Origin: Acidovorax sp. Leaf160 | GTDB lineage: Bacteria; Pseudomonadota; Gammaproteobacteria; Burkholderiales; Burkholderiaceae_C | Length of the DNA: 64,000 nucleotides | Reading direction: 5' to 3' | Assembly (NCBI RefSeq): GCF_001424265.1 | Contig: NZ_LMOV01000023.1 | Coordinates: forward strand, 301,416 to 365,415 | Part shown: one piece after another, positions 1-64,000 of the stretch | Layout of the letters: each line of letters starts with the position of its first letter | Numbering within the stretch: position 1 is the first letter of the stretch | Notes under the pieces: model-generated | Seen by the model: only the letters and a program-made list of their open reading frames with translations | What the model was told of the DNA's origin: nothing | Database searches by the model: none | Position numbers and translations under genes: made by a program

Positions 1-15
1 ACGAAAGAAAGTTAC

Positions 16-200
16 TCGCCCGCCGGGGCGAAATCCCGGCCCCGGAAAGCAAAGGCCCAGCACCCGCCAGCACCGCCTCCGCAACACGCCAAGGTTTAGA
101 CAAGCTCAGCCCGAACGGTTCTGGTTGACCCCACATTCCTGCGCAACGCGCAAGAAGGTCATTCGCCCGCCAAGACGAAATCCCGGCCCCGGGAAGGAAA
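16..200. repeat. Pair of direct repeats (16-53 and 163-200)
   Basis: Both copies start tcgcccgcc, share gacgaaatcccggcccc or ggcgaaatcccggcccc, and end in a purine-rich ggaaag-type tail. They are about 147 bases apart. The sequence resembles dispersed intergenic elements that I recall from Comamonadaceae and Xanthomonas; that family assignment is from memory. Confidence 0.55.
93..118 (-). repeat. REP-like palindromic unit, copy 1
   Basis: On the minus strand this reads CCGTTCGGGCTGAGC followed by TTGTCTAAACC. It matches the unit at 37886-37911 (CCGTTCGGGCTGAGC, then CTGTCGAAGCC) at all but about four positions. Units of this type are common between genes in beta- and gammaproteobacteria. Confidence 0.6.
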
Positions 201-237
201 GACGCAGCGAGAACCCCAAAGAGCGCCCCGAAATACA

Positions 238-1113
238 TCACCGCCCCAGATAAACCTCAATCACCCGTTCATCCCCCTGCACCTCATCCAACGTCCCCTC
301 CGCCAACACCGCCCCATCACACAGCACCGTCACCTTCTCCGAAATCGTCCGGATGAACGACATGTCGTGCTCCACCACCATCAGCGAATGCTGGCCCTTC
401 AGGGAAAGGAACAGCTCGGCCGTGCGGGCCGTCTCGTCATCGGTCATGCCCGCCACCGGCTCATCGAGGAGCAGCAGCTTCGGGTCCTGCATCAGCAGCA
501 TGCCGATCTCCAGCCACTGCTTCTGGCCGTGGCTCAGCTCGCCCGCCGGCCGCGCGGGCTGGTGCGCCAGGTGGATCGTGCGCAATACCTCGGCCAGGCG
601 GTCCGACTGCGCCGAGTCGAGCCTGAAGAACATCGACGAGGCCACGCCCTTGTGCGTCTTCAATGCGAGTTCGAGGTTCTCGAACACCGTCAGCTGCTCG
701 AACACCGTGGGCTTCTGGAACTTGCGGCCGATGCCCAGGGCGGCGATCTGCGGCTCGTTGTGGCGCAGCAGGTCGATGGTGCTGCCGAAGAACACCGTGC
801 CCCGGTCGGGCCGGGTCTTGCCGGTGATGATGTCCATCATCGTGGTCTTGCCCGCGCCGTTCGGGCCAATGATGCAGCGCAGCTCGCCGGGCGCGATGTC
901 GAGGTTCAGGCCGTTGATGGCCTTGAAGCCGTCGAAGCTCACATGCACGTCTTCCAGGTACAGGATGCGGCCGTGCGTCACGTCCACCTCGCCGGGCACC
1001 GCCACGCGCGAGAAGCCCGCCGCGCGGCCGCCGGATGCGGTCTGGCCCTGCGGGGCCGGGGCCTCTGCGCCGCCCACGCGGCGCACGCCTTCTTCCATCA
1101 GGTCGGGGGTCAT
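238..1113 (-). CDS. urtD: Urea ABC transporter ATP-binding protein UrtD
   Basis: One of the two ATPases that normally power the UrtABCDE high-affinity urea importer at the inner membrane. The 291-residue product has Walker A GPNGAGKTT near residue 83, a signature motif LSHGQKQ, and Walker B LLLLDEP followed by a branched-chain-amino-acid-type (LivG) ATPase end. The first 45 residues are a low-complexity extension before the ABC core. The ATG at 1113 overlaps the urtC stop as ATGA, which indicates translational coupling. The partner ATPase urtE is not seen downstream within the window. Confidence 0.93.
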   Translation of the reverse strand: MTPDLMEEGVRRVGGAEAPAPQGQTASGGRAAGFSRVAVPGEVDVTHGRILYLEDVHVSFDGFKAINGLNLDIAPGELRCIIGPNGAGKTTMMDIITGKTRPDRGTVFFGSTIDLLRHNEPQIAALGIGRKFQKPTVFEQLTVFENLELALKTHKGVASSMFFRLDSAQSDRLAEVLRTIHLAHQPARPAGELSHGQKQWLEIGMLLMQDPKLLLLDEPVAGMTDDETARTAELFLSLKGQHSLMVVEHDMSFIRTISEKVTVLCDGAVLAEGTLDEVQGDERVIEVYLGR

Positions 1114-2303
1114 GGTGCCGCGCCCTCCTCTTTGCGCAGGCCGGCGGTGTTGGCGGTAGTGGCGTGTTGGGCGGCGGCTGCGGCGGTCGCGGCCTTCCTG
1201 GGCCGGCGCAGCAGGCCGACCACGCCGTTGGGCAGGAACAGGGTCACGGCGATGAACAGCGCGCCCAGGAAGTACAGCCAGAACTCCGGCGCCGTCACGG
1301 TGAGCCAGCTCTTGGCGCCGTTGACGATGAAGGCGCCCACGATGGGCCCGATCAGCGTGGCACGCCCGCCCACCGCGGCCCAGACCGCGATCTCGATGGA
1401 GTTGGCCGCGCTCATCTCGCCCGGGTTGATGATGCCCACCTGCGGCACGTAGAGCGCGCCGGCCACGCCGCACATCATGGCGCTGATGGTCCAGATGGTG
1501 AGCTTGTAGGGCAGCGGCGAATAGCCCGAGAACATGACGCGCGTTTCCGCGTCGCGCACGGCCTGCAGCACGCGGCCGAACTTGCTGCGCACCAGCCAGC
1601 GGCCCAGCAGGAAGAAGCCCAGCAGCGCCAGCCCGGTCAGCACGAAGAGCAGCATGCGCATGGTCGGAGTGGCAATCGGTTGGCCCAGGATGCGCTTGAA
1701 GTCGGTGAAGCCGTTGTTGCCGCCAAAGCCCGTCTCGTTGCGGAAGAAAAGCAGCATGGCCGCATACGTCATGGCCTGCGTGATGATGGAGAAGTACACG
1801 CCCTTGATGCGCGAGCGGAAGGCGAAGTAGCCGAACACGAAGGCCACGATGCCCGGCACCGCCACGACGAGGATGAGCGTGGCGAAGAAGCTGTCCGACA
1901 GCGCCCAGTGCCAGGGCAGCTCCTTCCAGTCCAGGAACACCATGAAGTCGGGCAGCTCGCTCTGGTAGTTGCCGTCGCGGCCGATCTGGCGCATGAGGTA
2001 CATGCCCATCACATAGCCGCCCAGTGCGAAAAAGAGGCCGTGGCCCAGGCTCAGGATGCCGGTGTAGCCCCAGATCAGATCCATGGCCAGCGCGCAGATG
2101 GCATAGCACATGATCTTGCCGAGCAGCGCCACGGCGTAGTCGGAGAGGTGCAGCGGGCTGCCGGCGGGCACCCACAGATTGAGGACCGGGGCCACGGCGC
2201 ACACCACGATGAGCGCCACGATGAAAGCCGACCAGCCGCCGCAAGTGAGCAGCGGTGCAGGTGCAGGCAGTTGGATGGAGGAGGAAGGCGTAGTCGTCGT
2301 CAT
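1110..2303 (-). CDS. urtC: Urea ABC transporter permease UrtC
   Basis: Second membrane subunit of the urea importer, LivM-like, with about ten hydrophobic segments spread over the length. The family feature GYTGILSLGHGLFFALGGY is present in the first third. I chose the ATG at 2303 (MTTTTPSSS, 397 residues), 17 bases after the urtB stop. An in-frame TTG at 2324 overlapping that stop would add seven residues and cannot be excluded. The last codon overlaps urtD by four bases. Confidence 0.9.
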   Translation of the reverse strand: MTTTTPSSSIQLPAPAPLLTCGGWSAFIVALIVVCAVAPVLNLWVPAGSPLHLSDYAVALLGKIMCYAICALAMDLIWGYTGILSLGHGLFFALGGYVMGMYLMRQIGRDGNYQSELPDFMVFLDWKELPWHWALSDSFFATLILVVAVPGIVAFVFGYFAFRSRIKGVYFSIITQAMTYAAMLLFFRNETGFGGNNGFTDFKRILGQPIATPTMRMLLFVLTGLALLGFFLLGRWLVRSKFGRVLQAVRDAETRVMFSGYSPLPYKLTIWTISAMMCGVAGALYVPQVGIINPGEMSAANSIEIAVWAAVGGRATLIGPIVGAFIVNGAKSWLTVTAPEFWLYFLGALFIAVTLFLPNGVVGLLRRPRKAATAAAAAQHATTANTAGLRKEEGAAP

Positions 2304-2320
2304 GTTCTGTCTCGATCCGC

Positions 2321-3901
2321 TCAATCAGCAGCACGCCCCTTGACCGCGAAGATGCCCTGCGGCCGCTTCTGGATGAAGATGATGATGAACACCAGCACGG
2401 CGATCTTGGCTAGCACGGCGCCCGTCCAGCCTTCCAGGAACTTGTTCAGCACGCCCAGGCCCAGCGCCGCATACACGGTGCCGGCCAGCTGGCCCACGCC
2501 GCCCAGCACCACCACCATGAAGGCGTCCACGATGTAGCTCTGGCCCAGGTCCGGCCCCACGTTGCCGACCTGGCTCAGCGCGCAGCCGGCCAGGCCCGCG
2601 ATGCCCGAGCCCAGCGCGAAGGCGTAGGTATCGACACGCGCCGTGTTCACGCCCATGCATGAGGCGATGGGCCGGTTCTGCGTAACGCCGCGCACGAAGA
2701 GGCCCAGGCGCGTCTTGCTGATGAGGAACGCCACGCCCGCCAGCACGGCGAAAGCGAAGGCGACGATGACCAGGCGGTTCCAGGGCAGCTGCAGGTTGTC
2801 CATCAGCTGCACGCCGCCGCTCATCCAGGCGGGGTTTTCCACGCCCACGTTCTGCGCACCGAACACGGTGCGCACCAGCTGCTGCAGCATCAGGCTGATG
2901 CCCCAGGTGGCCAGCAGGGTTTCCAGCGGCCGGCCGTAGAGGAAGCGGATCACGCCGCGCTCCAGCACCGCACCCATCAGCGCCGATGCGCAGAAGGCCA
3001 CCGGCACGGCCGCGACCAGGTACCAGTCGAACGCGCCCGGCAGGTACTTCTGGAACAGACCCTGCATCACATAGGTGGCATAGGCGCCGATCATCATCAG
3101 CTCGCCATGCGCCATGTTGATCACGCCCATCAGCCCGTAGGTAATGGCCAGGCCCAGCGCCACCAGCAGCAGGATGGAGCCCAGGCTGATGCCCGAAAAC
3201 AGCGCGGCCAGGCGCTCGCCCCACTGCAGGCGGTCTTCCACGCGCTTGAGTGCGGCCTGCATGGCGGCCCGGGCCTGGGGATCTTGTTCGTTGCGCAGCT
3301 GCTCCAGCAGCACGGTGCGCGTGGCGGGGTTGCCGCTTTCGGCCAGCTGGTTCGCCGCCTCCAGCCGGCGGGCGGGATCGCCGCTGCCGATCTGCATGCG
3401 CGCGCGGATGGCTTCCAGCCGCCGCTTCAAACCGGGGTCCTGCTCGGCCGCCAGCGCCTTCTCGATGAGCGGCAGGCGGGCCTCGTCGGTCTCTTCCTTC
3501 AGCGCGTCGATGGCCGCGCGGCGCTCGGCCACGTCGGCAGACAGCAGCTGCAGCGAAGCCAGCGCCGCGTCGAATTCACCCCGCATGCGGTTGTTGTTGA
3601 CGATGTCCTCGGCGTCGGCCGGCACGGGCACTTCCGAGCCCGTCACGGGGTCCAGCCCCTTGTCGTCCTTGACGACGATGGCCTTGCCGCCCGCAATCTT
3701 GACCGCGTCGTCCGCCATGGCGCGGATGAACGCCACCGTGGCCTCGTCCGGCGTGGCGATGGCCTGCTGCAGCGCCGCGATGCGCTCATCGGTATCGCCC
3801 GCAGCCATGGCCCGCGCAGCCTCAGCCGTGAGCGCATGCGCCTGCGCTGCGGCGCACAGCAGCAGGCAGGCGACAAGGCGTTGAAAGCTTGAGAAAAGCA
3901 T
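2321..3901 (-). CDS. urtB: Urea ABC transporter permease UrtB
   Basis: First membrane subunit of the urea importer. The 526-residue product starts with a signal peptide ending near AQAHA. A soluble alpha-helical extension of roughly 200 residues, probably periplasmic, follows; this is the normal UrtB architecture that distinguishes it from LivH. From about residue 235 it is a LivH-like permease with the motif YGLMGVINMAHGELMMIGAY. It is separated from urtA by 236 bases of repeat DNA, an unusual gap inside this operon. Confidence 0.93.
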   Translation of the reverse strand: MLFSSFQRLVACLLLCAAAQAHALTAEAARAMAAGDTDERIAALQQAIATPDEATVAFIRAMADDAVKIAGGKAIVVKDDKGLDPVTGSEVPVPADAEDIVNNNRMRGEFDAALASLQLLSADVAERRAAIDALKEETDEARLPLIEKALAAEQDPGLKRRLEAIRARMQIGSGDPARRLEAANQLAESGNPATRTVLLEQLRNEQDPQARAAMQAALKRVEDRLQWGERLAALFSGISLGSILLLVALGLAITYGLMGVINMAHGELMMIGAYATYVMQGLFQKYLPGAFDWYLVAAVPVAFCASALMGAVLERGVIRFLYGRPLETLLATWGISLMLQQLVRTVFGAQNVGVENPAWMSGGVQLMDNLQLPWNRLVIVAFAFAVLAGVAFLISKTRLGLFVRGVTQNRPIASCMGVNTARVDTYAFALGSGIAGLAGCALSQVGNVGPDLGQSYIVDAFMVVVLGGVGQLAGTVYAALGLGVLNKFLEGWTGAVLAKIAVLVFIIIFIQKRPQGIFAVKGRAAD

Positions 3902-3951
3902 GGAGAAGAACCCAAAGCGGAACGTCGAAAGAAGCAGAGCACTGGCCCTAA

Positions 3952-4133
3952 CCCCAGACCAGCAGACGCCGCGGAACCGGCTTCGCCGGGCCGCTGGCGT
4001 CGAGCAGCCCCGGGCCGGAGGCCCGAGGCGCTCGGGCTGTCCAGGCCCGCGCAGGCGGGCCTGGAGCCGCAGCCCTCGCCCCCTCCCACACGAAGCGTGA
4101 GAGAGGGGGTGAAGGCGCGCAGCGCCTCAGGGG
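3952..4133 (-). repeat. Bipartite palindromic intergenic element, copy 1 (between urtA and urtB)
   Basis: Read on the minus strand, this starts CCCCCCTGAGGCGCTGCG, just after the urtA stop. It ends with a block ACGCCAGCGGCCCGGCGAAG followed by CCGGTTCCGCGGCGTC. The same two blocks, in the same order, occur on the plus strand at 40328-40420. This copy carries about 90 extra bases between the blocks, including the hairpin CCAGGCCCGC...GCGGGCCTGG. Its place directly after urtA suggests an intercistronic mRNA structure. Confidence 0.65.
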
Positions 4134-4137
4134 GGTG

Positions 4138-5397
4138 TCACTTTTTTTCGGGTTCGTCTTTCTTCTTGTCGTTGCCCTCGATGTACGGGCTCCACGGCTT
4201 GGCCTTGACCGGGCCGGGCGTCTTCCACACCACGTTGAACTGGCCGTCGGCCTTGATCTCGCCAATGAACACGCTCTTGTGCAGGTGGTGGTTCTTCTCG
4301 TCCATCTTGCTGACGATGCCGCTGGGCGCCTGGAAGGTCTGGCCCGCCATGGCGGCGATCACCTTGTCCACGTCGGTGGTCTTGGCCTTCTCCACAGCCT
4401 GCGCCCACATGTGCACGCCGATCCAGGTGGCCTCCATCGGGTCGTTGGTCAGCGGCTTGTCCTTGTGGCCGGGAATGTTCTTGGCCTTGGCGTAGTCGCT
4501 CCACTGCTTGATGAAGGCCGTGTTGGTGGGGTTCTTGATCGACATGAAGTAGTTCCATGCCGCCAGGTGGCCGACCAGGGGCTTGGTGTCCACGCCGCGC
4601 AGCTCTTCCTCGCCCACGCTGAAGGCGACGACCGGCACATCCTTGGCCTTCAGGCCGGCGTTGCCCAGTTCCTTGTAGAAGGGCACGTTGGAGTCGCCGT
4701 TGATGGTGGAGACCACCGCCGTCTTGCCGCCCTGGCTGAACTTCTTGATGTCGGCCACGATGGTCTGGTAGTCAGAGTGGCCGAACGGGGTGTACTTCTC
4801 GTCGATGTCGGAATCCTTCACGCCCTTCGATTTCAGGTAGGCGCGCAGGATCTTGTTGGTGGTGCGGGGGTAGACATAGTCGGTGCCCAGCAGCACCCAG
4901 CGCTTGGCACCGCCGCCGTCCTTGCTCATCAGGTAGTCGACGGCGGGAATGGCCTGCTGGTTGGGCGCGGCGCCCGTGTAGAACACGTTCTTGGACAGCT
5001 CCTCGCCCTCGTACTGCACGGGGTAGAACATGAGGCCATTCATTTCCTCGACCACCGGCAGCACCGACTTGCGGCTCACGCTGGTCCAGCAGCCGAAGAT
5101 GACCGAGACCTTGTCCTGGCCCAGCAGCTGCTTGGTCTTCTCGGCGAACAGCGGCCAGTTGGAGGCCGGGTCCACCACCACGGGTTCGAGCTTCTTGCCG
5201 AGCACGCCGCCCTTGGCGTTGATGTCGTCGATGGCCATCAGCACCGTGTCTTTCAGCACGGTCTCGGAGATGGCCATGGTGCCCGACAGGCTGTGCAGCA
5301 CGCCGACCTTGATGGTGTCGGCCGCCTGGGCGGTGATGCCGGCGCTGGCCAGCGCCACGGCGGCGGTGAGGGCCTTGAGGGTGAAACGACGTTGCAT
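4138..5397 (-). CDS. urtA: Urea ABC transporter substrate-binding protein UrtA
   Basis: Periplasmic urea-binding protein that feeds the UrtBC permease. The 419-residue product begins MQRRFTLKALTAAVALAS, a signal peptide cleaved near ITAQAAD. It continues as a Peripla_BP_5/FmdD-type receptor (IKVGVLHSLSGTMAISE, then VIFGCWTSVSRKSVLPVVEE). The chosen ATG at 5397 has a GGAG about ten bases upstream; an in-frame ATG at 5466 would place non-signal sequence in front of the signal peptide. It is the first gene of the operon. Confidence 0.95.
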   Translation of the reverse strand: MQRRFTLKALTAAVALASAGITAQAADTIKVGVLHSLSGTMAISETVLKDTVLMAIDDINAKGGVLGKKLEPVVVDPASNWPLFAEKTKQLLGQDKVSVIFGCWTSVSRKSVLPVVEEMNGLMFYPVQYEGEELSKNVFYTGAAPNQQAIPAVDYLMSKDGGGAKRWVLLGTDYVYPRTTNKILRAYLKSKGVKDSDIDEKYTPFGHSDYQTIVADIKKFSQGGKTAVVSTINGDSNVPFYKELGNAGLKAKDVPVVAFSVGEEELRGVDTKPLVGHLAAWNYFMSIKNPTNTAFIKQWSDYAKAKNIPGHKDKPLTNDPMEATWIGVHMWAQAVEKAKTTDVDKVIAAMAGQTFQAPSGIVSKMDEKNHHLHKSVFIGEIKADGQFNVVWKTPGPVKAKPWSPYIEGNDKKKDEPEKK

Positions 5398-5472
5398 GGG
5401 GCAGGTACTCCAGTGGGTGGTTGATGGCATCCGTCGAGCGCTTGGCGTGAGCGGCGTCTGACGCATGGACGC

Positions 5473-5501
5473 ATCCTAGGGATGGCCCGTCACTATCGAA
5501 A
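5473..5501 (-). promoter_or_regulatory. Predicted urtA promoter
   Basis: On the minus strand TTTCGA (-35) and TAGGAT (-10) are separated by exactly 17 bases, which would start transcription near 5466, about 70 bases before the urtA ATG. The hexamers are imperfect, as expected of an activated promoter. A perfect palindrome abuts the -35 box. Confidence 0.45.
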
Positions 5502-5517
5502 TACGCCGGAGGGCGTA
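5502..5517. promoter_or_regulatory. Palindrome TACGCC-N4-GGCGTA upstream of the urtA -35 box
   Basis: Two perfect 6-bp arms flank a 4-bp spacer. The position immediately upstream of the predicted -35 hexamer is where a class II activator would bind. I cannot assign a regulator. Confidence 0.45.
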
Positions 5518-5560
5518 CGTCCCGACATCCACCAGCTCAGAACCTGACGCTTCCGGGTAC

Positions 5561-5579
5561 CGCACCCACTTGGCGTGCG
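5561..5579. promoter_or_regulatory. NtrC-like enhancer site
   Basis: CGCACCCACTTGGCGTGCG is a dyad close to the NtrC consensus GCACC-N5-GGTGC; the right half has one extra C. An additional half-site TGCACCA lies at 5603-5609. The centre is about 100 bases upstream of the sigma-54 -24 element, a usual distance for an enhancer-binding protein, and is also upstream of the urt promoter. Confidence 0.45.
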
Positions 5580-5670
5580 TGATTCACCTCCCACACACCG
5601 CATGCACCAAGTCGGCCCGCTGCGCGCCCCTCGCCCAGCGCTGCTGCCGGGTTTTTACCCATGGAGGGGT

Positions 5671-5686
5671 TGGCATGCGAGTTGCA
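5671..5686 (+). promoter_or_regulatory. Sigma-54 (RpoN) promoter for the amine-catabolism operon
   Basis: TGGCATGCGAGTTGCA carries the invariant GG (5672-5673) and GC (5684-5685) with exactly ten bases between them, matching the consensus TGGCAC-N5-TTGCA. Transcription should start about 12 bases after the GC, near 5697. This would exclude the in-frame ATG at 5661 as a translation start for the next gene. Confidence 0.8.
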
Positions 5687-5753
5687 TTATGTCGCCTGTC
5701 GACAGACGACAGATCGATGCGTCAGTCATGTCGACCCCCTTCAGGAGGTTCCC

Positions 5754-6566
5754 TTGGAAACAGCAGAGCGCAGCACCCCGCAGGCCGCACACCGGCACTG
5801 CGCCCCCATCTCTCACGCGGAGCGCCAGGTGCGCCGTGATCTGGCGGCGGCCTACCGTCTGGTGGCCCTGTACGGCATGGACGACAGCATCTACACCCAC
5901 ATTTCCGCGCGGGTGCCGGGCACCGAGGACCAGTTCCTGATCAACCCCTTCGGCATGTTGTTCCGCGACATCGCGGCCTCCTCGCTCGTGAAGATCGATC
6001 TGGAAGGCCGTCTCGTCGAACCCGGGGAACACGATGTGAACCCGGCCGGATTCACCATCCACAGCGCCGTGCACGCCGCACGGCACGACGCGGCCTGCGT
6101 GCTGCATACCCACACCGTGGCCGGGGTGGCGGTGTCGTCGCTGGCCGGTGGTCTGCAGCCCTGCAATCAGTGGGCGCTGCAGTTCCACAACCGTGTCACC
6201 TACCACGCGTTCGAGGGCATCGCGCTGGATCTGGAAGAGCGGGAGCGCCTGGTCGCCGATCTCGGCCCCACGTCGCGCGCGCTGATCCTGCGCAACCACG
6301 GGCTGGTGACACTGGGCCGCAGCGTGGCCGAAGCCTTCATCCTCATGCACAACCTGGAGCGCGCCTGCCGCGTGCAGGTGGCCATCCAGAGCACCGGGCA
6401 GGCCGTGAACCCCGTGCCAGAGCCAGTGTGCGAACTGACAGCGCGCCAGTACGAAAGCGGCGACACCAACCGTCTCGCCGCCCAGCCCACCGATCCGTAC
6501 GCCCGCGAATGGCGCGCGCTGCTGCAGCGCCTGGAGCCGCCCAGCGCGGCCTCCTTCTGCGATTGA
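5754..6566 (+). CDS. Class II aldolase/adducin-family protein
   Basis: The 270-residue product belongs to the zinc-dependent fuculose-phosphate-aldolase/adducin superfamily. The metal ligands are visible as HTHTVAG and the later RNHGLVTLG. Members act as aldolases, epimerases or decarboxylases on hydroxy-acids or sugar phosphates; the substrate here is unknown. The start is a TTG five bases after a perfect AGGAGG. The ATG at 5661 lies upstream of the sigma-54 start site and is rejected. It is the first gene of a 13-gene co-directional operon. Confidence 0.85.
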   Translation: METAERSTPQAAHRHCAPISHAERQVRRDLAAAYRLVALYGMDDSIYTHISARVPGTEDQFLINPFGMLFRDIAASSLVKIDLEGRLVEPGEHDVNPAGFTIHSAVHAARHDAACVLHTHTVAGVAVSSLAGGLQPCNQWALQFHNRVTYHAFEGIALDLEERERLVADLGPTSRALILRNHGLVTLGRSVAEAFILMHNLERACRVQVAIQSTGQAVNPVPEPVCELTARQYESGDTNRLAAQPTDPYAREWRALLQRLEPPSAASFCD

Positions 6567-6604
6567 GTCCAACGCCCCACTTCCCCCATGAAAGGTCCGC
6601 CACG

Positions 6605-8167
<1,563 letters not shown>

Positions 8168-8247
8168 ACCGGCCGGCCTGACCCTCCCCTCAACGCATGC
8201 GGTGGGCCGCCAGCCCGGGCCGCCGCATGCCCGAACCCGAGCTTGCG

Positions 8248-9222
8248 ATGAAACGACTCCAGTTCATGTCCGCGCGCATCCTGCAGGGCCTCCTCGCCCT
8301 GTTGGTGATCGCCACCGCCAACTTTCTGCTGGTCCGCGCTGCGCCGGGCGACCCCGCCTCGATCATGGCGGGCGAGGCCGGCGCGTCAGATCCGCAATTC
8401 GTGGCCCAGCTGCGCACGCAGTTCGGTCTGGACCAGCCGCTGCCCGTGCAACTGGGCCGCTACCTCGGCCACATCGCGAAGCTGGACCTGGGCTACTCGT
8501 ACCGCCAGCAGCAACCGGTAGCCGACCTGATCCTGGAGCGCCTGCCCGCCACGCTGCTGCTCACCGGCACCGCCTTCGGGCTGTCGCTGCTGTTCGGCAT
8601 CGTGCTGGGCGCGCTGGCCAGCCGCAACGCGGGCCAATGGCAGGACAGCGTCATCACCGTCGTGGCGCTGGTCTTCTACGCCACGCCGCTCTACTGGCTC
8701 GCGATGATGGCCGTGCTGCTGTTCACCGTCCAGTTCGACCTGCTGCCGGCCTTCGGCTTCTTCACGGTGGGCGCCAACCTCTCGGGCATGGCCAAGGCGC
8801 TGGACATCGCCAAGCACCTGGTGCTGCCCGCGCTGACGCTGGCGCTGTTCTACATGGCAGTCTACGCCCGCATGACGCGGGCCTCGATGCTGGAGGTGGC
8901 GCAGATGGACTTCGTGAAGACCGCGCGTGCCAAGGGCGTGCATCCGGGCCGGATCCAGCGCAAGCACATCCTGCGCAATGCGCTGCTGCCCGTGGTCACG
9001 CTGGCCGGCATCCAGGCCGGCGGAATGATCGGCGGCGCCGTGCTGACCGAGACCGTATTCGCCTGGCCCGGCATCGGCCGGCTCATGTTCGACGCCCTGC
9101 TGCAGCGCGACTACAACCTGCTGCTGGGCTGCTTCCTGTTCACCGCGGCCATGGCCGTGCTGTTCAACCTGATCACCGACTTCGTCTACACGCTGGTCGA
9201 TCCCCGCATCGAACTGGGCTGA
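8248..9222 (+). CDS. ABC transporter permease, DppB/OppB type
   Basis: Inner-membrane permease of 324 residues with about six membrane segments. It starts MKRLQFMSARILQGLLALL and carries the family motif RAAPGDPASIM. The BPD_transp_1 coupling loop is around ARMTRASMLEVAQMDFVKTA. ATG codons at 8197 and 8227 are also in frame; I chose 8248 because the hydrophobic helix then begins at the usual distance. It pairs with the next gene. Confidence 0.88.
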   Translation: MKRLQFMSARILQGLLALLVIATANFLLVRAAPGDPASIMAGEAGASDPQFVAQLRTQFGLDQPLPVQLGRYLGHIAKLDLGYSYRQQQPVADLILERLPATLLLTGTAFGLSLLFGIVLGALASRNAGQWQDSVITVVALVFYATPLYWLAMMAVLLFTVQFDLLPAFGFFTVGANLSGMAKALDIAKHLVLPALTLALFYMAVYARMTRASMLEVAQMDFVKTARAKGVHPGRIQRKHILRNALLPVVTLAGIQAGGMIGGAVLTETVFAWPGIGRLMFDALLQRDYNLLLGCFLFTAAMAVLFNLITDFVYTLVDPRIELG

Positions 9223-9234
9223 GGAGCAACCCCC

Positions 9235-10077
9235 ATGAAAAGCAGTTTCTGGCGGCGCTTTTGCCGCAACAAGGGCGCCGTCTTCGGCCTCGTCGTGCTG
9301 ATGCTGGTCGGTCTGGTCACCGCGCTGGGGCCTTTCATCGCGCAGAACAGTCCCTGGGACATGGTCGGCATGCCGTTCGCGCATCCGGGCACCGAGGCGG
9401 GCCTGCCGCTGGGCACCGACACCATGGGCCGCGACATCTTCGCCGGCATCGTCGCCGGGGCTCGCGTGTCGCTGCTGATCGGCGTGGTGTCCACCGTGGT
9501 GTCGCTGCTGATTGGCGTATCCATCGGCGCCATCGCAGGCTATTTCGGCGGCTGGGTGGACGCCACGCTGATGCGCTTCACCGAACTGTTCCAGGCCGTG
9601 CCGAGCTTCGCACTGGCCATCGTGCTGGTGGCCATCTTCGAGCCCTCGGTGGCCTCCATCGTCACGGCCATCGCGGTCGTTTCGTGGCCGCCGGTGGCGC
9701 GGCTGGTGCGCAGCGAATTCCTCACGCTGCGCCAGCGCGACTTCGTGGCCGCCGCGCAGCTGGCGGGCCAGTCGACGCCGCGCATCATCCTCACCCAGAT
9801 CCTGCCGAACGCGGCCTCGCCCATCGTGGTCATGGCCTCGCTGATGGTGGCCACGGCCATCCTGCTGGAATCGTCCCTGAGCTTCCTGGGCCTGGGCGAC
9901 CCGAACCAGATGAGCTGGGGCTACATGGTCGGCTCGGCACGCACGGTGCTGCGCCAGGCCTGGTGGATGGCCGTGTTTCCGGGCATCGCCATCCTGCTCA
10001 CGGTGCTGGCACTGAACCTGGTGGGCGAAGGCCTGAACGACGGCCTGAACGCGCGCGCCGACGGGAGAGGAAAATGA
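9235..10077 (+). CDS. ABC transporter permease, DppC/OppC type
   Basis: Second permease of the importer, 280 residues, with the typical start MKSSFWRRFCRNKGAVFGL. The DppC motif GTDTMGRDIFAGIVAGAR is followed by about five further membrane segments, and the coupling helix is in RQRDFVAAAQLAGQS. A GAGGAG precedes the ATG. The stop overlaps the ATPase start by four bases (ATGA). Confidence 0.9.
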   Translation: MKSSFWRRFCRNKGAVFGLVVLMLVGLVTALGPFIAQNSPWDMVGMPFAHPGTEAGLPLGTDTMGRDIFAGIVAGARVSLLIGVVSTVVSLLIGVSIGAIAGYFGGWVDATLMRFTELFQAVPSFALAIVLVAIFEPSVASIVTAIAVVSWPPVARLVRSEFLTLRQRDFVAAAQLAGQSTPRIILTQILPNAASPIVVMASLMVATAILLESSLSFLGLGDPNQMSWGYMVGSARTVLRQAWWMAVFPGIAILLTVLALNLVGEGLNDGLNARADGRGK

Positions 10078-11717
10078 AGATGGAAAAGATCGAACTGCCG
10101 GTGCTGGACATCCAGGGCCTGGACATCCGCCTGCCCCGGGGCGCCGACCGCCCGCTCGCCGTGCAAGGCGCCTCGCTGCAGCTGCTGCCGGGCCAGACGC
10201 TCTGCGTGGTCGGCGAATCGGGCTCGGGCAAATCCATGATCGCCAACGCCATCATGGGCCTGCTGCCGCGGCCGCATGTGGAGCCCGTAGCCGGCAAGAT
10301 CCTGTTCGACGGCCACGACCTGCTGCAGCTGACAGAGTCGCAGCTGCGCACGCTGCGCGGCCGGCGCATGGGCATGGTTTTCCAGGAGCCGATGACGGCG
10401 CTGAACCCGGTCATGCGCATCGGCGACCAGATCGCCGAGGTGTTCGATGCGCACGTGAGCCTGCCGGCGGCGGAGAAGCGTCAGCGCATCCTCGCGGCGC
10501 TGGCCGACGTGGGCCTGCCCGAGCCCGAGGTGCTGATCGACAGCTACCCCTTCCGCCTCTCGGGGGGCCAGCGCCAGCGGGTGATGATCGCCTGTGCGCT
10601 GGCGCTGGAGCCGGCCCTGCTGATCTGCGACGAGCCCACCACCGCGCTGGACGTGACTACCCAGGCGCAGATCCTGAAGCTCATCCGCGAACTCCAGCAG
10701 CGCAAAGGAACGGCGGTGCTGTTCATCACGCACGACTTCGGCGTGGTATCCGAGATCGCGGACCAGGTCGTCGTGATGCAGACCGGCCAGGTCGTCGAGG
10801 CCGGCCCCGCCGCCGCCGTGCTGGCCCGGCCGCAGCACGCCTACACGCGCAAGCTGATTGCGGCCATCCCGAATGGACAGGTGCGCCAGCCGTCCGAGGC
10901 GCGGGCGGTCGAGCACGTATTGCAGGTGCAGGACCTGCGCAAGACCTACGTGACCGGGGGCGGGCTGTTCAAGAAGGGCCGGCGCGTGGAGGCGGCCAAG
11001 GGACTGTCGTTCGACCTGCGGCGCGGGGAGACGCTGGGACTGGTGGGCGAATCCGGCTCGGGCAAGTCCACCGTGGGCCGCTGCATCGTCGGCCTGGCGC
11101 CGTTCGACAGCGGGCGCATCCTGTTCCGGGGCCGCACGCTGCAGTCAGGCGCACAGTTCCGCCAGCAGACGCAGGGCAAGATCCAGATGGTCTTCCAGGA
11201 CCCCTATGCCTCGCTGAACCCGCGCCACCGCATCGGCGCGGCCATTGCGCAGGGCCCCATCGCCCAGGGCCTCTCCAAGCAAGAGGCCATGGCCCGCGCC
11301 ATGCAGCTGCTGGAGCTCGTGGGGCTCAAGGCCGACGCGGCCGACCGCTTCCCGCATGAATTCTCCGGCGGGCAGCGCCAGCGCATCGGCATCGCACGGG
11401 CACTGGCCATGGAGCCCCAGCTGCTCGTGGCCGACGAGCCCGTTTCCGCGCTCGACGTATCGGTGCAGGCCCAGGTGCTCAAGCTGTTCGCCGAGGTGCG
11501 CGAGCGCTTCCAGCTGGCGATGGTCTTCATCACCCACGACCTGCGCGTGGCCGGCGAGATGTGCGACCACCTCGCCGTGATGCAGCGCGGCGAGATCGTC
11601 GAGTACGGCGAGACGGCCAAGGTGCTGGCCGATCCGCGGCATGCCTACACGCGCACGCTGATCGAGGCGCAGCCCCGACTGTCGGCCGCAGCGGAGGTGG
11701 CCCGCACATGCGACTGA
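10074..11717 (+). CDS. ABC transporter fused double ATP-binding protein (DppD-DppF type)
   Basis: A 547-residue protein with two complete ABC ATPase domains, similar in design to GsiA. The first has Walker A GESGSGKS near residue 47, signature LSGGQRQRV and Walker [13 protein letters not shown]. The second has Walker [10 protein letters not shown] near residue 324, signature FSGGQRQRI and Walker [13 protein letters not shown]. Each is followed by the oligopeptide-type C-terminal extension. Because one chain carries both sites, no separate partner ATPase is needed. The start overlaps the upstream stop as ATGA. Confidence 0.92.
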
Positions 11718-12637
11718 ACGACATGCGCCTGAACATCGCCCTGGTCTCCGACCAGATTGCCATGGACTACCTGTGCCCGGCCTTCTCCGAGCGCTTTCCG
11801 CACGCCACGCTGCACCGCTTCGACACCGAGATGCAGTCGCCCGATGCGCTCGCCGACATAGACGTGGCGGTCTGCTGGTCGCCTCCGCTCGGCCTGCTCG
11901 CCCGCATGCCGCGGCTGCGGCTGATCCAGTCGGTGGGCGCGGGCACCGACCACATCACGCGCGACCCGGAGCTGCCCGGCGTGCCGATCTGCCGCATCGT
12001 CGATGCCGAGATGGCGGCGGGCATGAACGCCTACGTGGCCTGGGCCGTGGTCCATGGCCAGCGCCACATGGCCGGCTACCTGGACAGCCAGCGCCGCGCC
12101 ACCTGGCAGGAAGCCCTCGTGGTGCCGCCGGGACGCCACCGCGTGGGCATCGCCGGGCTGGGCGTTCTGGGCCAGTCGGCCGCACGCGCCCTGGCGGCCA
12201 TCGGCTACGCGGTGCGCGGCTGGAGCCGCAGCCCCAAAAGCGGGCTGCCCGAGGGGGTGCAGGTCTTCCACGGCGACGCGGGGCGCGAAGCGTTCCTCGC
12301 GGGTTGCGACACGCTGGTCTGCCTGCTGCCGCTGAACGAGGGCACGCGCGGCATCCTGAACGCCGGGCTGTTCGCCCAGCTGCCGCGCGGCGCCCACCTC
12401 GTCAACGCAGGGCGCGGCGCGCACCTTGTGCAGGACGACCTGCTCGCCGCGCTGGAGAGCGGGCAGATCGCCTCGGCCGTACTGGACGCCTTCGTCGAAG
12501 AGCCGCTGCCCGCCGCGCACCCCTTCTGGCACCACCCGCGCATCACCGTCACCCCGCACATCGCCACGCGCACCGGTCCCGAGACCATCGCGCGGCTGAC
12601 GCAAGACCACCTGGCTCAGCTTTCCGCGATCGCCTGA
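11708..12637 (+). CDS. D-isomer 2-hydroxyacid dehydrogenase (GhrA-like)
   Basis: NAD(P)H-dependent reductase/dehydrogenase of 309 residues, closest in style to glyoxylate/hydroxypyruvate reductase A. The Rossmann motif GIAGLGVLGQSAARAL begins near residue 147. The end of the family domain is seen in NAGRGAHLVQDDLL and in LDAFVEEPLPAAHPFW, which carries the catalytic Glu; a histidine follows in TPHIATR. The ATG at 11708 has a GGAGG nine bases upstream and overlaps the ATPase stop by ten bases. It may reduce or oxidise a 2-keto/2-hydroxy acid made by the neighbouring transaminase or aldolase. Confidence 0.85.
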   Translation: MRLNDMRLNIALVSDQIAMDYLCPAFSERFPHATLHRFDTEMQSPDALADIDVAVCWSPPLGLLARMPRLRLIQSVGAGTDHITRDPELPGVPICRIVDAEMAAGMNAYVAWAVVHGQRHMAGYLDSQRRATWQEALVVPPGRHRVGIAGLGVLGQSAARALAAIGYAVRGWSRSPKSGLPEGVQVFHGDAGREAFLAGCDTLVCLLPLNEGTRGILNAGLFAQLPRGAHLVNAGRGAHLVQDDLLAALESGQIASAVLDAFVEEPLPAAHPFWHHPRITVTPHIATRTGPETIARLTQDHLAQLSAIA

Positions 12638-12662
12638 GCGTCCGAACCACCGAGGAGCCCCC

Positions 12663-14054
12663 ATGGCCAAAGACACGATGAGCACCGGCGCCAAAGACGT
12701 CGCCACCCACCTGCACTCCTACACCAACCTGGCCGCGCTGCCGCAGACGCCGCCGCTCGTGATCGTGGGCGGCGACGGCATCCACGTCGTCGACGACCAG
12801 GGCAAGCGCTACGTCGAGGCCATGTCCGGCCTGTGGTGCGCCTCGCTGGGCTTCTCCAACCAGCGCCTGGCGGCCGCGGGCGCCAGGGCACTGCAGACCC
12901 TGCCCTACTACCACACGTTCAACCAGCGCACCAACGTGGCCGTGGCCGACCTGGCCGAAAAGCTGTTGGCGCTGGCACCCGTGCCCATGGCCCGCGTGTT
13001 CTTCGCCAACTCGGGTTCGGAGGCCAACGACAGCGCGGTCAAGATGGTCTGGTACTACCACAACGCCATCGGCAAGCCGGCCAAGAAAAAGATCATCGCG
13101 CGGCGCAACGCCTACCACGGCGTGACCGTGGCCGCAGCCAGCCTGGGCGGGCTGGACGGCAACCACCGTGACTTCGACCTGCCCATCGCCACCGCGCCGG
13201 CCGCGCGCTTTCTGCACGTGGACTGCCCGCACCACTACCGCTACGCGCACGATGGGGAATGCGAACAGGACTTCTCCACCCGCCTGGCCCGCCAGCTCGA
13301 AGAGCGCATCCTGGCCGAAGGCCCAGACACCGTGGCAGCCTTCATCGCCGAACCGGTGATGGGCGCCGGCGGTGTGCTGGTGCCGCCGGCCGGCTACTTC
13401 GAGAAGGTGCAGGCAGTGCTGCGCAAGTACGACGTGCTGCTGATCGCCGACGAGGTGATCTGCGGCTTCGGCCGCACCGGCAACATGTTCGGATCCACCA
13501 CCCTCGGCCTGCAGCCCGACATCCTGTGCTGCGCCAAGGCGCTCTCCTCGGGCTATGTGCCGATCTCGGCCGTGATGGTGAACGACAAGGTGCACGGCGC
13601 CATCGCCGCACACAGCGGCAGGCTGGGCAGCTTCGGCCATGGCTACACCTACTCGGGCCACCCGGTGGCCTGCGCCGTCGCGCTGGAGACGCTGCAGGTG
13701 TACGAGGACGAAAGGTTGATCGACCATGTGCGGGACCTGGCCCCGGCGTTCCAGGCCGGCATCCGCTCCTTCGCGGGCCGGCCCTGGGTCGGCAACGTGC
13801 GCGGCGTGGGCCTGATCGGCGCCATCGAACTGATGGCCGACAAGGCCGCGCGCACGCCGTTCGCGGCCGACCGCAAGGCCGGCTACCGCTTCGCCGCGCT
13901 GGCGCTGGAAGAAGGCCTCATCGTGCGCGCCATGGGCGACAGCATCGGCCTGTGCCCGCCGCTCATCATCACCGCGGAAGAGATGGCCGACCTGTTCGCG
14001 CGCTTCACGCGCGCGATGGACCGCTTCGACGCCGAAATGGAAGTCCAGCCATGA
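12663..14054 (+). CDS. Class III (omega) aminotransferase
   Basis: PLP-dependent aminotransferase of 463 residues in the beta-alanine/omega-amino acid:pyruvate group. The substrate-entry segment reads EAMSGLWCASLGFSN. The PLP phosphate site is NSGSEANDSAVKMVWYY, and the Schiff-base lysine is Lys292 in CCAKALSSGYVP. Such enzymes move terminal amino groups from diamines, polyamine fragments or beta-amino acids to pyruvate. This fits a pathway in which deacetylated amines are oxidised. The stop overlaps the next gene as ATGA. Confidence 0.9.
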   Translation: MAKDTMSTGAKDVATHLHSYTNLAALPQTPPLVIVGGDGIHVVDDQGKRYVEAMSGLWCASLGFSNQRLAAAGARALQTLPYYHTFNQRTNVAVADLAEKLLALAPVPMARVFFANSGSEANDSAVKMVWYYHNAIGKPAKKKIIARRNAYHGVTVAAASLGGLDGNHRDFDLPIATAPAARFLHVDCPHHYRYAHDGECEQDFSTRLARQLEERILAEGPDTVAAFIAEPVMGAGGVLVPPAGYFEKVQAVLRKYDVLLIADEVICGFGRTGNMFGSTTLGLQPDILCCAKALSSGYVPISAVMVNDKVHGAIAAHSGRLGSFGHGYTYSGHPVACAVALETLQVYEDERLIDHVRDLAPAFQAGIRSFAGRPWVGNVRGVGLIGAIELMADKAARTPFAADRKAGYRFAALALEEGLIVRAMGDSIGLCPPLIITAEEMADLFARFTRAMDRFDAEMEVQP

Positions 14055-15088
14055 AAGCCTTCTTCTCCGACGACCAACTGCTGCACGACCCGCAGCAGTA
14101 CATGCGCGTGGGCCGCATCTGCAAGCCGGCCGATCTGCCCACGCGCGCAGAGGCGCTGATGGGCACGCTGGCCGCGCGCGGCATCACCGTCACCGCGCCG
14201 CCCGAGGCCGGCCGCGAGGCGCTGGAACTCGTTCACGCGCCCGACTACCTCGACTATCTGGAGACGGCGTTCGAGCGCTGGCAGCAGATCGAGTCCTTCG
14301 GCCTGCAGCCCGGCATCGAGGTCCTGCCCAACATGTCGCCGCATGGCCCGCGCGAGGGCGCCTGCCCCTCGCCCGCCATGCTGGCGCAGACAGGCTGGTA
14401 CGTGGGCGATCTGTCCTGCCCGATCGGCCCGCACACCTGGCGCTCGGTGCTGCGGTCGGCCCACGCGGCGCTGGCCGCAGCCGAGACGGTGCGCGACGCG
14501 GGCGGTGTGGCCTATGCGCTGTGCCGGCCTTCGGGGCACCATGCGCAGCGTGCGCGCGCGGCCGGCTTCTGCTACGTGAACAACAGCGCCATCGCCGCTG
14601 CCACGCTGCGCCAGACGCATGCACGCGTGGCCGTGCTCGACATCGACGCGCACCACGGCGACGGCACGCAGCAGATCTTCTATGCACGGGGCGACGTGCT
14701 CACCATTTCCACCCACGCCGATCCCGCCAGCTACTACCCCTGGTACACGGGCTACGCGCACGAGCGCGGCACGGGAGAAGGCGAAGGCTGCAACCTGAAC
14801 CTGCCGCTGGCGCACGGCAGCGGCAACGCCGAATTCGCGCAGGCCCTGGACGCGGCCACCGCCGCCATCGAGCGCTTCGCGCCCCAGGCCCTGGTGCTGC
14901 CGCTGGGCTTCGACACCTACCGGGACGATCCGATCAGCGTGCTGAAGTTCGACATGGACGCCTTCCGCCTGGCCGGGGCGCGCGTGCGTGCGCTGGGCCT
15001 GCCTACCGTGGTCGTGCAGGAAGGCGGCTACATGGTGGGCGCAATCGGCGCGGCGCTCGACGCTTTCCTCGAAGGGCTCCGGCCATGA
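14051..15088 (+). CDS. Acetylpolyamine amidohydrolase-like enzyme (HDAC family), paralogue A
   Basis: A 345-residue zinc amidohydrolase of the arginase/HDAC fold. The catalytic His pair is in RPSGHHAQRA, the zinc ligands are in DIDAHHGDGTQ and LGFDTYRDDP, and the transition-state Tyr is in QEGGYMVG. The N-terminal FSDDQLLHDPQQY and the WQQ/GPHTW region resemble bacterial acetylpolyamine amidohydrolases rather than true histone deacetylases. It probably removes acetyl from an imported N-acetylated amine. A paralogue (16776-17804) sits four genes downstream. Confidence 0.88.
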   Translation: MKAFFSDDQLLHDPQQYMRVGRICKPADLPTRAEALMGTLAARGITVTAPPEAGREALELVHAPDYLDYLETAFERWQQIESFGLQPGIEVLPNMSPHGPREGACPSPAMLAQTGWYVGDLSCPIGPHTWRSVLRSAHAALAAAETVRDAGGVAYALCRPSGHHAQRARAAGFCYVNNSAIAAATLRQTHARVAVLDIDAHHGDGTQQIFYARGDVLTISTHADPASYYPWYTGYAHERGTGEGEGCNLNLPLAHGSGNAEFAQALDAATAAIERFAPQALVLPLGFDTYRDDPISVLKFDMDAFRLAGARVRALGLPTVVVQEGGYMVGAIGAALDAFLEGLRP

Positions 15089-15116
15089 TGGCCTGGTGCG
15101 CTCTACGGCACGGCGC

Positions 15117-16016
15117 ATGACCACCCTGCCCGCCCCGTCCCAGCCATCTGCCGCGCGTGGAGACAGCGCGGCCGCCGGCGTCGCGCTGTTCCTCTGCGCG
15201 CTGGTGCTGTTCGCGGCCTACGACGCGTTCGCCAAGCACATGGTGGCGCACTACCCGCCGGCCGTCGTGAACCTGGGGCGGTACAGCGCTATCGCCCTGC
15301 TGGCCTTCGCGCTCCTGCTGCGCCATGGCGACCTGCGCATCTGGCGCCAGCCGCACCAGCGGCTGCTGGCGGCGCGCAGCGTGGCGCTGGCCGTGGTGGC
15401 CACCTGCTTCATGGCGGCGCTGGTCACCATGCCGCTGGCGGAGGCCACGGCCATCTATTTCACGGCGCCGCTGATCATGGTGGCGCTCTCACCCTGGCTG
15501 CTCGGCGAACGCGTGGGCCGCACGCAGTGGACAGCCGTGCTGCTCGGCTTTGCGGGCATGCTGTGCATCGTGCGACCCGGCGGCAGCCTGCCGCTTGCCG
15601 GCACGCTGCTCATGGCCGTCTCAGCCGTCTGCTATGCCGTGTTCCAGGTGCTCACGCGCAAGCTCTCCGGCCTGGTGCCCGCTCCCATGCAATTCGCGCA
15701 CACGGCCCTGGCCTGCCTGCTGATCACCAGCCTGCCGATGCTGTTCACCACTTCCACCGCGCTGCCGCCCTGGCCCGAGGCGGCCGTGCTGGCGGCCGGC
15801 GGCGCGATCAGCGGCAGCGCTCAGCTGCTGTTGCTGGCCGCGTTCCGCCGCGTGGGCGCGGCCACGCTGGCGCCACTCAACTATGTGCAATTGCTGCTGG
15901 CCGTCTTGATCAGCACGCTGTGGTTCGAGCGGCCGCCGGACACCCCGGCACTGCTGGGCATGGCGCTGATCGCCATCGCCGGGGTGTCGCTCGCACGCGG
16001 GCGCCGTCCGGCATGA
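15117..16016 (+). CDS. DMT-superfamily transporter (two EamA domains)
   Basis: Inner-membrane protein of 299 residues with about ten hydrophobic segments in two EamA halves (first half near FLCALVLFAAYDAFAKHM, second after PMQFAHTALACLL). Members usually export amino acids or metabolites. No strong ribosome-binding site is seen; the ATG at 15117 is the first in frame that gives a short cytoplasmic tail. Its place inside the operon suggests handling of a pathway substrate or overflow product. Confidence 0.85.
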   Translation: MTTLPAPSQPSAARGDSAAAGVALFLCALVLFAAYDAFAKHMVAHYPPAVVNLGRYSAIALLAFALLLRHGDLRIWRQPHQRLLAARSVALAVVATCFMAALVTMPLAEATAIYFTAPLIMVALSPWLLGERVGRTQWTAVLLGFAGMLCIVRPGGSLPLAGTLLMAVSAVCYAVFQVLTRKLSGLVPAPMQFAHTALACLLITSLPMLFTTSTALPPWPEAAVLAAGGAISGSAQLLLLAAFRRVGAATLAPLNYVQLLLAVLISTLWFERPPDTPALLGMALIAIAGVSLARGRRPA

Positions 16017-16047
16017 TTCCGGGCACACGCAAGACAGGAAACACGAC

Positions 16048-16740
16048 ATGAGCACCCGAATCAGCCCCTCCGGCGCCGCGGCACCCGCCTTCTCCTCGAT
16101 CCAGGTGCCCGACCTGGTCGGCGTGGTCGAAACCCAGCTGCAGGACGCGATCCTCTCGGGCCGGATCGCGCCGGGCGAGCGCATCGTCGAGGCCGAGCTC
16201 GCCCGCCAGATGGGCGTGAGCCGCGCGCCCGTGCGCGAGGCGGCGCGCCGGCTCGAAAGCCTGGGCCTGCTGGTCTCGCGCCCCCGCCACGGCTTCACGG
16301 TGCGCACGGTCTCGGCCAAGCAGGTGTGCGATCTGTACGACGTGCGCATCCAGCTCGAACTGCTGGGCGCAGCGCTGGCCTGCCAGCATGCGAGCGATGC
16401 CGAGCTGGCCGGGCTCGATGCGCGGGTGGACGACATGGTCGCGCGTGCCGAGGTCCTGCCTTCGGCCGAGCGGGTGGCGCTGGACCTGGACTTCCACTTC
16501 GCGATCAGCGCGCTGTCGGGCAACCACTATCTGCACCGCCTGTTCGACAACATGCAGACCGAGGTGCGCATGTTCCTCGCCCTGAGCGAAGGCAGCTACG
16601 GCGACCTCAAGGCCCTGGCCGAGACGCACCGGCCCATCGCCCACGCGCTGGCCCGGCGCGACGTGGAAGCCGTGCAGCACGCGCTGCGCTTTCACCTGGA
16701 AGACGCCAAGGCGCATGCAGCCAGCCTGTTCAAGACCTGA
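16048..16740 (+). CDS. GntR-family regulator (FadR/FCD type)
   Basis: A 230-residue repressor-type protein with an N-terminal winged helix. The recognition region is VEAELARQMGVSRAPVREAA, followed by RLESLGLL and a hairpin wing. A C-terminal FCD all-helical ligand domain has conserved metal-binding histidines (FHFAIS, HRPIAHAL). An AGGAAA precedes the ATG. Encoded inside the operon, it probably senses an acid or amine intermediate and adds substrate control to the sigma-54 promoter. Confidence 0.88.
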   Translation: MSTRISPSGAAAPAFSSIQVPDLVGVVETQLQDAILSGRIAPGERIVEAELARQMGVSRAPVREAARRLESLGLLVSRPRHGFTVRTVSAKQVCDLYDVRIQLELLGAALACQHASDAELAGLDARVDDMVARAEVLPSAERVALDLDFHFAISALSGNHYLHRLFDNMQTEVRMFLALSEGSYGDLKALAETHRPIAHALARRDVEAVQHALRFHLEDAKAHAASLFKT

Positions 16741-16775
16741 GAAAGATCCTCCTCACCGGACCCGGAAAGCCCTGC

Positions 16776-17804
16776 ATGAAAGTCATCTACAGCGACCAGC
16801 ACGTCGGCCACGATCCCCAGCAATTCATCGTGCGCGGTCGCATGAAGCGCAGCAACGAGCAGCCCGAGCGCGGCACGCTGCTGCTGCAGGCCGCGCGCCG
16901 GCAAGGCCATGACATCCTGGCGCCCGAAGACTTCGGCCCCGGCCCGCGCGCGGCGATCCACACGCCGCAGTACCTGCGCTTCCTGGAGACCGCGTGGGAA
17001 CGCTGGCAGCAGCTGGAAGGCGCATCCGAAGAGGTCCTGCCCAACGTCCATCCGTTCCCGGGCCAGCCCTTCACCTACCCCGACAGCCTGGTCGGCCAGG
17101 CCGGCTACCACATGGGCGACATGGCCTGCTCCATCGGCCGGCACACCTGGCATGCCGCGACCTGGTCGGCGCACGTCGCCACCCACGCGGCCCAGCTCGT
17201 GCTGGAGGGCGAGCATGCCGCCTATGCGCTGTGCCGCCCACCAGGCCACCATGCCTACGCCGATCGTGCCAACGGCTTCACCTACCTCAACAACGCCGCT
17301 ATCGCCGCCCAGCACCTGCGCCAGCGGCACGACCGGGTGGCCATCCTCGACATCGACGTGCACCACGGCAACGGCACGCAGGGCATCTTCTGGCGCCGCA
17401 GGGACGTGCTGACCGTCTCGCTGCATGCCGACCCGCACTTCTGCACGCCCTTCTTCACGGGCCATGCGCACGAGGTCGGTGAAGGAGAAGGCCTGGGCTA
17501 CAACCTGAACCTGCCGCTGGCCCGGGGCACCCGGGACGACGGCTTCCTGGCCGCGCTGGCCACGGCCGCCGCCACGGTCCGTGCCTATGCGCCCGGCGCG
17601 CTCGTCGTGGCGCTGGGCCTGGATGCGCACGAACACGATCCCTACCAGATGCTGGCCGTCAGCACGCCGGGCTTCGGCCGCATCCTGGGCGAGATCGCAC
17701 GGCTGGGCCTGCCCACGGTGCTGGTGCAGGAAGGCGGCTACCTGTCCGAGGACCTGGGGCCGAATCTGGAAAGCGCTCTGGCGGGATTCGAGGGTGCGGC
17801 ATGA
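16776..17804 (+). CDS. Acetylpolyamine amidohydrolase-like enzyme (HDAC family), paralogue B
   Basis: A 342-residue paralogue of 14051-15088. The motifs are complete: RPPGHHAYAD, DIDVHHGNGTQ, LGLDAHEHDP and QEGGYLSE. The APAH-like segment FLETAWERWQQ is closer to characterised acetylpolyamine amidohydrolases than in paralogue A. Differences around the substrate rim (IVRGRMKRSNEQPER here, MRVGRICKPADLPTR in A) suggest the two enzymes deacetylate different amines or opposite ends of one diamine. The stop overlaps the kinase start as ATGA. Confidence 0.88.
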   Translation: MKVIYSDQHVGHDPQQFIVRGRMKRSNEQPERGTLLLQAARRQGHDILAPEDFGPGPRAAIHTPQYLRFLETAWERWQQLEGASEEVLPNVHPFPGQPFTYPDSLVGQAGYHMGDMACSIGRHTWHAATWSAHVATHAAQLVLEGEHAAYALCRPPGHHAYADRANGFTYLNNAAIAAQHLRQRHDRVAILDIDVHHGNGTQGIFWRRRDVLTVSLHADPHFCTPFFTGHAHEVGEGEGLGYNLNLPLARGTRDDGFLAALATAAATVRAYAPGALVVALGLDAHEHDPYQMLAVSTPGFGRILGEIARLGLPTVLVQEGGYLSEDLGPNLESALAGFEGAA

Positions 17805-18910
17805 ACATGCACGACCTGGACACAGCGATCCGCGCGGCCCTGCCCGAAGCAGCCGTGCTCACTGCACCGCCCGCACCCGTCGACACCAACTGGGCCGCCG
17901 CCCTGCTGCAGCGCCTGCATGGCCTGCAGGGCCGGCTCCAGCCGCTCACGGGCGAACGCGATGCCAACTTCCTGCTGGAGCCGGACGGCGGCGGCCCGCG
18001 CTGCATGCTCAAGCTCTCGCACCCCGACGAAGACCCCATCGTCGCGGACTTCCAGACACAGGCCCTGCTGCACATCGCCCGCACCGACCCCGGCCTGCCC
18101 GTGCAGCGCCTGCTGCCCGACCGGCACGGCGCACCCTCGGCGCAGATCGAGGACGCCGAAGGCCGCACGCGCGTGGCCCGCGTGTTCAGCTATCTCGAAG
18201 GCCAGCCCATGCCGCAGGCACCGCGCTCTTCGGCGCAGCGCAGCAGCGTGGCCCGCATGCTGGCCCGGCTGGACCGAGCCCTGGCCGGCCTGGATCACCC
18301 CGCCGCCGCACGCGAGCTGCCGTGGGACATCCAGCGCGCCGACCGCGTGCGCCCACTGCTCGCGCACGTGGCCGACCCGGCCCGCCGCGCCCTGGCCGAA
18401 GCCGCGCTCGACGGATTCGCGCGGCGCACGAAGCCGGTGCTGGCCAGCCTGCGCCGCCAGCCGATCCACAACGACTTCAACCTCTACAACCTGCTCGTCG
18501 ACCCGGCGGAGCCTTCCCGCGTCGCCGGCATCCTGGACTTCGGCGATATGGTGCACGCGCCGCTGGTGGACGACCTCGCCGTCGCGGCCTCGTACCACCT
18601 CGACGCGGAAAGCCAGGCCCCGGGCGAAGCGCTGGCCACCATCGCGCGGTTCGCGGCCGACTACCACGCCGTCTCGCCGCTGGCCGAAGCAGAAACCTTC
18701 GCCCTGCTCGACCTCGTGCGGGCGCGCCTGGCGATGGTGGTGGCGATCAGCGGCTGGCGCGCCGCCAGACAGCCGGACAACGCGCCCTACCTCCTGCGCA
18801 ACAACGCGATTTCGTGGGCACGCCTCGCCGCCTGCGCAGACCTCACCCCGGAACAGGTGCAGCACGCCATACACGCCGCCCGCAGCACCCAGGAGCCGAC
18901 CCATGCCTGA
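17801..18910 (+). CDS. APH-fold small-molecule kinase (hydroxylysine kinase-like)
   Basis: A 369-residue protein of the aminoglycoside phosphotransferase/choline kinase fold. The Brenner-type catalytic motif is HNDFNLYNLL near residue 223, and the metal-binding motif is ILDFGDMVH near 246. It is immediately followed by, and overlaps by eight bases, a class III PLP enzyme of the phospho-lyase type. The same kinase/PLP-lyase logic is known for animal hydroxylysine and phosphoethanolamine breakdown. A role in phosphorylating an amino alcohol is therefore inferred; true antibiotic resistance is unlikely in this context. Confidence 0.8.
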   Translation: MNMHDLDTAIRAALPEAAVLTAPPAPVDTNWAAALLQRLHGLQGRLQPLTGERDANFLLEPDGGGPRCMLKLSHPDEDPIVADFQTQALLHIARTDPGLPVQRLLPDRHGAPSAQIEDAEGRTRVARVFSYLEGQPMPQAPRSSAQRSSVARMLARLDRALAGLDHPAAARELPWDIQRADRVRPLLAHVADPARRALAEAALDGFARRTKPVLASLRRQPIHNDFNLYNLLVDPAEPSRVAGILDFGDMVHAPLVDDLAVAASYHLDAESQAPGEALATIARFAADYHAVSPLAEAETFALLDLVRARLAMVVAISGWRAARQPDNAPYLLRNNAISWARLAACADLTPEQVQHAIHAARSTQEPTHA

Positions 18911-20174
18911 CACCACTTCCACCGCCGGCCTGCTGGCACGCCGCGCGCGCCTGCTGAGCCCGGCCTACCGGCTGTTCTACGATGAGCCGTTCCATCCCGT
19001 GCGCGGCGAAGGCGTGTGGCTCTACGACGCCGCCGGCACCCCTTGGCTGGATGCCTACAACAACGTCGTGCCGCTGGGCCATGCGCGGCCCGAAGTGGTG
19101 GAAGCCATTGCGCGCCAGGCTTCGGTGCTCAACACGCACACCCGTTACCTGCACGAGGGCATCCTCGACTACGCAGAACGGCTGCTGGCCACCATGCCGC
19201 CCGAACTCGGCCACGCCACCTTCACCTGCACCGGCAGCGAGGCCAACGACCTGGCGATGCGCATCGCCACCGCCCACACCGGAGGCACCGGCCTCATCGT
19301 GACGCGCTTCGCCTACCACGGCGTGACCTCGGCGCTGGCCTGCGCCTCGCCCTCGCTGGGACAGTACGTGCGCATCGGCGACCATGTGCGACTGGTCGAT
19401 GCTCCCGAAGGCGGCGACGCGGGGACGGGACAGCGCTTCGCCGACGGCGTGCGCGCGGCCATCGCCGACCTGCAGGCCCACGGCCTGAAACCCGCCGCGC
19501 TGCTGGTGGACACGGTGTTCTCCAGCGACGGCGTGTTCACGGGCCCGGCCGGCTTTCTGCAGGGTGCCGTGGATGCCATCCACGCGGCCGGCGGCGTGTT
19601 CATCGCCGATGAGGTGCAGCCTGGCTTCGGCCGTACGGGCGAGGCCTTCTGGGGGTTTCTGCGGCACGGCGTGGTGCCCGACATCGTCACCATGGGCAAA
19701 CCCATGGGCAACGGACATCCGGTCGCGGGCCTCGCGGTGCGGCCGGAGGTCATGAAGGCCTTCGGCCAGGCGAGCCGCTACTTCAACACCTTCGGCGGCA
19801 ACCCCGTCTCGATGGCAGCGGCCTCTGCCGTGCTGGGCGTGATCGAACAGAACGACCTGCAGGCCAACGCCCTGCAGGTGGGCACCTATCTGCGGGAAAG
19901 GCTCGCAGCGCTGGGCGAGCGCCACGCCATCGTCGGCGAGGCGCGCGGCGCCGGCCTGTTCGTGGGCCTGGAACTGCTGGCCGATCGCACCACGCGCGCA
20001 CCGGCCACGGCCCAGGCCGCCCGGGTGGTCAACGGCCTGCGCCGGCGCCAGGTACTGCTGAGCGCGACCGGCCCTGACGGCAACGTGCTCAAGATCCGGC
20101 CCCCGCTGGTGTTCCAGCGCGAGCATGCAGACCTGCTGGTGGAGCGCCTGGATGAGGTGCTGAGCGCACTGTAG
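18903..20174 (+). CDS. Class III PLP enzyme, phospho-lyase-like (ETNPPL/PHYKPL group)
   Basis: A 423-residue aminotransferase-fold protein. The segment VLNTHTRYLHEGILDYAERL, the site TCTGSEANDLAMRIA, and Lys266 in TMGKPMGNGHPVAG resemble the ethanolamine-phosphate/5-phosphohydroxylysine phospho-lyases. Those enzymes eliminate phosphate and ammonia from O-phosphorylated amino alcohols to give an aldehyde. The translationally overlapping kinase upstream supports that reading over ordinary transamination. It is the last gene of the operon. Confidence 0.8.
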   Translation: MPDTTSTAGLLARRARLLSPAYRLFYDEPFHPVRGEGVWLYDAAGTPWLDAYNNVVPLGHARPEVVEAIARQASVLNTHTRYLHEGILDYAERLLATMPPELGHATFTCTGSEANDLAMRIATAHTGGTGLIVTRFAYHGVTSALACASPSLGQYVRIGDHVRLVDAPEGGDAGTGQRFADGVRAAIADLQAHGLKPAALLVDTVFSSDGVFTGPAGFLQGAVDAIHAAGGVFIADEVQPGFGRTGEAFWGFLRHGVVPDIVTMGKPMGNGHPVAGLAVRPEVMKAFGQASRYFNTFGGNPVSMAAASAVLGVIEQNDLQANALQVGTYLRERLAALGERHAIVGEARGAGLFVGLELLADRTTRAPATAQAARVVNGLRRRQVLLSATGPDGNVLKIRPPLVFQREHADLLVERLDEVLSAL

Positions 20175-20252
20175 ATCTCTGCCGGCTGCAGTGCCGCCGC
20201 CCCGCCCGGCCGCCCGTGCATCGAACGAATGCAGCAGGAGGCAGCGTGGCGG

Positions 20253-20693
20253 CTACAGCGGTACCGTCACCGCCTTGCGCACCGGGCTGGAGAGCACCAG
20301 CGAGGTGGTGACCGCCCCGTGCGCGGCCAATGCATCCACCACGCGCTCCAGATCCGCCGGCTGGGCGATGGCGCAGCGCACGATGAAGCAGTCCTCGCCG
20401 GTCACGCGATCGGCCTCCAACACCTCGGGCATCTGCTGGAAGATCTGCACATAGGACGCGATGCCCGCATGCGTGGTCTGTATGCGGATGATCGCCTGCA
20501 GCCCCACGCCGATGGCGCGCAGGTTGACCCGCGCGCCGTAGCCCTCGATGACGCCCGCCGCCTCCAGCTTGCGCACCCGCTCGCTCATCGCAGGTTGCGA
20601 CAGACCGATGCGCTTGCCCAGCCCGGCCAGGCTCTGCCGTGCATCGGCTTGCAGCGCCTGCAGGATCAGGCGGTCTTTCTTGTCCAGTTCCAT
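20253..20693 (-). CDS. Lrp/AsnC-family transcriptional regulator
   Basis: A 146-residue regulator with an N-terminal helix-turn-helix (LAGLGKRIGLSQPAMSERVRK) and a C-terminal RAM/ACT ligand domain (GEDCFIVRCAI). The start at 20693 (MELDKKDRLIL) has a GAGGAAG upstream. It converges on the amine operon and is divergent from the GST gene. Amino-acid sensing is the family role; the target is unknown, though the divergent GST gene is a possible one. Confidence 0.9.
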   Translation of the reverse strand: MELDKKDRLILQALQADARQSLAGLGKRIGLSQPAMSERVRKLEAAGVIEGYGARVNLRAIGVGLQAIIRIQTTHAGIASYVQIFQQMPEVLEADRVTGEDCFIVRCAIAQPADLERVVDALAAHGAVTTSLVLSSPVRKAVTVPL

Positions 20694-20821
20694 CGCTTCG
20701 CTTCCTCGGTGGGCAGATGAGTCATCGGTACAGGCCGGCCATTTCCGATGCCTGCCCCTTCCTGCCGGCGGCGGGTGCGGGCTATCGTTGTCATCCTCTG
20801 TCTCCATCGACCCCGTCCGCC

Positions 20822-21430
20822 ATGCAACTCATCGGAATGTTTGATTCTCCCTATGTGCGCCGCGTTGGCGTGTCGCTGCACCTGCTGGGCCTGCCGTTCG
20901 AGCACGTGCCGCTGTCGGTGTTCAGCACCTTCGAAGCCTTTGGCCGCGTCAACCCGGTGGTCAAGGCGCCCACGCTGGTGTGCGAAACAGGTGAGGTGCT
21001 GATGGATTCGAGCCTGATCCTGCAGTGGGCCGACACGCTGGGCGACAGGCGGCTGGCGCCGCCCGAACCCGCCGCACTGCGCCGCGACATGCGTCTGGCC
21101 GGGCTGGCTCTGGCCGCGTGCGAGAAGACCGTGCAGATCGTCTATGAGCGCAATCTGCGGCCGGCCGAAAAGCAGCACCAGCCGTGGCTGGACCGCGTGC
21201 AGGGCCAGCTCCACGCGGCCTTCGGTGCGCTGGAGACCGGGCTGGCGCAGGCCCCGCTGGCGCCCGAAACGGCCGCCCTGACGCAAGGCGGCGTGGCCAC
21301 GGCCGTGGCCTGGAGCTTCACGCAGCTGCTCCTGCCGGGCCAGGTGCAGGCGCAGGGGCATCCGTGCATCGCGGCCTTCGCCGAAGCGGCGGAGCGGCTG
21401 CCGGCCTTTCTGGCCTGTCCGCAGACCTGA
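20822..21430 (+). CDS. Glutathione S-transferase family protein
   Basis: A 202-residue cytosolic GST. The thioredoxin-fold N-terminus reads MQLIGMFDSPYVRRVGVSL, with the cis-Pro region VVKAPTLV and the glutathione-binding LMDSSLILQW. A helical C-terminal domain follows. Ser in SPYVRR is the likely catalytic residue. The gene is divergent from the Lrp gene, with 128 bases between them. The substrate is unknown. Confidence 0.88.
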   Translation: MQLIGMFDSPYVRRVGVSLHLLGLPFEHVPLSVFSTFEAFGRVNPVVKAPTLVCETGEVLMDSSLILQWADTLGDRRLAPPEPAALRRDMRLAGLALAACEKTVQIVYERNLRPAEKQHQPWLDRVQGQLHAAFGALETGLAQAPLAPETAALTQGGVATAVAWSFTQLLLPGQVQAQGHPCIAAFAEAAERLPAFLACPQT

Positions 21431-21434
21431 CCGC

Positions 21435-21453
21435 AAAGAAAAAGGGCCGGCCC
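21435..21453 (-). terminator. Likely intrinsic terminator of the yceI operon
   Basis: On the minus strand GGGCCGGCCC is followed by TTTTTCTTT. It lies about 70 bases after the yceI stop and just past the convergent GST stop. The palindrome is short unless flanking GGGC bases join the stem. Confidence 0.45.
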
Positions 21454-21522
21454 GGTCGCCCGCAGCCAGCCCTCCACGCGCGGCCGCCAGCGAACTGGCA
21501 GCCCCACGGGTTCAACCGCCGA

Positions 21523-22101
21523 TCACTGCTTGACGGCTTCGATCTGCGCCACGATGCGCACGTTCTTCGGCATGCCGAACTGCACGCCGTAGTCCACGCC
21601 GAACTGGGTGCGGTCGATGGTGGTCTCGAAGTCGCCGCCGCAGACTTCACGCTTGAGCATGGGGCTCTGGTAGCAGGCGAACTGGTTGGCCTTGAACGTA
21701 GCCGGTTGCGCCTTGCCCTTGATGGTCAGCTCGCCCGTGACGGACACCAGCTTGTCGCCCTCGAAGACGAACTTGTCGCCCACGAACCTGGCCGTGGGGT
21801 ACTTCGCGGCGTCGAAGATGTCGGCGCTCTGCAGGTGCTTGTCGAACGGAGCCACGCCTGTGTTGATGGAATTGATCTGGAAGGTGATGTCCACCTTGCC
21901 GGTCTTGGCGGCCTTGTCCAGTTCCACGGTGCCTTCCTTCTTGTCGAAACGGCCGCGGTTCACGGCGGCGCCGAAGTGGCTGATCTCGAACGTGGCGAAG
22001 GTATGGGTGGGTTCCACCGCGTAGGTGGCGGTTTCGGCGCGCGCGGCGCCGGCAGCCAGGGTGGCGGCCACGGCGGCCAGGGCGAAAAGAGATTTGCGCA
22101 T
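21523..22101 (-). CDS. YceI-family periplasmic lipid-binding protein (second copy)
   Basis: A 192-residue secreted protein with signal peptide MRKSLFALAAVAATLAAGAARA. The lipocalin-like YceI barrel begins at ATYAVEPTHTFATFEISHFG and contains ELTIKGKAQPATF and RTQFGVDYG. YceI proteins bind isoprenoids such as polyprenyl chains. A Cys pair in ACYQSPMLKREVC could form a disulphide. It is last in a cytochrome b561-yceI-yceI unit, 57 bases after the first copy. Confidence 0.92.
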   Translation of the reverse strand: MRKSLFALAAVAATLAAGAARAETATYAVEPTHTFATFEISHFGAAVNRGRFDKKEGTVELDKAAKTGKVDITFQINSINTGVAPFDKHLQSADIFDAAKYPTARFVGDKFVFEGDKLVSVTGELTIKGKAQPATFKANQFACYQSPMLKREVCGGDFETTIDRTQFGVDYGVQFGMPKNVRIVAQIEAVKQ

Positions 22102-22158
22102 GTCGATAGCTCCAGGTTGAAGGAAGAACGAAGAAAAAAGGAGAAGCGAAAAACAGTG

Positions 22159-22737
22159 TCAGAGCTTGCCCACGCCGGTCAGCGCGAGCTTGAACTTCAC
22201 CTGAACGTCGTCGGCCACCATCGAGGTGTCGGCCCATTCGTTCTCGCCGATCTTGAACGCCAGGCGCTTGATGCCGAAGGCACCGGTGGCGGTGGTGATG
22301 TTGCCGCTCTGCGTGAGGGTCACGGGCACCGTCACGTCCTGCGTGGCGCCCTTGATGCTCAGCTTGCCGGCCACGTCGTATTTGCCGGGGCCGGTGGCCT
22401 TGATGGCGGTGGACTGGAAGGTGGCCTGCGGAAACTTCGGCACGTTGAACCAGACGGCCTTGGGCAGCTCGGCATCGGATTCCTTGACGCCCAGCGTGGC
22501 GCTGCCGGTATCCACCGTGAAGGCGATCTTGCTGGTGGCCGGCTTGGCCGGGTCGAAGGCGACCTGGGCGTCGAACTTCTTGAAGCGGCCTTCCACCGGC
22601 ACGCCCATCTGCTTGCTCACGAAGAGGATTTCGCTCTGCGCGGGCACCAGGGCCTGCTGGGCCCAGGCGGGCGCTGCCGCCATCAATGCGCTGGAGGCGA
22701 AGGCCAGGCCGGCCAGGGAGGTGGTCAGAACACGCAT
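22159..22737 (-). CDS. YceI-family periplasmic protein (first copy)
   Basis: A 192-residue YceI protein with a signal peptide ending PAWAQ. It is clearly diverged from its downstream neighbour: the start is LVPAQSEILFVSKQMGVPVE, and the family strand LSIKGATQDVTVPV is present. Together with the upstream cytochrome it matches the yceJ-yceI pairing of other proteobacteria, where the cytochrome may work on a quinone-like ligand. Confidence 0.9.
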   Translation of the reverse strand: MRVLTTSLAGLAFASSALMAAAPAWAQQALVPAQSEILFVSKQMGVPVEGRFKKFDAQVAFDPAKPATSKIAFTVDTGSATLGVKESDAELPKAVWFNVPKFPQATFQSTAIKATGPGKYDVAGKLSIKGATQDVTVPVTLTQSGNITTATGAFGIKRLAFKIGENEWADTSMVADDVQVKFKLALTGVGKL

Positions 22738-22802
22738 GGAGAAACTCCGTCAGGAAAAAAGGGAAAGGGAAAACAGGGAAAAGCGGGGGAGGAACGAGGC
22801 GC

Positions 22803-23372
22803 TCAGCCCCGCCCCGGCAACATGCGCGAGAGCAGGCCGTCGCGGTCGATGACATGGTGCTTGAGCGCAGCCGCCACATGTAGCACCACCAACGCCGCCA
22901 GCGCGTAGGCCGTGATCTCGTGCCAGGGCTTGATGGCCTCGGCCAGTTCGGGGCTCACGGGCACGAAGCTCGGCAGCGGCACGATGCCCAGGAACACGAT
23001 GGGAAAGCCCGCCGCGGAGCTATAGGCCCAGCCCACCAGCGGCACGATGAAGAAGAGCGCGTAGAGCAGATGATGGGTGGCATGGTGCGCCACTTGCTGC
23101 CAGCGCGGCATGGCGTGCTCGATCGCCGCCGGCAGCGCGGGCGGGCGGTGCGTGATGCGCCAGACGAGGCGCAGCACCGACAGCGTGAGGATGGTGACGC
23201 CGGCCCACTTGTGCCAGTTGTAGAGCTTCAGCCGCTGGGGCGAGAACGGCAGCCCCGTCATGTACCAGCCCACGCAGAACACCGCCACGATGGCGAGTCC
23301 CACCACCCAGTGCAGGGCGATGGCGGTGGCGCTGTAACGCGCCGGGGCAGAAGTGGGCAAGGCTGAAGACAT
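22803..23372 (-). CDS. Cytochrome b561 family membrane protein
   Basis: A 189-residue di-haem b-type cytochrome with four membrane helices. The haem-ligand histidines lie in TAIALHWVVG, YNWHKWAG, ATHHLLYAL and PWHEITAYAL/VVLHVAAALKHH. These proteins pass electrons between ubiquinol and periplasmic acceptors. It is the first gene of the unit with the two yceI genes; an AT-rich stretch upstream probably holds the promoter. Confidence 0.92.
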   Translation of the reverse strand: MSSALPTSAPARYSATAIALHWVVGLAIVAVFCVGWYMTGLPFSPQRLKLYNWHKWAGVTILTLSVLRLVWRITHRPPALPAAIEHAMPRWQQVAHHATHHLLYALFFIVPLVGWAYSSAAGFPIVFLGIVPLPSFVPVSPELAEAIKPWHEITAYALAALVVLHVAAALKHHVIDRDGLLSRMLPGRG

Positions 23373-23668
23373 GGGTTTCGTGGGGAAGCAGACAGGGGGG
23401 CCTGGAACGGCCCGCCGGGCAGCGAGCGCCGTGGCAGTCTAGAGGCCAGGCCGTGCGCCAAGTTTCAACGAAATTGAGCCACCGATTCAAAAAAGATGAA
23501 TTAGTCGGAGGCTTGACGGGGGCTTGAACGGCGGCCTCCGTCAACGGGCGAGCGGTCTCGCCGCCTCCTTGCCTCCTCGCCGCATCGGCGCCCCCTCACA
23601 GCCAGCGCCGTGCCCCTGCCATCCCGCTGCCCGAGTCCGCCCGCAGCGTGACGACCGCGACGGGCGGA
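23373..23668. other. Intergenic region between cytochrome b561 and the tetR gene
   Basis: No convincing gene. Around 23460-23515 it is distinctly less GC-rich and contains ATTCA-N7-TGAAT (23485-23501), a dyad of the kind bound by LysR- or MarR-type proteins. The right half is GC-rich and looks featureless. Confidence 0.5.
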
Positions 23669-24376
23669 CTACCTGGACTTCCCACCCTGCGGCACCCCCA
23701 GCATGGCGTTGTCGGCCGTGCCACGGTCTTGCGTGACCTGGCCCGGTAATGCGCTGTCACCGGGCAGCAGGCGCCCGATGACCTCGCTATAGATGGCTTC
23801 GAGCAACTGCGGATCGGCAGGATGGTCCGTCAGCCTGCGAAAGGCCGTGCCTTCCGCCAGGACCGCCATGAACTCCACCCGGGCCGAGATCTCTCGATCA
23901 CTGAGGTGCGGATGGTCTTGCCGCACGGCCTCCACGCCCTGCGCGTGCAGTCTCCGGTCGGCAGCACGCACGATCTCGGCCACGGCCGGATTCCGGGTGG
24001 CTTCCGCGGTGACTTCCAGCAGCAGCGCATGGTCGTCTTTTTCCGCGCGCTCGTCGGAGAAAAGGCGGCGGGCCAGCATCCGGGGCCGGTCGATCTGCCG
24101 CGCAGTGCTGGCGACCCACTCCAGTCTTTGCGAAACGATCCGTTCGACGATGGCGTGGACGATGGCTTCCTTGTTGGCGAAATAGCGGTAGACCTGCCCC
24201 ACGCTCATCTGCGCGCGCGCGGCGATCTCGGCCATGCTGGAGGCGTGGAACCCGCGCCGCAAGACGCACTCGCGCGCGGCGGTCACGATTTCGTTGCGGC
24301 GCAATTCATCGCGCTCGGCTTTGGTGGGCCGCGCTGCCGGCAGCTGGCCGGTGGTCCGGCGGTCGGATTTTTTCAA
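23669..24376 (-). CDS. TetR-family repressor of the RND efflux operon
   Basis: A 235-residue TetR/AcrR regulator. The helix-turn-helix is seen in SSMAEIAARAQMSVGQVYRYF, preceded by RRNEIVTAARECVLRRGF. The rest is the ligand-binding helical domain. No ATG fits; a TTG at 24376 (reading MKKSDRRTTG) has AAGG eight bases upstream and gives the normal domain start. A GTG near 24434 would start within the operator. The gene is divergent from the efflux operon, the usual arrangement for local repression. Confidence 0.85.
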   Translation of the reverse strand: MKKSDRRTTGQLPAARPTKAERDELRRNEIVTAARECVLRRGFHASSMAEIAARAQMSVGQVYRYFANKEAIVHAIVERIVSQRLEWVASTARQIDRPRMLARRLFSDERAEKDDHALLLEVTAEATRNPAVAEIVRAADRRLHAQGVEAVRQDHPHLSDREISARVEFMAVLAEGTAFRRLTDHPADPQLLEAIYSEVIGRLLPGDSALPGQVTQDRGTADNAMLGVPQGGKSR

Positions 24377-24393
24377 GATCTTTACCTTGGCGA

Positions 24394-24432
24394 AATGTAT
24401 GTAGCTCTCACAGAAATGAGAATGAACGTTCA
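24394..24432. promoter_or_regulatory. Candidate TetR operators between tetR and the efflux operon
   Basis: AATGTATGTA at 24394-24403 is identical to one half of the AcrR operator as I recall it. TGAACGTTCA at 24423-24432 is a perfect 10-bp palindrome 20 bases before the adaptor ATG. Either could be the repressor site. The whole 76-base gap is AT-rich compared with its surroundings. Confidence 0.4.
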
Positions 24433-24452
24433 CACCCAAAAAACAGCTTGGT

Positions 24453-25645
24453 ATGAACCATAGACAGAACAATGCGCGGCGGGGTTCCCGTCTCCTGATG
24501 GCCCTTGCCTGCTCCGGCCTTCTGGTCACGGCCTGCAGCAAGTCTGACGCACCGCCCGCGCGCGGCCCGGCCGAAGTGGGCGTGGTCACCCTCAAGACGC
24601 AGCCGGTCGCGCTGACGACGGAACTGGCCGGTCGCACCGCCGCATCGCTGTCGAGCGACGTGCGGCCGCAGGTGGGGGGCATCGTCAAGGCCCGCAAATT
24701 CGAAGAGGGTGCCTTGGTTCGCGCCGGCCAGGTGCTGTATCTCATTGATCCCGCCACGTACCAGGCAGCGGCCGACCAGGCGGCGGCATCGCTCGCCAAT
24801 GCGCAGGCGGCGGTGTCGGCCGCACGATTGAAGGACGAGCGCTACACCGACCTGCTGAAAATCGAGGGCGTGTCGCGCCAGGACGCCGACGACGCCCGCG
24901 CCGCCTACCAGCAGGCGCTGGCTGCCGTCGCGCTGCAGAAGGCCGCGCTGGCCAGCGCCCGCATCAACCTCGAATACACGCAGGTCCGGGCTCCCATCTC
25001 CGGGCGCATCGGCAAGTCCAGCGTGACGCCGGGTGCGCTGGTCACCGCCAGCCAGACCGACGCGCTGGCCACCATCCGCGCGCTGGACCCGATCTATGTC
25101 GATCTGACCCAGTCCAGCGCTTCGCTGCTGCGCCTGCGCCAGCTGCTGTCGGCCGATGGCGTCCTGCCGGGCAGCACGGCGGTCAAGCTGAAGCTGGAGG
25201 ACGGCTCGTCCTACGCGCGCACCGGCAAACTCAAGTTCAGCGAAGTGGCGGTGGACGAAGCGACGGGCTCGGTCACCTTGCGGGCCGAGTTTCCCAACCC
25301 CGACGGCACCCTGCTGCCCGGCATGTACGTGCGGGCCGTGCTCGACGAGGCCGTCGACCAGAAGGGCCTGCTGGCGCCGCAGCAGGGCATCAGCCGCGAC
25401 CCCAAGGGCCAGGCGACGGCCCTGGTCGTGGGGGACGGAGACAAGGTCCGCAGCGTGGCGGTGACCACCCAGCGTTCCATCGGCGACCAGTGGCTGGTCA
25501 GCGACGGCCTGTCTGCGGGCGACCGCCTGGTGGTGGAGGGCAGCGGCAAGTCAAAGCGGGCGACACGGTCAAGCCGGTGGAGGTCACCACGAGCAAAGCC
25601 CCGGTGGCCGCCACGGCGCCAGCCAAGACGGCCCAGGAGCGCTGA
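24453..25645 (+). CDS. RND efflux periplasmic adaptor (MFP), frameshifted near its C-terminus
   Basis: AcrA/MexA-type adaptor linking the inner-membrane pump to the outer-membrane channel. It has a lipoprotein signal (lipobox LVTAC), a biotinyl-lipoyl half GALVRAGQVLYLID, a helical hairpin rich in Ala/Gln, and a beta-barrel domain VRAPISGRIGKSSVTPGALV. Near 25549-25551 the reading breaks: GDRLVVEGSGK should continue VKAGDTVKPVEVTT, but one G appears to be missing (gcaagtcaaag instead of gcaaggtcaaag). With it restored, the frame stops at 25643-25645, three bases before the pump gene. As given, the frame runs on to 26066 with unrelated Arg/Pro-rich sequence. Confidence 0.85.
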
Positions 25646-25648
25646 TCC

Positions 25649-28600
25649 ATGCTCGCCCGCTTCTTCGTCAACCGGCCCATCTTCGCCTGGGTCATCGCCA
25701 TCGTCATCATGCTGGCCGGCGCGATGTCCATCTTCTCGCTGCCCGTGGCGCAGTACCCCGATGTCGCACCACCGACGGTGCGGATATCGGCCACCTACAC
25801 CGGCGCCTCGGCCGAGACGGTGGAAAACAGCGTCACCCAGATCCTGGAGCAGCAACTCACCGGGCTGGACGGACTGCTGTACTTCTCCTCGACCAGCAGT
25901 TCGGCGGGCAACGCCAGCATCAGCGTCACCTTCCAGCAGGGCACGAACCCGGACACCGCCCAGGTTCAGGTGCAGAACAAGGTGCAGCAGGCGCTCACCC
26001 GGCTGCCGCAGGCGGTGCAGACGCTGGGTGTCACCGTCACCAAGTCGCAGAGCGATTTCCTGCTGATCGCGGCGCTCTACGACAGCAAGGACCAGGCCAG
26101 CGCCACCGACATCGCCGACTACCTGGTCAGCAACCTGCAGGATCCCATTGCGCGCGTCGATGGCGTGGGCGGCGTGCAGGTCTTCGGCTCGCAATACGCC
26201 ATGCGCATCTGGCTGGACCCGAACAAGCTGGCGGCGTACGGCCTGATGCCTTCCGACGTGCAGACCGCCATCTCGGCACAGAACACCCAGGTGTCGGCCG
26301 GCAGGATCGGCGGGCTGCCCACGGCCGGCACGCAGCAGCTCAACGCCACCGTCACCGCGCAATCCAAGCTGCAGACGCCGGAGCAGTTCGAGCAGGTCGT
26401 GGTCAAGCACAACGCCGCCGGCGCGACGGTGCTGCTGCGCGACGTCGCCCGGGTCGAGCTGGGCAGCGAAAGTTACGACAACGTCACCCGCCTGAACGGT
26501 CACCCGGCCTCGGGCATGGCGGTGCAACTCGCACCCGGCGCCAACGCCCTCTCGACCGCGACCCGCGTCAGGGCGGTCATCTCCGACCTCCAGCGCGGCA
26601 TGCCGGACGGCTACCAGGTCGCCTACCCGAAGGACAGCACCCAGTTCATCCGCATCTCCATCGAAGAAGTGGTCAAGACCCTGTTCGAAGCCATCGCGCT
26701 GGTGGTGTTGGTGATGTTCGTCTTCCTGCAGAACTGGCGCGCCACGCTGATCCCGGCGATCGCCGTGCCGGTCGTGCTGCTCGGCACGTTCGGCGTGCTG
26801 TCCCTGTTCGGCTACTCCATCAATACGCTGACGATGTTCGGCATGGTGCTGTCCATCGGCCTGCTGGTGGACGATGCCATCGTGGTGGTGGAAAACGTCG
26901 AGCGCCTGATGCGGGAGGAACACCTGTCGCCGCGCGAGGCCACCATCCGGTCGATGGGCGAAATCACCGGCGCGCTGGTCGGCATCGCCACGGTGCTGTC
27001 GGCGGTGTTCCTGCCGATGGCCTTCTTCGCCGGCTCGACCGGGGTCATCTACCGGCAGTTCTCGATCACCATCGTGGCCTCGATGGCGCTGTCGGTCGTC
27101 GTCGCGCTGACGCTGACGCCGGCCCTGTGCGCCACGCTGCTCAGGCCGCACGCGCAGGGCACCGGCCAGCGCGGCCTGGCCGGCTGGTTCAACCGAAGCT
27201 TCGACCGGCTGCTGCACCGGTACGAAGGCCGGGTCGTCCGCATCCTGAAGACGCCGCTGCGCTGGATGCTGTTCTACGGCCTGATCGTGGCGGCACTGGC
27301 GGTGCTGTTCCTGCGCCTGCCATCGGGCTTTTTGCCCAATGAAGACCAGGGCGAGGCGATGGTCCAGTACACGCTGCCGGTGGGCGCTTCGGTGGCGCGC
27401 ACGCTGGAGGTCGCCAAGGCGGTGGAGAACCAGTTCCTCGTCAACGAAAAGGCCAACACCGAAGCCATCTTCACCATCGCCGGCTTCAACTTCGCCGGCA
27501 GCGGGCAGAACTCGGGCATGGCTTTCGTGGCCCTGAAGGACTGGTCGGAGCGTCCGGGCGCCGAGAACCGCGCCGACGCCGTCTCGGCACGGTCCACCGC
27601 GGCCCTGTCCAAGGTGCGCGACGCCCAGATCTTCGCGCTCAACCCGCCGGCCATCCAGGGCCTGGGCCAGTCCGGCGGTTTCGAGTTCCAGCTACAGGCC
27701 AAGGCCGGCACCGACCGCGCCACGCTCAAGACCCTGCGCGACCAGTTGATGGCCAACGCGGGCAAGGACGAGCAGCTGACCGCGGTGCGCAGCGGCTCCC
27801 TGGAAGACACGCCGCAGTTGAAGGTCGACGTCGACCAGGCCAAGGCGTTTTCCTTCGGCCTGTCGCTGGCCGACATCAACGCCACGCTCAGCTCGGCCTG
27901 GGCCGGCACCTACGTCAACGACTTCATCGACCGGGCGCGGGTGAAGAAGGTCTACATGCAGGCCGACGCACCGTTCCGCTCGCGGCCCGAAGACATCGAC
28001 GACTGGCGGGTGCGCGGCGACTCGAACCGCATGACGCCGTTCTCGGCCTTCGCCACCACCCGGTGGACCTATGGTCCGGAAAGCCTGGCGCGCTACAACG
28101 GCCTGGCCAGCTACACATTGCAGGGTTCGGCCGCAGACGGCGTGAGCTCCGGCAAGGCCATGGACGAAATGGAAACCCTGGCCAAGGCGCTGCCCGCCGG
28201 CACCGCCTTCGCCTGGAGCGGCCTGAGCTACCAGGAGCGGCTTGCCAGCGGCCAGACCGCCAAGCTGTACGCCATCTCGGTGCTGGTGGTTTTCCTCTGC
28301 CTGGCGGCGCTGTACGAAAGCTGGTCGGTGCCCCTGTCGGTGCTGCTGGTGATCCCGCTCGGCGTGATCGGCGCCGTGGCGGCTGCCACGCTGCGCGGGC
28401 TGGAGAACGACGTGTACTTCCAGGTGGCGCTGCTGACCACCATCGGGCTGTCGGCCAAGAACGCGATCCTGATCGTGGAATTCGCCGATGCCGCCTACCG
28501 GGGCGGCAAGGATCTGGTGGCCTCGGCCGTCGAAGGCGCACGGCTGCGGCTGCGGCCCATCCTGATGACGTCACTGGCCTTCGTCGCCGGGGTGATGCCG

Positions 28601-28795
28601 CTGGCGCTGTCGAGTGGCGCGGGTGCCAACAGCCGCATTTCCATCGGCACAGGCATCGTCGGCGGCACCATCACCGCCACCGTGCTGGCCATCTTTTTCG
28701 TGCCCCTGTTCTTCGTGCTGGTGCGCAAGCTGTTCGGCAAGCCGAGGGGCCACACGGCGACCGGCAACCCAGGTCAAGAGGCAGAACAACCATGA
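25649..28795 (+). CDS. RND multidrug efflux pump, HAE1 family (AcrB/MexB type)
   Basis: Proton-driven inner-membrane pump of 1048 residues, the normal length. It begins MLARFFVNRPIFAWVIAIV. The porter and docking domains follow (AQYPDVAPPTVRISATYTGA). The proton-relay helix GLLVDDAIVVVENVERL and the second repeat's GLSAKNAILIVEFA are intact, giving 12 membrane helices with two large periplasmic loops. It overlaps the channel gene by four bases (ATGA). Likely substrates are hydrophobic drugs, dyes or plant phenolics. Confidence 0.95.
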   Translation: MLARFFVNRPIFAWVIAIVIMLAGAMSIFSLPVAQYPDVAPPTVRISATYTGASAETVENSVTQILEQQLTGLDGLLYFSSTSSSAGNASISVTFQQGTNPDTAQVQVQNKVQQALTRLPQAVQTLGVTVTKSQSDFLLIAALYDSKDQASATDIADYLVSNLQDPIARVDGVGGVQVFGSQYAMRIWLDPNKLAAYGLMPSDVQTAISAQNTQVSAGRIGGLPTAGTQQLNATVTAQSKLQTPEQFEQVVVKHNAAGATVLLRDVARVELGSESYDNVTRLNGHPASGMAVQLAPGANALSTATRVRAVISDLQRGMPDGYQVAYPKDSTQFIRISIEEVVKTLFEAIALVVLVMFVFLQNWRATLIPAIAVPVVLLGTFGVLSLFGYSINTLTMFGMVLSIGLLVDDAIVVVENVERLMREEHLSPREATIRSMGEITGALVGIATVLSAVFLPMAFFAGSTGVIYRQFSITIVASMALSVVVALTLTPALCATLLRPHAQGTGQRGLAGWFNRSFDRLLHRYEGRVVRILKTPLRWMLFYGLIVAALAVLFLRLPSGFLPNEDQGEAMVQYTLPVGASVARTLEVAKAVENQFLVNEKANTEAIFTIAGFNFAGSGQNSGMAFVALKDWSERPGAENRADAVSARSTAALSKVRDAQIFALNPPAIQGLGQSGGFEFQLQAKAGTDRATLKTLRDQLMANAGKDEQLTAVRSGSLEDTPQLKVDVDQAKAFSFGLSLADINATLSSAWAGTYVNDFIDRARVKKVYMQADAPFRSRPEDIDDWRVRGDSNRMTPFSAFATTRWTYGPESLARYNGLASYTLQGSAADGVSSGKAMDEMETLAKALPAGTAFAWSGLSYQERLASGQTAKLYAISVLVVFLCLAALYESWSVPLSVLLVIPLGVIGAVAAATLRGLENDVYFQVALLTTIGLSAKNAILIVEFADAAYRGGKDLVASAVEGARLRLRPILMTSLAFVAGVMPLALSSGAGANSRISIGTGIVGGTITATVLAIFFVPLFFVLVRKLFGKPRGHTATGNPGQEAEQP

Positions 28796-30237
28796 AAAGA
28801 CCCCTGATCGCCTCCTCGCTGGCCGTGCTGCTCGGCGCCTGCAGCTCGATGGCGCCGACCTATGAGCGGCCAGCCGCGCCGGTGCCTGCCACCTGGCCGA
28901 CCGGCGCAGCCTATGCGCCTGCCGCAGCGGAAGCGGACGCGGCCAAGGCGGCCGCAGCCGACATTCCGTGGCAGCAGTTCGTGCGGGACGACCGCCTGCG
29001 CCAGGTCATCGCACAGGCGCTGGCCCACAGCCGTGACTTGCGCAAGACGGTCGCCAACATCGAGTCGGCCCGCGCGCAGTACTGGGGGCAGCGCGCAGCA
29101 CTGCTGCCGACGGTCAATGCCGGCGTCAGCGGAACGCGCGCGCGCTCGGTGGCCGCCACCGGCACCGGTACCGGTACCGAAAATGGCAGCGGCACGGTGC
29201 AGACCCAGACCACCAGCGCCAACCTCAGCGTCAGCTCGTACGAGATCGACCTGTTCGGCCGGGTCCGCAGCCTGTCCGACGCGGCGCTGGAAACCTACCT
29301 GGCCACCGAGGAAGCCGGCCGCGCCGCCCGCATCAGCCTGATCGCCGAAACCGCCAGCGCCTGGCTGGCACTGGGCGCAGACCGCAGCAAACTCGCGCTG
29401 GCGCAGCAGACGCTGGAGAGCGCCCAGCGCTCGATGGCCCTCACGCAGAAGCGGCGGGATGCGGGGGTTGCATCGAGGGTGGATGTGAGCCAGGCGGAAA
29501 CCGTCTACCAGCAGGCGCGTGCCGACCTGGCCAGCACCACCACCGCCATCGCGCAGGACCGCAATGCGCTGGAGCTGCTGGCCGGCTCGCCGGTAGCCGA
29601 CGCCCTGCTGCCGACCGCCCTGCCCGCGGCCGACGGCGCGGCGCTGGCGGACGTGCCGACGGGCCTGTCGTCCGATGTGCTGCTGTCACGGCCGGATGTG
29701 CTGCAGGCCGAGCACCAGCTGAAATCGGCCACCGCCAACATCGGCGCGGCGCGGGCCGCTTTCTTCCCGAAGCTGTCGCTGACCGCTGCGGGCGGCGTTG
29801 CCAGCACCGCCATGGCTTCGCTGTTCAGCGGCGGTGCGGCGACGGTGTGGTCATTGGCGCCTGCCGTCACGCTGCCGATCTTCGACGGCGGCGCCAACCA
29901 GGCCAACCTGGCCTATACGCAGGCGCAGCAGTCGCTGTATGTGTCCACCTACGAACTGGCGGTGCAGACGGCATTCCGCGAAGTGGCCGACGCGCTGGCG
30001 CGCCGCGGCACCGTGGCCGAGCAGTTGTCTGCGCAGGCAGCCCTGGTCGATGCGGCGGCCGACAGCCATCGGCTGGCCCAGGCCCGCTACACCAGCGGTG
30101 TGGACACCTTCCTCAATGCGCTCGATGCGCAGCGCACGCTGTACACCGCGCAGCAGACGCTGCTCACCGTGCAGCTCAGCGCGCTGGACAATCGGGTCAC
30201 GCTGTATCGCGTCCTGGGTGGTGGCGTGCTGGACTGA
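28792..30237 (+). CDS. RND efflux outer-membrane channel lipoprotein (NodT/OprM family)
   Basis: TolC-like channel of 481 residues with lipobox LLGACSS for acylation. It has two OEP repeats, seen in YEIDLFGRVRSLSDAALETY, RRDAGVASRVDVSQAETVYQ and LLSRPDVLQAEHQLKSA. A Gly-Thr run around residue 125 is encoded by near-identical ACCGGT hexamers and lies in a loop, so length change would be tolerated. With the adaptor and pump it makes a complete tripartite system. Confidence 0.95.
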   Translation: MKRPLIASSLAVLLGACSSMAPTYERPAAPVPATWPTGAAYAPAAAEADAAKAAAADIPWQQFVRDDRLRQVIAQALAHSRDLRKTVANIESARAQYWGQRAALLPTVNAGVSGTRARSVAATGTGTGTENGSGTVQTQTTSANLSVSSYEIDLFGRVRSLSDAALETYLATEEAGRAARISLIAETASAWLALGADRSKLALAQQTLESAQRSMALTQKRRDAGVASRVDVSQAETVYQQARADLASTTTAIAQDRNALELLAGSPVADALLPTALPAADGAALADVPTGLSSDVLLSRPDVLQAEHQLKSATANIGAARAAFFPKLSLTAAGGVASTAMASLFSGGAATVWSLAPAVTLPIFDGGANQANLAYTQAQQSLYVSTYELAVQTAFREVADALARRGTVAEQLSAQAALVDAAADSHRLAQARYTSGVDTFLNALDAQRTLYTAQQTLLTVQLSALDNRVTLYRVLGGGVLD

Positions 30238-30251
30238 TGCCGCCGATGCCA

Positions 30252-30268
30252 TTGGGGGCGGCGCCCAA
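30252..30268. terminator. Possible bidirectional hairpin between convergent genes
   Basis: TTGGG and CCCAA arms flank a GC-rich loop, between the efflux channel stop and the convergent carboxylase stop. There is no T-tract on either side, so it may only limit read-through or protect mRNA ends. Confidence 0.25.
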
Positions 30269-30348
30269 CGGAAGGCGGTGGAAGAACGGCGAACGGCGGC
30301 TGAAACCCCGTCTGCCGTACATCCACGGTAATGGGCGCCGGGCGCCCC

Positions 30349-32097
30349 TCAGGTCAGGGCAACGATCGCCAGGCAGGCTCCCGCAGCTTGGTAACTCCCT
30401 GCCGGAACCAGCCCCTGGATGCGCCCGGCGCGCGGGGCCGTCACCTGCATTTCCATCTTCATCGCCTCCATGACGGCGACCAGGTCGCCCTCGGCCACGA
30501 TGTCGCCCTCCGCCACCTTCCAGACCTGCACCGTGCCGGCGACGGGCGCGGGCACCGTGCCCTCCTGCGCCGCGCTCCCGGCATCAGCGGACTGCGCGCG
30601 GGCGCCGGCAGGCTGCGCGCCCGGCCCGGCCTGCAGGCCCTGCAGCAGCAGCGCCGGCAGCCCCAGGGCCACGCGGCGGCCGTCGATCTCGATGGCCGTG
30701 CGCACGAGCGAGGTATCCGCGGGCGGCTCGGCGCGCGCGGCGGCGGCCAGGGGCGCGGCGAAATCGGTCTCGATCCAGCGGGTGTGCACGCGCAGGGTTT
30801 CGCCGTTGGTGAAGTCGTCATGCTCCATCACCGCACGGTGGAAAGGCAGCACCGAGGCCACGCCGCCGAAGCGGAACTCGCGCAGCGCGCGGCGCGCCCG
30901 GGCGATGGCCTGCTCGCGCGTGGCACCCGACACGATGAGCTTGGCCATGAGCGAATCGAACGTACCCGGCACGATGGAGCCGGCCTGCACGCCGGTGTCC
31001 AGCCGCACGCCGGGGCCCGAGGGCGGATCGAATTCGGTCACGCCGCCCGGTGTGGGCAGAAAACCCCGGCCCACGTCTTCCGCGTTGATGCGGAACTCGA
31101 TCGCGTGGCCCAGTGGCTCGGGCGTCTGCGTGATGCCCAGCGGCAGGCCCTCGGCGATGCGGAACTGCTCCACGACGAGGTCGATGCCGGTCGTCTGCTC
31201 GGTGACGGGGTGCTCCACCTGCAGGCGCGTGTTCACTTCCAGGAACGAGATCGCGCCCGTGCCCGAGAGCAGGAATTCCACGGTGCCAGCGCTGGTGTAG
31301 CCGGCGGCGGCGCAGATGTCGCGCGCGGCGGTGTGGATGCGCTCGCGCTGCTGGGGCGTGAGGAAGGGCGCGGGCGCCTCTTCCACCAGCTTCTGGTTGC
31401 GGCGCTGCAGGGAGCAGTCGCGCGTGCCCAGCACCACCACGTTGCCGTGCGCGTCGGCGAGCACCTGGGCCTCGATGTGGCGGGGGCGGTCCAGGAACTG
31501 TTCCACGAAGCACTCGCCGCGGCCGAAGGCGGCCGTCGCCTCGCGCACGGCGGAGGCGTAGAGGTCTTCCACTTCGTCCATGCGCCACGCGATCTTCATG
31601 CCGCGCCCGCCGCCGCCGAAAGCCGCCTTGATGATGATCGGCAGGCCGTGCTGCTCGGCGAAGGCGAGCACCTCGGAGACGTCCTGCACCGGGCCGGCCG
31701 TGCCCTGCACGAGCGGCGCCCCCACCTGCAGCGCCAGCCGGCGCGCCTCGACCTTGTCGCCCAGGCGCTCGATGGCCTCGGGCGGCGGGCCGATCCAGGT
31801 CAGGCCCGCGCCGATCACCGCCCGCGCGAAGCCCGCGTTCTCGGACAGGAAGCCGTAGCCGGGGTGCACGGCGTCGGCACCGCTCTTGCGGGCCGCATCC
31901 AGCAGCTTGTCGATGTGCAGGTAGGTGTCGGCCGGCCGGTCGCCGCCCAGGCCCCAGGCCTCGTCGGCCATGCGCACATGCAGGGCGTCGATGTCGGCGT
32001 CGGCATAGACGGCGACGGAGCCGACGCCGTAGTCGGCGCAGGCGCGGGCGATGCGGACGGCGATCTCTCCGCGATTGGCTATCAGGATTTTCTTCAT
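30349..32097 (-). CDS. Biotin carboxylase with biotin carrier domain (acetyl-CoA/urea carboxylase-type subunit)
   Basis: A 582-residue protein. The biotin carboxylase part spans residues 1-450 (start [23 protein letters not shown]-grasp [13 protein letters not shown], catalytic [14 protein letters not shown]). A linker follows, then a biotinyl domain with the acceptor Lys547 in EAMKMEM. It makes carboxybiotin, but no CoA carboxyltransferase gene is nearby. The upstream PxpBC protein is homologous to the carboxyltransferase region of urea carboxylase and could serve as partner. Ninety-eight bases separate it from pxpBC. Confidence 0.88.
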
Positions 32098-32195
32098 CGG
32101 ATCAACTCTCTGGCACTGGCGGACGATGGGGAGGCGCGGTGCAGGAACGCCCGCTTCGCAGACGTTTTCGCCGCGGCCGGCTGACGGGGCCTTGT

Positions 32196-33806
32196 TCATG
32201 ACGCCGCCTCGACGGGTTCAAACGCTCGAAGGGGGTGGAAGCGCACCCATGCGCCCACCGGAATCTGTCCCGCGCGATCCAGGTGATGCGGGGCGACGCA
32301 GCCGATGACGGGGTAGCCGCCCGTCAGCGGGTGGTCGGCCAGGAACAGCACCGGCTGCCCGCTGGGGGGCACCTGGATGGCGCCGGTGGCGGTGCCCTCG
32401 CTGGGCAGTTCGCCCGCGACGGCACGGGCCAGCGGCGTCTCGCCCGCCAGGCGAATGCCGACGCGGTTGGACTGCGGCGTGACCTGCCAGCGCTGGCGGG
32501 CCAGCAGGTCCACGGCCTCGGGCGTGAACCAGTCGGTGCGGGGGCCGGGCACCACGTCCAGCACCACGTCGGCCTGCAGGGTGGGCAGGTCGCCGGGCTG
32601 CGATTCGGCCGGGCCGACGACGGCGCCGCGCGGCGCCGGGCGCACGGCCACCACGTCGCCGGGCGCGACCGCCGGCGGGCCGACGCGGGCCAGGGTGTCG
32701 GTGGCGCAGCTGCCCAGCACCGGCTGCACGGCAAAGCCGCCGCGCGCAGCGATGTAGCTGCGCGTGCCGGCCACCGGCTCGCCCAAGGCCAGCACGTCGC
32801 CGTCGGCCAGCGCGAGCGGCTGCCAGCGCGGCACCGGCCAGCTGCGGCCCGCTGCACTGGTCAGGGTGAGCGGGCCGTCCGCACCGGTCACGGCCACCAC
32901 CGTGTCGCCACGGCTTTGCAGGCGCAGGCCGCCGTTCACCGTCTCCAGGCAGGCGTCGCCCGCCGCATTGCCGGCCAGACGGTTGGCAGCGCGGCAGGCG
33001 GCCCGGTCCATGGCGCCGGAGGCCGACACGCCCTGCCCCGCCTGGCCCGGGCGGCCCAGGTCCTGGAACAGTGTCTGCAGGCCGGGCGACAACACCTGCA
33101 ACGCCGGGCCTTCCGGGTGGGGCCGGGCCATCGGCAAATTCAAGCCTTTTCTGCCTCCGGCGCTTGATCTGCCTGGGTCTATTGCTATGTTTTTAGTAGC
33201 AACATCGACGAAACGCACCCGAAAGCCCGGCTGCAGCAGCGCGGGCGGTTCGCGGTCGATGTCCCACATCGCCAACGGCGTGGTGCCGATGATCTGCCAG
33301 CCGCCGGGGCTGGCCTGCGGGTAGACGCCGCTGAAGGTGCCGGCCAGCGCCACCGAGCCTGCCGGGATGCGTGTGCGCGGCGTGGCGCGGCGGGGCACGT
33401 TCAGGCTGGGATGCCCCCCGACGAGGTAGCCGAAGCCGGGCGCGAAGCCGGTGAAGGCCACGGTGTAGTCGCTGCCCGTATGGCGGCGCACGACCTCTTC
33501 GGGCGTGATGCCCAGCAGCTGCGCCACCTCGGCCAGGTCCTCGCCGTCGTACTGCACGGGGATCTCGACCAGCGTGTCGCTGCGCTCGGCGGCCGCGCTC
33601 ACGTCGCGCTGCGCGATGGCCTCGACCAGCGTGGCGAAACGCTGCGCGCTCGGGCGGAACTGCACGAGCAGCGTGCGCGCGGCGGGCACCAGCTCCTCGA
33701 TGCCGGCGATGGGGTCGCGCCGCAGCGATGCCAGCAGCGCCAGCGTCTGGTCCAGGTCGTCCAGCTCGACGAGCAGGGCATTCAGGTTGACGGGGAGGAA
33801 GCGCAA
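32196..33806 (-). CDS. pxpBC: Fused 5-oxoprolinase subunits B and C (KipI-KipA)
   Basis: A 536-residue fusion. Residues 1-200 are the PxpB/KipI domain ([20 protein letters not shown], then [15 protein letters not shown]). From about 225 it is PxpC/KipA ([20 protein letters not shown], and [14 protein letters not shown] near the end). PxpABC opens 5-oxoproline to glutamate using ATP. A TTG at 33806 is the likely start: GGAG is seven bases upstream and the DUF1445 stop lies just before it. The linker at residues 202-223 is encoded by a dispersed intergenic repeat. Confidence 0.88.
33138..33203 (-). repeat. 65-bp hairpin-headed repeat, copy inside pxpBC
   Basis: On the minus strand it begins TTGCTACTAAAAACATAGCAA (a short hairpin head) and ends GGAGGCAGAAAAGGCTTGAA. 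The same head-spacer-tail order is seen at 38740, 52463 and 58134, all between genes. Here it is in frame and encodes the PxpB-PxpC linker. Confidence 0.6.
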
Positions 33807-33822
33807 TCGGGACTCCGTCAGA

Positions 33823-34632
33823 TCAAACGTGGTACGTGCTGTCGGGCACGTCGGTGATGAACATATGGCCCGGCGCATGCGTGACGGCGAAGGGCACGCT
33901 CGATGCCATCACCGCCGCCTGGGGCGTGACGCCGCAGGCCCAGAACACGGGCACCTCGCCGGGGCGGATCTCCACCGGGTCGCCGAAGTCGGGCCGCGCC
34001 AGGTCGGCGATGCCCAGCGCCGCCGGGTCGCCCACATGCACCGGCGCGCCGTGCACCGACGGAAAACGGCCCGAGATGGAAACCGCGTCGGCCACGCGGC
34101 CTGCCGGGATGGGGCGCATCGACACCACCAGCTCGCCGTGCAGGCGCCCGGCCGGGCGGCACTGGCGCTGCGTGCGGTACATGGGCACGTTGCAGCCCTG
34201 GGCGATGTGGCGCACCTCGATGCCGGCCTCCTGCAAGGGCGTTTCGAAGGTGAAGCTGCAGCCGATCAGGAAGGTGACCAAGTCCGGATGCCCGGCCCAG
34301 AGGGCGGTGGCGTCGGCCACTTCCTCGGCCAGCCGGCCGTTGCGCCAGACGCGGTAGAGCGGAATGTCGGTGCGCAGATCGGCCCCTTCGGCCAGCACGG
34401 TGGCGTGGTGGCCGGCCTCGATGACGTCGAGCACCGGGCAGGGCTTGGGATTGCGCTGGGCGTAGAGCAGGAAGTCCCAGGCCCATTCGCGCGGCAGGGC
34501 GATCATGTTGGCCTGCGTCATGCCCGGGGCGCGGCCGGCGGTGGGCTCCACCAGGCCGGCGCGATAACGGGCGCGGGCTGCGCGCGCGGCCTGGATGGCA
34601 GCCTTGCGGGCGGTTTCGAGGGGCGATGTCAT
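33823..34632 (-). CDS. DUF1445 putative hydro-lyase (YcsI family)
   Basis: A 269-residue DUF1445 protein, full length for the family. It has the conserved [20 protein letters not shown] and [15 protein letters not shown] with its Cys, and ends near [14 protein letters not shown]. The family is labelled a hydro-lyase, and the mammalian D-glutamate cyclase carries a related domain. A role in interconverting glutamate and 5-oxoproline is therefore plausible in this operon. The order pxpA-ycsI-kipI-kipA matches the Bacillus subtilis kip region. Confidence 0.88.
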
Positions 34633-34660
34633 CTGCGGCCTTTGCTGGGCGTCATCGTTG

Positions 34661-35416
34661 TCAGGCAAAGGCGCGCAGCGTGACGCCTTCGCGCTCCAGC
34701 GCCTCGCGCACCGCACGCGCCATGGCCACGGCGCCGGGGCTGTCGCCGTGCACGCAGATGGAGTCGGCGCGCACGCGGGTGGTGCTGCCGTCGATGGCCT
34801 GCACCGTGCCTTCGCGCACCAGCTGCAGCATGCGGCGCGCGACCGCATCGGCGTCGTGCAGCACGGCGCCGGGCTCGCGCCGCGACACCAGCGTGCCCTG
34901 CGGCGTGTAGGCCCGGTCGGCGAAGGCTTCGGCCACCACGCGCAGGCCGGCCTCTTCGGCCCAGCCTTCCAGCGGCGAGCCGGCCAGCACCACCAGCGCC
35001 AGCGACGGGTCGATGGCGCGGATGGCGGCGATCACGTCGCGCGCCTGGCGCTGGTCGTGCGCGATGGTGTTGTAGAGCGCGCCGTGCGGCTTGACGTAGG
35101 TGACGCGCGTGCCCGCGGCCTTGGCCAGGCCCTGCAGCGCGCCGATCTGGTAGATGACGTCGGCCACCAGGTCGGCGCTCGCCACGTCCATGTTGCGGCG
35201 GCCGAAGCCGGCCAGGTCGGGGTAGGCGACGTGCGCGCCCACCGCCACGCCGCGCGCCTGGGCGGCGCGCAGCGTGGCCAGAATGCCCGCCGCATCGCCC
35301 GCATGGAAGCCGCAGGCCACGTTGGCGCTGGTGACGATGCCGAGCATGGCGGTGTCGTCACCCATGCTCCATGCGCCCAGGCTTTCGCCCAGGTCGCTGT
35401 TCAGATCGATATGCAT
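34661..35416 (-). CDS. pxpA: 5-oxoprolinase subunit A (LamB/YcsF family)
   Basis: A 251-residue PxpA with the full family signature. The start [20 protein letters not shown] is followed by [31 protein letters not shown] and VKPHGALYN. The C-terminal [15 protein letters not shown] completes the metal-binding set. PxpA, with PxpB and PxpC, hydrolyses 5-oxoproline, a damage product of glutamine and glutathione turnover. Confidence 0.95.
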
Positions 35417-35459
35417 GTGAAAAAAAAGGTGCTGATGAAGGGGAACCAGGAGGGGCCGG

Positions 35460-36701
35460 TCAGTCGCCCGCGCTGGCCGTGAGCTCGCGCCCCTGGGTTT
35501 CGGGAAGCATGAGGCAGGCGACGATGACGATCAGGTAGGCGCCAGCCGCCATGTAGCCGATGGCAACGCCGAGCGACATGCTGGCACTCATGTGGCCGAT
35601 CAGGGCGGGAAACACCGAGCCCACGGCGCGGCCGAAGTTGTAGCAGAAGCCCTGGCCCGATCCGCGGATGTGGCTGGGAAACAGCTCCGACAGGTAGGCA
35701 CCCATGCCCGAGAAGATGCCCGAGAGGAAAAAGCCCAGCGGGAAGCCCAGCACCATCATGGCCGCGTCGGTGATGGGCAGCTGCGTGTAGCAGGTGACCA
35801 GCACGCCGGCACAGACCGCGAACAGGATGAAGCAGCGGCGCCGGCCCAGGCGGTCGGACAGCCAGGCGCTGGTCAGGTAGCCGGCGAACGAGCCGACGAT
35901 CAGTACCATCAGGTAGCCGCTGGTGCCCAGTACCGAGAGATTGCGCTCCATCTTCAGATAGGTGGGCAGCCAGGTGGTCACGGCGTAGTAGGCGCCCTGC
36001 ATGCCGGTGGCCAGCAGGCTGGCGAACACCGTGGTGCGCAGAATGCCCGGCTTGAAGATCAGCCAGAAGCTGGCGCTCTGGCCGGTGCGGGCGAGTTCGG
36101 CCTTGGTTTCGCGGTACACGGCCGGCTCGCTGATGTTGCGGCGGATGTAGAGGATGAAGAGCGCAGGCAGCGCGCCCAGCCAGAACAGCACGCGCCAGGC
36201 GTATTGCTGATCGAAGAGCGCATACACCGCCCAGAAGGCGATGGCCGACAGGCCCCAGCCCACCGCCCAGCTGCTCTGCACCAGGCCCACGGCCTTGCCC
36301 CGGTGGCGGGCGCGGATCATCTCCGCGATCAGCACCGAGCCCACCGACCATTCGCCGCCGAAGCCGATGCCCTGCAGCATGCGGGTGACGAAGAGCTGCT
36401 CGGGCGACTGGGTGAAGCCGCTCAGGAAGGTGAAGAAGCTGAACCACAGCACCGTCAGCTGCAGGATGCGAACGCGGCCGTAGCGGTCCGCCAGGATGCC
36501 GGCCAGCCAGCCGCCGAAGGCCGAGCTGATGAGCGCGCCGGTGGCGATGTAGCCCGCCTCGGCCTTGGTCATGCCCCAGACCAGGATGAAGGTCGGGATC
36601 ATGAACGTGTAGATCATGTAGTCGAACGCATCGACGCCATAGCCCACGAAGGCGGCGAAGAGCGTCTTGCGCTCTTCCTTGCTGGTTTCCTTGATCCACA
36701 T
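35460..36701 (-). CDS. MFS transporter, metabolite:H+ symporter type
   Basis: A 413-residue twelve-helix permease of the sialate/shikimate/carboxylate symporter group. It starts [20 protein letters not shown] and has [17 protein letters not shown] in helix 1. The MFS loop motif is [16 protein letters not shown], and the second-half motif is [12 protein letters not shown]. It is the first gene of the 5-oxoprolinase operon, so 5-oxoproline or a related acid is the likely cargo. The ATG at 36701 is the only start that leaves a normal N-terminal tail. Confidence 0.88.
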
Positions 36702-37058
36702 GGTGCGTGTCCGTTTCTTGAAGGGGGAGACCTGAGGCACCGAGCAATTCCCGGGCCAGCAGCTCATCAATAGCCAATTGATTGCCTGACTAACTCGGTG
36801 GATTGTTGAACAACAAATAATTGATCGTTGATGGGGAATACCCGCATGGGAGGGTGCCCGCGGCGCACCAAGCCTGTGCGGATGCCCTGCCCGGCGGGCG
36901 GGCGCCGTCGCCCCGCCGATACACTGGCTGCCCGTGCGGTACGCCCTGACCCACAGCTGCAAAGCCAGCGCACGCCCCTGCATGGCTTTTCGGCGCGGCG
37001 GGCGGGCGGCCCACCGGCCGGCACGCCCTGCCGCCTTCGCTCTTCGCCCCTGCCTTCC
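36702..37058. other. Divergent control region between the 5-oxoprolinase operon and its gntR gene
   Basis: No gene. The left part (36760-36840) is AT-rich and holds a short dyad; the right part is GC-rich. A -10-like TACACT sits at 36920-36925 and may belong to the gntR gene on the right, giving a leader of about 125 bases. Confidence 0.5.
36803..36813. promoter_or_regulatory. Candidate GntR operator TTGTTGAACAA
   Basis: Five-bp arms with a one-base centre, in the AT-rich part of the divergent region about 100 bases upstream of the MFS gene. It has the size and symmetry of FadR-subfamily sites. The adjacent gntR gene is the natural candidate to bind it. Confidence 0.35.
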
Positions 37059-37718
37059 ATGACCGAACCACCTGCCCAGACCCTGACCGACCGCGTGAGC
37101 GAACAGATCCGCCGCAAGATCGTGAACGGCGAAATCGCCCCCGGCCAGCGCCTGTCCGAAGCAGCCCTGGCCGAGAGCCTGGAGATTTCGCGCAACACCC
37201 TGCGGGAGGTGTTCCGCACGCTGACCAAGGAGGGGCTGCTGACGCACGAGCCCAACCGCGGCGTGTCGGTGGCGGCGCCGAGCATCGCCTCGATCATCGA
37301 CATCTACCGCGTGCGCCGGCTGATCGAATGCCAGGCGCTGGCCCAGGCCTATCCGCGCCACCCGGCGAAGAAACACCTGCGCGCGGCGGTGGACACCGCG
37401 CTGCGCTGCCGCGACGCGGGCGACTGGCAGGGCGTGGGCACGGCCAACATGGAGTTCCACATGGCCGTGGTGGAGCTGGCCGACAGCGAGCGGCTGAATG
37501 TCATGTTCTCGCACCTGCTGGCCGAACTGCGCCTGGCCTTCGGCCTGCTCAACGACCCCGAGTTCCTGCACGCGCCGTATGTGGACATGAACCTGAAGAT
37601 CGTCGAGCTGTTCGAGGCCGGCAAGCTGCCCGAGGCCGCCGCCACGCTCGGCGAATACCTGGTGCATTCCGAACGCATCGTGCTGGCGGTGTACGCACGC
37701 CGCATCTCGCCGCACTGA
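37059..37718 (+). CDS. GntR-family regulator (FCD type), divergent from the 5-oxoprolinase operon
   Basis: A 219-residue FadR-type regulator. The winged helix is SEAALAESLEISRNTLREVF, and the wing is HEPNRGVSVA. The FCD domain carries a metal-binding His in NMEFHMAVVEL and a second in YLVHSERIV. Divergent orientation to the MFS/pxp operon suggests local control, with 5-oxoproline or glutamate as a possible effector. No strong ribosome-binding site precedes the ATG. Confidence 0.88.
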   Translation: MTEPPAQTLTDRVSEQIRRKIVNGEIAPGQRLSEAALAESLEISRNTLREVFRTLTKEGLLTHEPNRGVSVAAPSIASIIDIYRVRRLIECQALAQAYPRHPAKKHLRAAVDTALRCRDAGDWQGVGTANMEFHMAVVELADSERLNVMFSHLLAELRLAFGLLNDPEFLHAPYVDMNLKIVELFEAGKLPEAAATLGEYLVHSERIVLAVYARRISPH

Positions 37719-38040
37719 GAACGCAGGGCCGCCGGGCTGCGGGAGGCCTCGCGGCGCCGCCCCTGCCTGGCCGCCGCCGCGCCGAAACTGCGCCGGCGGG
37801 CGTGCCGGGCGCGCCGCCCGGCGATACACTGCGGCAGGCTGCCCGCGACCGGGCGCCCGGCCCATGCCAGCCAGTGAGTCGAAGTCCGTTCGGGCTGAGC
37901 CTGTCGAAGCCAGGGTACGTAGCAGACGTGCCCTCCGACAGGCCCAGGATGGCCGGGTGAGCGCACTGGCGTTGGGCGCCCGGCGGCTTGTTCGCCGCCC
38001 TCCTTCCCTGGTTCCCCTGCCCCACCTACGCTGCGACCCC
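37719..38040. other. Intergenic region with REP-like hairpin
   Basis: No gene. It contains a -10-like TACACT (37825-37830) in front of the DUF3334 gene and the REP-like unit pair at 37886-37956. The 200-base leader left to the next gene is otherwise featureless and GC-rich. Confidence 0.5.
37886..37956 (+). repeat. REP-like palindromic unit, copy 2, with inverted partner
   Basis: CCGTTCGGGCTGAGC, then CTGTCGAAGCC, at 37886-37911 faces a diverged inverted copy at 37931-37956 (CCCTCCGACAGGCCCAGGAT). The two could fold into a large hairpin. The unit matches 93-118. Confidence 0.6.
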
Positions 38041-38739
38041 ATGCAATCCAACGAAGACACCGTCGTGTACGGCACCGAAGACATCCTGGTCAGCCTGTGC
38101 AACTCCGTCACGCGCGTGCTGAGCGTCGCCACGCAGAAGCCGTTCCATTATTCGGGCATGGTGCAGCGCATCAGCAAGACCTGCCTGAAGCCCGACATCG
38201 GCTGCTTCGTGCTGTTCGACGGCGGCTTCTCCGGCCTGGTCATCATCAACTTCTCGAAAGAGGCGGCGATGGAGATCTACCAGAGCTACCTGCTGAGCAT
38301 GGGCATGTCGCAGGCCGATCTGGCGGCGTCCTACACCTCGGACGAAGTCTCCAACGTGATGGGCGAGCTGATGAACCAGGTCGTGGGCGACTTCACCGGC
38401 AAGGTGCGCCGCGAGCTGCAGACCCACATCACCCAGAACCAGCCCAAGATGCTGGTGCTGAACCAGCAGGTGGTGCTGAGCGTGGACGCCAACCTCGACA
38501 AGCCGGAGGCACGCCGGGTGACCTTCTACACCGCCAGCAACCACATCTTCTATCTGGAACTGGCCATCGACCGAACCGAATTCGTGAAGGTCGTCGACTT
38601 CGAGCCGCAGGACACCCCCGACCCGGACGCGCTCATCGCCGCCCAGGGCCAGACCGCCGCCGCGCCGGGCGCCCGCCCGGCCGCAGCCCCGGGAGGAGAC
38701 AGCGACACCGACGCGCTGCTGCGTTCCCTGGGCATGTGA
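38041..38739 (+). CDS. DUF3334/CheX-like protein
   Basis: A 232-residue cytosolic protein with no signal or membrane segment. The middle part, DEVSNVMGELMNQVVGDF, has the E-x-x-N spacing of the CheX/CheC/FliM phosphatase family, which dephosphorylates CheY-type regulators. The last 35 residues are a Pro/Ala-rich tail ending DALLRSLGM. I recognise it as DUF3334. A function in chemotaxis or two-component signalling is inferred only; no chemotaxis genes are nearby. Confidence 0.75.
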   Translation: MQSNEDTVVYGTEDILVSLCNSVTRVLSVATQKPFHYSGMVQRISKTCLKPDIGCFVLFDGGFSGLVIINFSKEAAMEIYQSYLLSMGMSQADLAASYTSDEVSNVMGELMNQVVGDFTGKVRRELQTHITQNQPKMLVLNQQVVLSVDANLDKPEARRVTFYTASNHIFYLELAIDRTEFVKVVDFEPQDTPDPDALIAAQGQTAAAPGARPAAAPGGDSDTDALLRSLGM

Positions 38740-38806
38740 TTGCTATATTTTCTATAGCTACAAACCCAGCATCCACGGGCGCAATACCCTGATTTGACTC
38801 TTGAAA
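38740..38806 (+). repeat. 65-bp hairpin-headed repeat, copy after the DUF3334 gene
   Basis: Starts one base after the stop codon with TTGCTATATTTTCTATAGCTA (a strong hairpin head) and ends TTTGACTCTTGAAAGG. It follows the same plan as the copies at 33138, 52463 and 58134. Its position right behind a stop suggests it may act as an RNA 3' structure. Confidence 0.6.
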
Positions 38807-38989
38807 GGCGACCGGCCTCCAGCGCAGGAGCCGGTCGTCGCTCCCGCACTCCGGCCTGGGCGCGGGGCGCGGCCCTCGCCTCCCCCACCCAGCGGCAGGC
38901 GAGCCGCACACCAGCACCGGCCTCGCCCGGTCGCACTCCTGCGGCCCGCCTGACCGGGTAAACCCCAGCAAGCGAATCCGCTGGCGGCG

Positions 38990-39017
38990 TTGTTTTTTCC
39001 ATATCGTTAGCTAGACT
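38990..39017 (+). promoter_or_regulatory. Predicted promoter of the thiolase operon
   Basis: TTGTTT (-35) and TAGACT (-10, 39012-39017) are separated by 16 bases. The -10 lies inside the MarR-type dyad, so a bound repressor would block polymerase. Confidence 0.4.
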
Positions 39018-39026
39018 AACTGATAT
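39001..39026. promoter_or_regulatory. MarR-type operator 1 (core TTAGCTAGACTAAC at 39007-39020)
   Basis: ATATCGTTAG-CTAGA-CTAACTGATAT is a near-perfect inverted repeat with one bulged base. Its 14-bp core matches 46444-46457 and 51862-51875 (shared pattern TTA-[GT]-C-[CT]-N4-TAAC). The MarR protein at 45943-46434 is the probable ligand. Confidence 0.55.
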
Positions 39027-39077
39027 CTAAAAAATCAATTCGCCCGCCGAAGCCATCGGCTGGCGCACGGCCCGCCC

Positions 39078-40325
39078 ATGACCTTCACCCCCTTCTCGCG
39101 CCGCATCGACGACACCTGGCTGCTCTCGGGCGCCCGCACCCCCTGGGTGGACTACTGCGGCCCGCTGGCCCTGGTGTCGCCGACCGACCTGGGCATCCAT
39201 GCGGCGCGCGCCGCGCTCGCGCGCAGCGGCATCGCGGCGGACACGGTGGGCTCCACCGTGGTGGCATCCATGGCGCAGGCCGACTTCGACGCCTTCGTGC
39301 TGCCGCGCCATGTGGGCCTGTATGCCGGCGTGCCCCTGCAGGCGCCCGCCATCGGCGTGCAGCGCATCTGCGGCAGCGGGTTCGAAGTGCTGCGCCAGGC
39401 GGCCGACCAGATCGCGCTGGGCTATGCCGACACGGTGCTGGCCGTGGCCGCCGAATCGATGAGCCGCAACCCCATCTGCGCCTACACCCACCGCAGCGGC
39501 TTCCGCCTGGGTGCGCCGGTGGAGTTCAAGGACTTCTTGTGGGAGGCGCTGGACGACCCGGCGGCCCGCGTGTCCATGATCCAGACCGCCGAGAACCTGG
39601 CCGTCCAGTACGGCATCACCCGCGCCGAGGTGGACGCCTATGCCGCCCGCTCGTTCGAGCGCGCCGTGGCCGCGCAGGCGGCTGGCCTGTTCGATGGGGA
39701 GATCGCCCCGGTGCAGGACGCGCGCTTCGAGCTGGAGGGCTACGAGGCCCGCGGCATTCGCCTGCCGCGCAAGGCCGGCGTGCAGGCGCGCGACACCCAC
39801 GTGCGCCCTTCCCCGGTCGACGTGCTGGCCACGCTGCGCCCGGTCTATGGGGGCGGCGTGCAGACCGCCGGCAATTCCGCCGCGCTGGTCGATGGCGGCG
39901 CGGCCGCCGTGGTCACCTCCGGCACGCGGCTGCGCGCCGAAGGCCTGCAGCCCCTGGCGCGGCTGGCCGGCGCGGCTGCCGCCGGCGTGCCGCCCGAGAT
40001 CATGGGCATTGGCCCGGCGCCGGCGATCCGCGCGCTGCTGGACCGCTGCGGCCTGCAACTGTCGGACATCGACCTGGTCGAGATCAACGAAGCCCAGGGC
40101 GCCCAGGTGCTGGCCTGCGCCCGCGAACTGCAGCTGGACATGGACCGGCTGAACGTGAACGGCGGCTCCATCGCCATGGGCCACCCGCTGGCCGCCACCG
40201 GCCTGCGCCTGACCCTCACCGCCGCGCACGAGCTGCGCCGGCGCGGCGGCCGCTGGGCCGTCGTTTCCGCCTGCGTGGGCGGCGGCCAGGGCATGGCCCT
40301 GCTGATCGAAAACACGGGCTTGTGA
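39078..40325 (+). CDS. Thiolase (acetyl-CoA acyltransferase family)
   Basis: A 415-residue thiolase that cleaves or forms a 3-ketoacyl-CoA. The nucleophile Cys98 is in QRICGSGFE, His is in GGSIAMGHPLAATG, and the second Cys is in SACVGGGQGMA. The usual NEAFA motif reads INEAQGAQ, a variant seen in many catabolic thiolases. It is the first gene of a six-gene CoA/Rieske operon. Substrate chain or ring identity cannot be read from sequence. Confidence 0.92.
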   Translation: MTFTPFSRRIDDTWLLSGARTPWVDYCGPLALVSPTDLGIHAARAALARSGIAADTVGSTVVASMAQADFDAFVLPRHVGLYAGVPLQAPAIGVQRICGSGFEVLRQAADQIALGYADTVLAVAAESMSRNPICAYTHRSGFRLGAPVEFKDFLWEALDDPAARVSMIQTAENLAVQYGITRAEVDAYAARSFERAVAAQAAGLFDGEIAPVQDARFELEGYEARGIRLPRKAGVQARDTHVRPSPVDVLATLRPVYGGGVQTAGNSAALVDGGAAAVVTSGTRLRAEGLQPLARLAGAAAAGVPPEIMGIGPAPAIRALLDRCGLQLSDIDLVEINEAQGAQVLACARELQLDMDRLNVNGGSIAMGHPLAATGLRLTLTAAHELRRRGGRWAVVSACVGGGQGMALLIENTGL

Positions 40326-40327
40326 AT

Positions 40328-40420
40328 CCCCCCTGAGTCGCCTGCGGCGCCTTCCCCCCGGGGGGGACGCCGCCGGTGGCCTGGCAAAGCCAGTTCCACG
40401 GCGTCCGCTGGCTTGGCCTG
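40328..40420 (+). repeat. Bipartite palindromic intergenic element, copy 2 (after the thiolase gene)
   Basis: CCCCCCTGAGTCGCCTGCGG opens three bases after the thiolase stop. ACGCCGCCGGTGGCC, then TGGCAAAGCCAGTTCCACGG, closes it. Both blocks match copy 1 at 3952-4133 in sequence and order. Both copies sit directly behind a stop codon, inside an operon. Confidence 0.65.
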
Positions 40421-40512
40421 CTCCGCGGCCATCGGACGAAAGAGAACGCGGCAGTGCGAAGGCCCCAGCCGACAGCGACTGCCCTTTGGACCCCGAAGAG
40501 AAAGATCGAAGC

Positions 40513-42072
40513 ATGAAAGTCATCACCTCCGACCAGGTCGGCCCGCTCATCGGCGACGGCGCCACCATCTTCCTGGGCGGCATCGCCATGACGGGCCTGG
40601 CCGAAGACGTGCTGCAGGGGCTGGAGCGCCACTTCCTCGCTACCGGCCACCCCCGGCAGCTGACCACCTGGGCCTGCGGCGCCATCGGCAATGGGGGCGA
40701 CGGCGGCATGGCGCACCTGGCGCACCCGGGCATGGTCAAGCGTGTGGTGGCAGGCCACTTCGGCCAGACGGGGCCGCGCATGATGGGGCTGGTGCATGCC
40801 GGCGAGGTGGAGGCCTACAACTTCCCGCAGGGCTCGCTCTCGCACCTGACGCGGCACATCGCGGCGCGCACGCCGGGCCTGCTCACCCAGGTGGGCCTGG
40901 GTACCTTCGTCGATCCGCGCATCGAAGGCGGCAAGCTCAACCGCGCCTGCAGCGAAGACCTGGTGAAGCTGGTCGAATTCGGCGGCAAGGAATGCCTCTA
41001 CTACCCCTGCCCGCGCATCGACGTGGCGCTGATCCGCGCCACCTATGCCGACGAGAACGGCAACCTGAGCCTGGACAAGGAAGGGCTCTTGCTGGAGCAG
41101 CTCTCCATCGCCCAGGCCGCGCGCGCCTCGGGCGGCATCGTCATCGCCCAGGTCGAGGCCGTGGTGCAGGCCGGCAGCCTGCACCCCAAGTCGGTCAAGG
41201 TGCCGGGCTTTCTGGTGGACTACGTGGTGGTGGCCGACCCACGCAACCACCTACAGACCATCACCACCGCGTTCAACCCCGCGCTGGCGGGCGACGTGCG
41301 CCTGCCCATGCATTCGGTGCCCTCGCTGCCGCTGGACGAGCGCAAGGTGATCGCGCGCCGGGCCGCGCTGGAACTGCAGCCCGGCGCCCTCACCAACCTG
41401 GGCGTGGGCATTCCGGCCGGCATTCCGGCCGTGGCCGCCGAGGAAGGTGCGGCCCACCTGCTGAGCCTCTCGGTGGAGTGCGGCGCCAACGGCGGCGTGC
41501 CGGCCTATGGCGGCGACTTCGGCCTGGCCTACAACGCCGAATCCATCATCGAGCAGTCGTCCCAGTTCGATTTCTACGACGGCGGCGGCCTGGCCTGCAG
41601 CTTCCTGGGCCTGGCGCAGACCGATGCCGCCGGCAACGTAAACGTGAGCAAGTTCAACGGCCGGCCCGTGGGCTGCGGCGGATTCATCAACATCACCCGA
41701 TCCACGCCGCGCCTGGTGTTCTGCGGCACATTCACGGCCGGCGGCCTGCAGCTGCAGGTGGCGGACGGGCGCCTGGCCATCGTGCTGGAGGGCCGCTCGC
41801 GCAAGTTCGTCGAACAGGTCGAGCAACTCACCTTCAACGGCCGCGACGCCGCGCTGCGCCAGCAGGAGGTGAGCTTCATCACCGAACGCGCCGTGCTGCG
41901 CCTGCGCCCCGAAGGCTTGGAGCTGACCGAGATCGCCCCGGGCATCGACCTGGAGCGCGACGTGCTCGCGCACATGGGTTTCCGCCCGCTGATCCGTGAG
42001 CTGCGCACGATGGATGCCGGACTCTTCCGCGCGCAATGGGGCGGCCTGCGGGCGGCCTTGGGCGCCCGCTGA
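40513..42072 (+). CDS. Acyl-CoA:carboxylate CoA-transferase (family I, fused alpha-beta)
   Basis: A 519-residue fused transferase of the propionate/3-ketoacid CoA-transferase family. The start MKVITSDQVGPLIGDGATIF precedes the alpha half, and LGVGIPAGIPAVAAEEGA opens the beta half. The catalytic Glu322 is in SVECGANGG. It moves CoA between acids, either activating the pathway substrate or recycling CoA. A start at 40486 would add nine residues. Spacing after the thiolase gene is occupied by the bipartite repeat. Confidence 0.9.
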   Translation: MKVITSDQVGPLIGDGATIFLGGIAMTGLAEDVLQGLERHFLATGHPRQLTTWACGAIGNGGDGGMAHLAHPGMVKRVVAGHFGQTGPRMMGLVHAGEVEAYNFPQGSLSHLTRHIAARTPGLLTQVGLGTFVDPRIEGGKLNRACSEDLVKLVEFGGKECLYYPCPRIDVALIRATYADENGNLSLDKEGLLLEQLSIAQAARASGGIVIAQVEAVVQAGSLHPKSVKVPGFLVDYVVVADPRNHLQTITTAFNPALAGDVRLPMHSVPSLPLDERKVIARRAALELQPGALTNLGVGIPAGIPAVAAEEGAAHLLSLSVECGANGGVPAYGGDFGLAYNAESIIEQSSQFDFYDGGGLACSFLGLAQTDAAGNVNVSKFNGRPVGCGGFINITRSTPRLVFCGTFTAGGLQLQVADGRLAIVLEGRSRKFVEQVEQLTFNGRDAALRQQEVSFITERAVLRLRPEGLELTEIAPGIDLERDVLAHMGFRPLIRELRTMDAGLFRAQWGGLRAALGAR

Positions 42073-42117
42073 ACCGCGTCACTTTCTTCCCCCCTTTCAC
42101 TGAACCCGACACGCGCC

Positions 42118-42933
42118 ATGACCCTTCCCCATTTCACCCCGGCCGACGGCCTGCTCGCCCAGTTAAGCGAACTGCAGGTCGCCTTCAGCGGCGCGGTCGC
42201 GCACATCCGGCTGAACCGGCCCGCCAAGCGCAACGCCATCAACGAGGCGCTGATGCAGCAACTGCACACCGCCCTCATCCACCTGCCGTCCTCGGCGCAG
42301 GCGCTGGTCATCAGCGGCGAAGGGCAGCACTTCTGCGCCGGGCTCGACTTGTCCGACCTGTCCGAGCGCACCGTGGCCGAGGGCATCCACCACTCGCGCG
42401 GCTGGCATGCCGTGATGGACGCGCTGCAGTACTACCGCATGCCGGTGGTGACGGCGCTGCACGGCGCAGTGGTGGGCGGCGGGCTGGAGCTGGCCGCGGC
42501 CTCCCATATCCGCGTGGCCGACAGCAGCACCTATTTCGGCCTGCCCGAAGGCCAGCGCGGCATCTTCGTGGGCGGCGGCGGCTCGGCCCGCATTCCGCGC
42601 CTGGTGGGCGTGGCCTGCATGAGCGACATGATGCTCACCGGCCGCGTGCTGGACGCCGAGGAGGGCCGCGAGCGTGGCCTGGCGCAGTACGTGGTGCCGG
42701 AGGGCGAATCGCTCGCCAAGGCCGTGGCGCTGGCGCAGCGCATCGCCACCAACGCGCCGCTGTCCAACTACGCCATCGTGCAGGCACTGCCGCGCATCGC
42801 CGACATGGCCCAGTCCGACGGCCTGTTCGTCGAGTCGCTCATGGCGGCCATCGCCCAGGGCGACGACGCCGCCAAGCAGCGGCTGGCGGATTTCCTGCAG
42901 GGCCGCGCCGCCAAGGTGGTCAAGGCCGCCTGA
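42118..42933 (+). CDS. Crotonase/enoyl-CoA hydratase family protein, paralogue 1
   Basis: A 271-residue crotonase. LNRPAKRNAINEALM and the first oxyanion site HFCAGLDLSDLSE are typical. The second oxyanion site is HGAVVGGGLELAAASH, and a distinctive YFGLPEGQRGIF-VGGGGSARI follows. The usual catalytic Glu region is replaced by this Gly-rich loop, as in its paralogue at 50998-51810. The two may therefore form a special subgroup acting on the same class of CoA ester. Confidence 0.88.
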   Translation: MTLPHFTPADGLLAQLSELQVAFSGAVAHIRLNRPAKRNAINEALMQQLHTALIHLPSSAQALVISGEGQHFCAGLDLSDLSERTVAEGIHHSRGWHAVMDALQYYRMPVVTALHGAVVGGGLELAAASHIRVADSSTYFGLPEGQRGIFVGGGGSARIPRLVGVACMSDMMLTGRVLDAEEGRERGLAQYVVPEGESLAKAVALAQRIATNAPLSNYAIVQALPRIADMAQSDGLFVESLMAAIAQGDDAAKQRLADFLQGRAAKVVKAA

Positions 42934-42945
42934 CCCGCTCGCCGA

Positions 42946-43003
42946 GCGAACGCACGAACGCACGCCCCACCGAACGACCGAACGACCGAACGAAAGAACG
43001 CAC
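42946..43003 (+). repeat. Short tandem repeat (CGAACGAC-type octamers)
   Basis: Between crotonase and SDR, units reading CGAACGCA, CGAACGAC and CGAACGAA recur about seven times, partly in direct tandem (three at 42971-42994). It lies just before the AAGGAG of the SDR gene, so slippage would change spacing upstream of that start without touching a protein. Confidence 0.6.
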
Positions 43004-43018
43004 AAGGAGACGACGCAC

Positions 43019-43804
43019 ATGAAGACGAACTTCGACGACCAGGCCGCCCTGGTCACCGGCGCGGGCTCGGGCCTGGGCGAAGCCGTGGCCCGCGCGCTGG
43101 CCGCGGCCGGCGCCCGGGTGGCGCTGCTGGACATCCACCTGGCCGGCGCAGAGCGCGTGGCGGCCGACATCCGCGCCCAGGGCGGGCAGGCGCTGGCGCT
43201 GCAGTGCGACATCGGCGACGAGGCTTCGGCCAGCGCCGCCATCGGGGCCGCTGCCGCTGCCCACGGCGAGGCGCGCATCCTGATGAACATCGCCGGCATC
43301 GGCGGCGCCAAGCGGGTGATCCAGCGCGACGGCGCGCCCGCGCCACTGGCCGACTTCGAGCGCACGGTGCGCGTCAACCTGGTGGGCACCTACAACATGG
43401 TGCGCCTGATGGCAGCCCGCGCCGCCCGGCTGGAGCCGCTGGAAGACGGCGCGCGCGGCGTGATCGTGAACACCGCGTCGGTCGCCGCGTTCGACGGCCA
43501 GGTGGGGCAGGATGCCTATGCGGCCTCGAAGGCCGGCGTGGCCGGCATGACGCTGCCGCTGGCGCGCGACCTGGCGCAGTGGGGCATCCGCGTGTGCACC
43601 ATCGCGCCCGGCATCTTCGCCACGCCGCTCCTGAAGGAGCTGCCGGAGGCGGTGCAGCAATCGCTGGCCGACTCCATCCCCTTTCCCAAGCGCCTGGGCC
43701 ATCCGGAAGAGTTCGCCGCCCTGGCGCTGCACATCGCCGGCAACGGCCACCTCAATGGCGAGGTGATCCGCCTGGACGGCGCGCTGCGCATGGCGCCGCG
43801 CTGA
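43019..43804 (+). CDS. SDR-family 3-hydroxyacyl-CoA dehydrogenase (HSD17B10-like)
   Basis: A 261-residue short-chain dehydrogenase. Cofactor motif: TGAGSGLGEAVAR. Catalytic set: NTASVAAFDG (Ser) and YAASK (Tyr-Lys). The C-terminal half APGIFATPLLKELPE and LNGEVIRLDGALRMAPR is typical of type II 3-hydroxyacyl-CoA dehydrogenases. It would oxidise the hydroxyacyl-CoA made by a crotonase to the ketoacyl-CoA that the thiolase cleaves. AAGGAG lies ten bases upstream of the ATG. Confidence 0.9.
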   Translation: MKTNFDDQAALVTGAGSGLGEAVARALAAAGARVALLDIHLAGAERVAADIRAQGGQALALQCDIGDEASASAAIGAAAAAHGEARILMNIAGIGGAKRVIQRDGAPAPLADFERTVRVNLVGTYNMVRLMAARAARLEPLEDGARGVIVNTASVAAFDGQVGQDAYAASKAGVAGMTLPLARDLAQWGIRVCTIAPGIFATPLLKELPEAVQQSLADSIPFPKRLGHPEEFAALALHIAGNGHLNGEVIRLDGALRMAPR

Positions 43805-43848
43805 GCCCACGACGACCGCACGAAAACTGCCCCCGAAGGAGACGCCCC

Positions 43849-44928
43849 ATGTTCCCCGTCAACACCTGGTACGTCGCTGCCCGCAGCGAGGAGATTCCGA
43901 ACGACCGCCCGCTGGGCCGGCGCATCTGCAACGTGCCCATGGCCTTTTTTCGCAACGGCCAGGGCACCGTCGCCGCGGTGGAGGACTTCTGCCCGCACCG
44001 GGGCGCCCCCCTCTCGCTGAGCCGCGTGGAAGGCGACACCCTGGTCTGCGGCTATCACGGCCTGGCGATGGGCTGCGACGGCAAGCCCGTGTCGATGCCC
44101 TGCCAGCGGGTGCGCGGCTTCCCGTCGGTGCGCAGCTTCGCCGTGCACGAGGCGCACGGCTTCGTCTGGGTCTGGCCCGGCGACCAGGCCCTGGCCGACC
44201 CGGGCCTGCTGCCGCGCTTCGAATGGCTGGGCAACCCGGCGTTCGGCTACGGCGGCGGTCTCTACCGCATCGCCTGCGGCTACCAGCTGATGATCGACAA
44301 CCTGATGGACCTGACGCACGAGACCTATGTGCACGCCAGCAGCATCGGCCAGAAGGAGATCGACGAGGTGCCCTGCCAGACGAAGGTGGAGGGCGACCAC
44401 GTCGTCACCCAGCGGCACATGGAGGGCATCGAGGCGCCGCCCTTCTGGAAGATGGCGCTGCGCATGAATGGCCTGCCCGACGACCAGCCGGTGGACCGCT
44501 GGCAGATCTGCCACTTCACGCCCCCCAGCCACGTGATGATCGAAGTCGGCGTGGCGCTGCAGGGCCGGGGCGGGCATGGCGCGCCCGACGACTGCAAGGC
44601 GGCCAGCTGGGTGGTGGACTTCATCACCCCCGAGACGGACACCTCGATCCACTACTTCTGGGGCATGGCGCGGCGCTTCAAGCCGCAGGACGAGAGCCTC
44701 ACGGCGCAGATCCGCGAGGGCCAGGGCCGCATCTTTGCCGAAGACCAGGAAATGCTGGAGCGCCAGCAGGCCAACCTGCTGGCCTACCCCGACCGCAAGC
44801 TGCTGATGCTCAACATCGACAGCGGCGGCGTGCAGTCGCGCAAGGTGATCGAGCGGATGCTGGCGGCGGAAGCCGCAGCCCGCCCCGCCACCGCCACAGC
44901 GCCTGCAGCGGCCGGGGCCGCCGCATGA
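43849..44928 (+). CDS. Rieske non-haem iron oxygenase, alpha subunit (VanA-like)
   Basis: A 359-residue oxygenase of the vanillate O-demethylase/phthalate-type group. The Rieske cluster is CPHRGAPL...CGYHG, and the mononuclear iron site is in DNLMDLTHETYVHASSIG. A Pro/Ala-rich tail follows residue 335. With the following reductase it forms a two-component hydroxylase or demethylase for an aromatic or cyclic compound. An AAGGAGA precedes the ATG; the stop overlaps the reductase start as ATGA. Confidence 0.9.
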   Translation: MFPVNTWYVAARSEEIPNDRPLGRRICNVPMAFFRNGQGTVAAVEDFCPHRGAPLSLSRVEGDTLVCGYHGLAMGCDGKPVSMPCQRVRGFPSVRSFAVHEAHGFVWVWPGDQALADPGLLPRFEWLGNPAFGYGGGLYRIACGYQLMIDNLMDLTHETYVHASSIGQKEIDEVPCQTKVEGDHVVTQRHMEGIEAPPFWKMALRMNGLPDDQPVDRWQICHFTPPSHVMIEVGVALQGRGGHGAPDDCKAASWVVDFITPETDTSIHYFWGMARRFKPQDESLTAQIREGQGRIFAEDQEMLERQQANLLAYPDRKLLMLNIDSGGVQSRKVIERMLAAEAAARPATATAPAAAGAAA

Positions 44929-45896
44929 GCGCCGCTGCCGGCCTGCTGCAACTGCGCGTGGCAGCAAAGCGCCCTGCGGCGGAGGGCATCGTGGAGCTGA
45001 CGCTGGAGCCGCTGCCCGGCCAGGCGCTGCCGGCCTTCACCGCCGGCTCGCACCTGGACCTGCACCTGCCGGGCGGCCTGGTGCGCCCCTATTCGCTGAG
45101 CAACGACCCGGCGGAGACGCACCGCTACGTGCTGGGCGTGCTGCGCGAAGCCGCATCGCGGGGTGGCTCGGCCGCCGTGCACGATGCGCTGCAGGTCGGC
45201 CAGACGCTGAGCGCCAGCGCGCCGCGCAACCACTTCGCGCTGCAGCCCACGCCCGTGCACAAGCTGCTGCTGGCGGGCGGCATCGGCATCACGCCGGTGC
45301 TGAGCATGGCGCGCCAGCTGGCCCGCGAAGGGCGCCCCTTCCACCTGCGCTATGCCGGCCGCAGCCGTGCGCGCATGGCCTTCACCGACGTGCTGGCCAC
45401 CGCGCCGCTGGCCGGCCGTGCGCAACTGCACGTGGCCGAAGAGCACGGCCCGCTGGACCTGGGCGCCCTGCTGGAGGCGCAGCCCGAAGGCACCGAGCTC
45501 TACGTCTGCGGCCCGGCCGGCTTCATGGACGCGGCCTTCGCCGCAGCCGCCGAGCGCCAATGGGCGGCATCCCGCCTGCACCGCGAACTGTTCGGCGCGG
45601 CGCCGCCGGCGAGCGCAGCCGGTGGCGACACGGCGTTCGACATCGAGGTGGCAGGCACCGGGCAGATCGTGCCGGTGCCGGTGGGTTGCACCGCCGCCCA
45701 GGCGCTGCAGGCTGCGGGCCTGCCGCTCTACACGTCGTGCGAACAGGGAGTCTGCGGCACCTGCCTCACGCGGGTGGTGAGCGGCACGCCCGACCACCGC
45801 GACCAGTACCTGACCCCGCAAGAGCAGGCGGCCAACGATCAGTTCCTGCCCTGCTGCTCGCGCGCGCTCGGCGCGCGGCTGGTGATTGCCCTCTGA
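44925..45896 (+). CDS. Phthalate-dioxygenase-reductase/VanB-type reductase
   Basis: A 323-residue class IA reductase with domains in the order FMN (RPYSLSNDPAE), NAD (LAGGIGITPVLSMARQL, YVCGPAGFMDAAF) and C-terminal plant-type 2Fe-2S ferredoxin (CEQGVCGTCLTRV, last Cys in LPCCSR). It supplies electrons from NADH to the preceding Rieske oxygenase. It is the last gene of the plus-strand operon, convergent with marR. Confidence 0.93.
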   Translation: MSAAAGLLQLRVAAKRPAAEGIVELTLEPLPGQALPAFTAGSHLDLHLPGGLVRPYSLSNDPAETHRYVLGVLREAASRGGSAAVHDALQVGQTLSASAPRNHFALQPTPVHKLLLAGGIGITPVLSMARQLAREGRPFHLRYAGRSRARMAFTDVLATAPLAGRAQLHVAEEHGPLDLGALLEAQPEGTELYVCGPAGFMDAAFAAAAERQWAASRLHRELFGAAPPASAAGGDTAFDIEVAGTGQIVPVPVGCTAAQALQAAGLPLYTSCEQGVCGTCLTRVVSGTPDHRDQYLTPQEQAANDQFLPCCSRALGARLVIAL

Positions 45897-45916
45897 GCCG
45901 CCCGCAACCCGGCACC

Positions 45917-45934
45917 GGCCCGCCAGGGCGGGCC
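45917..45934. terminator. Bidirectional hairpin between the reductase and marR genes
   Basis: GGCCCGCCAGGGCGGGCC is a perfect inverted repeat 20 bases past the reductase stop and nine bases past the marR stop. There is no clear T-tract; the stem alone is very stable. Confidence 0.45.
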
Positions 45935-45942
45935 CCGCAGGC

Positions 45943-46434
45943 TCACCGGGCCACGCGGTCCAGCAGGTCCATCAGGGTTTCGCGCTCCGCGTCGGACAGG
46001 CCTGCGGAGAGCCGCACTTCGTATTCGGCCAGCCGCTCGCTCAGCGTGGCGAGCCGCGCCTGGCCCTGCTCGGTGATCTCCAGCGAATAGCGGCGGCGGT
46101 CGCCCTCGACCTCGACGCGGCGGATCCAGTCGGCGCCTTCCAGCGCATCCACCAGCTTGAGCACGCTGGGGCCGGCCACGCCCAGCTCCTTGGCCAGGGC
46201 GGCCTGGTTGGTGCCGGTGTTCATGGCGATGAGCGAAAGCGCCGTGACGCGGGCGGGCGACAGTTCCAGCGGCGCCAGCATCTCGAAGAACAGGTCGAAG
46301 GCGCGCACCTGCGCCAGGCGCAGCTTGTAGCCCAGGGCGTCGCTCTGAAAATCGTGCGAGGGCACCGCCTTGCGGGCCTTCGGCCTGGCGCGCTTGGCCG
46401 GCGCCGCCGGCTCCGCACCCGTGTTTCGGTCCAT
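45943..46434 (-). CDS. MarR-family transcriptional regulator
   Basis: A 163-residue MarR protein with a basic N-terminal tail (PAKRARPKARKA). The winged helix is NQAALAKELGVAGPSVLKLV with wing VEVEGDRRRYSLEI. MarR repressors of catabolic clusters often respond to a CoA thioester. An AAGGAG precedes the ATG, and a candidate operator lies ten bases upstream across the predicted start of transcription. It stands between the two facing CoA operons, both of which carry the same operator-like motif. Confidence 0.9.
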   Translation of the reverse strand: MDRNTGAEPAAPAKRARPKARKAVPSHDFQSDALGYKLRLAQVRAFDLFFEMLAPLELSPARVTALSLIAMNTGTNQAALAKELGVAGPSVLKLVDALEGADWIRRVEVEGDRRRYSLEITEQGQARLATLSERLAEYEVRLSAGLSDAERETLMDLLDRVAR

Positions 46435-46443
46435 GCAATCTCC

Positions 46444-46464
46444 TTATCCGAGGTAACAATCATA
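46444..46464 (-). promoter_or_regulatory. marR promoter -10 and MarR-type operator 2
   Basis: On the minus strand TATGAT (46464-46459) matches five of six -10 bases. Immediately downstream is TTATCCGAGGTAAC (plus-strand reading, 46444-46457), the second copy of the shared 14-bp motif. It would cover the transcription start, which points to autorepression. Confidence 0.5.
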
Positions 46465-46610
46465 GTGTCCCGGCCCCCTGCCGCACCCTATTCCGGGCTT
46501 GATGCGTGGAATGTGCGAAACCGCCCGATCGCTCGCAGGCCGGGCTGCGCGGGCACCCAGGGCGCCCTCCAGCCAGTCCACCGGCCAGCCCCTCCGGCTG
46601 CGCCACGGGC

Positions 46611-47138
46611 TCAGGTGGCGAACAGATCGAAGCCTGCCTGGCGGTGACCGATCCGCCAGCCGGCGGCCGTGCGCGCGAAGCGGTCGCTGAAATGGCCCAG
46701 CCGCTGCAGGGGGTGGGCCGGCCGACCGTGCGGGCCCGGTGGCTGGTCCGCATCGGCCGTCCACAGCAGCACCTGGCTGGTCGCCTCGGCCTGGTCTTCG
46801 CCGAGGGTGTCGAACAGGGTGCCGCACACCAGATGCCGGGTGATGCGGCCCGCCGGCCTGCGGGCGTAGGCATCCGCGATGGCGGAGCGGCCGTGCAGCA
46901 CGGTCCCGTCCGGGCGGGCCAGCGTGGCATCGGCCGTGAACAGCGCCGCCAGGCCGGCGGCATCGCCCGCATCCACGCAGGCGGCGGAGCGCAGCACCAG
47001 ATCGCGGCAGCGCAACTCTGCGCCCAGCCGGCGAAGGGGGGCGGCGGCCTCCCATCGCCCGGCCCTGCCAGCGCCCGGCCGCCGTTCGGCCGACGGCACC
47101 GGCCGGGGTGGGCCCGGTGGTTCAGCGCCCGTGCTCAC
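46611..47138 (-). CDS. SnoaL-like/NTF2-fold protein
   Basis: A 175-residue protein. From about residue 38 it is a SnoaL-like cone domain (RDLVLRSAACVDAGDAAGL, FTADATLARPDGTVLHGRSA, then a C-terminal strand HFSDRFARTAAGWRIGHRQA). Such domains act as small hydratases, isomerases or ring-hydroxylating-dioxygenase partners. The start is a GTG that overlaps the hydrolase stop by 17 bases. The first 35 residues are Pro/Arg-rich and may not belong to the fold. Confidence 0.8.
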   Translation of the reverse strand: MSTGAEPPGPPRPVPSAERRPGAGRAGRWEAAAPLRRLGAELRCRDLVLRSAACVDAGDAAGLAALFTADATLARPDGTVLHGRSAIADAYARRPAGRITRHLVCGTLFDTLGEDQAEATSQVLLWTADADQPPGPHGRPAHPLQRLGHFSDRFARTAAGWRIGHRQAGFDLFAT

Positions 47139-47874
47139 AGGCGTGCACCCAGCGGGCCATGGCCGCCGACACTGCGCCGGGCTGCTCCATCGGGCTCATG
47201 TGGCCGCAGGCGTCGACCAGGCACAGCGCGGAGCCCGGCACCGCGGCGTGCATGGCTTCGTGCCGTGCGGGCGGGCTCCACAGGTCCTGCCGGCCGCACA
47301 CCAGCAGCACGGGGCAGCGCAGGCCCTGCAGCACGGGCTGCGCGTCGGGCCGGTGCAGCAGCGCCTCGATCTGCGCGGCGAAGCGCTCCGGGTCGCTGCG
47401 GGCGACCATGGCCACGATGCGCTCGAAGAGCGGCGTGCCGACCACATCGGGATGGACCATGGGCGCGGCCCAGCGCCGAGCCATGGCGGCCATGCCCTCG
47501 GCCCGGGCCAGCGCCAGCAGGGCGTGGCGGCCCTGCCGCTCCTGCTCGCCGGCAGGGCCAGCGGGACGGGCGGCGGTGCCGGTGTCCAGCAGCGCCAGCC
47601 CGGCCACGCGCCCGGGCGCCTGCCGCGCCATCTCGAGCGCCACCCGGCCGCCCATGGAATGCCCTGCCAGCAGCAAGCGCGGCGCGGCGACGGACTGCAG
47701 CATGTGGCGGGCCATGGCGTCGATGCGATCGAGCCGGCCGTAGTCGCCCACCCGGACGTCGCACAGCGGGTGCAGCGCGTGCAGCGCGGCCTGCTGGTCC
47801 GCCCACACGGCGTCGTCGCACAGCAGGCCGGGCAGCAGCACCACCGTCGGCCGGGCATCAGCATTGGTCATCAT
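47122..47874 (-). CDS. Alpha/beta hydrolase
   Basis: A 250-residue alpha/beta hydrolase. The oxyanion region is VVLLPGLLCDDAVWADQ. The nucleophile elbow GHSMGG, the acid in CGRQDLWSPP and the His in ACGHMSPMEQP complete the triad. It is like MhpC-type C-C hydrolases or esterases. In this operon it may cut a ring-cleavage product, a thioester or an ester. It starts 17 bases after the amidohydrolase stop. Confidence 0.85.
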   Translation of the reverse strand: MMTNADARPTVVLLPGLLCDDAVWADQQAALHALHPLCDVRVGDYGRLDRIDAMARHMLQSVAAPRLLLAGHSMGGRVALEMARQAPGRVAGLALLDTGTAARPAGPAGEQERQGRHALLALARAEGMAAMARRWAAPMVHPDVVGTPLFERIVAMVARSDPERFAAQIEALLHRPDAQPVLQGLRCPVLLVCGRQDLWSPPARHEAMHAAVPGSALCLVDACGHMSPMEQPGAVSAAMARWVHACEHGR

Positions 47875-47891
47875 CGCGTGCAGACCGTCTT

Positions 47892-48830
47892 TCAGCAGCA
47901 GCCCGCCGCCGCCGGCGGCTTCAGGCGCTGGTACCGGCCCAGCACCGGGTCGCGGTCCAGGCCGAGCAGCCGAATGGCGTTGCGCTTGAGGATCAGCGGG
48001 CGCACCTCGGGGCGGATGTCGAGCGCCTCGAAGTCCTGGAGCCAGCGGTCCGGCGTGATGACCGGAAAGTCGGAGCCGAACAGTACCTTGTGCTTGAGCA
48101 GCGTGTTGGCGTATTGCACCAGCTGCGGCGGAAAGTATCGCGGCGACCAGCCCGAGAGGTCGATATGGACGTTGGGCTTGTGCGTGGCCACGGCCAGGGC
48201 GTCGTCCTGCCAGGGGAAGGACGGATGCGCGATCACGATGGGCATGACCGGAAAGTCCCCCGCCACGTCGTCGAGGAACATCGGGTCGGAATACTTCAGG
48301 CGGATGCCGCCGCCGCCCGGCAGGCCCGCGCCCACGCCGGTCTGGCCGCTGTGGAAGATGGCGGGCAGGCCGGCTTCGGCGATGGCTTCATAGACCGCAT
48401 AGGCCGCGCGGTCGTTCGGGTAGAAGCCCTGGGCCGAGGGGTGGAACTTGAAGCCGCGCACGCCGTGGTGCTGCACCAGGCGCCGCACCTCGCGCGCGCC
48501 CATCTTGCCGCGCAGCGGGTCGATGCTGGCGAAGGGAATCAGCACATCGGGGTGGCGGGCGGCGTCTTCGGCCACCTCTTCGTTGGTGATGCGCGCCTGG
48601 CCGGTCTCGCGTTCGGTATCGACCGGGAAGATCACCGCGAGCATGCGGCGCTCGCGGTAGTAGGCCGCCGTCTCGTCGATGGTCGGGCGCGGCAGCGTCT
48701 GCTTGAAATACGCGTCCATCGCCGCATCGATGGCGATGGCCACCTCGTCGGGCGGATTGCGGGTGGAGCGCGTCGCATGCGTGTGCATGTCGATGGCCAC
48801 CACCGCATCGAGAAACGGCGTGCTGTCCAT
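47892..48830 (-). CDS. Amidohydrolase family 2 protein (ACMSD/resorcylate decarboxylase-like)
   Basis: A 312-residue TIM-barrel metal enzyme. The HxH metal site near the N-terminus is AIDMHTHATRS. Later ligands are in VRGFKFHPSAQGF, IAHPSFPWQDD and LFGSDFPVITPDRW. The family includes non-oxidative decarboxylases and hydratases of aromatic acids, so a decarboxylase or hydrolase role is likely. The ATG at 48830 follows AAGG. It is third in the minus-strand CoA operon. Confidence 0.87.
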   Translation of the reverse strand: MDSTPFLDAVVAIDMHTHATRSTRNPPDEVAIAIDAAMDAYFKQTLPRPTIDETAAYYRERRMLAVIFPVDTERETGQARITNEEVAEDAARHPDVLIPFASIDPLRGKMGAREVRRLVQHHGVRGFKFHPSAQGFYPNDRAAYAVYEAIAEAGLPAIFHSGQTGVGAGLPGGGGIRLKYSDPMFLDDVAGDFPVMPIVIAHPSFPWQDDALAVATHKPNVHIDLSGWSPRYFPPQLVQYANTLLKHKVLFGSDFPVITPDRWLQDFEALDIRPEVRPLILKRNAIRLLGLDRDPVLGRYQRLKPPAAAGCC

Positions 48831-48862
48831 GTCCTTGGCCTGGCTTTTGTCTTCGGCCGATA

Positions 48863-50998
48863 TCAGCGCACCACGACCAGCGCATCGAGCGCCAGCACGC
48901 CCCGCCCCTCGCCATAGGCCACCAGCGGGTTGATGTCGATCTCGGTGATGTCGGGCCGCGCCGTCATCAGCGCACCCACCGTGGCCACGGCCTGCGCCAC
49001 GGCCTGCAGATCGACCGGCGGCGCGCCGCGAAAGCCCTGCAGCAGCTTGGCGCCTTTCAGCGCAAGCAGCCGCGAGACGATGGCGGGCAGCGGCAGGTCG
49101 GCGCACATCAGCTGCACGTCGCCCAGCGCCTCGACCCAGATGCCGCCCAGGCCCGCCATGACGACCGGGCCCCACTGCGGATCGCGCACCGCGCCGATCA
49201 CCAGCTCCACGCCGCGCTCGCCCATGGCCTCGACCAGCACGCCGTCCAGCACCAGGCTGGCGTCGTGGCGGCGGATGTTGTCCAGCAGCTGCTGCCAGCC
49301 GGCGCGCAGCGCGGCTTCGTCGGCCAGGTTCAGCAGCACGCCGCCGGCCTCGGTCTTGTGGGCCAGGCGCCCGGCCTGGGCCTTGATGACCACCGGGTAG
49401 CCGATGCGGGCCGCCACGGCCACGGCATCACCCGGCGTGGTGGCCAGCGCGCCGGCCGGCGTGGCCAGGCCCGCGGCCCGCAGCAGCTCCTTGCCCTGCC
49501 ATTCCGGCAGCGTGCCGGACGGCAGTGCGGGCAAGCCCGCCAGCGCCGGCGCTGCGGCCGCATCGGACTTGGCCTGCCATTCCGCCTGCAGCCGGCCGTG
49601 CCGGGCGAAGCGGGCCAGCGCGCGCAGGGCGCGTTCGGGCGAGCGCATCAGCACGGTGCCGGAGCGCACGGCCATCTGCTGCACCTCGGCGGGCAGCGGC
49701 ACGCCCTCGTTCTGCATCACGAAGATGGCCGGCTTGCTGCGCCCCTGCATCCCCTGCAGGAAGGAGTCGAGCCACACGGACGCGAGCTGCGGCGACGGCA
49801 TGGGCAGCGACACCAGCAGGCTGCCGATGGCCGGGTCCTCCTGCTGCGCGATCACGCCCAGGCCGATCAGGTCGGGGCGGGGATCGACCAGCGTGCCCAG
49901 GTCCAGCGGATTGCGCGGCGGCGTGTAGACCGGCAGCTGCTCGCGCAGCGACTCCACCTGCGCGGGCGACATGGGCGGCATGGCCAGTTCCAGCGGCTCC
50001 AGGTAGTCGAGCGCGATGCCGCACAGCGCCCCGGACGCGGTGATCAGGCCCAGCCCGCCCACGGGCGGCACCGGGAAGCGCAGCATCAGCTCGCCCAGGT
50101 CGCTGGCCTCTTCCAGGCTGTCCACCACCAGCACGCCGGCTCGCTCCACCGCCAGCCGCATGGCGGCGTGGTTGCCGGCCAAAGCCCCGGTGTGCGAGCT
50201 GGTGGCCTGCTGCGCGAGTTCGCTGCGGCCGGGGTGCAGCAGCACCACGCGCTTGCCGGCGGCGCGCATGTCGGCCAGCGCCTGCAGCACGGCAGGCACC
50301 GAGCGGATCTGTTCGGCATAGATCACCGCCGTGGAGGTGGCCGGATCGCGCGCCAGGAAGCGCAGCACCTCGGCCAGGCCGATCTGCGCCTCGTTGCCGG
50401 TCGCCAGCACATAGGAAACGGGCACGCCGCGCGACTGCAGCGCGGCCGACACGTGCACGCCGATGCCGCCGCTTTGCGCCACCACGGCCACGGCCGGGCC
50501 GTCCTCCGGCCGCAGGCGGGGCGGCAGCGTGAGCTTGACCATCGAGACGTGGAAGCCGTCGACGTTGTTGAAGAAGCCGATGGTGTTGGGCCCCAAGAGG
50601 CGCATGCCGCCGGCCCGGGCGGTGTCGGCGATCTCCTGCTGCCGGGCGCGGCCTTCATCGCCCATCTCGGCAAAGCCGGAGGCGAAGCACACGCCCGCGC
50701 GCACGCCGCGCGCCACGCAGGCCTTCACCGTGTCCAGCACCACGTCGGACGGCAGCAGCAGGATGGCCAGGTCCACGCCCTCGGGCAGTTCGGCCACCGA
50801 GGTCCGCACGGGCCGGCCCTCGACCACGCCGCCGCTGCGCCCCACCAGGTGCAGGCCGCCGCCATAGCCGGCGGTCATCAGGTTCTGCAGCACCACCATG
50901 CCGGCCGAGCCGGGCTTGGTCGAGAGGCCGATGATGGCCACCGAGCGCGGCGCCACCAGGGGTTGCAGGTCATCGGTCAACGTCACTTGCGCGTCCAT
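48863..50998 (-). CDS. ADP-forming acyl-CoA synthetase (acetate-CoA ligase family)
   Basis: A 711-residue fused alpha-beta NDP-forming ligase. It has the CoA-binding domain VAPRSVAIIGLSTKPGSAGM, the ligase domain with phospho-histidine near 269 in SSHTGALAG, and an ATP-grasp domain ending TEIDINPLVAYGEGRG. It makes a CoA thioester with release of ADP. FerA-type feruloyl-CoA synthetases belong to this family, so the substrate may be a hydroxycinnamate-like acid. The start codon overlaps the crotonase stop by one base (TGATG). Confidence 0.9.
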   Translation of the reverse strand: MDAQVTLTDDLQPLVAPRSVAIIGLSTKPGSAGMVVLQNLMTAGYGGGLHLVGRSGGVVEGRPVRTSVAELPEGVDLAILLLPSDVVLDTVKACVARGVRAGVCFASGFAEMGDEGRARQQEIADTARAGGMRLLGPNTIGFFNNVDGFHVSMVKLTLPPRLRPEDGPAVAVVAQSGGIGVHVSAALQSRGVPVSYVLATGNEAQIGLAEVLRFLARDPATSTAVIYAEQIRSVPAVLQALADMRAAGKRVVLLHPGRSELAQQATSSHTGALAGNHAAMRLAVERAGVLVVDSLEEASDLGELMLRFPVPPVGGLGLITASGALCGIALDYLEPLELAMPPMSPAQVESLREQLPVYTPPRNPLDLGTLVDPRPDLIGLGVIAQQEDPAIGSLLVSLPMPSPQLASVWLDSFLQGMQGRSKPAIFVMQNEGVPLPAEVQQMAVRSGTVLMRSPERALRALARFARHGRLQAEWQAKSDAAAAPALAGLPALPSGTLPEWQGKELLRAAGLATPAGALATTPGDAVAVAARIGYPVVIKAQAGRLAHKTEAGGVLLNLADEAALRAGWQQLLDNIRRHDASLVLDGVLVEAMGERGVELVIGAVRDPQWGPVVMAGLGGIWVEALGDVQLMCADLPLPAIVSRLLALKGAKLLQGFRGAPPVDLQAVAQAVATVGALMTARPDITEIDINPLVAYGEGRGVLALDALVVVR

Positions 50999-51810
50999 CA
51001 GCGGACTCCTTGGTGGGCTTCGGGGGTGACCTTGCCGGCGCGCTTTTGCAGGAAGGCCTGCATGCGGGCCTTGGCTTCGGCGTCGGACTGGGTGACGGCG
51101 GCCATCAGGCCTTCGGTCATGAGGCCGTGCGACATGGGCTGCTCGGCGATCAGCGGCAGCGCATGCATGATGGCGAAGTTCGAGAGCGGCGCATTGCTGG
51201 CGATGCGGGCCGCCAGCTCCAGGCCCTTGCGGCGGCCCTCGCCGGGCGCGACCACATGGTGGGCCAGGCCGATCGCCAGGCCTTCGTCCGCCGTGTAGAC
51301 GTGTCCCGTCAACATCATCTCGGCCACGCGCGACGCGCCGATCAGCTTGGAAACCCGCACCGAGCCCCCGCCGCCCAGGAAGATGCCGCGCTGGCCCTCC
51401 GGCAGGCCGAAGTAGGCGCCCTGCTCTGCCACCCGCACATGGGCGACGGAGGCCAGCTCCAGCCCCCCGCCGATCACCGCGCCGTGCATCACGCACACCA
51501 CGGGGCAGCGGCCGAACTGGATGCGCTCGAACGCCTCGTACCAGCTGCGCGACACCATCAGGCCCTCGGCGGGCGAGGTGTCGGCCAGCTCGCTGAGGTC
51601 GAGCCCGGCGCAGAAGTGCTCGCCCGCACCGTCCAGCACCACCGCGCCGGTCGATTCCGGCAGGTGCTCGATGGCGTGGCGCAGCTCGGCGATGACCTGC
51701 AGGCTGAGGGCGTTGCGCTTGTGCGGCCGGTTCAGGGTGAGACAGGTGACGGCACCCTCGTGGCGCACCTGGAGGTGGGCGTAGGCCGTGGGACTGGGAG
51801 CTTGGGACAT
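50998..51810 (-). CDS. Crotonase/enoyl-CoA hydratase family protein, paralogue 2
   Basis: A 270-residue crotonase closely related to 42118-42933. It shares HFCAGLDLSELAD, HGAVIGGGLELASVAH and YFGLPEGQRGIF-LGGGGSVRV, then NAPLSNFAIMHALP. It is the first gene of the minus-strand operon, 52 bases downstream of an operator-like motif. I chose the ATG at 51810 (MSQAPSPTAY, AGG nine bases upstream) over the one at 51840. It may hydrate the CoA ester made by the next gene. Confidence 0.88.
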   Translation of the reverse strand: MSQAPSPTAYAHLQVRHEGAVTCLTLNRPHKRNALSLQVIAELRHAIEHLPESTGAVVLDGAGEHFCAGLDLSELADTSPAEGLMVSRSWYEAFERIQFGRCPVVCVMHGAVIGGGLELASVAHVRVAEQGAYFGLPEGQRGIFLGGGGSVRVSKLIGASRVAEMMLTGHVYTADEGLAIGLAHHVVAPGEGRRKGLELAARIASNAPLSNFAIMHALPLIAEQPMSHGLMTEGLMAAVTQSDAEAKARMQAFLQKRAGKVTPEAHQGVR

Positions 51811-52122
51811 GGCAAGACCTGGTGGGGCGAAAGGCTGCAATCCGTCTTCACAGCCAAATGATTAGCTTGGATAACGTTTTGATCGTAGTCGAACGGCTTT
51901 TGCCAGGGCCTGGGTGAAACCCTAGGGGCACGCCTGGGGCAGCCGGGCCGTTGCCGCAGCCGGGAACGGCAGCGCAAACGACCGCTCGCAAGCCCGCCGG
52001 GTCGCAAGCCCGCCACGTCGCAAGGCGCGGGGCGTCCTACGCCCGGCGGACCTCCTGGCCGACAGGCCGGCGCTGCGCGGGCGGTTCAGATCGCTGGACC
52101 ATCGTCACCCGAAAGGTCCGCC
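51811..52122. other. Divergent region between crotonase 2 and the small Rho_N-type gene
   Basis: No gene. The left part (51850-51900) is AT-rich and holds the third MarR-type motif; the remainder is GC-rich and featureless. Confidence 0.55.
51862..51875. promoter_or_regulatory. MarR-type operator 3
   Basis: TTAGCTTGGATAAC agrees with operator 1 (TTAGCTAGACTAAC) at 11 of 14 positions and with operator 2 (TTATCCGAGGTAAC) at the outer TTA, the following C and the TAAC end. It lies 52 bases upstream of the minus-strand CoA operon. Confidence 0.5.
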
Positions 52123-52449
52123 ATGCCCAAAGCCGCCTGGAGCGCCAAGCGCGAACGCCAATACGAGCACATCAAGGACAGCCTGAAGGAGCAGGGGCGC
52201 AGCACCAAGACGGCGGAGTCGATCGCGGCGCGCACTGTGAACAAAGAGCGCGCCCAGCACGGCGAGGCCAAAGACCCCAACCCCAAGACCGTGCGCGACA
52301 CGCCGGCGCCGGTGCGCGGCGGGCAGCGCTCGCACAGCGGCGCGCAGGGCCGCACACGCGAGCAGTTGTATGAAGAAGCGCGCAAGGAGGGCATCGCCGG
52401 CCGCTCGAAGATGAACAAGGCCGAGCTGGAAAAAGCCGTCGGGCGCTGA
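52123..52449 (+). CDS. Small basic Rho_N/SAP-like protein
   Basis: A 108-residue, highly charged protein. The first half (YEHIKDSLKEQGRSTKTAE, then ARTVNKERAQHGEA) is a helical segment often annotated as plasmid-stabilisation-like. The second half, TREQLYEEARKEGIAGRSKM, matches the Rho N-terminal helix-extension-helix fold that binds nucleic acid. A DNA- or RNA-binding role is inferred; the physiological function is unknown. A 65-bp repeat follows its stop. Confidence 0.75.
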   Translation: MPKAAWSAKRERQYEHIKDSLKEQGRSTKTAESIAARTVNKERAQHGEAKDPNPKTVRDTPAPVRGGQRSHSGAQGRTREQLYEEARKEGIAGRSKMNKAELEKAVGR

Positions 52450-52462
52450 ACCTTCTGCCTTT

Positions 52463-52528
52463 TGCTATGCCTTTCATAGCTGAATGCGCAGGTATATCAA
52501 GTGCTGCGGGCCTGAAAGGTTCCTGAAA
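52463..52528 (+). repeat. 65-bp hairpin-headed repeat, copy after the Rho_N-type gene
   Basis: TTGCTATGCCTTTCATAGCT forms the hairpin head, and the tail reads CGGGCCTGAAAGGTTCCTGA. It starts 14 bases after a stop codon. Confidence 0.6.
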
Positions 52529-52664
52529 CCGCCGAGAGGGGCGCCGGGGCGTGAGCCGCCCCCTCGCGCACCGTTGCGCGGGTGCATCACGGCGCCGGCA
52601 CGGTCCGTGACCGGCCGCGGCCGCCGACGCACAATGCGCCGACGTTACTCGGCCTCTCTCCCTC

Positions 52665-54575
52665 ATGACCTCCACTCCGGCGCGTGCGCACGCTCCTGTC
52701 CCCGGCCTCGCCGCCCGATCCGCCCTCACCGTGGCCGCGCTCGGCGTGGTCTTCGGCGACATCGGCACCTCGCCGCTCTACGCCTTCAAGGAATGCCTGA
52801 ACCCGGAACACGGCGTGGCGCTGGACCGGGCCGCCGTGCTCGGCCTGCTGTCCCTGGTGCTCTGGGGGCTGATGCTGGTCGTCACCTTGAAGTACGTGGT
52901 GTTCGTGCTGCGCGCCGACCACGACGGCGAAGGCGGCATCCTCGCGCTGCAGGGCCTGGCCGCGCAGGCGCTGGAGCGCGGCGGCGCACGCCCGTGGGCG
53001 TGGCGCACCGTCGCCGGGCTGGGGCTGGTGGGCGCGGCCATGTTCTACGGCGACAGCCTGATCACGCCCGCCATCTCGGTGCTGTCGGCCGTCGAAGGGC
53101 TGGAAGTCGCCACGCCGGTATTCAAGCCCTATGTGGTGCCGATCACGCTGCTGGTGCTGATCGGGCTTTTCTTCGTGCAGCGCTGGGGCACCGAATCGGT
53201 CGGCCGCGTGTTCGGCCCGGTGATGCTGCTCTGGTTCGGCGTGCTGGCGGTGTCCGGCGGGCTGCAGATCGCGCAGAACCCCGAGGTGCTGCAGTCCGTC
53301 GACCCACGCTGGGCCCTGCGGTTCCTGGCCACGCACCCGGCCCAGTCCCTCGCGGTGCTGGGCGCGGTGTTCCTCGCGTTCACGGGCGGTGAGGCGCTCT
53401 ATGCCGACATGGGCCATTTCGGCGCTACGCCGATCCGGCTCGCCTGGCTGTTCATCGCCCTGCCTTCGCTGGTGCTGAACTACTTCGGCCAGGGCGCGCT
53501 GGTGCTGGCCAACCCCGCGGCCATCGACAACCCGTTCTTTCGCCTCTTTCCCGCCTGGGCCAGCCTGCCGGTGGTGGTGCTGGCGGCCTGCGCCACGGTC
53601 ATCGCCTCGCAGGCCGTGATCTCGGGCGCGTTCTCCATGACGGCGCAAGCCATCCGCATGGGCTACCTGCCGCGCATGCGCATCGTGCAGACCTCGGGCG
53701 CCGCCATCGGCCAGATCTACCTGCCCACCATGAACTGGCTGCTCATGGCCGGCGTGCTGATGCTGGTGCTGGCTTTCCGCAGTTCGAGCGCGCTGTCGGC
53801 GGCCTACGGCATCGCCGTGTCGCTCACCATGCTCACCACCACCCTGCTGGCGGGCGTGGTGGCGCTGCGGCTCTGGCGCTGGAACCCGCTGGCGGTAGGG
53901 GTGGGCGTGGGCTGCTTCGCGCTCGTCGACATCACCTTCATCGTCGCCAACACCCTGAAGATCGCCGACGGCGGCTGGCTCACCCTGGCGGTCGCGGCGC
54001 TCGTGCTGTTCGTCTTCACCACCTGGGCCCGGGGGCGGCGTACGGCCGAACAGGCCGCCGCGCAGGAGCGCCTGCCGCTCGCGCCCTTCGTCGAGGGCCT
54101 GGCGCACGGCATGCCGCATCGGGTGCGGGGCACCGCCGTCTTCATGACCGCCGACGCGGACAGCGTGCCGCACGCGCTGCTGCACAACCTCAAGCACAAC
54201 CAGGTGCTGCACGAACGCGTGGTGGTGCTGGCCGTGCACACCCGGCCGGTGCCCCGGGTGCCGGCCGACGGCCGCCTGCAGGCCCGCGAGCTGGGCCATG
54301 GCGTCTGGTGCGTGACGGCGAGCCACGGCTTCATGGAGCGGCCGGACGTGCCCGAGACGCTGCGGCTGCTGGCCTACCAGAAGGGGCTCCACATCGAGTC
54401 GATGTCCACTTCGTACTTCACCTCGCGCGCCTCGCTGGGCGCGGGCCGGCTGGCCGGCCTGGGCCCGCTGCGCAAGGCGGTGTTCGGGTCGCTGCAGCGC
54501 AATGCGGCGCGGGCCTCCGATTACTTCCAGCTGCCCGACAACCGCTTGATCGAGATCGGACGCCGTGCCCTCTGA
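52665..54575 (+). CDS. kup: Potassium uptake protein Kup
   Basis: A 636-residue proton-coupled K+ symporter of the KUP/HAK/KT family. The signature GVVFGDIGTSPLYAFKECL is near the N-terminus, and GDSLITPAISVLSAVEGL and GGEALYADMGHFG follow. There are about twelve membrane helices, then a cytoplasmic tail from about residue 455 (FMTADADSVPHALLHNLKHN). The length is normal. The downstream gene starts inside its last codons. Confidence 0.95.
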   Translation: MTSTPARAHAPVPGLAARSALTVAALGVVFGDIGTSPLYAFKECLNPEHGVALDRAAVLGLLSLVLWGLMLVVTLKYVVFVLRADHDGEGGILALQGLAAQALERGGARPWAWRTVAGLGLVGAAMFYGDSLITPAISVLSAVEGLEVATPVFKPYVVPITLLVLIGLFFVQRWGTESVGRVFGPVMLLWFGVLAVSGGLQIAQNPEVLQSVDPRWALRFLATHPAQSLAVLGAVFLAFTGGEALYADMGHFGATPIRLAWLFIALPSLVLNYFGQGALVLANPAAIDNPFFRLFPAWASLPVVVLAACATVIASQAVISGAFSMTAQAIRMGYLPRMRIVQTSGAAIGQIYLPTMNWLLMAGVLMLVLAFRSSSALSAAYGIAVSLTMLTTTLLAGVVALRLWRWNPLAVGVGVGCFALVDITFIVANTLKIADGGWLTLAVAALVLFVFTTWARGRRTAEQAAAQERLPLAPFVEGLAHGMPHRVRGTAVFMTADADSVPHALLHNLKHNQVLHERVVVLAVHTRPVPRVPADGRLQARELGHGVWCVTASHGFMERPDVPETLRLLAYQKGLHIESMSTSYFTSRASLGAGRLAGLGPLRKAVFGSLQRNAARASDYFQLPDNRLIEIGRRAL

Positions 54576-55353
54576 CACCCCGCGCCCCCGCCTGCTGCGC
54601 CCCACAGCCTGCGCCGCCGTGCCGGCGGCCCTGTGCTTGGCCGCCCTGGCCCTGGCCATGCCGGTCGCCCGCGCCGCCACCGACACGGCGGGCGACGCGC
54701 CCGGGCCTTTCAAGCTCACCACGGGCCTCTACCAGGTCGCGGGCGGCGGCCTGCCCGCCGGCCCCGGGGTGGACGTCAACCTGCGCTACAGCCGGGGCGA
54801 CGACCAGTGGTGGGTGGGCATGTTCCGCTCGCCCGCGCTCGGCTTTTCGCAGCCGCGCGCGGGATGGGACAGCACCCTGGCCCTGGGTGCGTGGCGCATG
54901 CTGCCGTCGGTGCAGATCGCCTCGGGCGGCTTCGTCGGCGGCAGCCTGGCCGTGGAGACCGGCACCACCTGGGTGGTGGGCATGGGCCTGGGGCGCACCA
55001 ACCTGCGCGACTACGCCAACCTGAACTTCGACCCCAACGACGCGTACAGCGTGTACGCCAGCCACCGCTGGCGCAGCGGCGACACCCTGGCGCTCCAGCT
55101 GGTGCGCGACAACCGGCAGAACCCCGACCAGCAGAATCTGCACCTGGTGTGGCGCAGTCCGCGGCCGGGCGGCGAGCGGCTCACGATCGACCTGCTGGCC
55201 AAGCAGGGCACGGTGGATGGCCGCTTCGCTCGCCGCGCCGGCCTGTCGGTGGGTTACGACATGCCCACCTGGTTCGTGCGCGCCGCGTGGGACCCGCTGG
55301 TGAACTTCACGCGGCAGAACATGGTGCGGCTGTCCACCGGGGTGCGTTTCTAG
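54565..55353 (+). CDS. Outer-membrane beta-barrel-like protein coupled to kup
   Basis: A 262-residue secreted protein of unknown function. A long signal region ends PVARAA. The rest is rich in alternating short strands (DQWWVGMFRSPALGFSQ, TTWVVGMGLGRTNLRDYANL) and ends in VRF, the terminal aromatic typical of outer-membrane barrels. The GTG start overlaps the kup stop by 11 bases, so the two are co-translated. I do not recognise the family. Its role could relate to osmotic or ion handling, but this is only context. Confidence 0.7.
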   Translation: MPSDTPRPRLLRPTACAAVPAALCLAALALAMPVARAATDTAGDAPGPFKLTTGLYQVAGGGLPAGPGVDVNLRYSRGDDQWWVGMFRSPALGFSQPRAGWDSTLALGAWRMLPSVQIASGGFVGGSLAVETGTTWVVGMGLGRTNLRDYANLNFDPNDAYSVYASHRWRSGDTLALQLVRDNRQNPDQQNLHLVWRSPRPGGERLTIDLLAKQGTVDGRFARRAGLSVGYDMPTWFVRAAWDPLVNFTRQNMVRLSTGVRF

Positions 55354-55404
55354 CCCGGCCCGGGTGCCTGTCGCTTCTCCCTGAATCGCTGCAGGTGCTC
55401 ATCC

Positions 55405-55426
55405 ACGGGGGGCGCCCGCGCCCCGT
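55405..55426. terminator. Hairpin between the barrel-like gene and the convergent GGDEF-EAL gene
   Basis: ACGGGG and CCCCGT arms with a ten-base loop sit between two convergent stops, the right arm touching the stop of the minus-strand gene. There is no T-tract. Confidence 0.3.
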
Positions 55427-58044
55427 CATCGCTGGGGCAGCGCCGAATCGCCCGCCACCCCCGCCGCCGTCCACAGCGCCGCCACGCCCTCGGGCGGCAG
55501 CGGCGCGCTGAAGTGCAAGCCCTGCACCTCGTCGCAGCGCTGCTGCAGCAGGCAGTCCAGCTGGCCCTGCGTCTCCACGCCCTCGGCCGTGACCGTGAGG
55601 CCCAGCGACCGGCCCAGCTGGCTCATGGCCTGCACAATGGCGCGGTCGCTGCCCTGGCTGGGCAGCTGGGCGACGAAGCTGCGGTCGATCTTGATGCCGT
55701 CCAGCGGGTACTGGCGCAGATAGGCCAGTGACGAGAAACCGGTGCCGAAGTCGTCGAGGCTGAGGCGCACGCCGAGCTGCTTGAGCGCCGTGAGCGTCTG
55801 CAGCACGCCCTGCTCGTGGTCCAGCAGCACGCGTTCGGTGATCTCCAGCTCCAGCCGGCCGGGGGCCAGGCCGCTGGCCTCCAGGGCCTGCGCCACCACC
55901 CGGGGCAGGGCCCGGTCGCCGGCACCCGGCCCGTCGCCACCCAGCTGGCCGGGCGACAGGTTCACCGACACGCTGACCGCCGCGGGCCAGCGGGCGGCCT
56001 CCTGGCAGGCGGTGTGCAGCACCCACTCGCCCAGCGGGCGGATGAGGCCGGTTTCCTCGGCCAGCGGAATGAATTCCTGCGGCAGCAGCAGACCGCGCTC
56101 GGGGTGCTGCCAGCGCACCAGCGCTTCCAGCCCGCGCAGGGCGCCGCCGGGCAAGGCATAGCGCGGCTGGTAGTGCAGGCGCAGCTGGCCATCCGCCAGC
56201 GCCGTGCGCAGCTCCCCCTCGATCTGCCGCCGCGCCAAGACGTGGGCATTCATGGCGTCGGTGTAGAGGCGCCAGGTGCTGCGGCCCGCCGCCTTGGCCT
56301 CGTACAAGGCAATGTCGCCGCGCCGCAGCAGCTCGTCGGGTGTGCGCGCATGCGCGGGCGCCAGGGACACGCCCACGCTGGTGCCGATGAAGACGACCTG
56401 GCCTTCCAGGCAGAAGGGCTCGCACAACGCCGCGATGACGCGGGCGCACAGCGCGTCGAGGTCGAGCGGCGCGGTGGCGGCGCCCGCCGCTTGCGGCAGC
56501 GCCAGGATGAATTCGTCTCCACCCACGCGCGCGGCCATGCCGCCCGGCCCGGCCAGCGCGGCCAGGCGCCGCGCGGCCTCTTGCAGCACCTGGTCGCCGA
56601 CGGCGTGGCCAAGCGCGTCGTTGACCGGCTTGAAGCGGTCGAGGTCGAGGCTGAGCAGTGCCAGCCCGGGCTGCGGCGCCCCGGCGGCCGGCGCCAAGTG
56701 CTGCGACAGGAACTGGTCCAGCTGGCGTCGGTTGGGCAGGCCGGTCAGCGCGTCGTGCAGCGACAGGTGGCGCACCTCGGCCTGCGCCTGCCATTCGTCG
56801 GTCAGGTCGGTCGCCGTGCCGCGATGGCCCCGGCCGCCCTCGATGGCCCGGGCGGTGATGCGGCAGATGCGCTGCTGGCCGGCGGGGCCGCGGGTCTCGC
56901 AGACCAGCGTGGCGGAGCCCTCCATGCCCGACAGCGCGTGCTGCAGCCAGGGCTGCAATGCGCCTTCGTGGGGCCGCAGCAGATCGGCCAGCGGCCGGCC
57001 GAGCCAGTCGCTGCGCCGCTGCCCGGTGACCTGCGCGAAGCGGTCGGACAGATAGGTGAGCCGACCCTGCGCATCCACCTCCCACAGCCAGTCGGAAGAC
57101 GTCTCCGCCATGTCGCGGAAGCGCCGCTCGCTGCCCTGCAGCTCCGCCTGGCTGGTGCGCAGCGCCTGCATCTGCGCTTCGATCTGCCGCCCCGTCGCCA
57201 GCACATGGCGCAGCAGCAGGTAGAGCACGCCAGCCAGCAGCAGCACGCTGGCCACGAACAGCGGCAGCGTCTGCCGCAGCAGGCCGCGGCCGGGCCGGGG
57301 CGGCTGCCAGTTCAGCTGCGTGGCGGACTCCAGCAGCGGCATGGACTCGTAGCCCGGCAGGGGCTGGCGCGATGCGGTGAGCGGCGGCAGGCCGTAGTTG
57401 GCGCTCAGCTGCGCCAGCCGGTCCGGCCGCAGCACGGTGACGAACATCATCACCGAGGGTGGCCCGGGCACGACCGCGATCGATGGGTCCCACCCGGGGG
57501 TGATGCTGGCGGCCGCGACGATGGCCGGCGCGCCCGCCACCTCCATCGCGCGCACCACGCTGCCGTCGGCCAGCGCCGGCGCGCGCGCCTGGGCGACCAG
57601 GCCGTCCACGTCGCCCTGCAGCCAGTCGGTCAGCGCCGACGCCGAGGGCTGGCCGTCGATGACGCCGTAGACGGTGCGGCCGGCGCCATCGACCACCCAG
57701 ACGCCGTTGTAGCCGTAAAGATCGAATGGAATGTCGCCCACGTTGCGCTGGTCGTCCGCCCAGGCCTTGTCCACCGTCAGGTGCAGATGGCGGTAGGCCT
57801 CGCCCCATTTGCTGTAGTTGATGATGTTGCGGCCGATCTCGCCGCGCTGCTGCTCCAGGCTGTGGGCGATGAAGGTCCGGGAGCGCTGCTGCACGTCGTC
57901 ATCCTGGCTCAGCGCGTTGGTCACCAGCAGGTAGACCCCCACGCCGATCAGCACCAGCAGGGCCCAGATGGCGGGGAAGAGCCGCAGCAGCAGAGGATGG
58001 TTGCGGCGCAGGGTGGACCAGCGCAGCGGCGGTATGTCGTTCAT
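55426..58044 (-). CDS. CHASE4-PAS-GGDEF-EAL protein, intact copy
   Basis: An 872-residue inner-membrane c-di-GMP enzyme. Two membrane helices (LFPAIWALLVLIGVGVYLL and one near residue 270) enclose a CHASE4-type periplasmic sensor (NIINYSKWGEAYRHL). A PAS domain follows (DMAETSSDWLWEVDAQGRL). The cyclase motif GGDEF is at about 507. The phosphodiesterase motifs are intact: EAL at about 640, VSVNLSPGQ, ITERVLL, LDDFGTGFSS, IKIDRSFV and AEGVET. Both activities are therefore possible. It is a tandem duplicate of 58212-60827. Confidence 0.92.
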   Translation of the reverse strand: MNDIPPLRWSTLRRNHPLLLRLFPAIWALLVLIGVGVYLLVTNALSQDDDVQQRSRTFIAHSLEQQRGEIGRNIINYSKWGEAYRHLHLTVDKAWADDQRNVGDIPFDLYGYNGVWVVDGAGRTVYGVIDGQPSASALTDWLQGDVDGLVAQARAPALADGSVVRAMEVAGAPAIVAAASITPGWDPSIAVVPGPPSVMMFVTVLRPDRLAQLSANYGLPPLTASRQPLPGYESMPLLESATQLNWQPPRPGRGLLRQTLPLFVASVLLLAGVLYLLLRHVLATGRQIEAQMQALRTSQAELQGSERRFRDMAETSSDWLWEVDAQGRLTYLSDRFAQVTGQRRSDWLGRPLADLLRPHEGALQPWLQHALSGMEGSATLVCETRGPAGQQRICRITARAIEGGRGHRGTATDLTDEWQAQAEVRHLSLHDALTGLPNRRQLDQFLSQHLAPAAGAPQPGLALLSLDLDRFKPVNDALGHAVGDQVLQEAARRLAALAGPGGMAARVGGDEFILALPQAAGAATAPLDLDALCARVIAALCEPFCLEGQVVFIGTSVGVSLAPAHARTPDELLRRGDIALYEAKAAGRSTWRLYTDAMNAHVLARRQIEGELRTALADGQLRLHYQPRYALPGGALRGLEALVRWQHPERGLLLPQEFIPLAEETGLIRPLGEWVLHTACQEAARWPAAVSVSVNLSPGQLGGDGPGAGDRALPRVVAQALEASGLAPGRLELEITERVLLDHEQGVLQTLTALKQLGVRLSLDDFGTGFSSLAYLRQYPLDGIKIDRSFVAQLPSQGSDRAIVQAMSQLGRSLGLTVTAEGVETQGQLDCLLQQRCDEVQGLHFSAPLPPEGVAALWTAAGVAGDSALPQR

Positions 58045-58133
58045 GGAAAAGCCGGCAGCGCCCGGCTTCCGAAGCGGCGGGACGGAGGCGGATTGTCCCA
58101 GAAGCCCTCGGCAGGAACGCCCCGGTGGGCATC

Positions 58134-58199
58134 CGCTATGTTTTTAATAGCAAACAACCCAATGATGAAGGGCGCCCGAGGCCGAAAACGTCTGAAACC
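58134..58199 (+). repeat. 65-bp hairpin-headed repeat, copy between the two GGDEF-EAL genes
   Basis: CCGCTATGTTTTTAATAGCA forms the head, and CGAGGCCGAAAACGTCTGAA is the tail. It sits in the 167-base gap between the tandem duplicates, 13 bases from the stop of the upstream copy. Confidence 0.6.
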
Positions 58200-58211
58200 A
58201 GCCTCCAGGCC

Positions 58212-60827
58212 TCAGTCCGAGCGCGGCGTGCCCGGCGCCGCCGTGCCGGCCCACAGTGGGGCCAGCTGGTCCGCCGGCAGCGCCGGGCGGAAGGGAAAGC
58301 CCTGCACTTCGTCCACGGGCTGGCGCTGCAGGCAGTCCCACTGCGCCTGGCTCTCCACCCCTTCGGCCCGCACTGGCAGGCCGAGCGAGCGGGCGAGCAG
58401 GCCCAGCGCCTGCAGGATGGCCTGGCCTTGCGGCCGTTCGGGAAGCCGGGTGACGAAGCCGGGGCCGATCTTCAAGCCGTCCAGCAGCGGGTCGCGCATG
58501 CAGGCCAGCGACGCAAAACCGGCGCCGAAGTCGCCCAGCGTCAGGCGCACCCCCAGCCGCTTGAGTTCGGTGAGCGTCTGCAGTGCCTCTGCACCGTGCG
58601 CCAGCAGAATGCATTCGTCGATCTCCAGCTCCAGCCGCGCGGCGGGCAGGCCGCTGCCCTCCAGTGCCCGCGCCACGACCGAGGGCAGGTCGTCGGTCGC
58701 CACGCCCGGCGCCGCATCGCCGAACTGACCGCCCGCGAGCTTCACCGACACCCGCAGGTCGGCGGGCCAGCCGGCGGCATCGCGACAGGCCGTGTCGATC
58801 ACCCATGCACCCAGCGCGCGGACCAGGCCGGTCTCGCGCGCCAACGGCATGAAGGCGCCGGGCAGCAGCAGGCCTTTTTCAGGGTGCTGCCAGCGCACCA
58901 GCGCCTGCAGGCCGCGCAGCGCCCCGCCCTCCACCGCATGGCAGGGCTGATAGTGCAGGCGCATCTGGCCGCGGCGCTGTGCCAGCCGCAGTTCACGCTC
59001 CATCTGCAGGCGTGCCGACACCTGCAGGTCAAGCGCCTGCGTGTAGCAGCGCCAGGTGTTGCGGCCGGCGGCCTTGGCGTCGTAGAGCGCGATGTCGCCC
59101 TGGCGCAGCAATTCGTCGGCAGTGCGGGCGTGCAGGGGCGCCAGGGCCACGCCGATGCTGGTGCCGGTCTGCACGGTGTGGTCGCCCAGCTGAAAGGGGC
59201 GCGCCAGCGCGGCCACCACCGCAGCGCAGCGGCGGTCCACCTCCTCGGGCGGCAGCGTGCCGGCGAGCACCAGGATGAATTCGTCGCCGCCGAGGCGCGC
59301 CGCGAGTTCGCGGGGCCCCACCAGCGCCTGCAGGCGCCGGGCGACCTCCTGCAGCACCTGGTCGCCCAGGGCGTGGCCCAGCGCGTCGTTGATCGGCTTG
59401 AAGCGGTCCAGGTCGAGGCAGAGCACCGTGACCGCCGGCTCGCCGCCGGCCGTGGGGTCCAGCCGGGCCGCGAGGAATTCGTGCAGCTGCCGCCGGTTGG
59501 CCAGGCCCGTGAGCGCGTCGTGCAGCGACAGGTGGCGCAGCCGCTCCTGCGCCTGCCATTCGTCGGTCAGGTCGGTCGCCGTGCCGCGAAAGCCCAAGCC
59601 GCCCTGGATGACGCGCGCGGTGATGCGGCACACGCGCCGCAGGCCGGCGTGGTCGTCGATGTGGCAGAGCAGCGTGCCGCGGCCCGCCCCGCCCTCGCCA
59701 CCGCCCGGCACCGCCCCGCCCAGCCAGGGCGCCAGCGGCTGGGCGTCCTCGCGCCGCAGCAGGTCGGCCAGCGGACGGCCGAGCCAGGCACTGCGATCCA
59801 GTCCGGTGACCTCCGAGAACCGGTCGGAAAGGTAGGTGATGCGCCCTTCGGCGTCGGCTTCCCACAGCCAGTCGGACGAGGTTTCGGCCATGTCCCGGAA
59901 GCGCTGCTCGCTGTTCTGCAGGTCGGACCGGCTGCCGTGCAGTGCGAGCAGCTGCGACTCGATCTGCCGGGCCGACACCAGCGCGTTGCGCAGCAGCAGG
60001 AAGAGCACCGCCAGCAGCAGCGCAACGCCGCTCGCGAACACCGGCAGCGTGGTGCGCAGCAGTGCACGGCCGGGCTCCGGCGGGTCCCAGTTCAGCAGCA
60101 GGGTTGGCGAATCGAGCAAGGGCATCGATTCGTATCCGGGCAGCGCCTGGCCTGAGGGCTGGAGCGCAGGCAGGCCGTACTGCTCGCTGAGCTGCGCGAA
60201 CCAGGCGGAATCGAGCAGGGTGACGAACATCATCACCGAGGCAGGCCCGGGCACCATCGACACCGTCTCGTCGCGCCCGGTGGTGATGGATGCCGCAGCC
60301 ACGATCGCGGGCACCCCGCCCACCTGGAGGATCCGCACCACGCTGCCGTCCTGCACCTCAGGCGCCCGTGCCGCGTCGAGCAGGCCGGCGACGTCGCCCT
60401 GCAGCCAGTCGGCAAGCTGCACGGCGCTGCGCTGGCCGTCGAGCACGCCATACACCGTGCGCCCGGCCGCATCGACCACCCACACCCCGTTGTAGCCGTA
60501 CAGCTTGAACGGCCCGACCCCGACGTTGTTGCGTTCATAGGCCCAGTGCGTGTCCACCGTGCGGTGCAGGTGCAAATAGGCCTCGCCCCACTTGCTGTAA
60601 TCGATGATGTTGCGCCCGGCCTCGTTGCGCTGCTGCTCCAGGCTGCGGGCGATGAACACCCGGGAGCGCTGCAGCACGTCGGCGTCCTGGCTGAGCGCGT
60701 TGACGATGAGCAGATAGGCGCCCAGCCCGATCACCACCAGCAGCACCAGGATGCAAGGAAACAGGCTGCGCCGCAGCAGGCTGCCGCGCCGGACCAGCGC
60801 CCGGGGTGGAAATGCGGGATCGTTCAT
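58212..60827 (-). CDS. CHASE4-PAS-GGDEF-EAL protein with degenerate EAL domain
   Basis: An 871-residue paralogue of the neighbour with the same domain order and colinear sequence (IIDYSKWGEAYLHL; DMAETSSDWLWEADAEGRI). The cyclase motif LGGDEF is intact. The EAL domain is damaged at metal ligands: EAL reads QAL at 641, VNLS reads VKLA, the first Asp of DDFGTG is Gly (LGDFGAGFAS), and IKIDRSF reads LKIGPGF. It should make but not break c-di-GMP, or use the EAL domain only for binding. The ATG at 60827 is chosen from alignment with the copy. Confidence 0.9.
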   Translation of the reverse strand: MNDPAFPPRALVRRGSLLRRSLFPCILVLLVVIGLGAYLLIVNALSQDADVLQRSRVFIARSLEQQRNEAGRNIIDYSKWGEAYLHLHRTVDTHWAYERNNVGVGPFKLYGYNGVWVVDAAGRTVYGVLDGQRSAVQLADWLQGDVAGLLDAARAPEVQDGSVVRILQVGGVPAIVAAASITTGRDETVSMVPGPASVMMFVTLLDSAWFAQLSEQYGLPALQPSGQALPGYESMPLLDSPTLLLNWDPPEPGRALLRTTLPVFASGVALLLAVLFLLLRNALVSARQIESQLLALHGSRSDLQNSEQRFRDMAETSSDWLWEADAEGRITYLSDRFSEVTGLDRSAWLGRPLADLLRREDAQPLAPWLGGAVPGGGEGGAGRGTLLCHIDDHAGLRRVCRITARVIQGGLGFRGTATDLTDEWQAQERLRHLSLHDALTGLANRRQLHEFLAARLDPTAGGEPAVTVLCLDLDRFKPINDALGHALGDQVLQEVARRLQALVGPRELAARLGGDEFILVLAGTLPPEEVDRRCAAVVAALARPFQLGDHTVQTGTSIGVALAPLHARTADELLRQGDIALYDAKAAGRNTWRCYTQALDLQVSARLQMERELRLAQRRGQMRLHYQPCHAVEGGALRGLQALVRWQHPEKGLLLPGAFMPLARETGLVRALGAWVIDTACRDAAGWPADLRVSVKLAGGQFGDAAPGVATDDLPSVVARALEGSGLPAARLELEIDECILLAHGAEALQTLTELKRLGVRLTLGDFGAGFASLACMRDPLLDGLKIGPGFVTRLPERPQGQAILQALGLLARSLGLPVRAEGVESQAQWDCLQRQPVDEVQGFPFRPALPADQLAPLWAGTAAPGTPRSD

Positions 60828-60985
60828 GACAATGCGAAGGCAGCGGGGGCCGGAGACATTCGTCCTGGAGCCACGCCGCTGCGGGTGGGGCCGCAATTGT
60901 CACAGAATGTGTATAGCCCTATGGGCCGCTGCCCCTCCCCCCGGCTGCCCCGCGCAAGCCGGTGCCCCCTCCCCCCGCCCTGGCG

Positions 60986-62053
60986 TCAGCCCTCGAATTG
61001 CGGATGCGTCTGCCGGATGCGCGCCATGGCGATGCCGGCGGCTGCCGTGCGTGTTTCCACCCCCAGCTTCACGTACACGCGCTCCAGATGCTTCTTCACC
61101 GTGGCCGGGCTGGAACCCAGGATGTCGCCGATGTCGCGGTTGGTCTTGCCCTTGAGCAGCCAGTAGAGCACCTCGGCCTCCCGCGCGGTCAGTTTGAAGC
61201 CCAGGGCCAGCGCCTCGATCACGGCCGCATCGGACACCTCGCGCATGACGATCAGCCAGTCGCCGCCGCCCTCGCTGTCGCCGGTCTGCTGGTGCAGGCT
61301 GAACGACAGGCGCCGCGCGCCGCGCTCGACCACGAAGCGCGGCGGCTCGATCTGCTGCGCCGAAAACCCCGCGACCTGCGGCAGCAGCGCGCGCAGCCAG
61401 TCGGCCACCGGCGGGGGCACGGAACCGGCCGGGGCCGGGGCGATCCCACCCGCCGCATCGGACGGCGGCTGCGCGGACTCCTGGGGCGGGAAGTAGTCGC
61501 GCAGCAGCGTGCGCGCGAGCGCCGTCTGCCACATCAGCCGTCCGTCGCTGGCGCGCACGGTGATGCTGGCATAGCCGAAGGCGTCGAGCGCATTGCGCGC
61601 CTGGCCGGCCTGCCGCACCTCCTGCCGGGCACGGCGCGCGCCCTGCAGGTGCACGTTCATGCGCGCCAGCACCTCGCGCGGCTTGATGGGCTTGGTGACA
61701 TAGTCCACGCCGCCGGCGGCCAGCGCGGCTTCCAGGTGCTCGGTCTCGGTGAGGCCGGTCATGAAGATGATGGGGATGTGCGCGGTGGCGGGCTGGGACT
61801 TCAATCGCCGGGCGACCTCGAAGCCGTCCATGCCCGGCATCATCGCGTCGAGCAGCACCACGTCCGGCAGCGCCTGGGCGGCGCGTGACAGCGCCGTCTC
61901 GCCGCTGGTGGCCACCAGGACGGTGAAGCCGGACTCGTCGAGCGCGTCGTGCAGCATCGCCAGGTTGTCGGGCACGTCGTCCACGATCAGCACCAGGTCG
62001 GACTGGGCGCGGTCCATCACGGTGGTGGGTACGCTAGGGGCGGCGGAGTGCAT
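60986..62053 (-). CDS. Response regulator with LuxR-type DNA-binding domain
   Basis: A 355-residue regulator. Receiver domain at 20-135 with phospho-acceptor Asp in DVVLLDAMMPGMDGFEV and Lys in YVTKPIKP. The middle region of about 140 residues is unassigned and contains a Pro/Ala-rich stretch. A C-terminal LuxR helix-turn-helix (LTAREAEVLYWLLKGKTNRD, then SSPATVKKHLERVYVKLG) completes it. It lies 19 bases downstream of the hybrid kinase gene on the same strand, so the two form a cognate pair. Confidence 0.92.
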   Translation of the reverse strand: MHSAAPSVPTTVMDRAQSDLVLIVDDVPDNLAMLHDALDESGFTVLVATSGETALSRAAQALPDVVLLDAMMPGMDGFEVARRLKSQPATAHIPIIFMTGLTETEHLEAALAAGGVDYVTKPIKPREVLARMNVHLQGARRARQEVRQAGQARNALDAFGYASITVRASDGRLMWQTALARTLLRDYFPPQESAQPPSDAAGGIAPAPAGSVPPPVADWLRALLPQVAGFSAQQIEPPRFVVERGARRLSFSLHQQTGDSEGGGDWLIVMREVSDAAVIEALALGFKLTAREAEVLYWLLKGKTNRDIGDILGSSPATVKKHLERVYVKLGVETRTAAAGIAMARIRQTHPQFEG

Positions 62054-62072
62054 GGGTTGTCTCGGAACGTGT

Positions 62073-63998
62073 TCAGGGTGGGCCGCCGGGGGCCGGGGCA
62101 GAGGGCGGCACGGCGGGCGGGACCATCCGGCCCAGGCCGTCGAAGTCGAATTGCCGCGCCAGCGCGCGCGCCTGGGCGACCCAGCCCGCGCATTCGGGCT
62201 GCGCGGCCTCGATGGCGGCCAGCTGGTTCAGCACGCCCCGGTAGTAGCCCAGCGCCACGGCCTCGGCCAGCGGGGCGGCGAGGGCCGCGCCCGGCAGCAC
62301 GAGGGGGGCTGCGGTATCCGGAGCCACGCCAGCGTCGGCAGCGGCCCGTGCGCCGCCGGGCAGGGGCGTGGTGGCCTCAGGGCCGGCCTCCAGCCACTGC
62401 AGCGCCAGCCGCCGCTCCAGCCAGTCGAGCAGTTCGCTGTGGCGCACCGGCTTGACGATGAAGTCCTCGGGCCGGATGCCGACGTCGTTCTCCAGCCCCT
62501 TGTCGAAGGCATTGGCGGAGACCACGGCGACCTGCGCGTCCACATGGCCGAACGCGCGCAGGCGGCGGATGGTCTCCCAGCCGTCGATGCCCGGCATGGC
62601 GAGGTCCATGAACACCACGTCGGGCCGGTAGCCGGCGGCCAGCAGGTCGAGCGCGTCGTGCCCGCTGGCGGCAGTGCGCAGCTCGAAGCCCAGGGGTGCG
62701 AGCAGCTGCACCAGCAGCTCCCGGTCGGGCTCTTCGTTGTCCACCACCAGCAGCCGGCGGCGCGGGCCGGCATAGCCGCGCCGCACGGGGCGGAGGCCGG
62801 CGCTGGGCAGGTCGGCCGCACCCAGGGCGCCCGGGTGCACTTCGGGCAGGAAGAGCCGGATGCGGAACAGCGCGCCTGCGCCCGGCTGGCTGACGACGGT
62901 CATCTCGCCGCCCATCAGCTCGGTCAGCATCTTGGCGATGGTCAGGCCCAGGCCGGCGCCGGGCGCCGCGCCCTGGCTGCTGGCCGCGCCGCGCTCGAAG
63001 GGCTCGAAGATGCTGGCGCGCTCGGCCTCGGTCAGGCCCGGGCCGCTGTCCTCGATCTCGATCAGCGCCAGTTCACGCGCGTGCCGCACGCCCAGCCGCA
63101 CGTGGCCGGCGGCCGTGAACTTGATGGCGTTGCCGATCAGGTTGATGAGGATCTGCCGCACGCGCTTGTCGTCGCCGCGCACCACTTCGGGCAGCACGCC
63201 GCGCGGGTCGAAGCGGAACTGCAGGCCCTTGGCGCGCGCCTGCGGCTCGAACATCTCCACCATCTCGTGCATGCAGTCGGCAAAGCGCATGGGCCGCACC
63301 TGCAGCGTGAGCTTGCCGCTTTCGATCCGGGCGATGTCCAGCGTGCCTTCGATCAGCGTCAGCAAGTGCTCGCCGCCGCGCCGGATCACTCCCACCGCCT
63401 GCTGGCGGTGGGGCGGCACGGTGGTGTCCTCGCCCATCAGCTGCGCATAGCCCAGGATGCTGTTGAGCGGCGTGCGCAGCTCGTGGCTGATGGCGCTGAT
63501 GTAGCGGCTCTTGGCCTGGTTGGCCTGGTCGGCCAGGCGCCGGGCCTGCTCGGCCTCTTCCCGCGCTTCCTCGGCCACGCCGCGTGCGTGCTCCGCCGTG
63601 CGGCGGGCTTCCTGCAGGGCTTCGTCGGTGCGGCGGTGCAGGGTGATCTCGCGCTGCAGCAGGTGGGTCTGGCGGTTCGATTCCTCCTGCGCCACCTTGC
63701 GGCTGGTGTGCGCTAGCACCAGCCACCAGGCGACGATGCCGGAGATGACGAGCAGCGCGACGTAGGCCTTCAGCAGCCCCGACCGCAGGGCCGTCCCCGG
63801 GGCGCCGGTGGTGCCGAGGGCCTGCAGCTCCTGGTGATAGAACAGCCCGAACACGGCGGCCAGCAGCGGCGCAATGACCAGCATCAGCAGCAGGAAGTGG
63901 CCCAGGCCCGTGTCCAGCAGCCGCCAGGCGCGGCGCGGCAGCAGCCAGCGCAGGGCGGCGCTCCACTGCACCGCCAGGTGCGCGTGCGGCTTGCACAT
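62073..63998 (-). CDS. Hybrid sensor histidine kinase, possibly truncated by the window edge
   Basis: At least 641 residues. Two membrane helices (HFLLLMLVIAPLLAAVFGL; AYVALLVISGIVAWWLVLAH) come first, then a coiled coil of Ala/Glu/Arg (130-165). The HisKA domain has its phospho-His in SAISHELRTPLNSI. The HATPase boxes are NLIGNAIKF, EDSGPG and GAGLGLTIAKML. A receiver domain follows (VVFMDLAMPGIDGWE). The tail of about 90 residues has no clear fold. The ATG at 63998 touches the window end, so the true start may lie further right, with additional sensor sequence. Confidence 0.85.
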   Translation of the reverse strand: MCKPHAHLAVQWSAALRWLLPRRAWRLLDTGLGHFLLLMLVIAPLLAAVFGLFYHQELQALGTTGAPGTALRSGLLKAYVALLVISGIVAWWLVLAHTSRKVAQEESNRQTHLLQREITLHRRTDEALQEARRTAEHARGVAEEAREEAEQARRLADQANQAKSRYISAISHELRTPLNSILGYAQLMGEDTTVPPHRQQAVGVIRRGGEHLLTLIEGTLDIARIESGKLTLQVRPMRFADCMHEMVEMFEPQARAKGLQFRFDPRGVLPEVVRGDDKRVRQILINLIGNAIKFTAAGHVRLGVRHARELALIEIEDSGPGLTEAERASIFEPFERGAASSQGAAPGAGLGLTIAKMLTELMGGEMTVVSQPGAGALFRIRLFLPEVHPGALGAADLPSAGLRPVRRGYAGPRRRLLVVDNEEPDRELLVQLLAPLGFELRTAASGHDALDLLAAGYRPDVVFMDLAMPGIDGWETIRRLRAFGHVDAQVAVVSANAFDKGLENDVGIRPEDFIVKPVRHSELLDWLERRLALQWLEAGPEATTPLPGGARAAADAGVAPDTAAPLVLPGAALAAPLAEAVALGYYRGVLNQLAAIEAAQPECAGWVAQARALARQFDFDGLGRMVPPAVPPSAPAPGGPP

Positions 63999-64000
63999 GT

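Follow-up and report, generated by a model that had tools for sequence, protein, structure and literature searches.

The linker between the two domains of the fused 5-oxoprolinase gene pxpBC is very probably encoded by an in-frame copy of a REP-like repeat of the Comamonadaceae, which was accepted into an older fusion as a tether; the intergenic copies of this repeat would be sites at gene 3' ends. The larger finding concerns the family: the repeat is family-wide, and its in-frame copies in conserved enzymes apparently follow the 'dialect' of their genome, that is, the spacer consensus which the repeat copies of each genome have in common. This tracking inside enzymes is the surprising part.

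The following features belong to the window, the whole 64,000-nucleotide stretch of DNA that was analysed:

32196..33878 (-): pxpBC, fused 5-oxoprolinase subunits PxpB (CT_C_D) and PxpC (CT_A_B); from the ORF, Pfam, NCBIfam and AlphaFold
33133..33203 (-): complete repeat copy, read in frame 0 and encoding most of the interdomain linker; from the covariance model (62.0 bits) and six-frame analysis
33184..33200 (-): repeat head GCTACTAAAAACATAGC, palindrome GCTAY-N7-RTAGC; from a sequence match
38739..38809 (+): intergenic repeat copy between convergent genes, at the very end of ORF 37864-38739; 50.3 bits
52461..52531 (+): intergenic repeat copy; covariance model, 43.7 bits
58132..58202 (+): intergenic repeat copy, a short way 3' of the gene that ends at 58212 (-); 55.9 bits

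The pxpBC reading frame encodes 560 amino acids, or 536 if the TTG at 33806 (the likely start) is used. Pfam places CT_C_D at residues 26-215 and CT_A_B at residues 283-549 of the 560-residue form, and pxpA adjoins the gene at 34661-35416; the two domains together with pxpA identify PxpB and PxpC. The protein reaches the NCBIfam models TIGR00724 and TIGR00370 and misses the PxpC equivalog cutoff (175 against the 500 bits needed). In the AlphaFold model (mean pLDDT 89, pTM 0.88) the first domain ends with a strand at 220-225 and the second opens with a strand at 259-265. Linker residues 231-250 have a pLDDT in the 50s in this otherwise confident model.

The repeat copy corresponds to residues 226-247 (202-223 in the 536-residue form) and contains no stop codon. 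The initial annotation had claimed that this part of pxpBC shares the plan of three intergenic repeats and lies in frame between the two domains. Both points hold: 33133-33203 (-) is a full copy of the family to which the three intergenic copies belong, and it is read in frame 0 and flanked by CT_C_D and CT_A_B. The covariance model was built from 26 aligned, oriented copies of the window's genome. Among the four full copies in the window the one in pxpBC scores best, though its 62.0 bits are partly obtained by construction because it was itself in the training set. pxpBC copies of other species, outside the training set, reach 42-58 bits. TTGCTACTAAAAACATAGCAA is found at 33182-33202 (-), where shuffled windows give 0 expected occurrences by chance. 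Given these scores across 71 nt and a head that is expected 0 times in the window, the match statistics exclude that a low-complexity linker merely resembles the repeat, even though the linker is Ala-rich and variable in every homologue.

Two side observations concern other parts of the window. A dispersed repeat of another kind, inverted and belonging to the TTTAGACAAGCTCAGCCCGAACGG type, is present at 78-118 and 37886-37926, and the region 55450-60395 contains a tandem pair of stretches, 71-82% identical and about 2780 nt apart, that look like paralogous genes.

Build and position of the repeat family

The element is about 70 bp long (71 nt, 34-63% GC, occurring as single copies) and consists of the palindromic head, a spacer, a GCGC core and a tail. 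The consensus head is GCTAT-N7-ATAGC, the base preceding TAGC being A in 92%. The spacer of 20 nt includes a GCGCTT/AAGCGC half-palindrome, and the tail after the GCGC core reads GGAGGCC..TTTGGCTTGAAA. Only the head palindrome is supported as structure, since covariation on 101 copies stays within the range of the shuffles. A search of Rfam over 33000-33350 gave no match up to E = 1.

The exact head and core pattern is found 308 times in the window's genome, against 2 times in the reversed control; for heads with at most 2 mismatches the whole genome yields 36 against 0. At least 20 exact copies of the head and core are seen in 22 of the 151 family genomes, with 0 or 1 in most others.

To describe genomic context, 161 copies were fetched with their flanks and classified from simple gene calls: 51 are convergent, 89 tandem, 6 divergent and about 15 intragenic. 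The median distance between a gene end and the adjoining copy is 10-26 nt past the stop codon. The family sits mostly a few tens of nucleotides after stops and is rare in divergent (promoter) regions. Because of this location 3' of genes the repeat is REP-like, and in the broad sense it qualifies as a REP: more than 100 copies, intergenic, 3' of genes and palindromic.

In-frame copies and the spacer dialect

About 15 of the 161 copies lie in frame inside conserved genes. Among those in the window's genome are thiL, dapE, srkA, aroE, glcE, acetoacetate-CoA ligase and a sugar ABC ATPase, as well as the N-terminal extension of era and the signal peptide of lolA. Homologues of thiL, dapE and srkA with solved structures have a shorter loop at the repeat site. 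Stop codons (TAG) in the head close one frame per direction (1% open), so frame 0 dominates among the coding copies; in the forward direction 53% of copies have frame 0 open, and it translates to a peptide rich in Ala, Ser and Gly. Two copies, in aroE (L007:1187-2593 (-)) and in a helicase gene (L012:2-3001 (+)), use frame 1, which would ordinarily run into the TAG of the head; they carry GCTACAAAAAACAGAGC, with TAG changed to GAG, and both translate to LLQKTEL.

Some further observations were made on coding copies. Read in frame, the repeat head gives hydrophobic peptides resembling A-M-F-L-I-A. In lolA (L021:903-1553 (-)) the repeat spans the signal-peptide region, and other copies lie at likely signal peptides (also L142, L013). 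The prmB-like gene beside dapE has an in-frame repeat too, both in the window's genome and in several other genera (L178:288-360, L272, L280, L283, L287).

Orthologues of dapE and thiL were drawn from 30 genera each. With kinship ignored, and with matches assigned by position because some in these loci fall in the neighbouring prmB, a repeat of at least 8 bits occupies the dapE site in 12 of 14 genomes that have 9 or more copies and in 0 of 16 that have no more than 1; the thiL site holds one in 12 of 13 repeat-carrying genomes against 2 weak matches in 16 repeat-poor ones. At both sites the repeat is present in many genera that carry the family, whereas genera lacking the family have an empty or decayed site. 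Where the repeat is present, the site is about 8 aa longer in dapE and 8-12 aa longer in thiL than where it is absent. As this gain, like that in pxpBC, is less than 22 residues, a simple insertion that kept all native codons is not established.

Coding copies appear to follow the dialect of their own genome. For dapE and thiL, the own-genome dialect ranked first of 7 genomes in 9 of 15 coding copies. When labels were shuffled within genes, 0 of 20000 permutations reached the observed value, and a column-shuffled control for composition only gave 2.5 +- 13.1 against the observed 86.5 (0 of 2000). The test used orthologous coding sites in small sets of equal size, among the matches listed, so that the result is strong but preliminary. 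As an example, the intergenic spacer of genome G040 is TAGCTGCTTGTGTAGGTTGAATATGCGC, and the thiL copy of the same genome has TAGCTACTTGTGTAGACATTACATACGC. Since they follow the dialect of their own genome, coding copies would be under the same homogenising force as intergenic copies, which may be selection exerted by a binding factor, conversion, or local insertion that recurs.

It is conceivable, though on balance doubtful, that the repeat is a selected DNA or RNA site for a co-evolving factor, and that the in-gene copies are such sites too rather than only a tolerated peptide. The permutation result for dapE and thiL copies of different genera argues for this, and copies with a common dialect but no more than 79% identity to one another fit selection better than recent copying. 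However, there is no known factor of this kind, the covariation signal is no stronger than in shuffles, and repeated local insertion or conversion could yield the same pattern. We would propose only tentatively a concerted evolution of the in-frame copies in dapE, thiL and pxpBC with the hundreds of intergenic copies in their own genome; the former would then be working DNA/RNA sites or conversion targets through which peptide sequence is imposed on essential proteins family-wide.

Mobility and comparison with known repeats

The initial annotation had suggested that the repeat is mobile or amplified. Mobility is not borne out: among 160 copies of the window's genome the closest pair is 79% identical (mean 55%), so that no pair points to recent amplification there, and no link to a transposase was found. 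In genome G016, two identical 41-nt repeat cores lie about 12 kb apart (C1:448289 and C1:460106), possibly a recent duplication; this genome has 20 Y1 transposase matches.

It seems improbable that the Y1 transposase of these genomes inserted the repeat as a RAYT-mobilised REP. PF01797 proteins are indeed encoded by the window's genome and by almost every repeat-rich genome, and the location at gene 3' ends is REP-like. Nonetheless, genomes free of the repeat often have PF01797 as well (113 of the 151 genomes overall carry it), and a clear repeat lies within 3.6 kb at 5 of 20 RAYT loci where about 4 are estimated by chance. The RAYT locus of the window's genome has no repeat, and the GTAG / CGTC tag is absent. 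Given that repeats near RAYT loci are at about background, RAYT mobilisation is unsupported.

Intragenic REPs of the GTAG/CGTC superfamilies are known from several genera (PMC3733652). Like our repeat they are short palindromes, mostly 3' of genes and some in frame in enzymes. The repeat differs from them in sequence and architecture; its consensus head has no GTAG/CGTC tetranucleotide tag at the palindrome end, and RAYT genes are not flanked by it above background at the 20 loci. Rickettsia palindromic elements (RPE) are about 150 bp long and lie in frame in unrelated conserved genes of an alphaproteobacterium (PMC10969869). Our repeat is likewise in frame inside unrelated conserved genes; unlike RPE, as far as their description goes, its gene sites are common to several genera and appear to follow the genome dialect. 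The Beta-proteobacterial repeat element (BRE) is about 90 bp long, has 69% GC and is partly tandem, with Acidovorax and Polaromonas included (PMC3110155). It resembles the repeat in being dispersed in Betaproteobacteria with some copies in coding sequences, but identity of the two is rejected by description, on GC content and length.

Closer to the repeat are the spaced motifs in Table 7 of PMC5217627, GCTTAT(N)5AAGCG for Acidovorax ebreus and ATAGCT(N)22CAAAAG for Polaromonas naphthalenivorans. The former was reported with 44 convergent, 59 co-oriented and 4 divergent occurrences and 5 in genes (PMC5217627), so that both copy number and gene-orientation statistics agree with ours, and all 9 of its 9 matches in the studied loci fall inside the repeat. 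The Polaromonas motif gave no match in the loci studied, and its link to the repeat is presumptive. These motifs are anonymous and statistical; the whole element, its family-wide distribution and its protein-coding copies were not analysed there. In the openly accessible literature we found no account of the repeat as an element, nor of linkers encoded by repeats. In-frame palindromic repeats as such are already known (RPE, intragenic REPs), and the present family is listed so far only as anonymous motifs.

Entry of the repeat into an existing PxpBC linker

According to the initial annotation the repeat had either created the fusion or been accepted into it, and only the second part stands. 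Homologues and the tree show PxpBC fusions without the repeat in Rhizobium/Rhizobiaceae, Xenorhabdus, Pseudomonas and Actinomycetota, and PDB 3oep (TTHA0988), presumably a Thermus protein judging from its locus name, is another fused homologue without it. Because repeat-free fusions occur in such distant groups, the fusion predates the arrival of the repeat. Only some of the related genera have a recognisable repeat in the linker. It is present in the pxpBC linker DNA of Acidovorax temperans, Paracidovorax wautersii, P. valerianellae and Acidovorax SUPP3334, and also in a Polaromonas and two MAGs, and is read forward in Acidovorax, Paracidovorax and Polaromonas; it has decayed in several relatives and is absent in similar fusions. 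In Acidovorax MR-S7 / Oryzisolibacter (L131/L054, L130), a separate lineage in the tree, this linker also contains the repeat, there in reverse orientation.

The linker is variable in all homologues, so that the conservation in distant repeat-free proteins which would speak against insertion is not seen. Linkers with the repeat have a median length of 33 aa against 31 aa without (p = 0.06); as they are only slightly longer, the repeat may have taken the place of some native linker sequence. These comparisons show that the repeat entered an already existing, length-tolerant linker.

Creation of the fusion, by insertion of the repeat between separate pxpB and pxpC genes, is in our view very improbable. 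The repeat does sit exactly between the domains, and the comparison of relatives proposed earlier found separate pxpB/pxpC pairs in the family. Still, for the family as a whole this origin is refuted by the repeat-free fusions outside Comamonadaceae (Rhizobiaceae, Enterobacterales, Pseudomonas, Actinomycetota, Thermus). Moreover, several of the separate pairs already overlap or abut, so that no repeat is needed for joining the two genes.

A plasmid search gave one match only, another fused pxpBC-type gene. In Comamonas, the pxpBC linkers (L088, L089, L093, L100, L117) resemble the repeat head at their start and finish with GCGCAAGCAGCTA; this looks like a second, inverted element or a repeat specific to Comamonas. 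Two pxpBC stretches with identical linkers lie on two contigs of Acidovorax temperans DSM 7270 (L071, L072).

With acceptance into the pre-existing, length-tolerant linker as the preferred reading, most insertions in genes would have been lost, and the survivors would be those in loops, linkers or termini with an open frame. The PxpBC copy would act as a flexible tether with no catalytic role, and the intergenic copies may be 3'-end DNA or RNA sites for a putative factor. Against this reading stand the gains of less than 22 residues at the occupied sites of dapE, thiL and pxpBC, the lack of near-identical copies as a sign of recent movement in the window's genome, and a putative 3'-end role that covariation does not support.

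Apparently, then, a non-coding repeat supplies the tether of a fused enzyme as well as loops in enzymes of lysine and thiamine biosynthesis, and the same repeat-bearing loops recur in many genera. If coding copies do track the dialect, some essential proteins would owe part of their sequence to the repeat family rather than to protein function.
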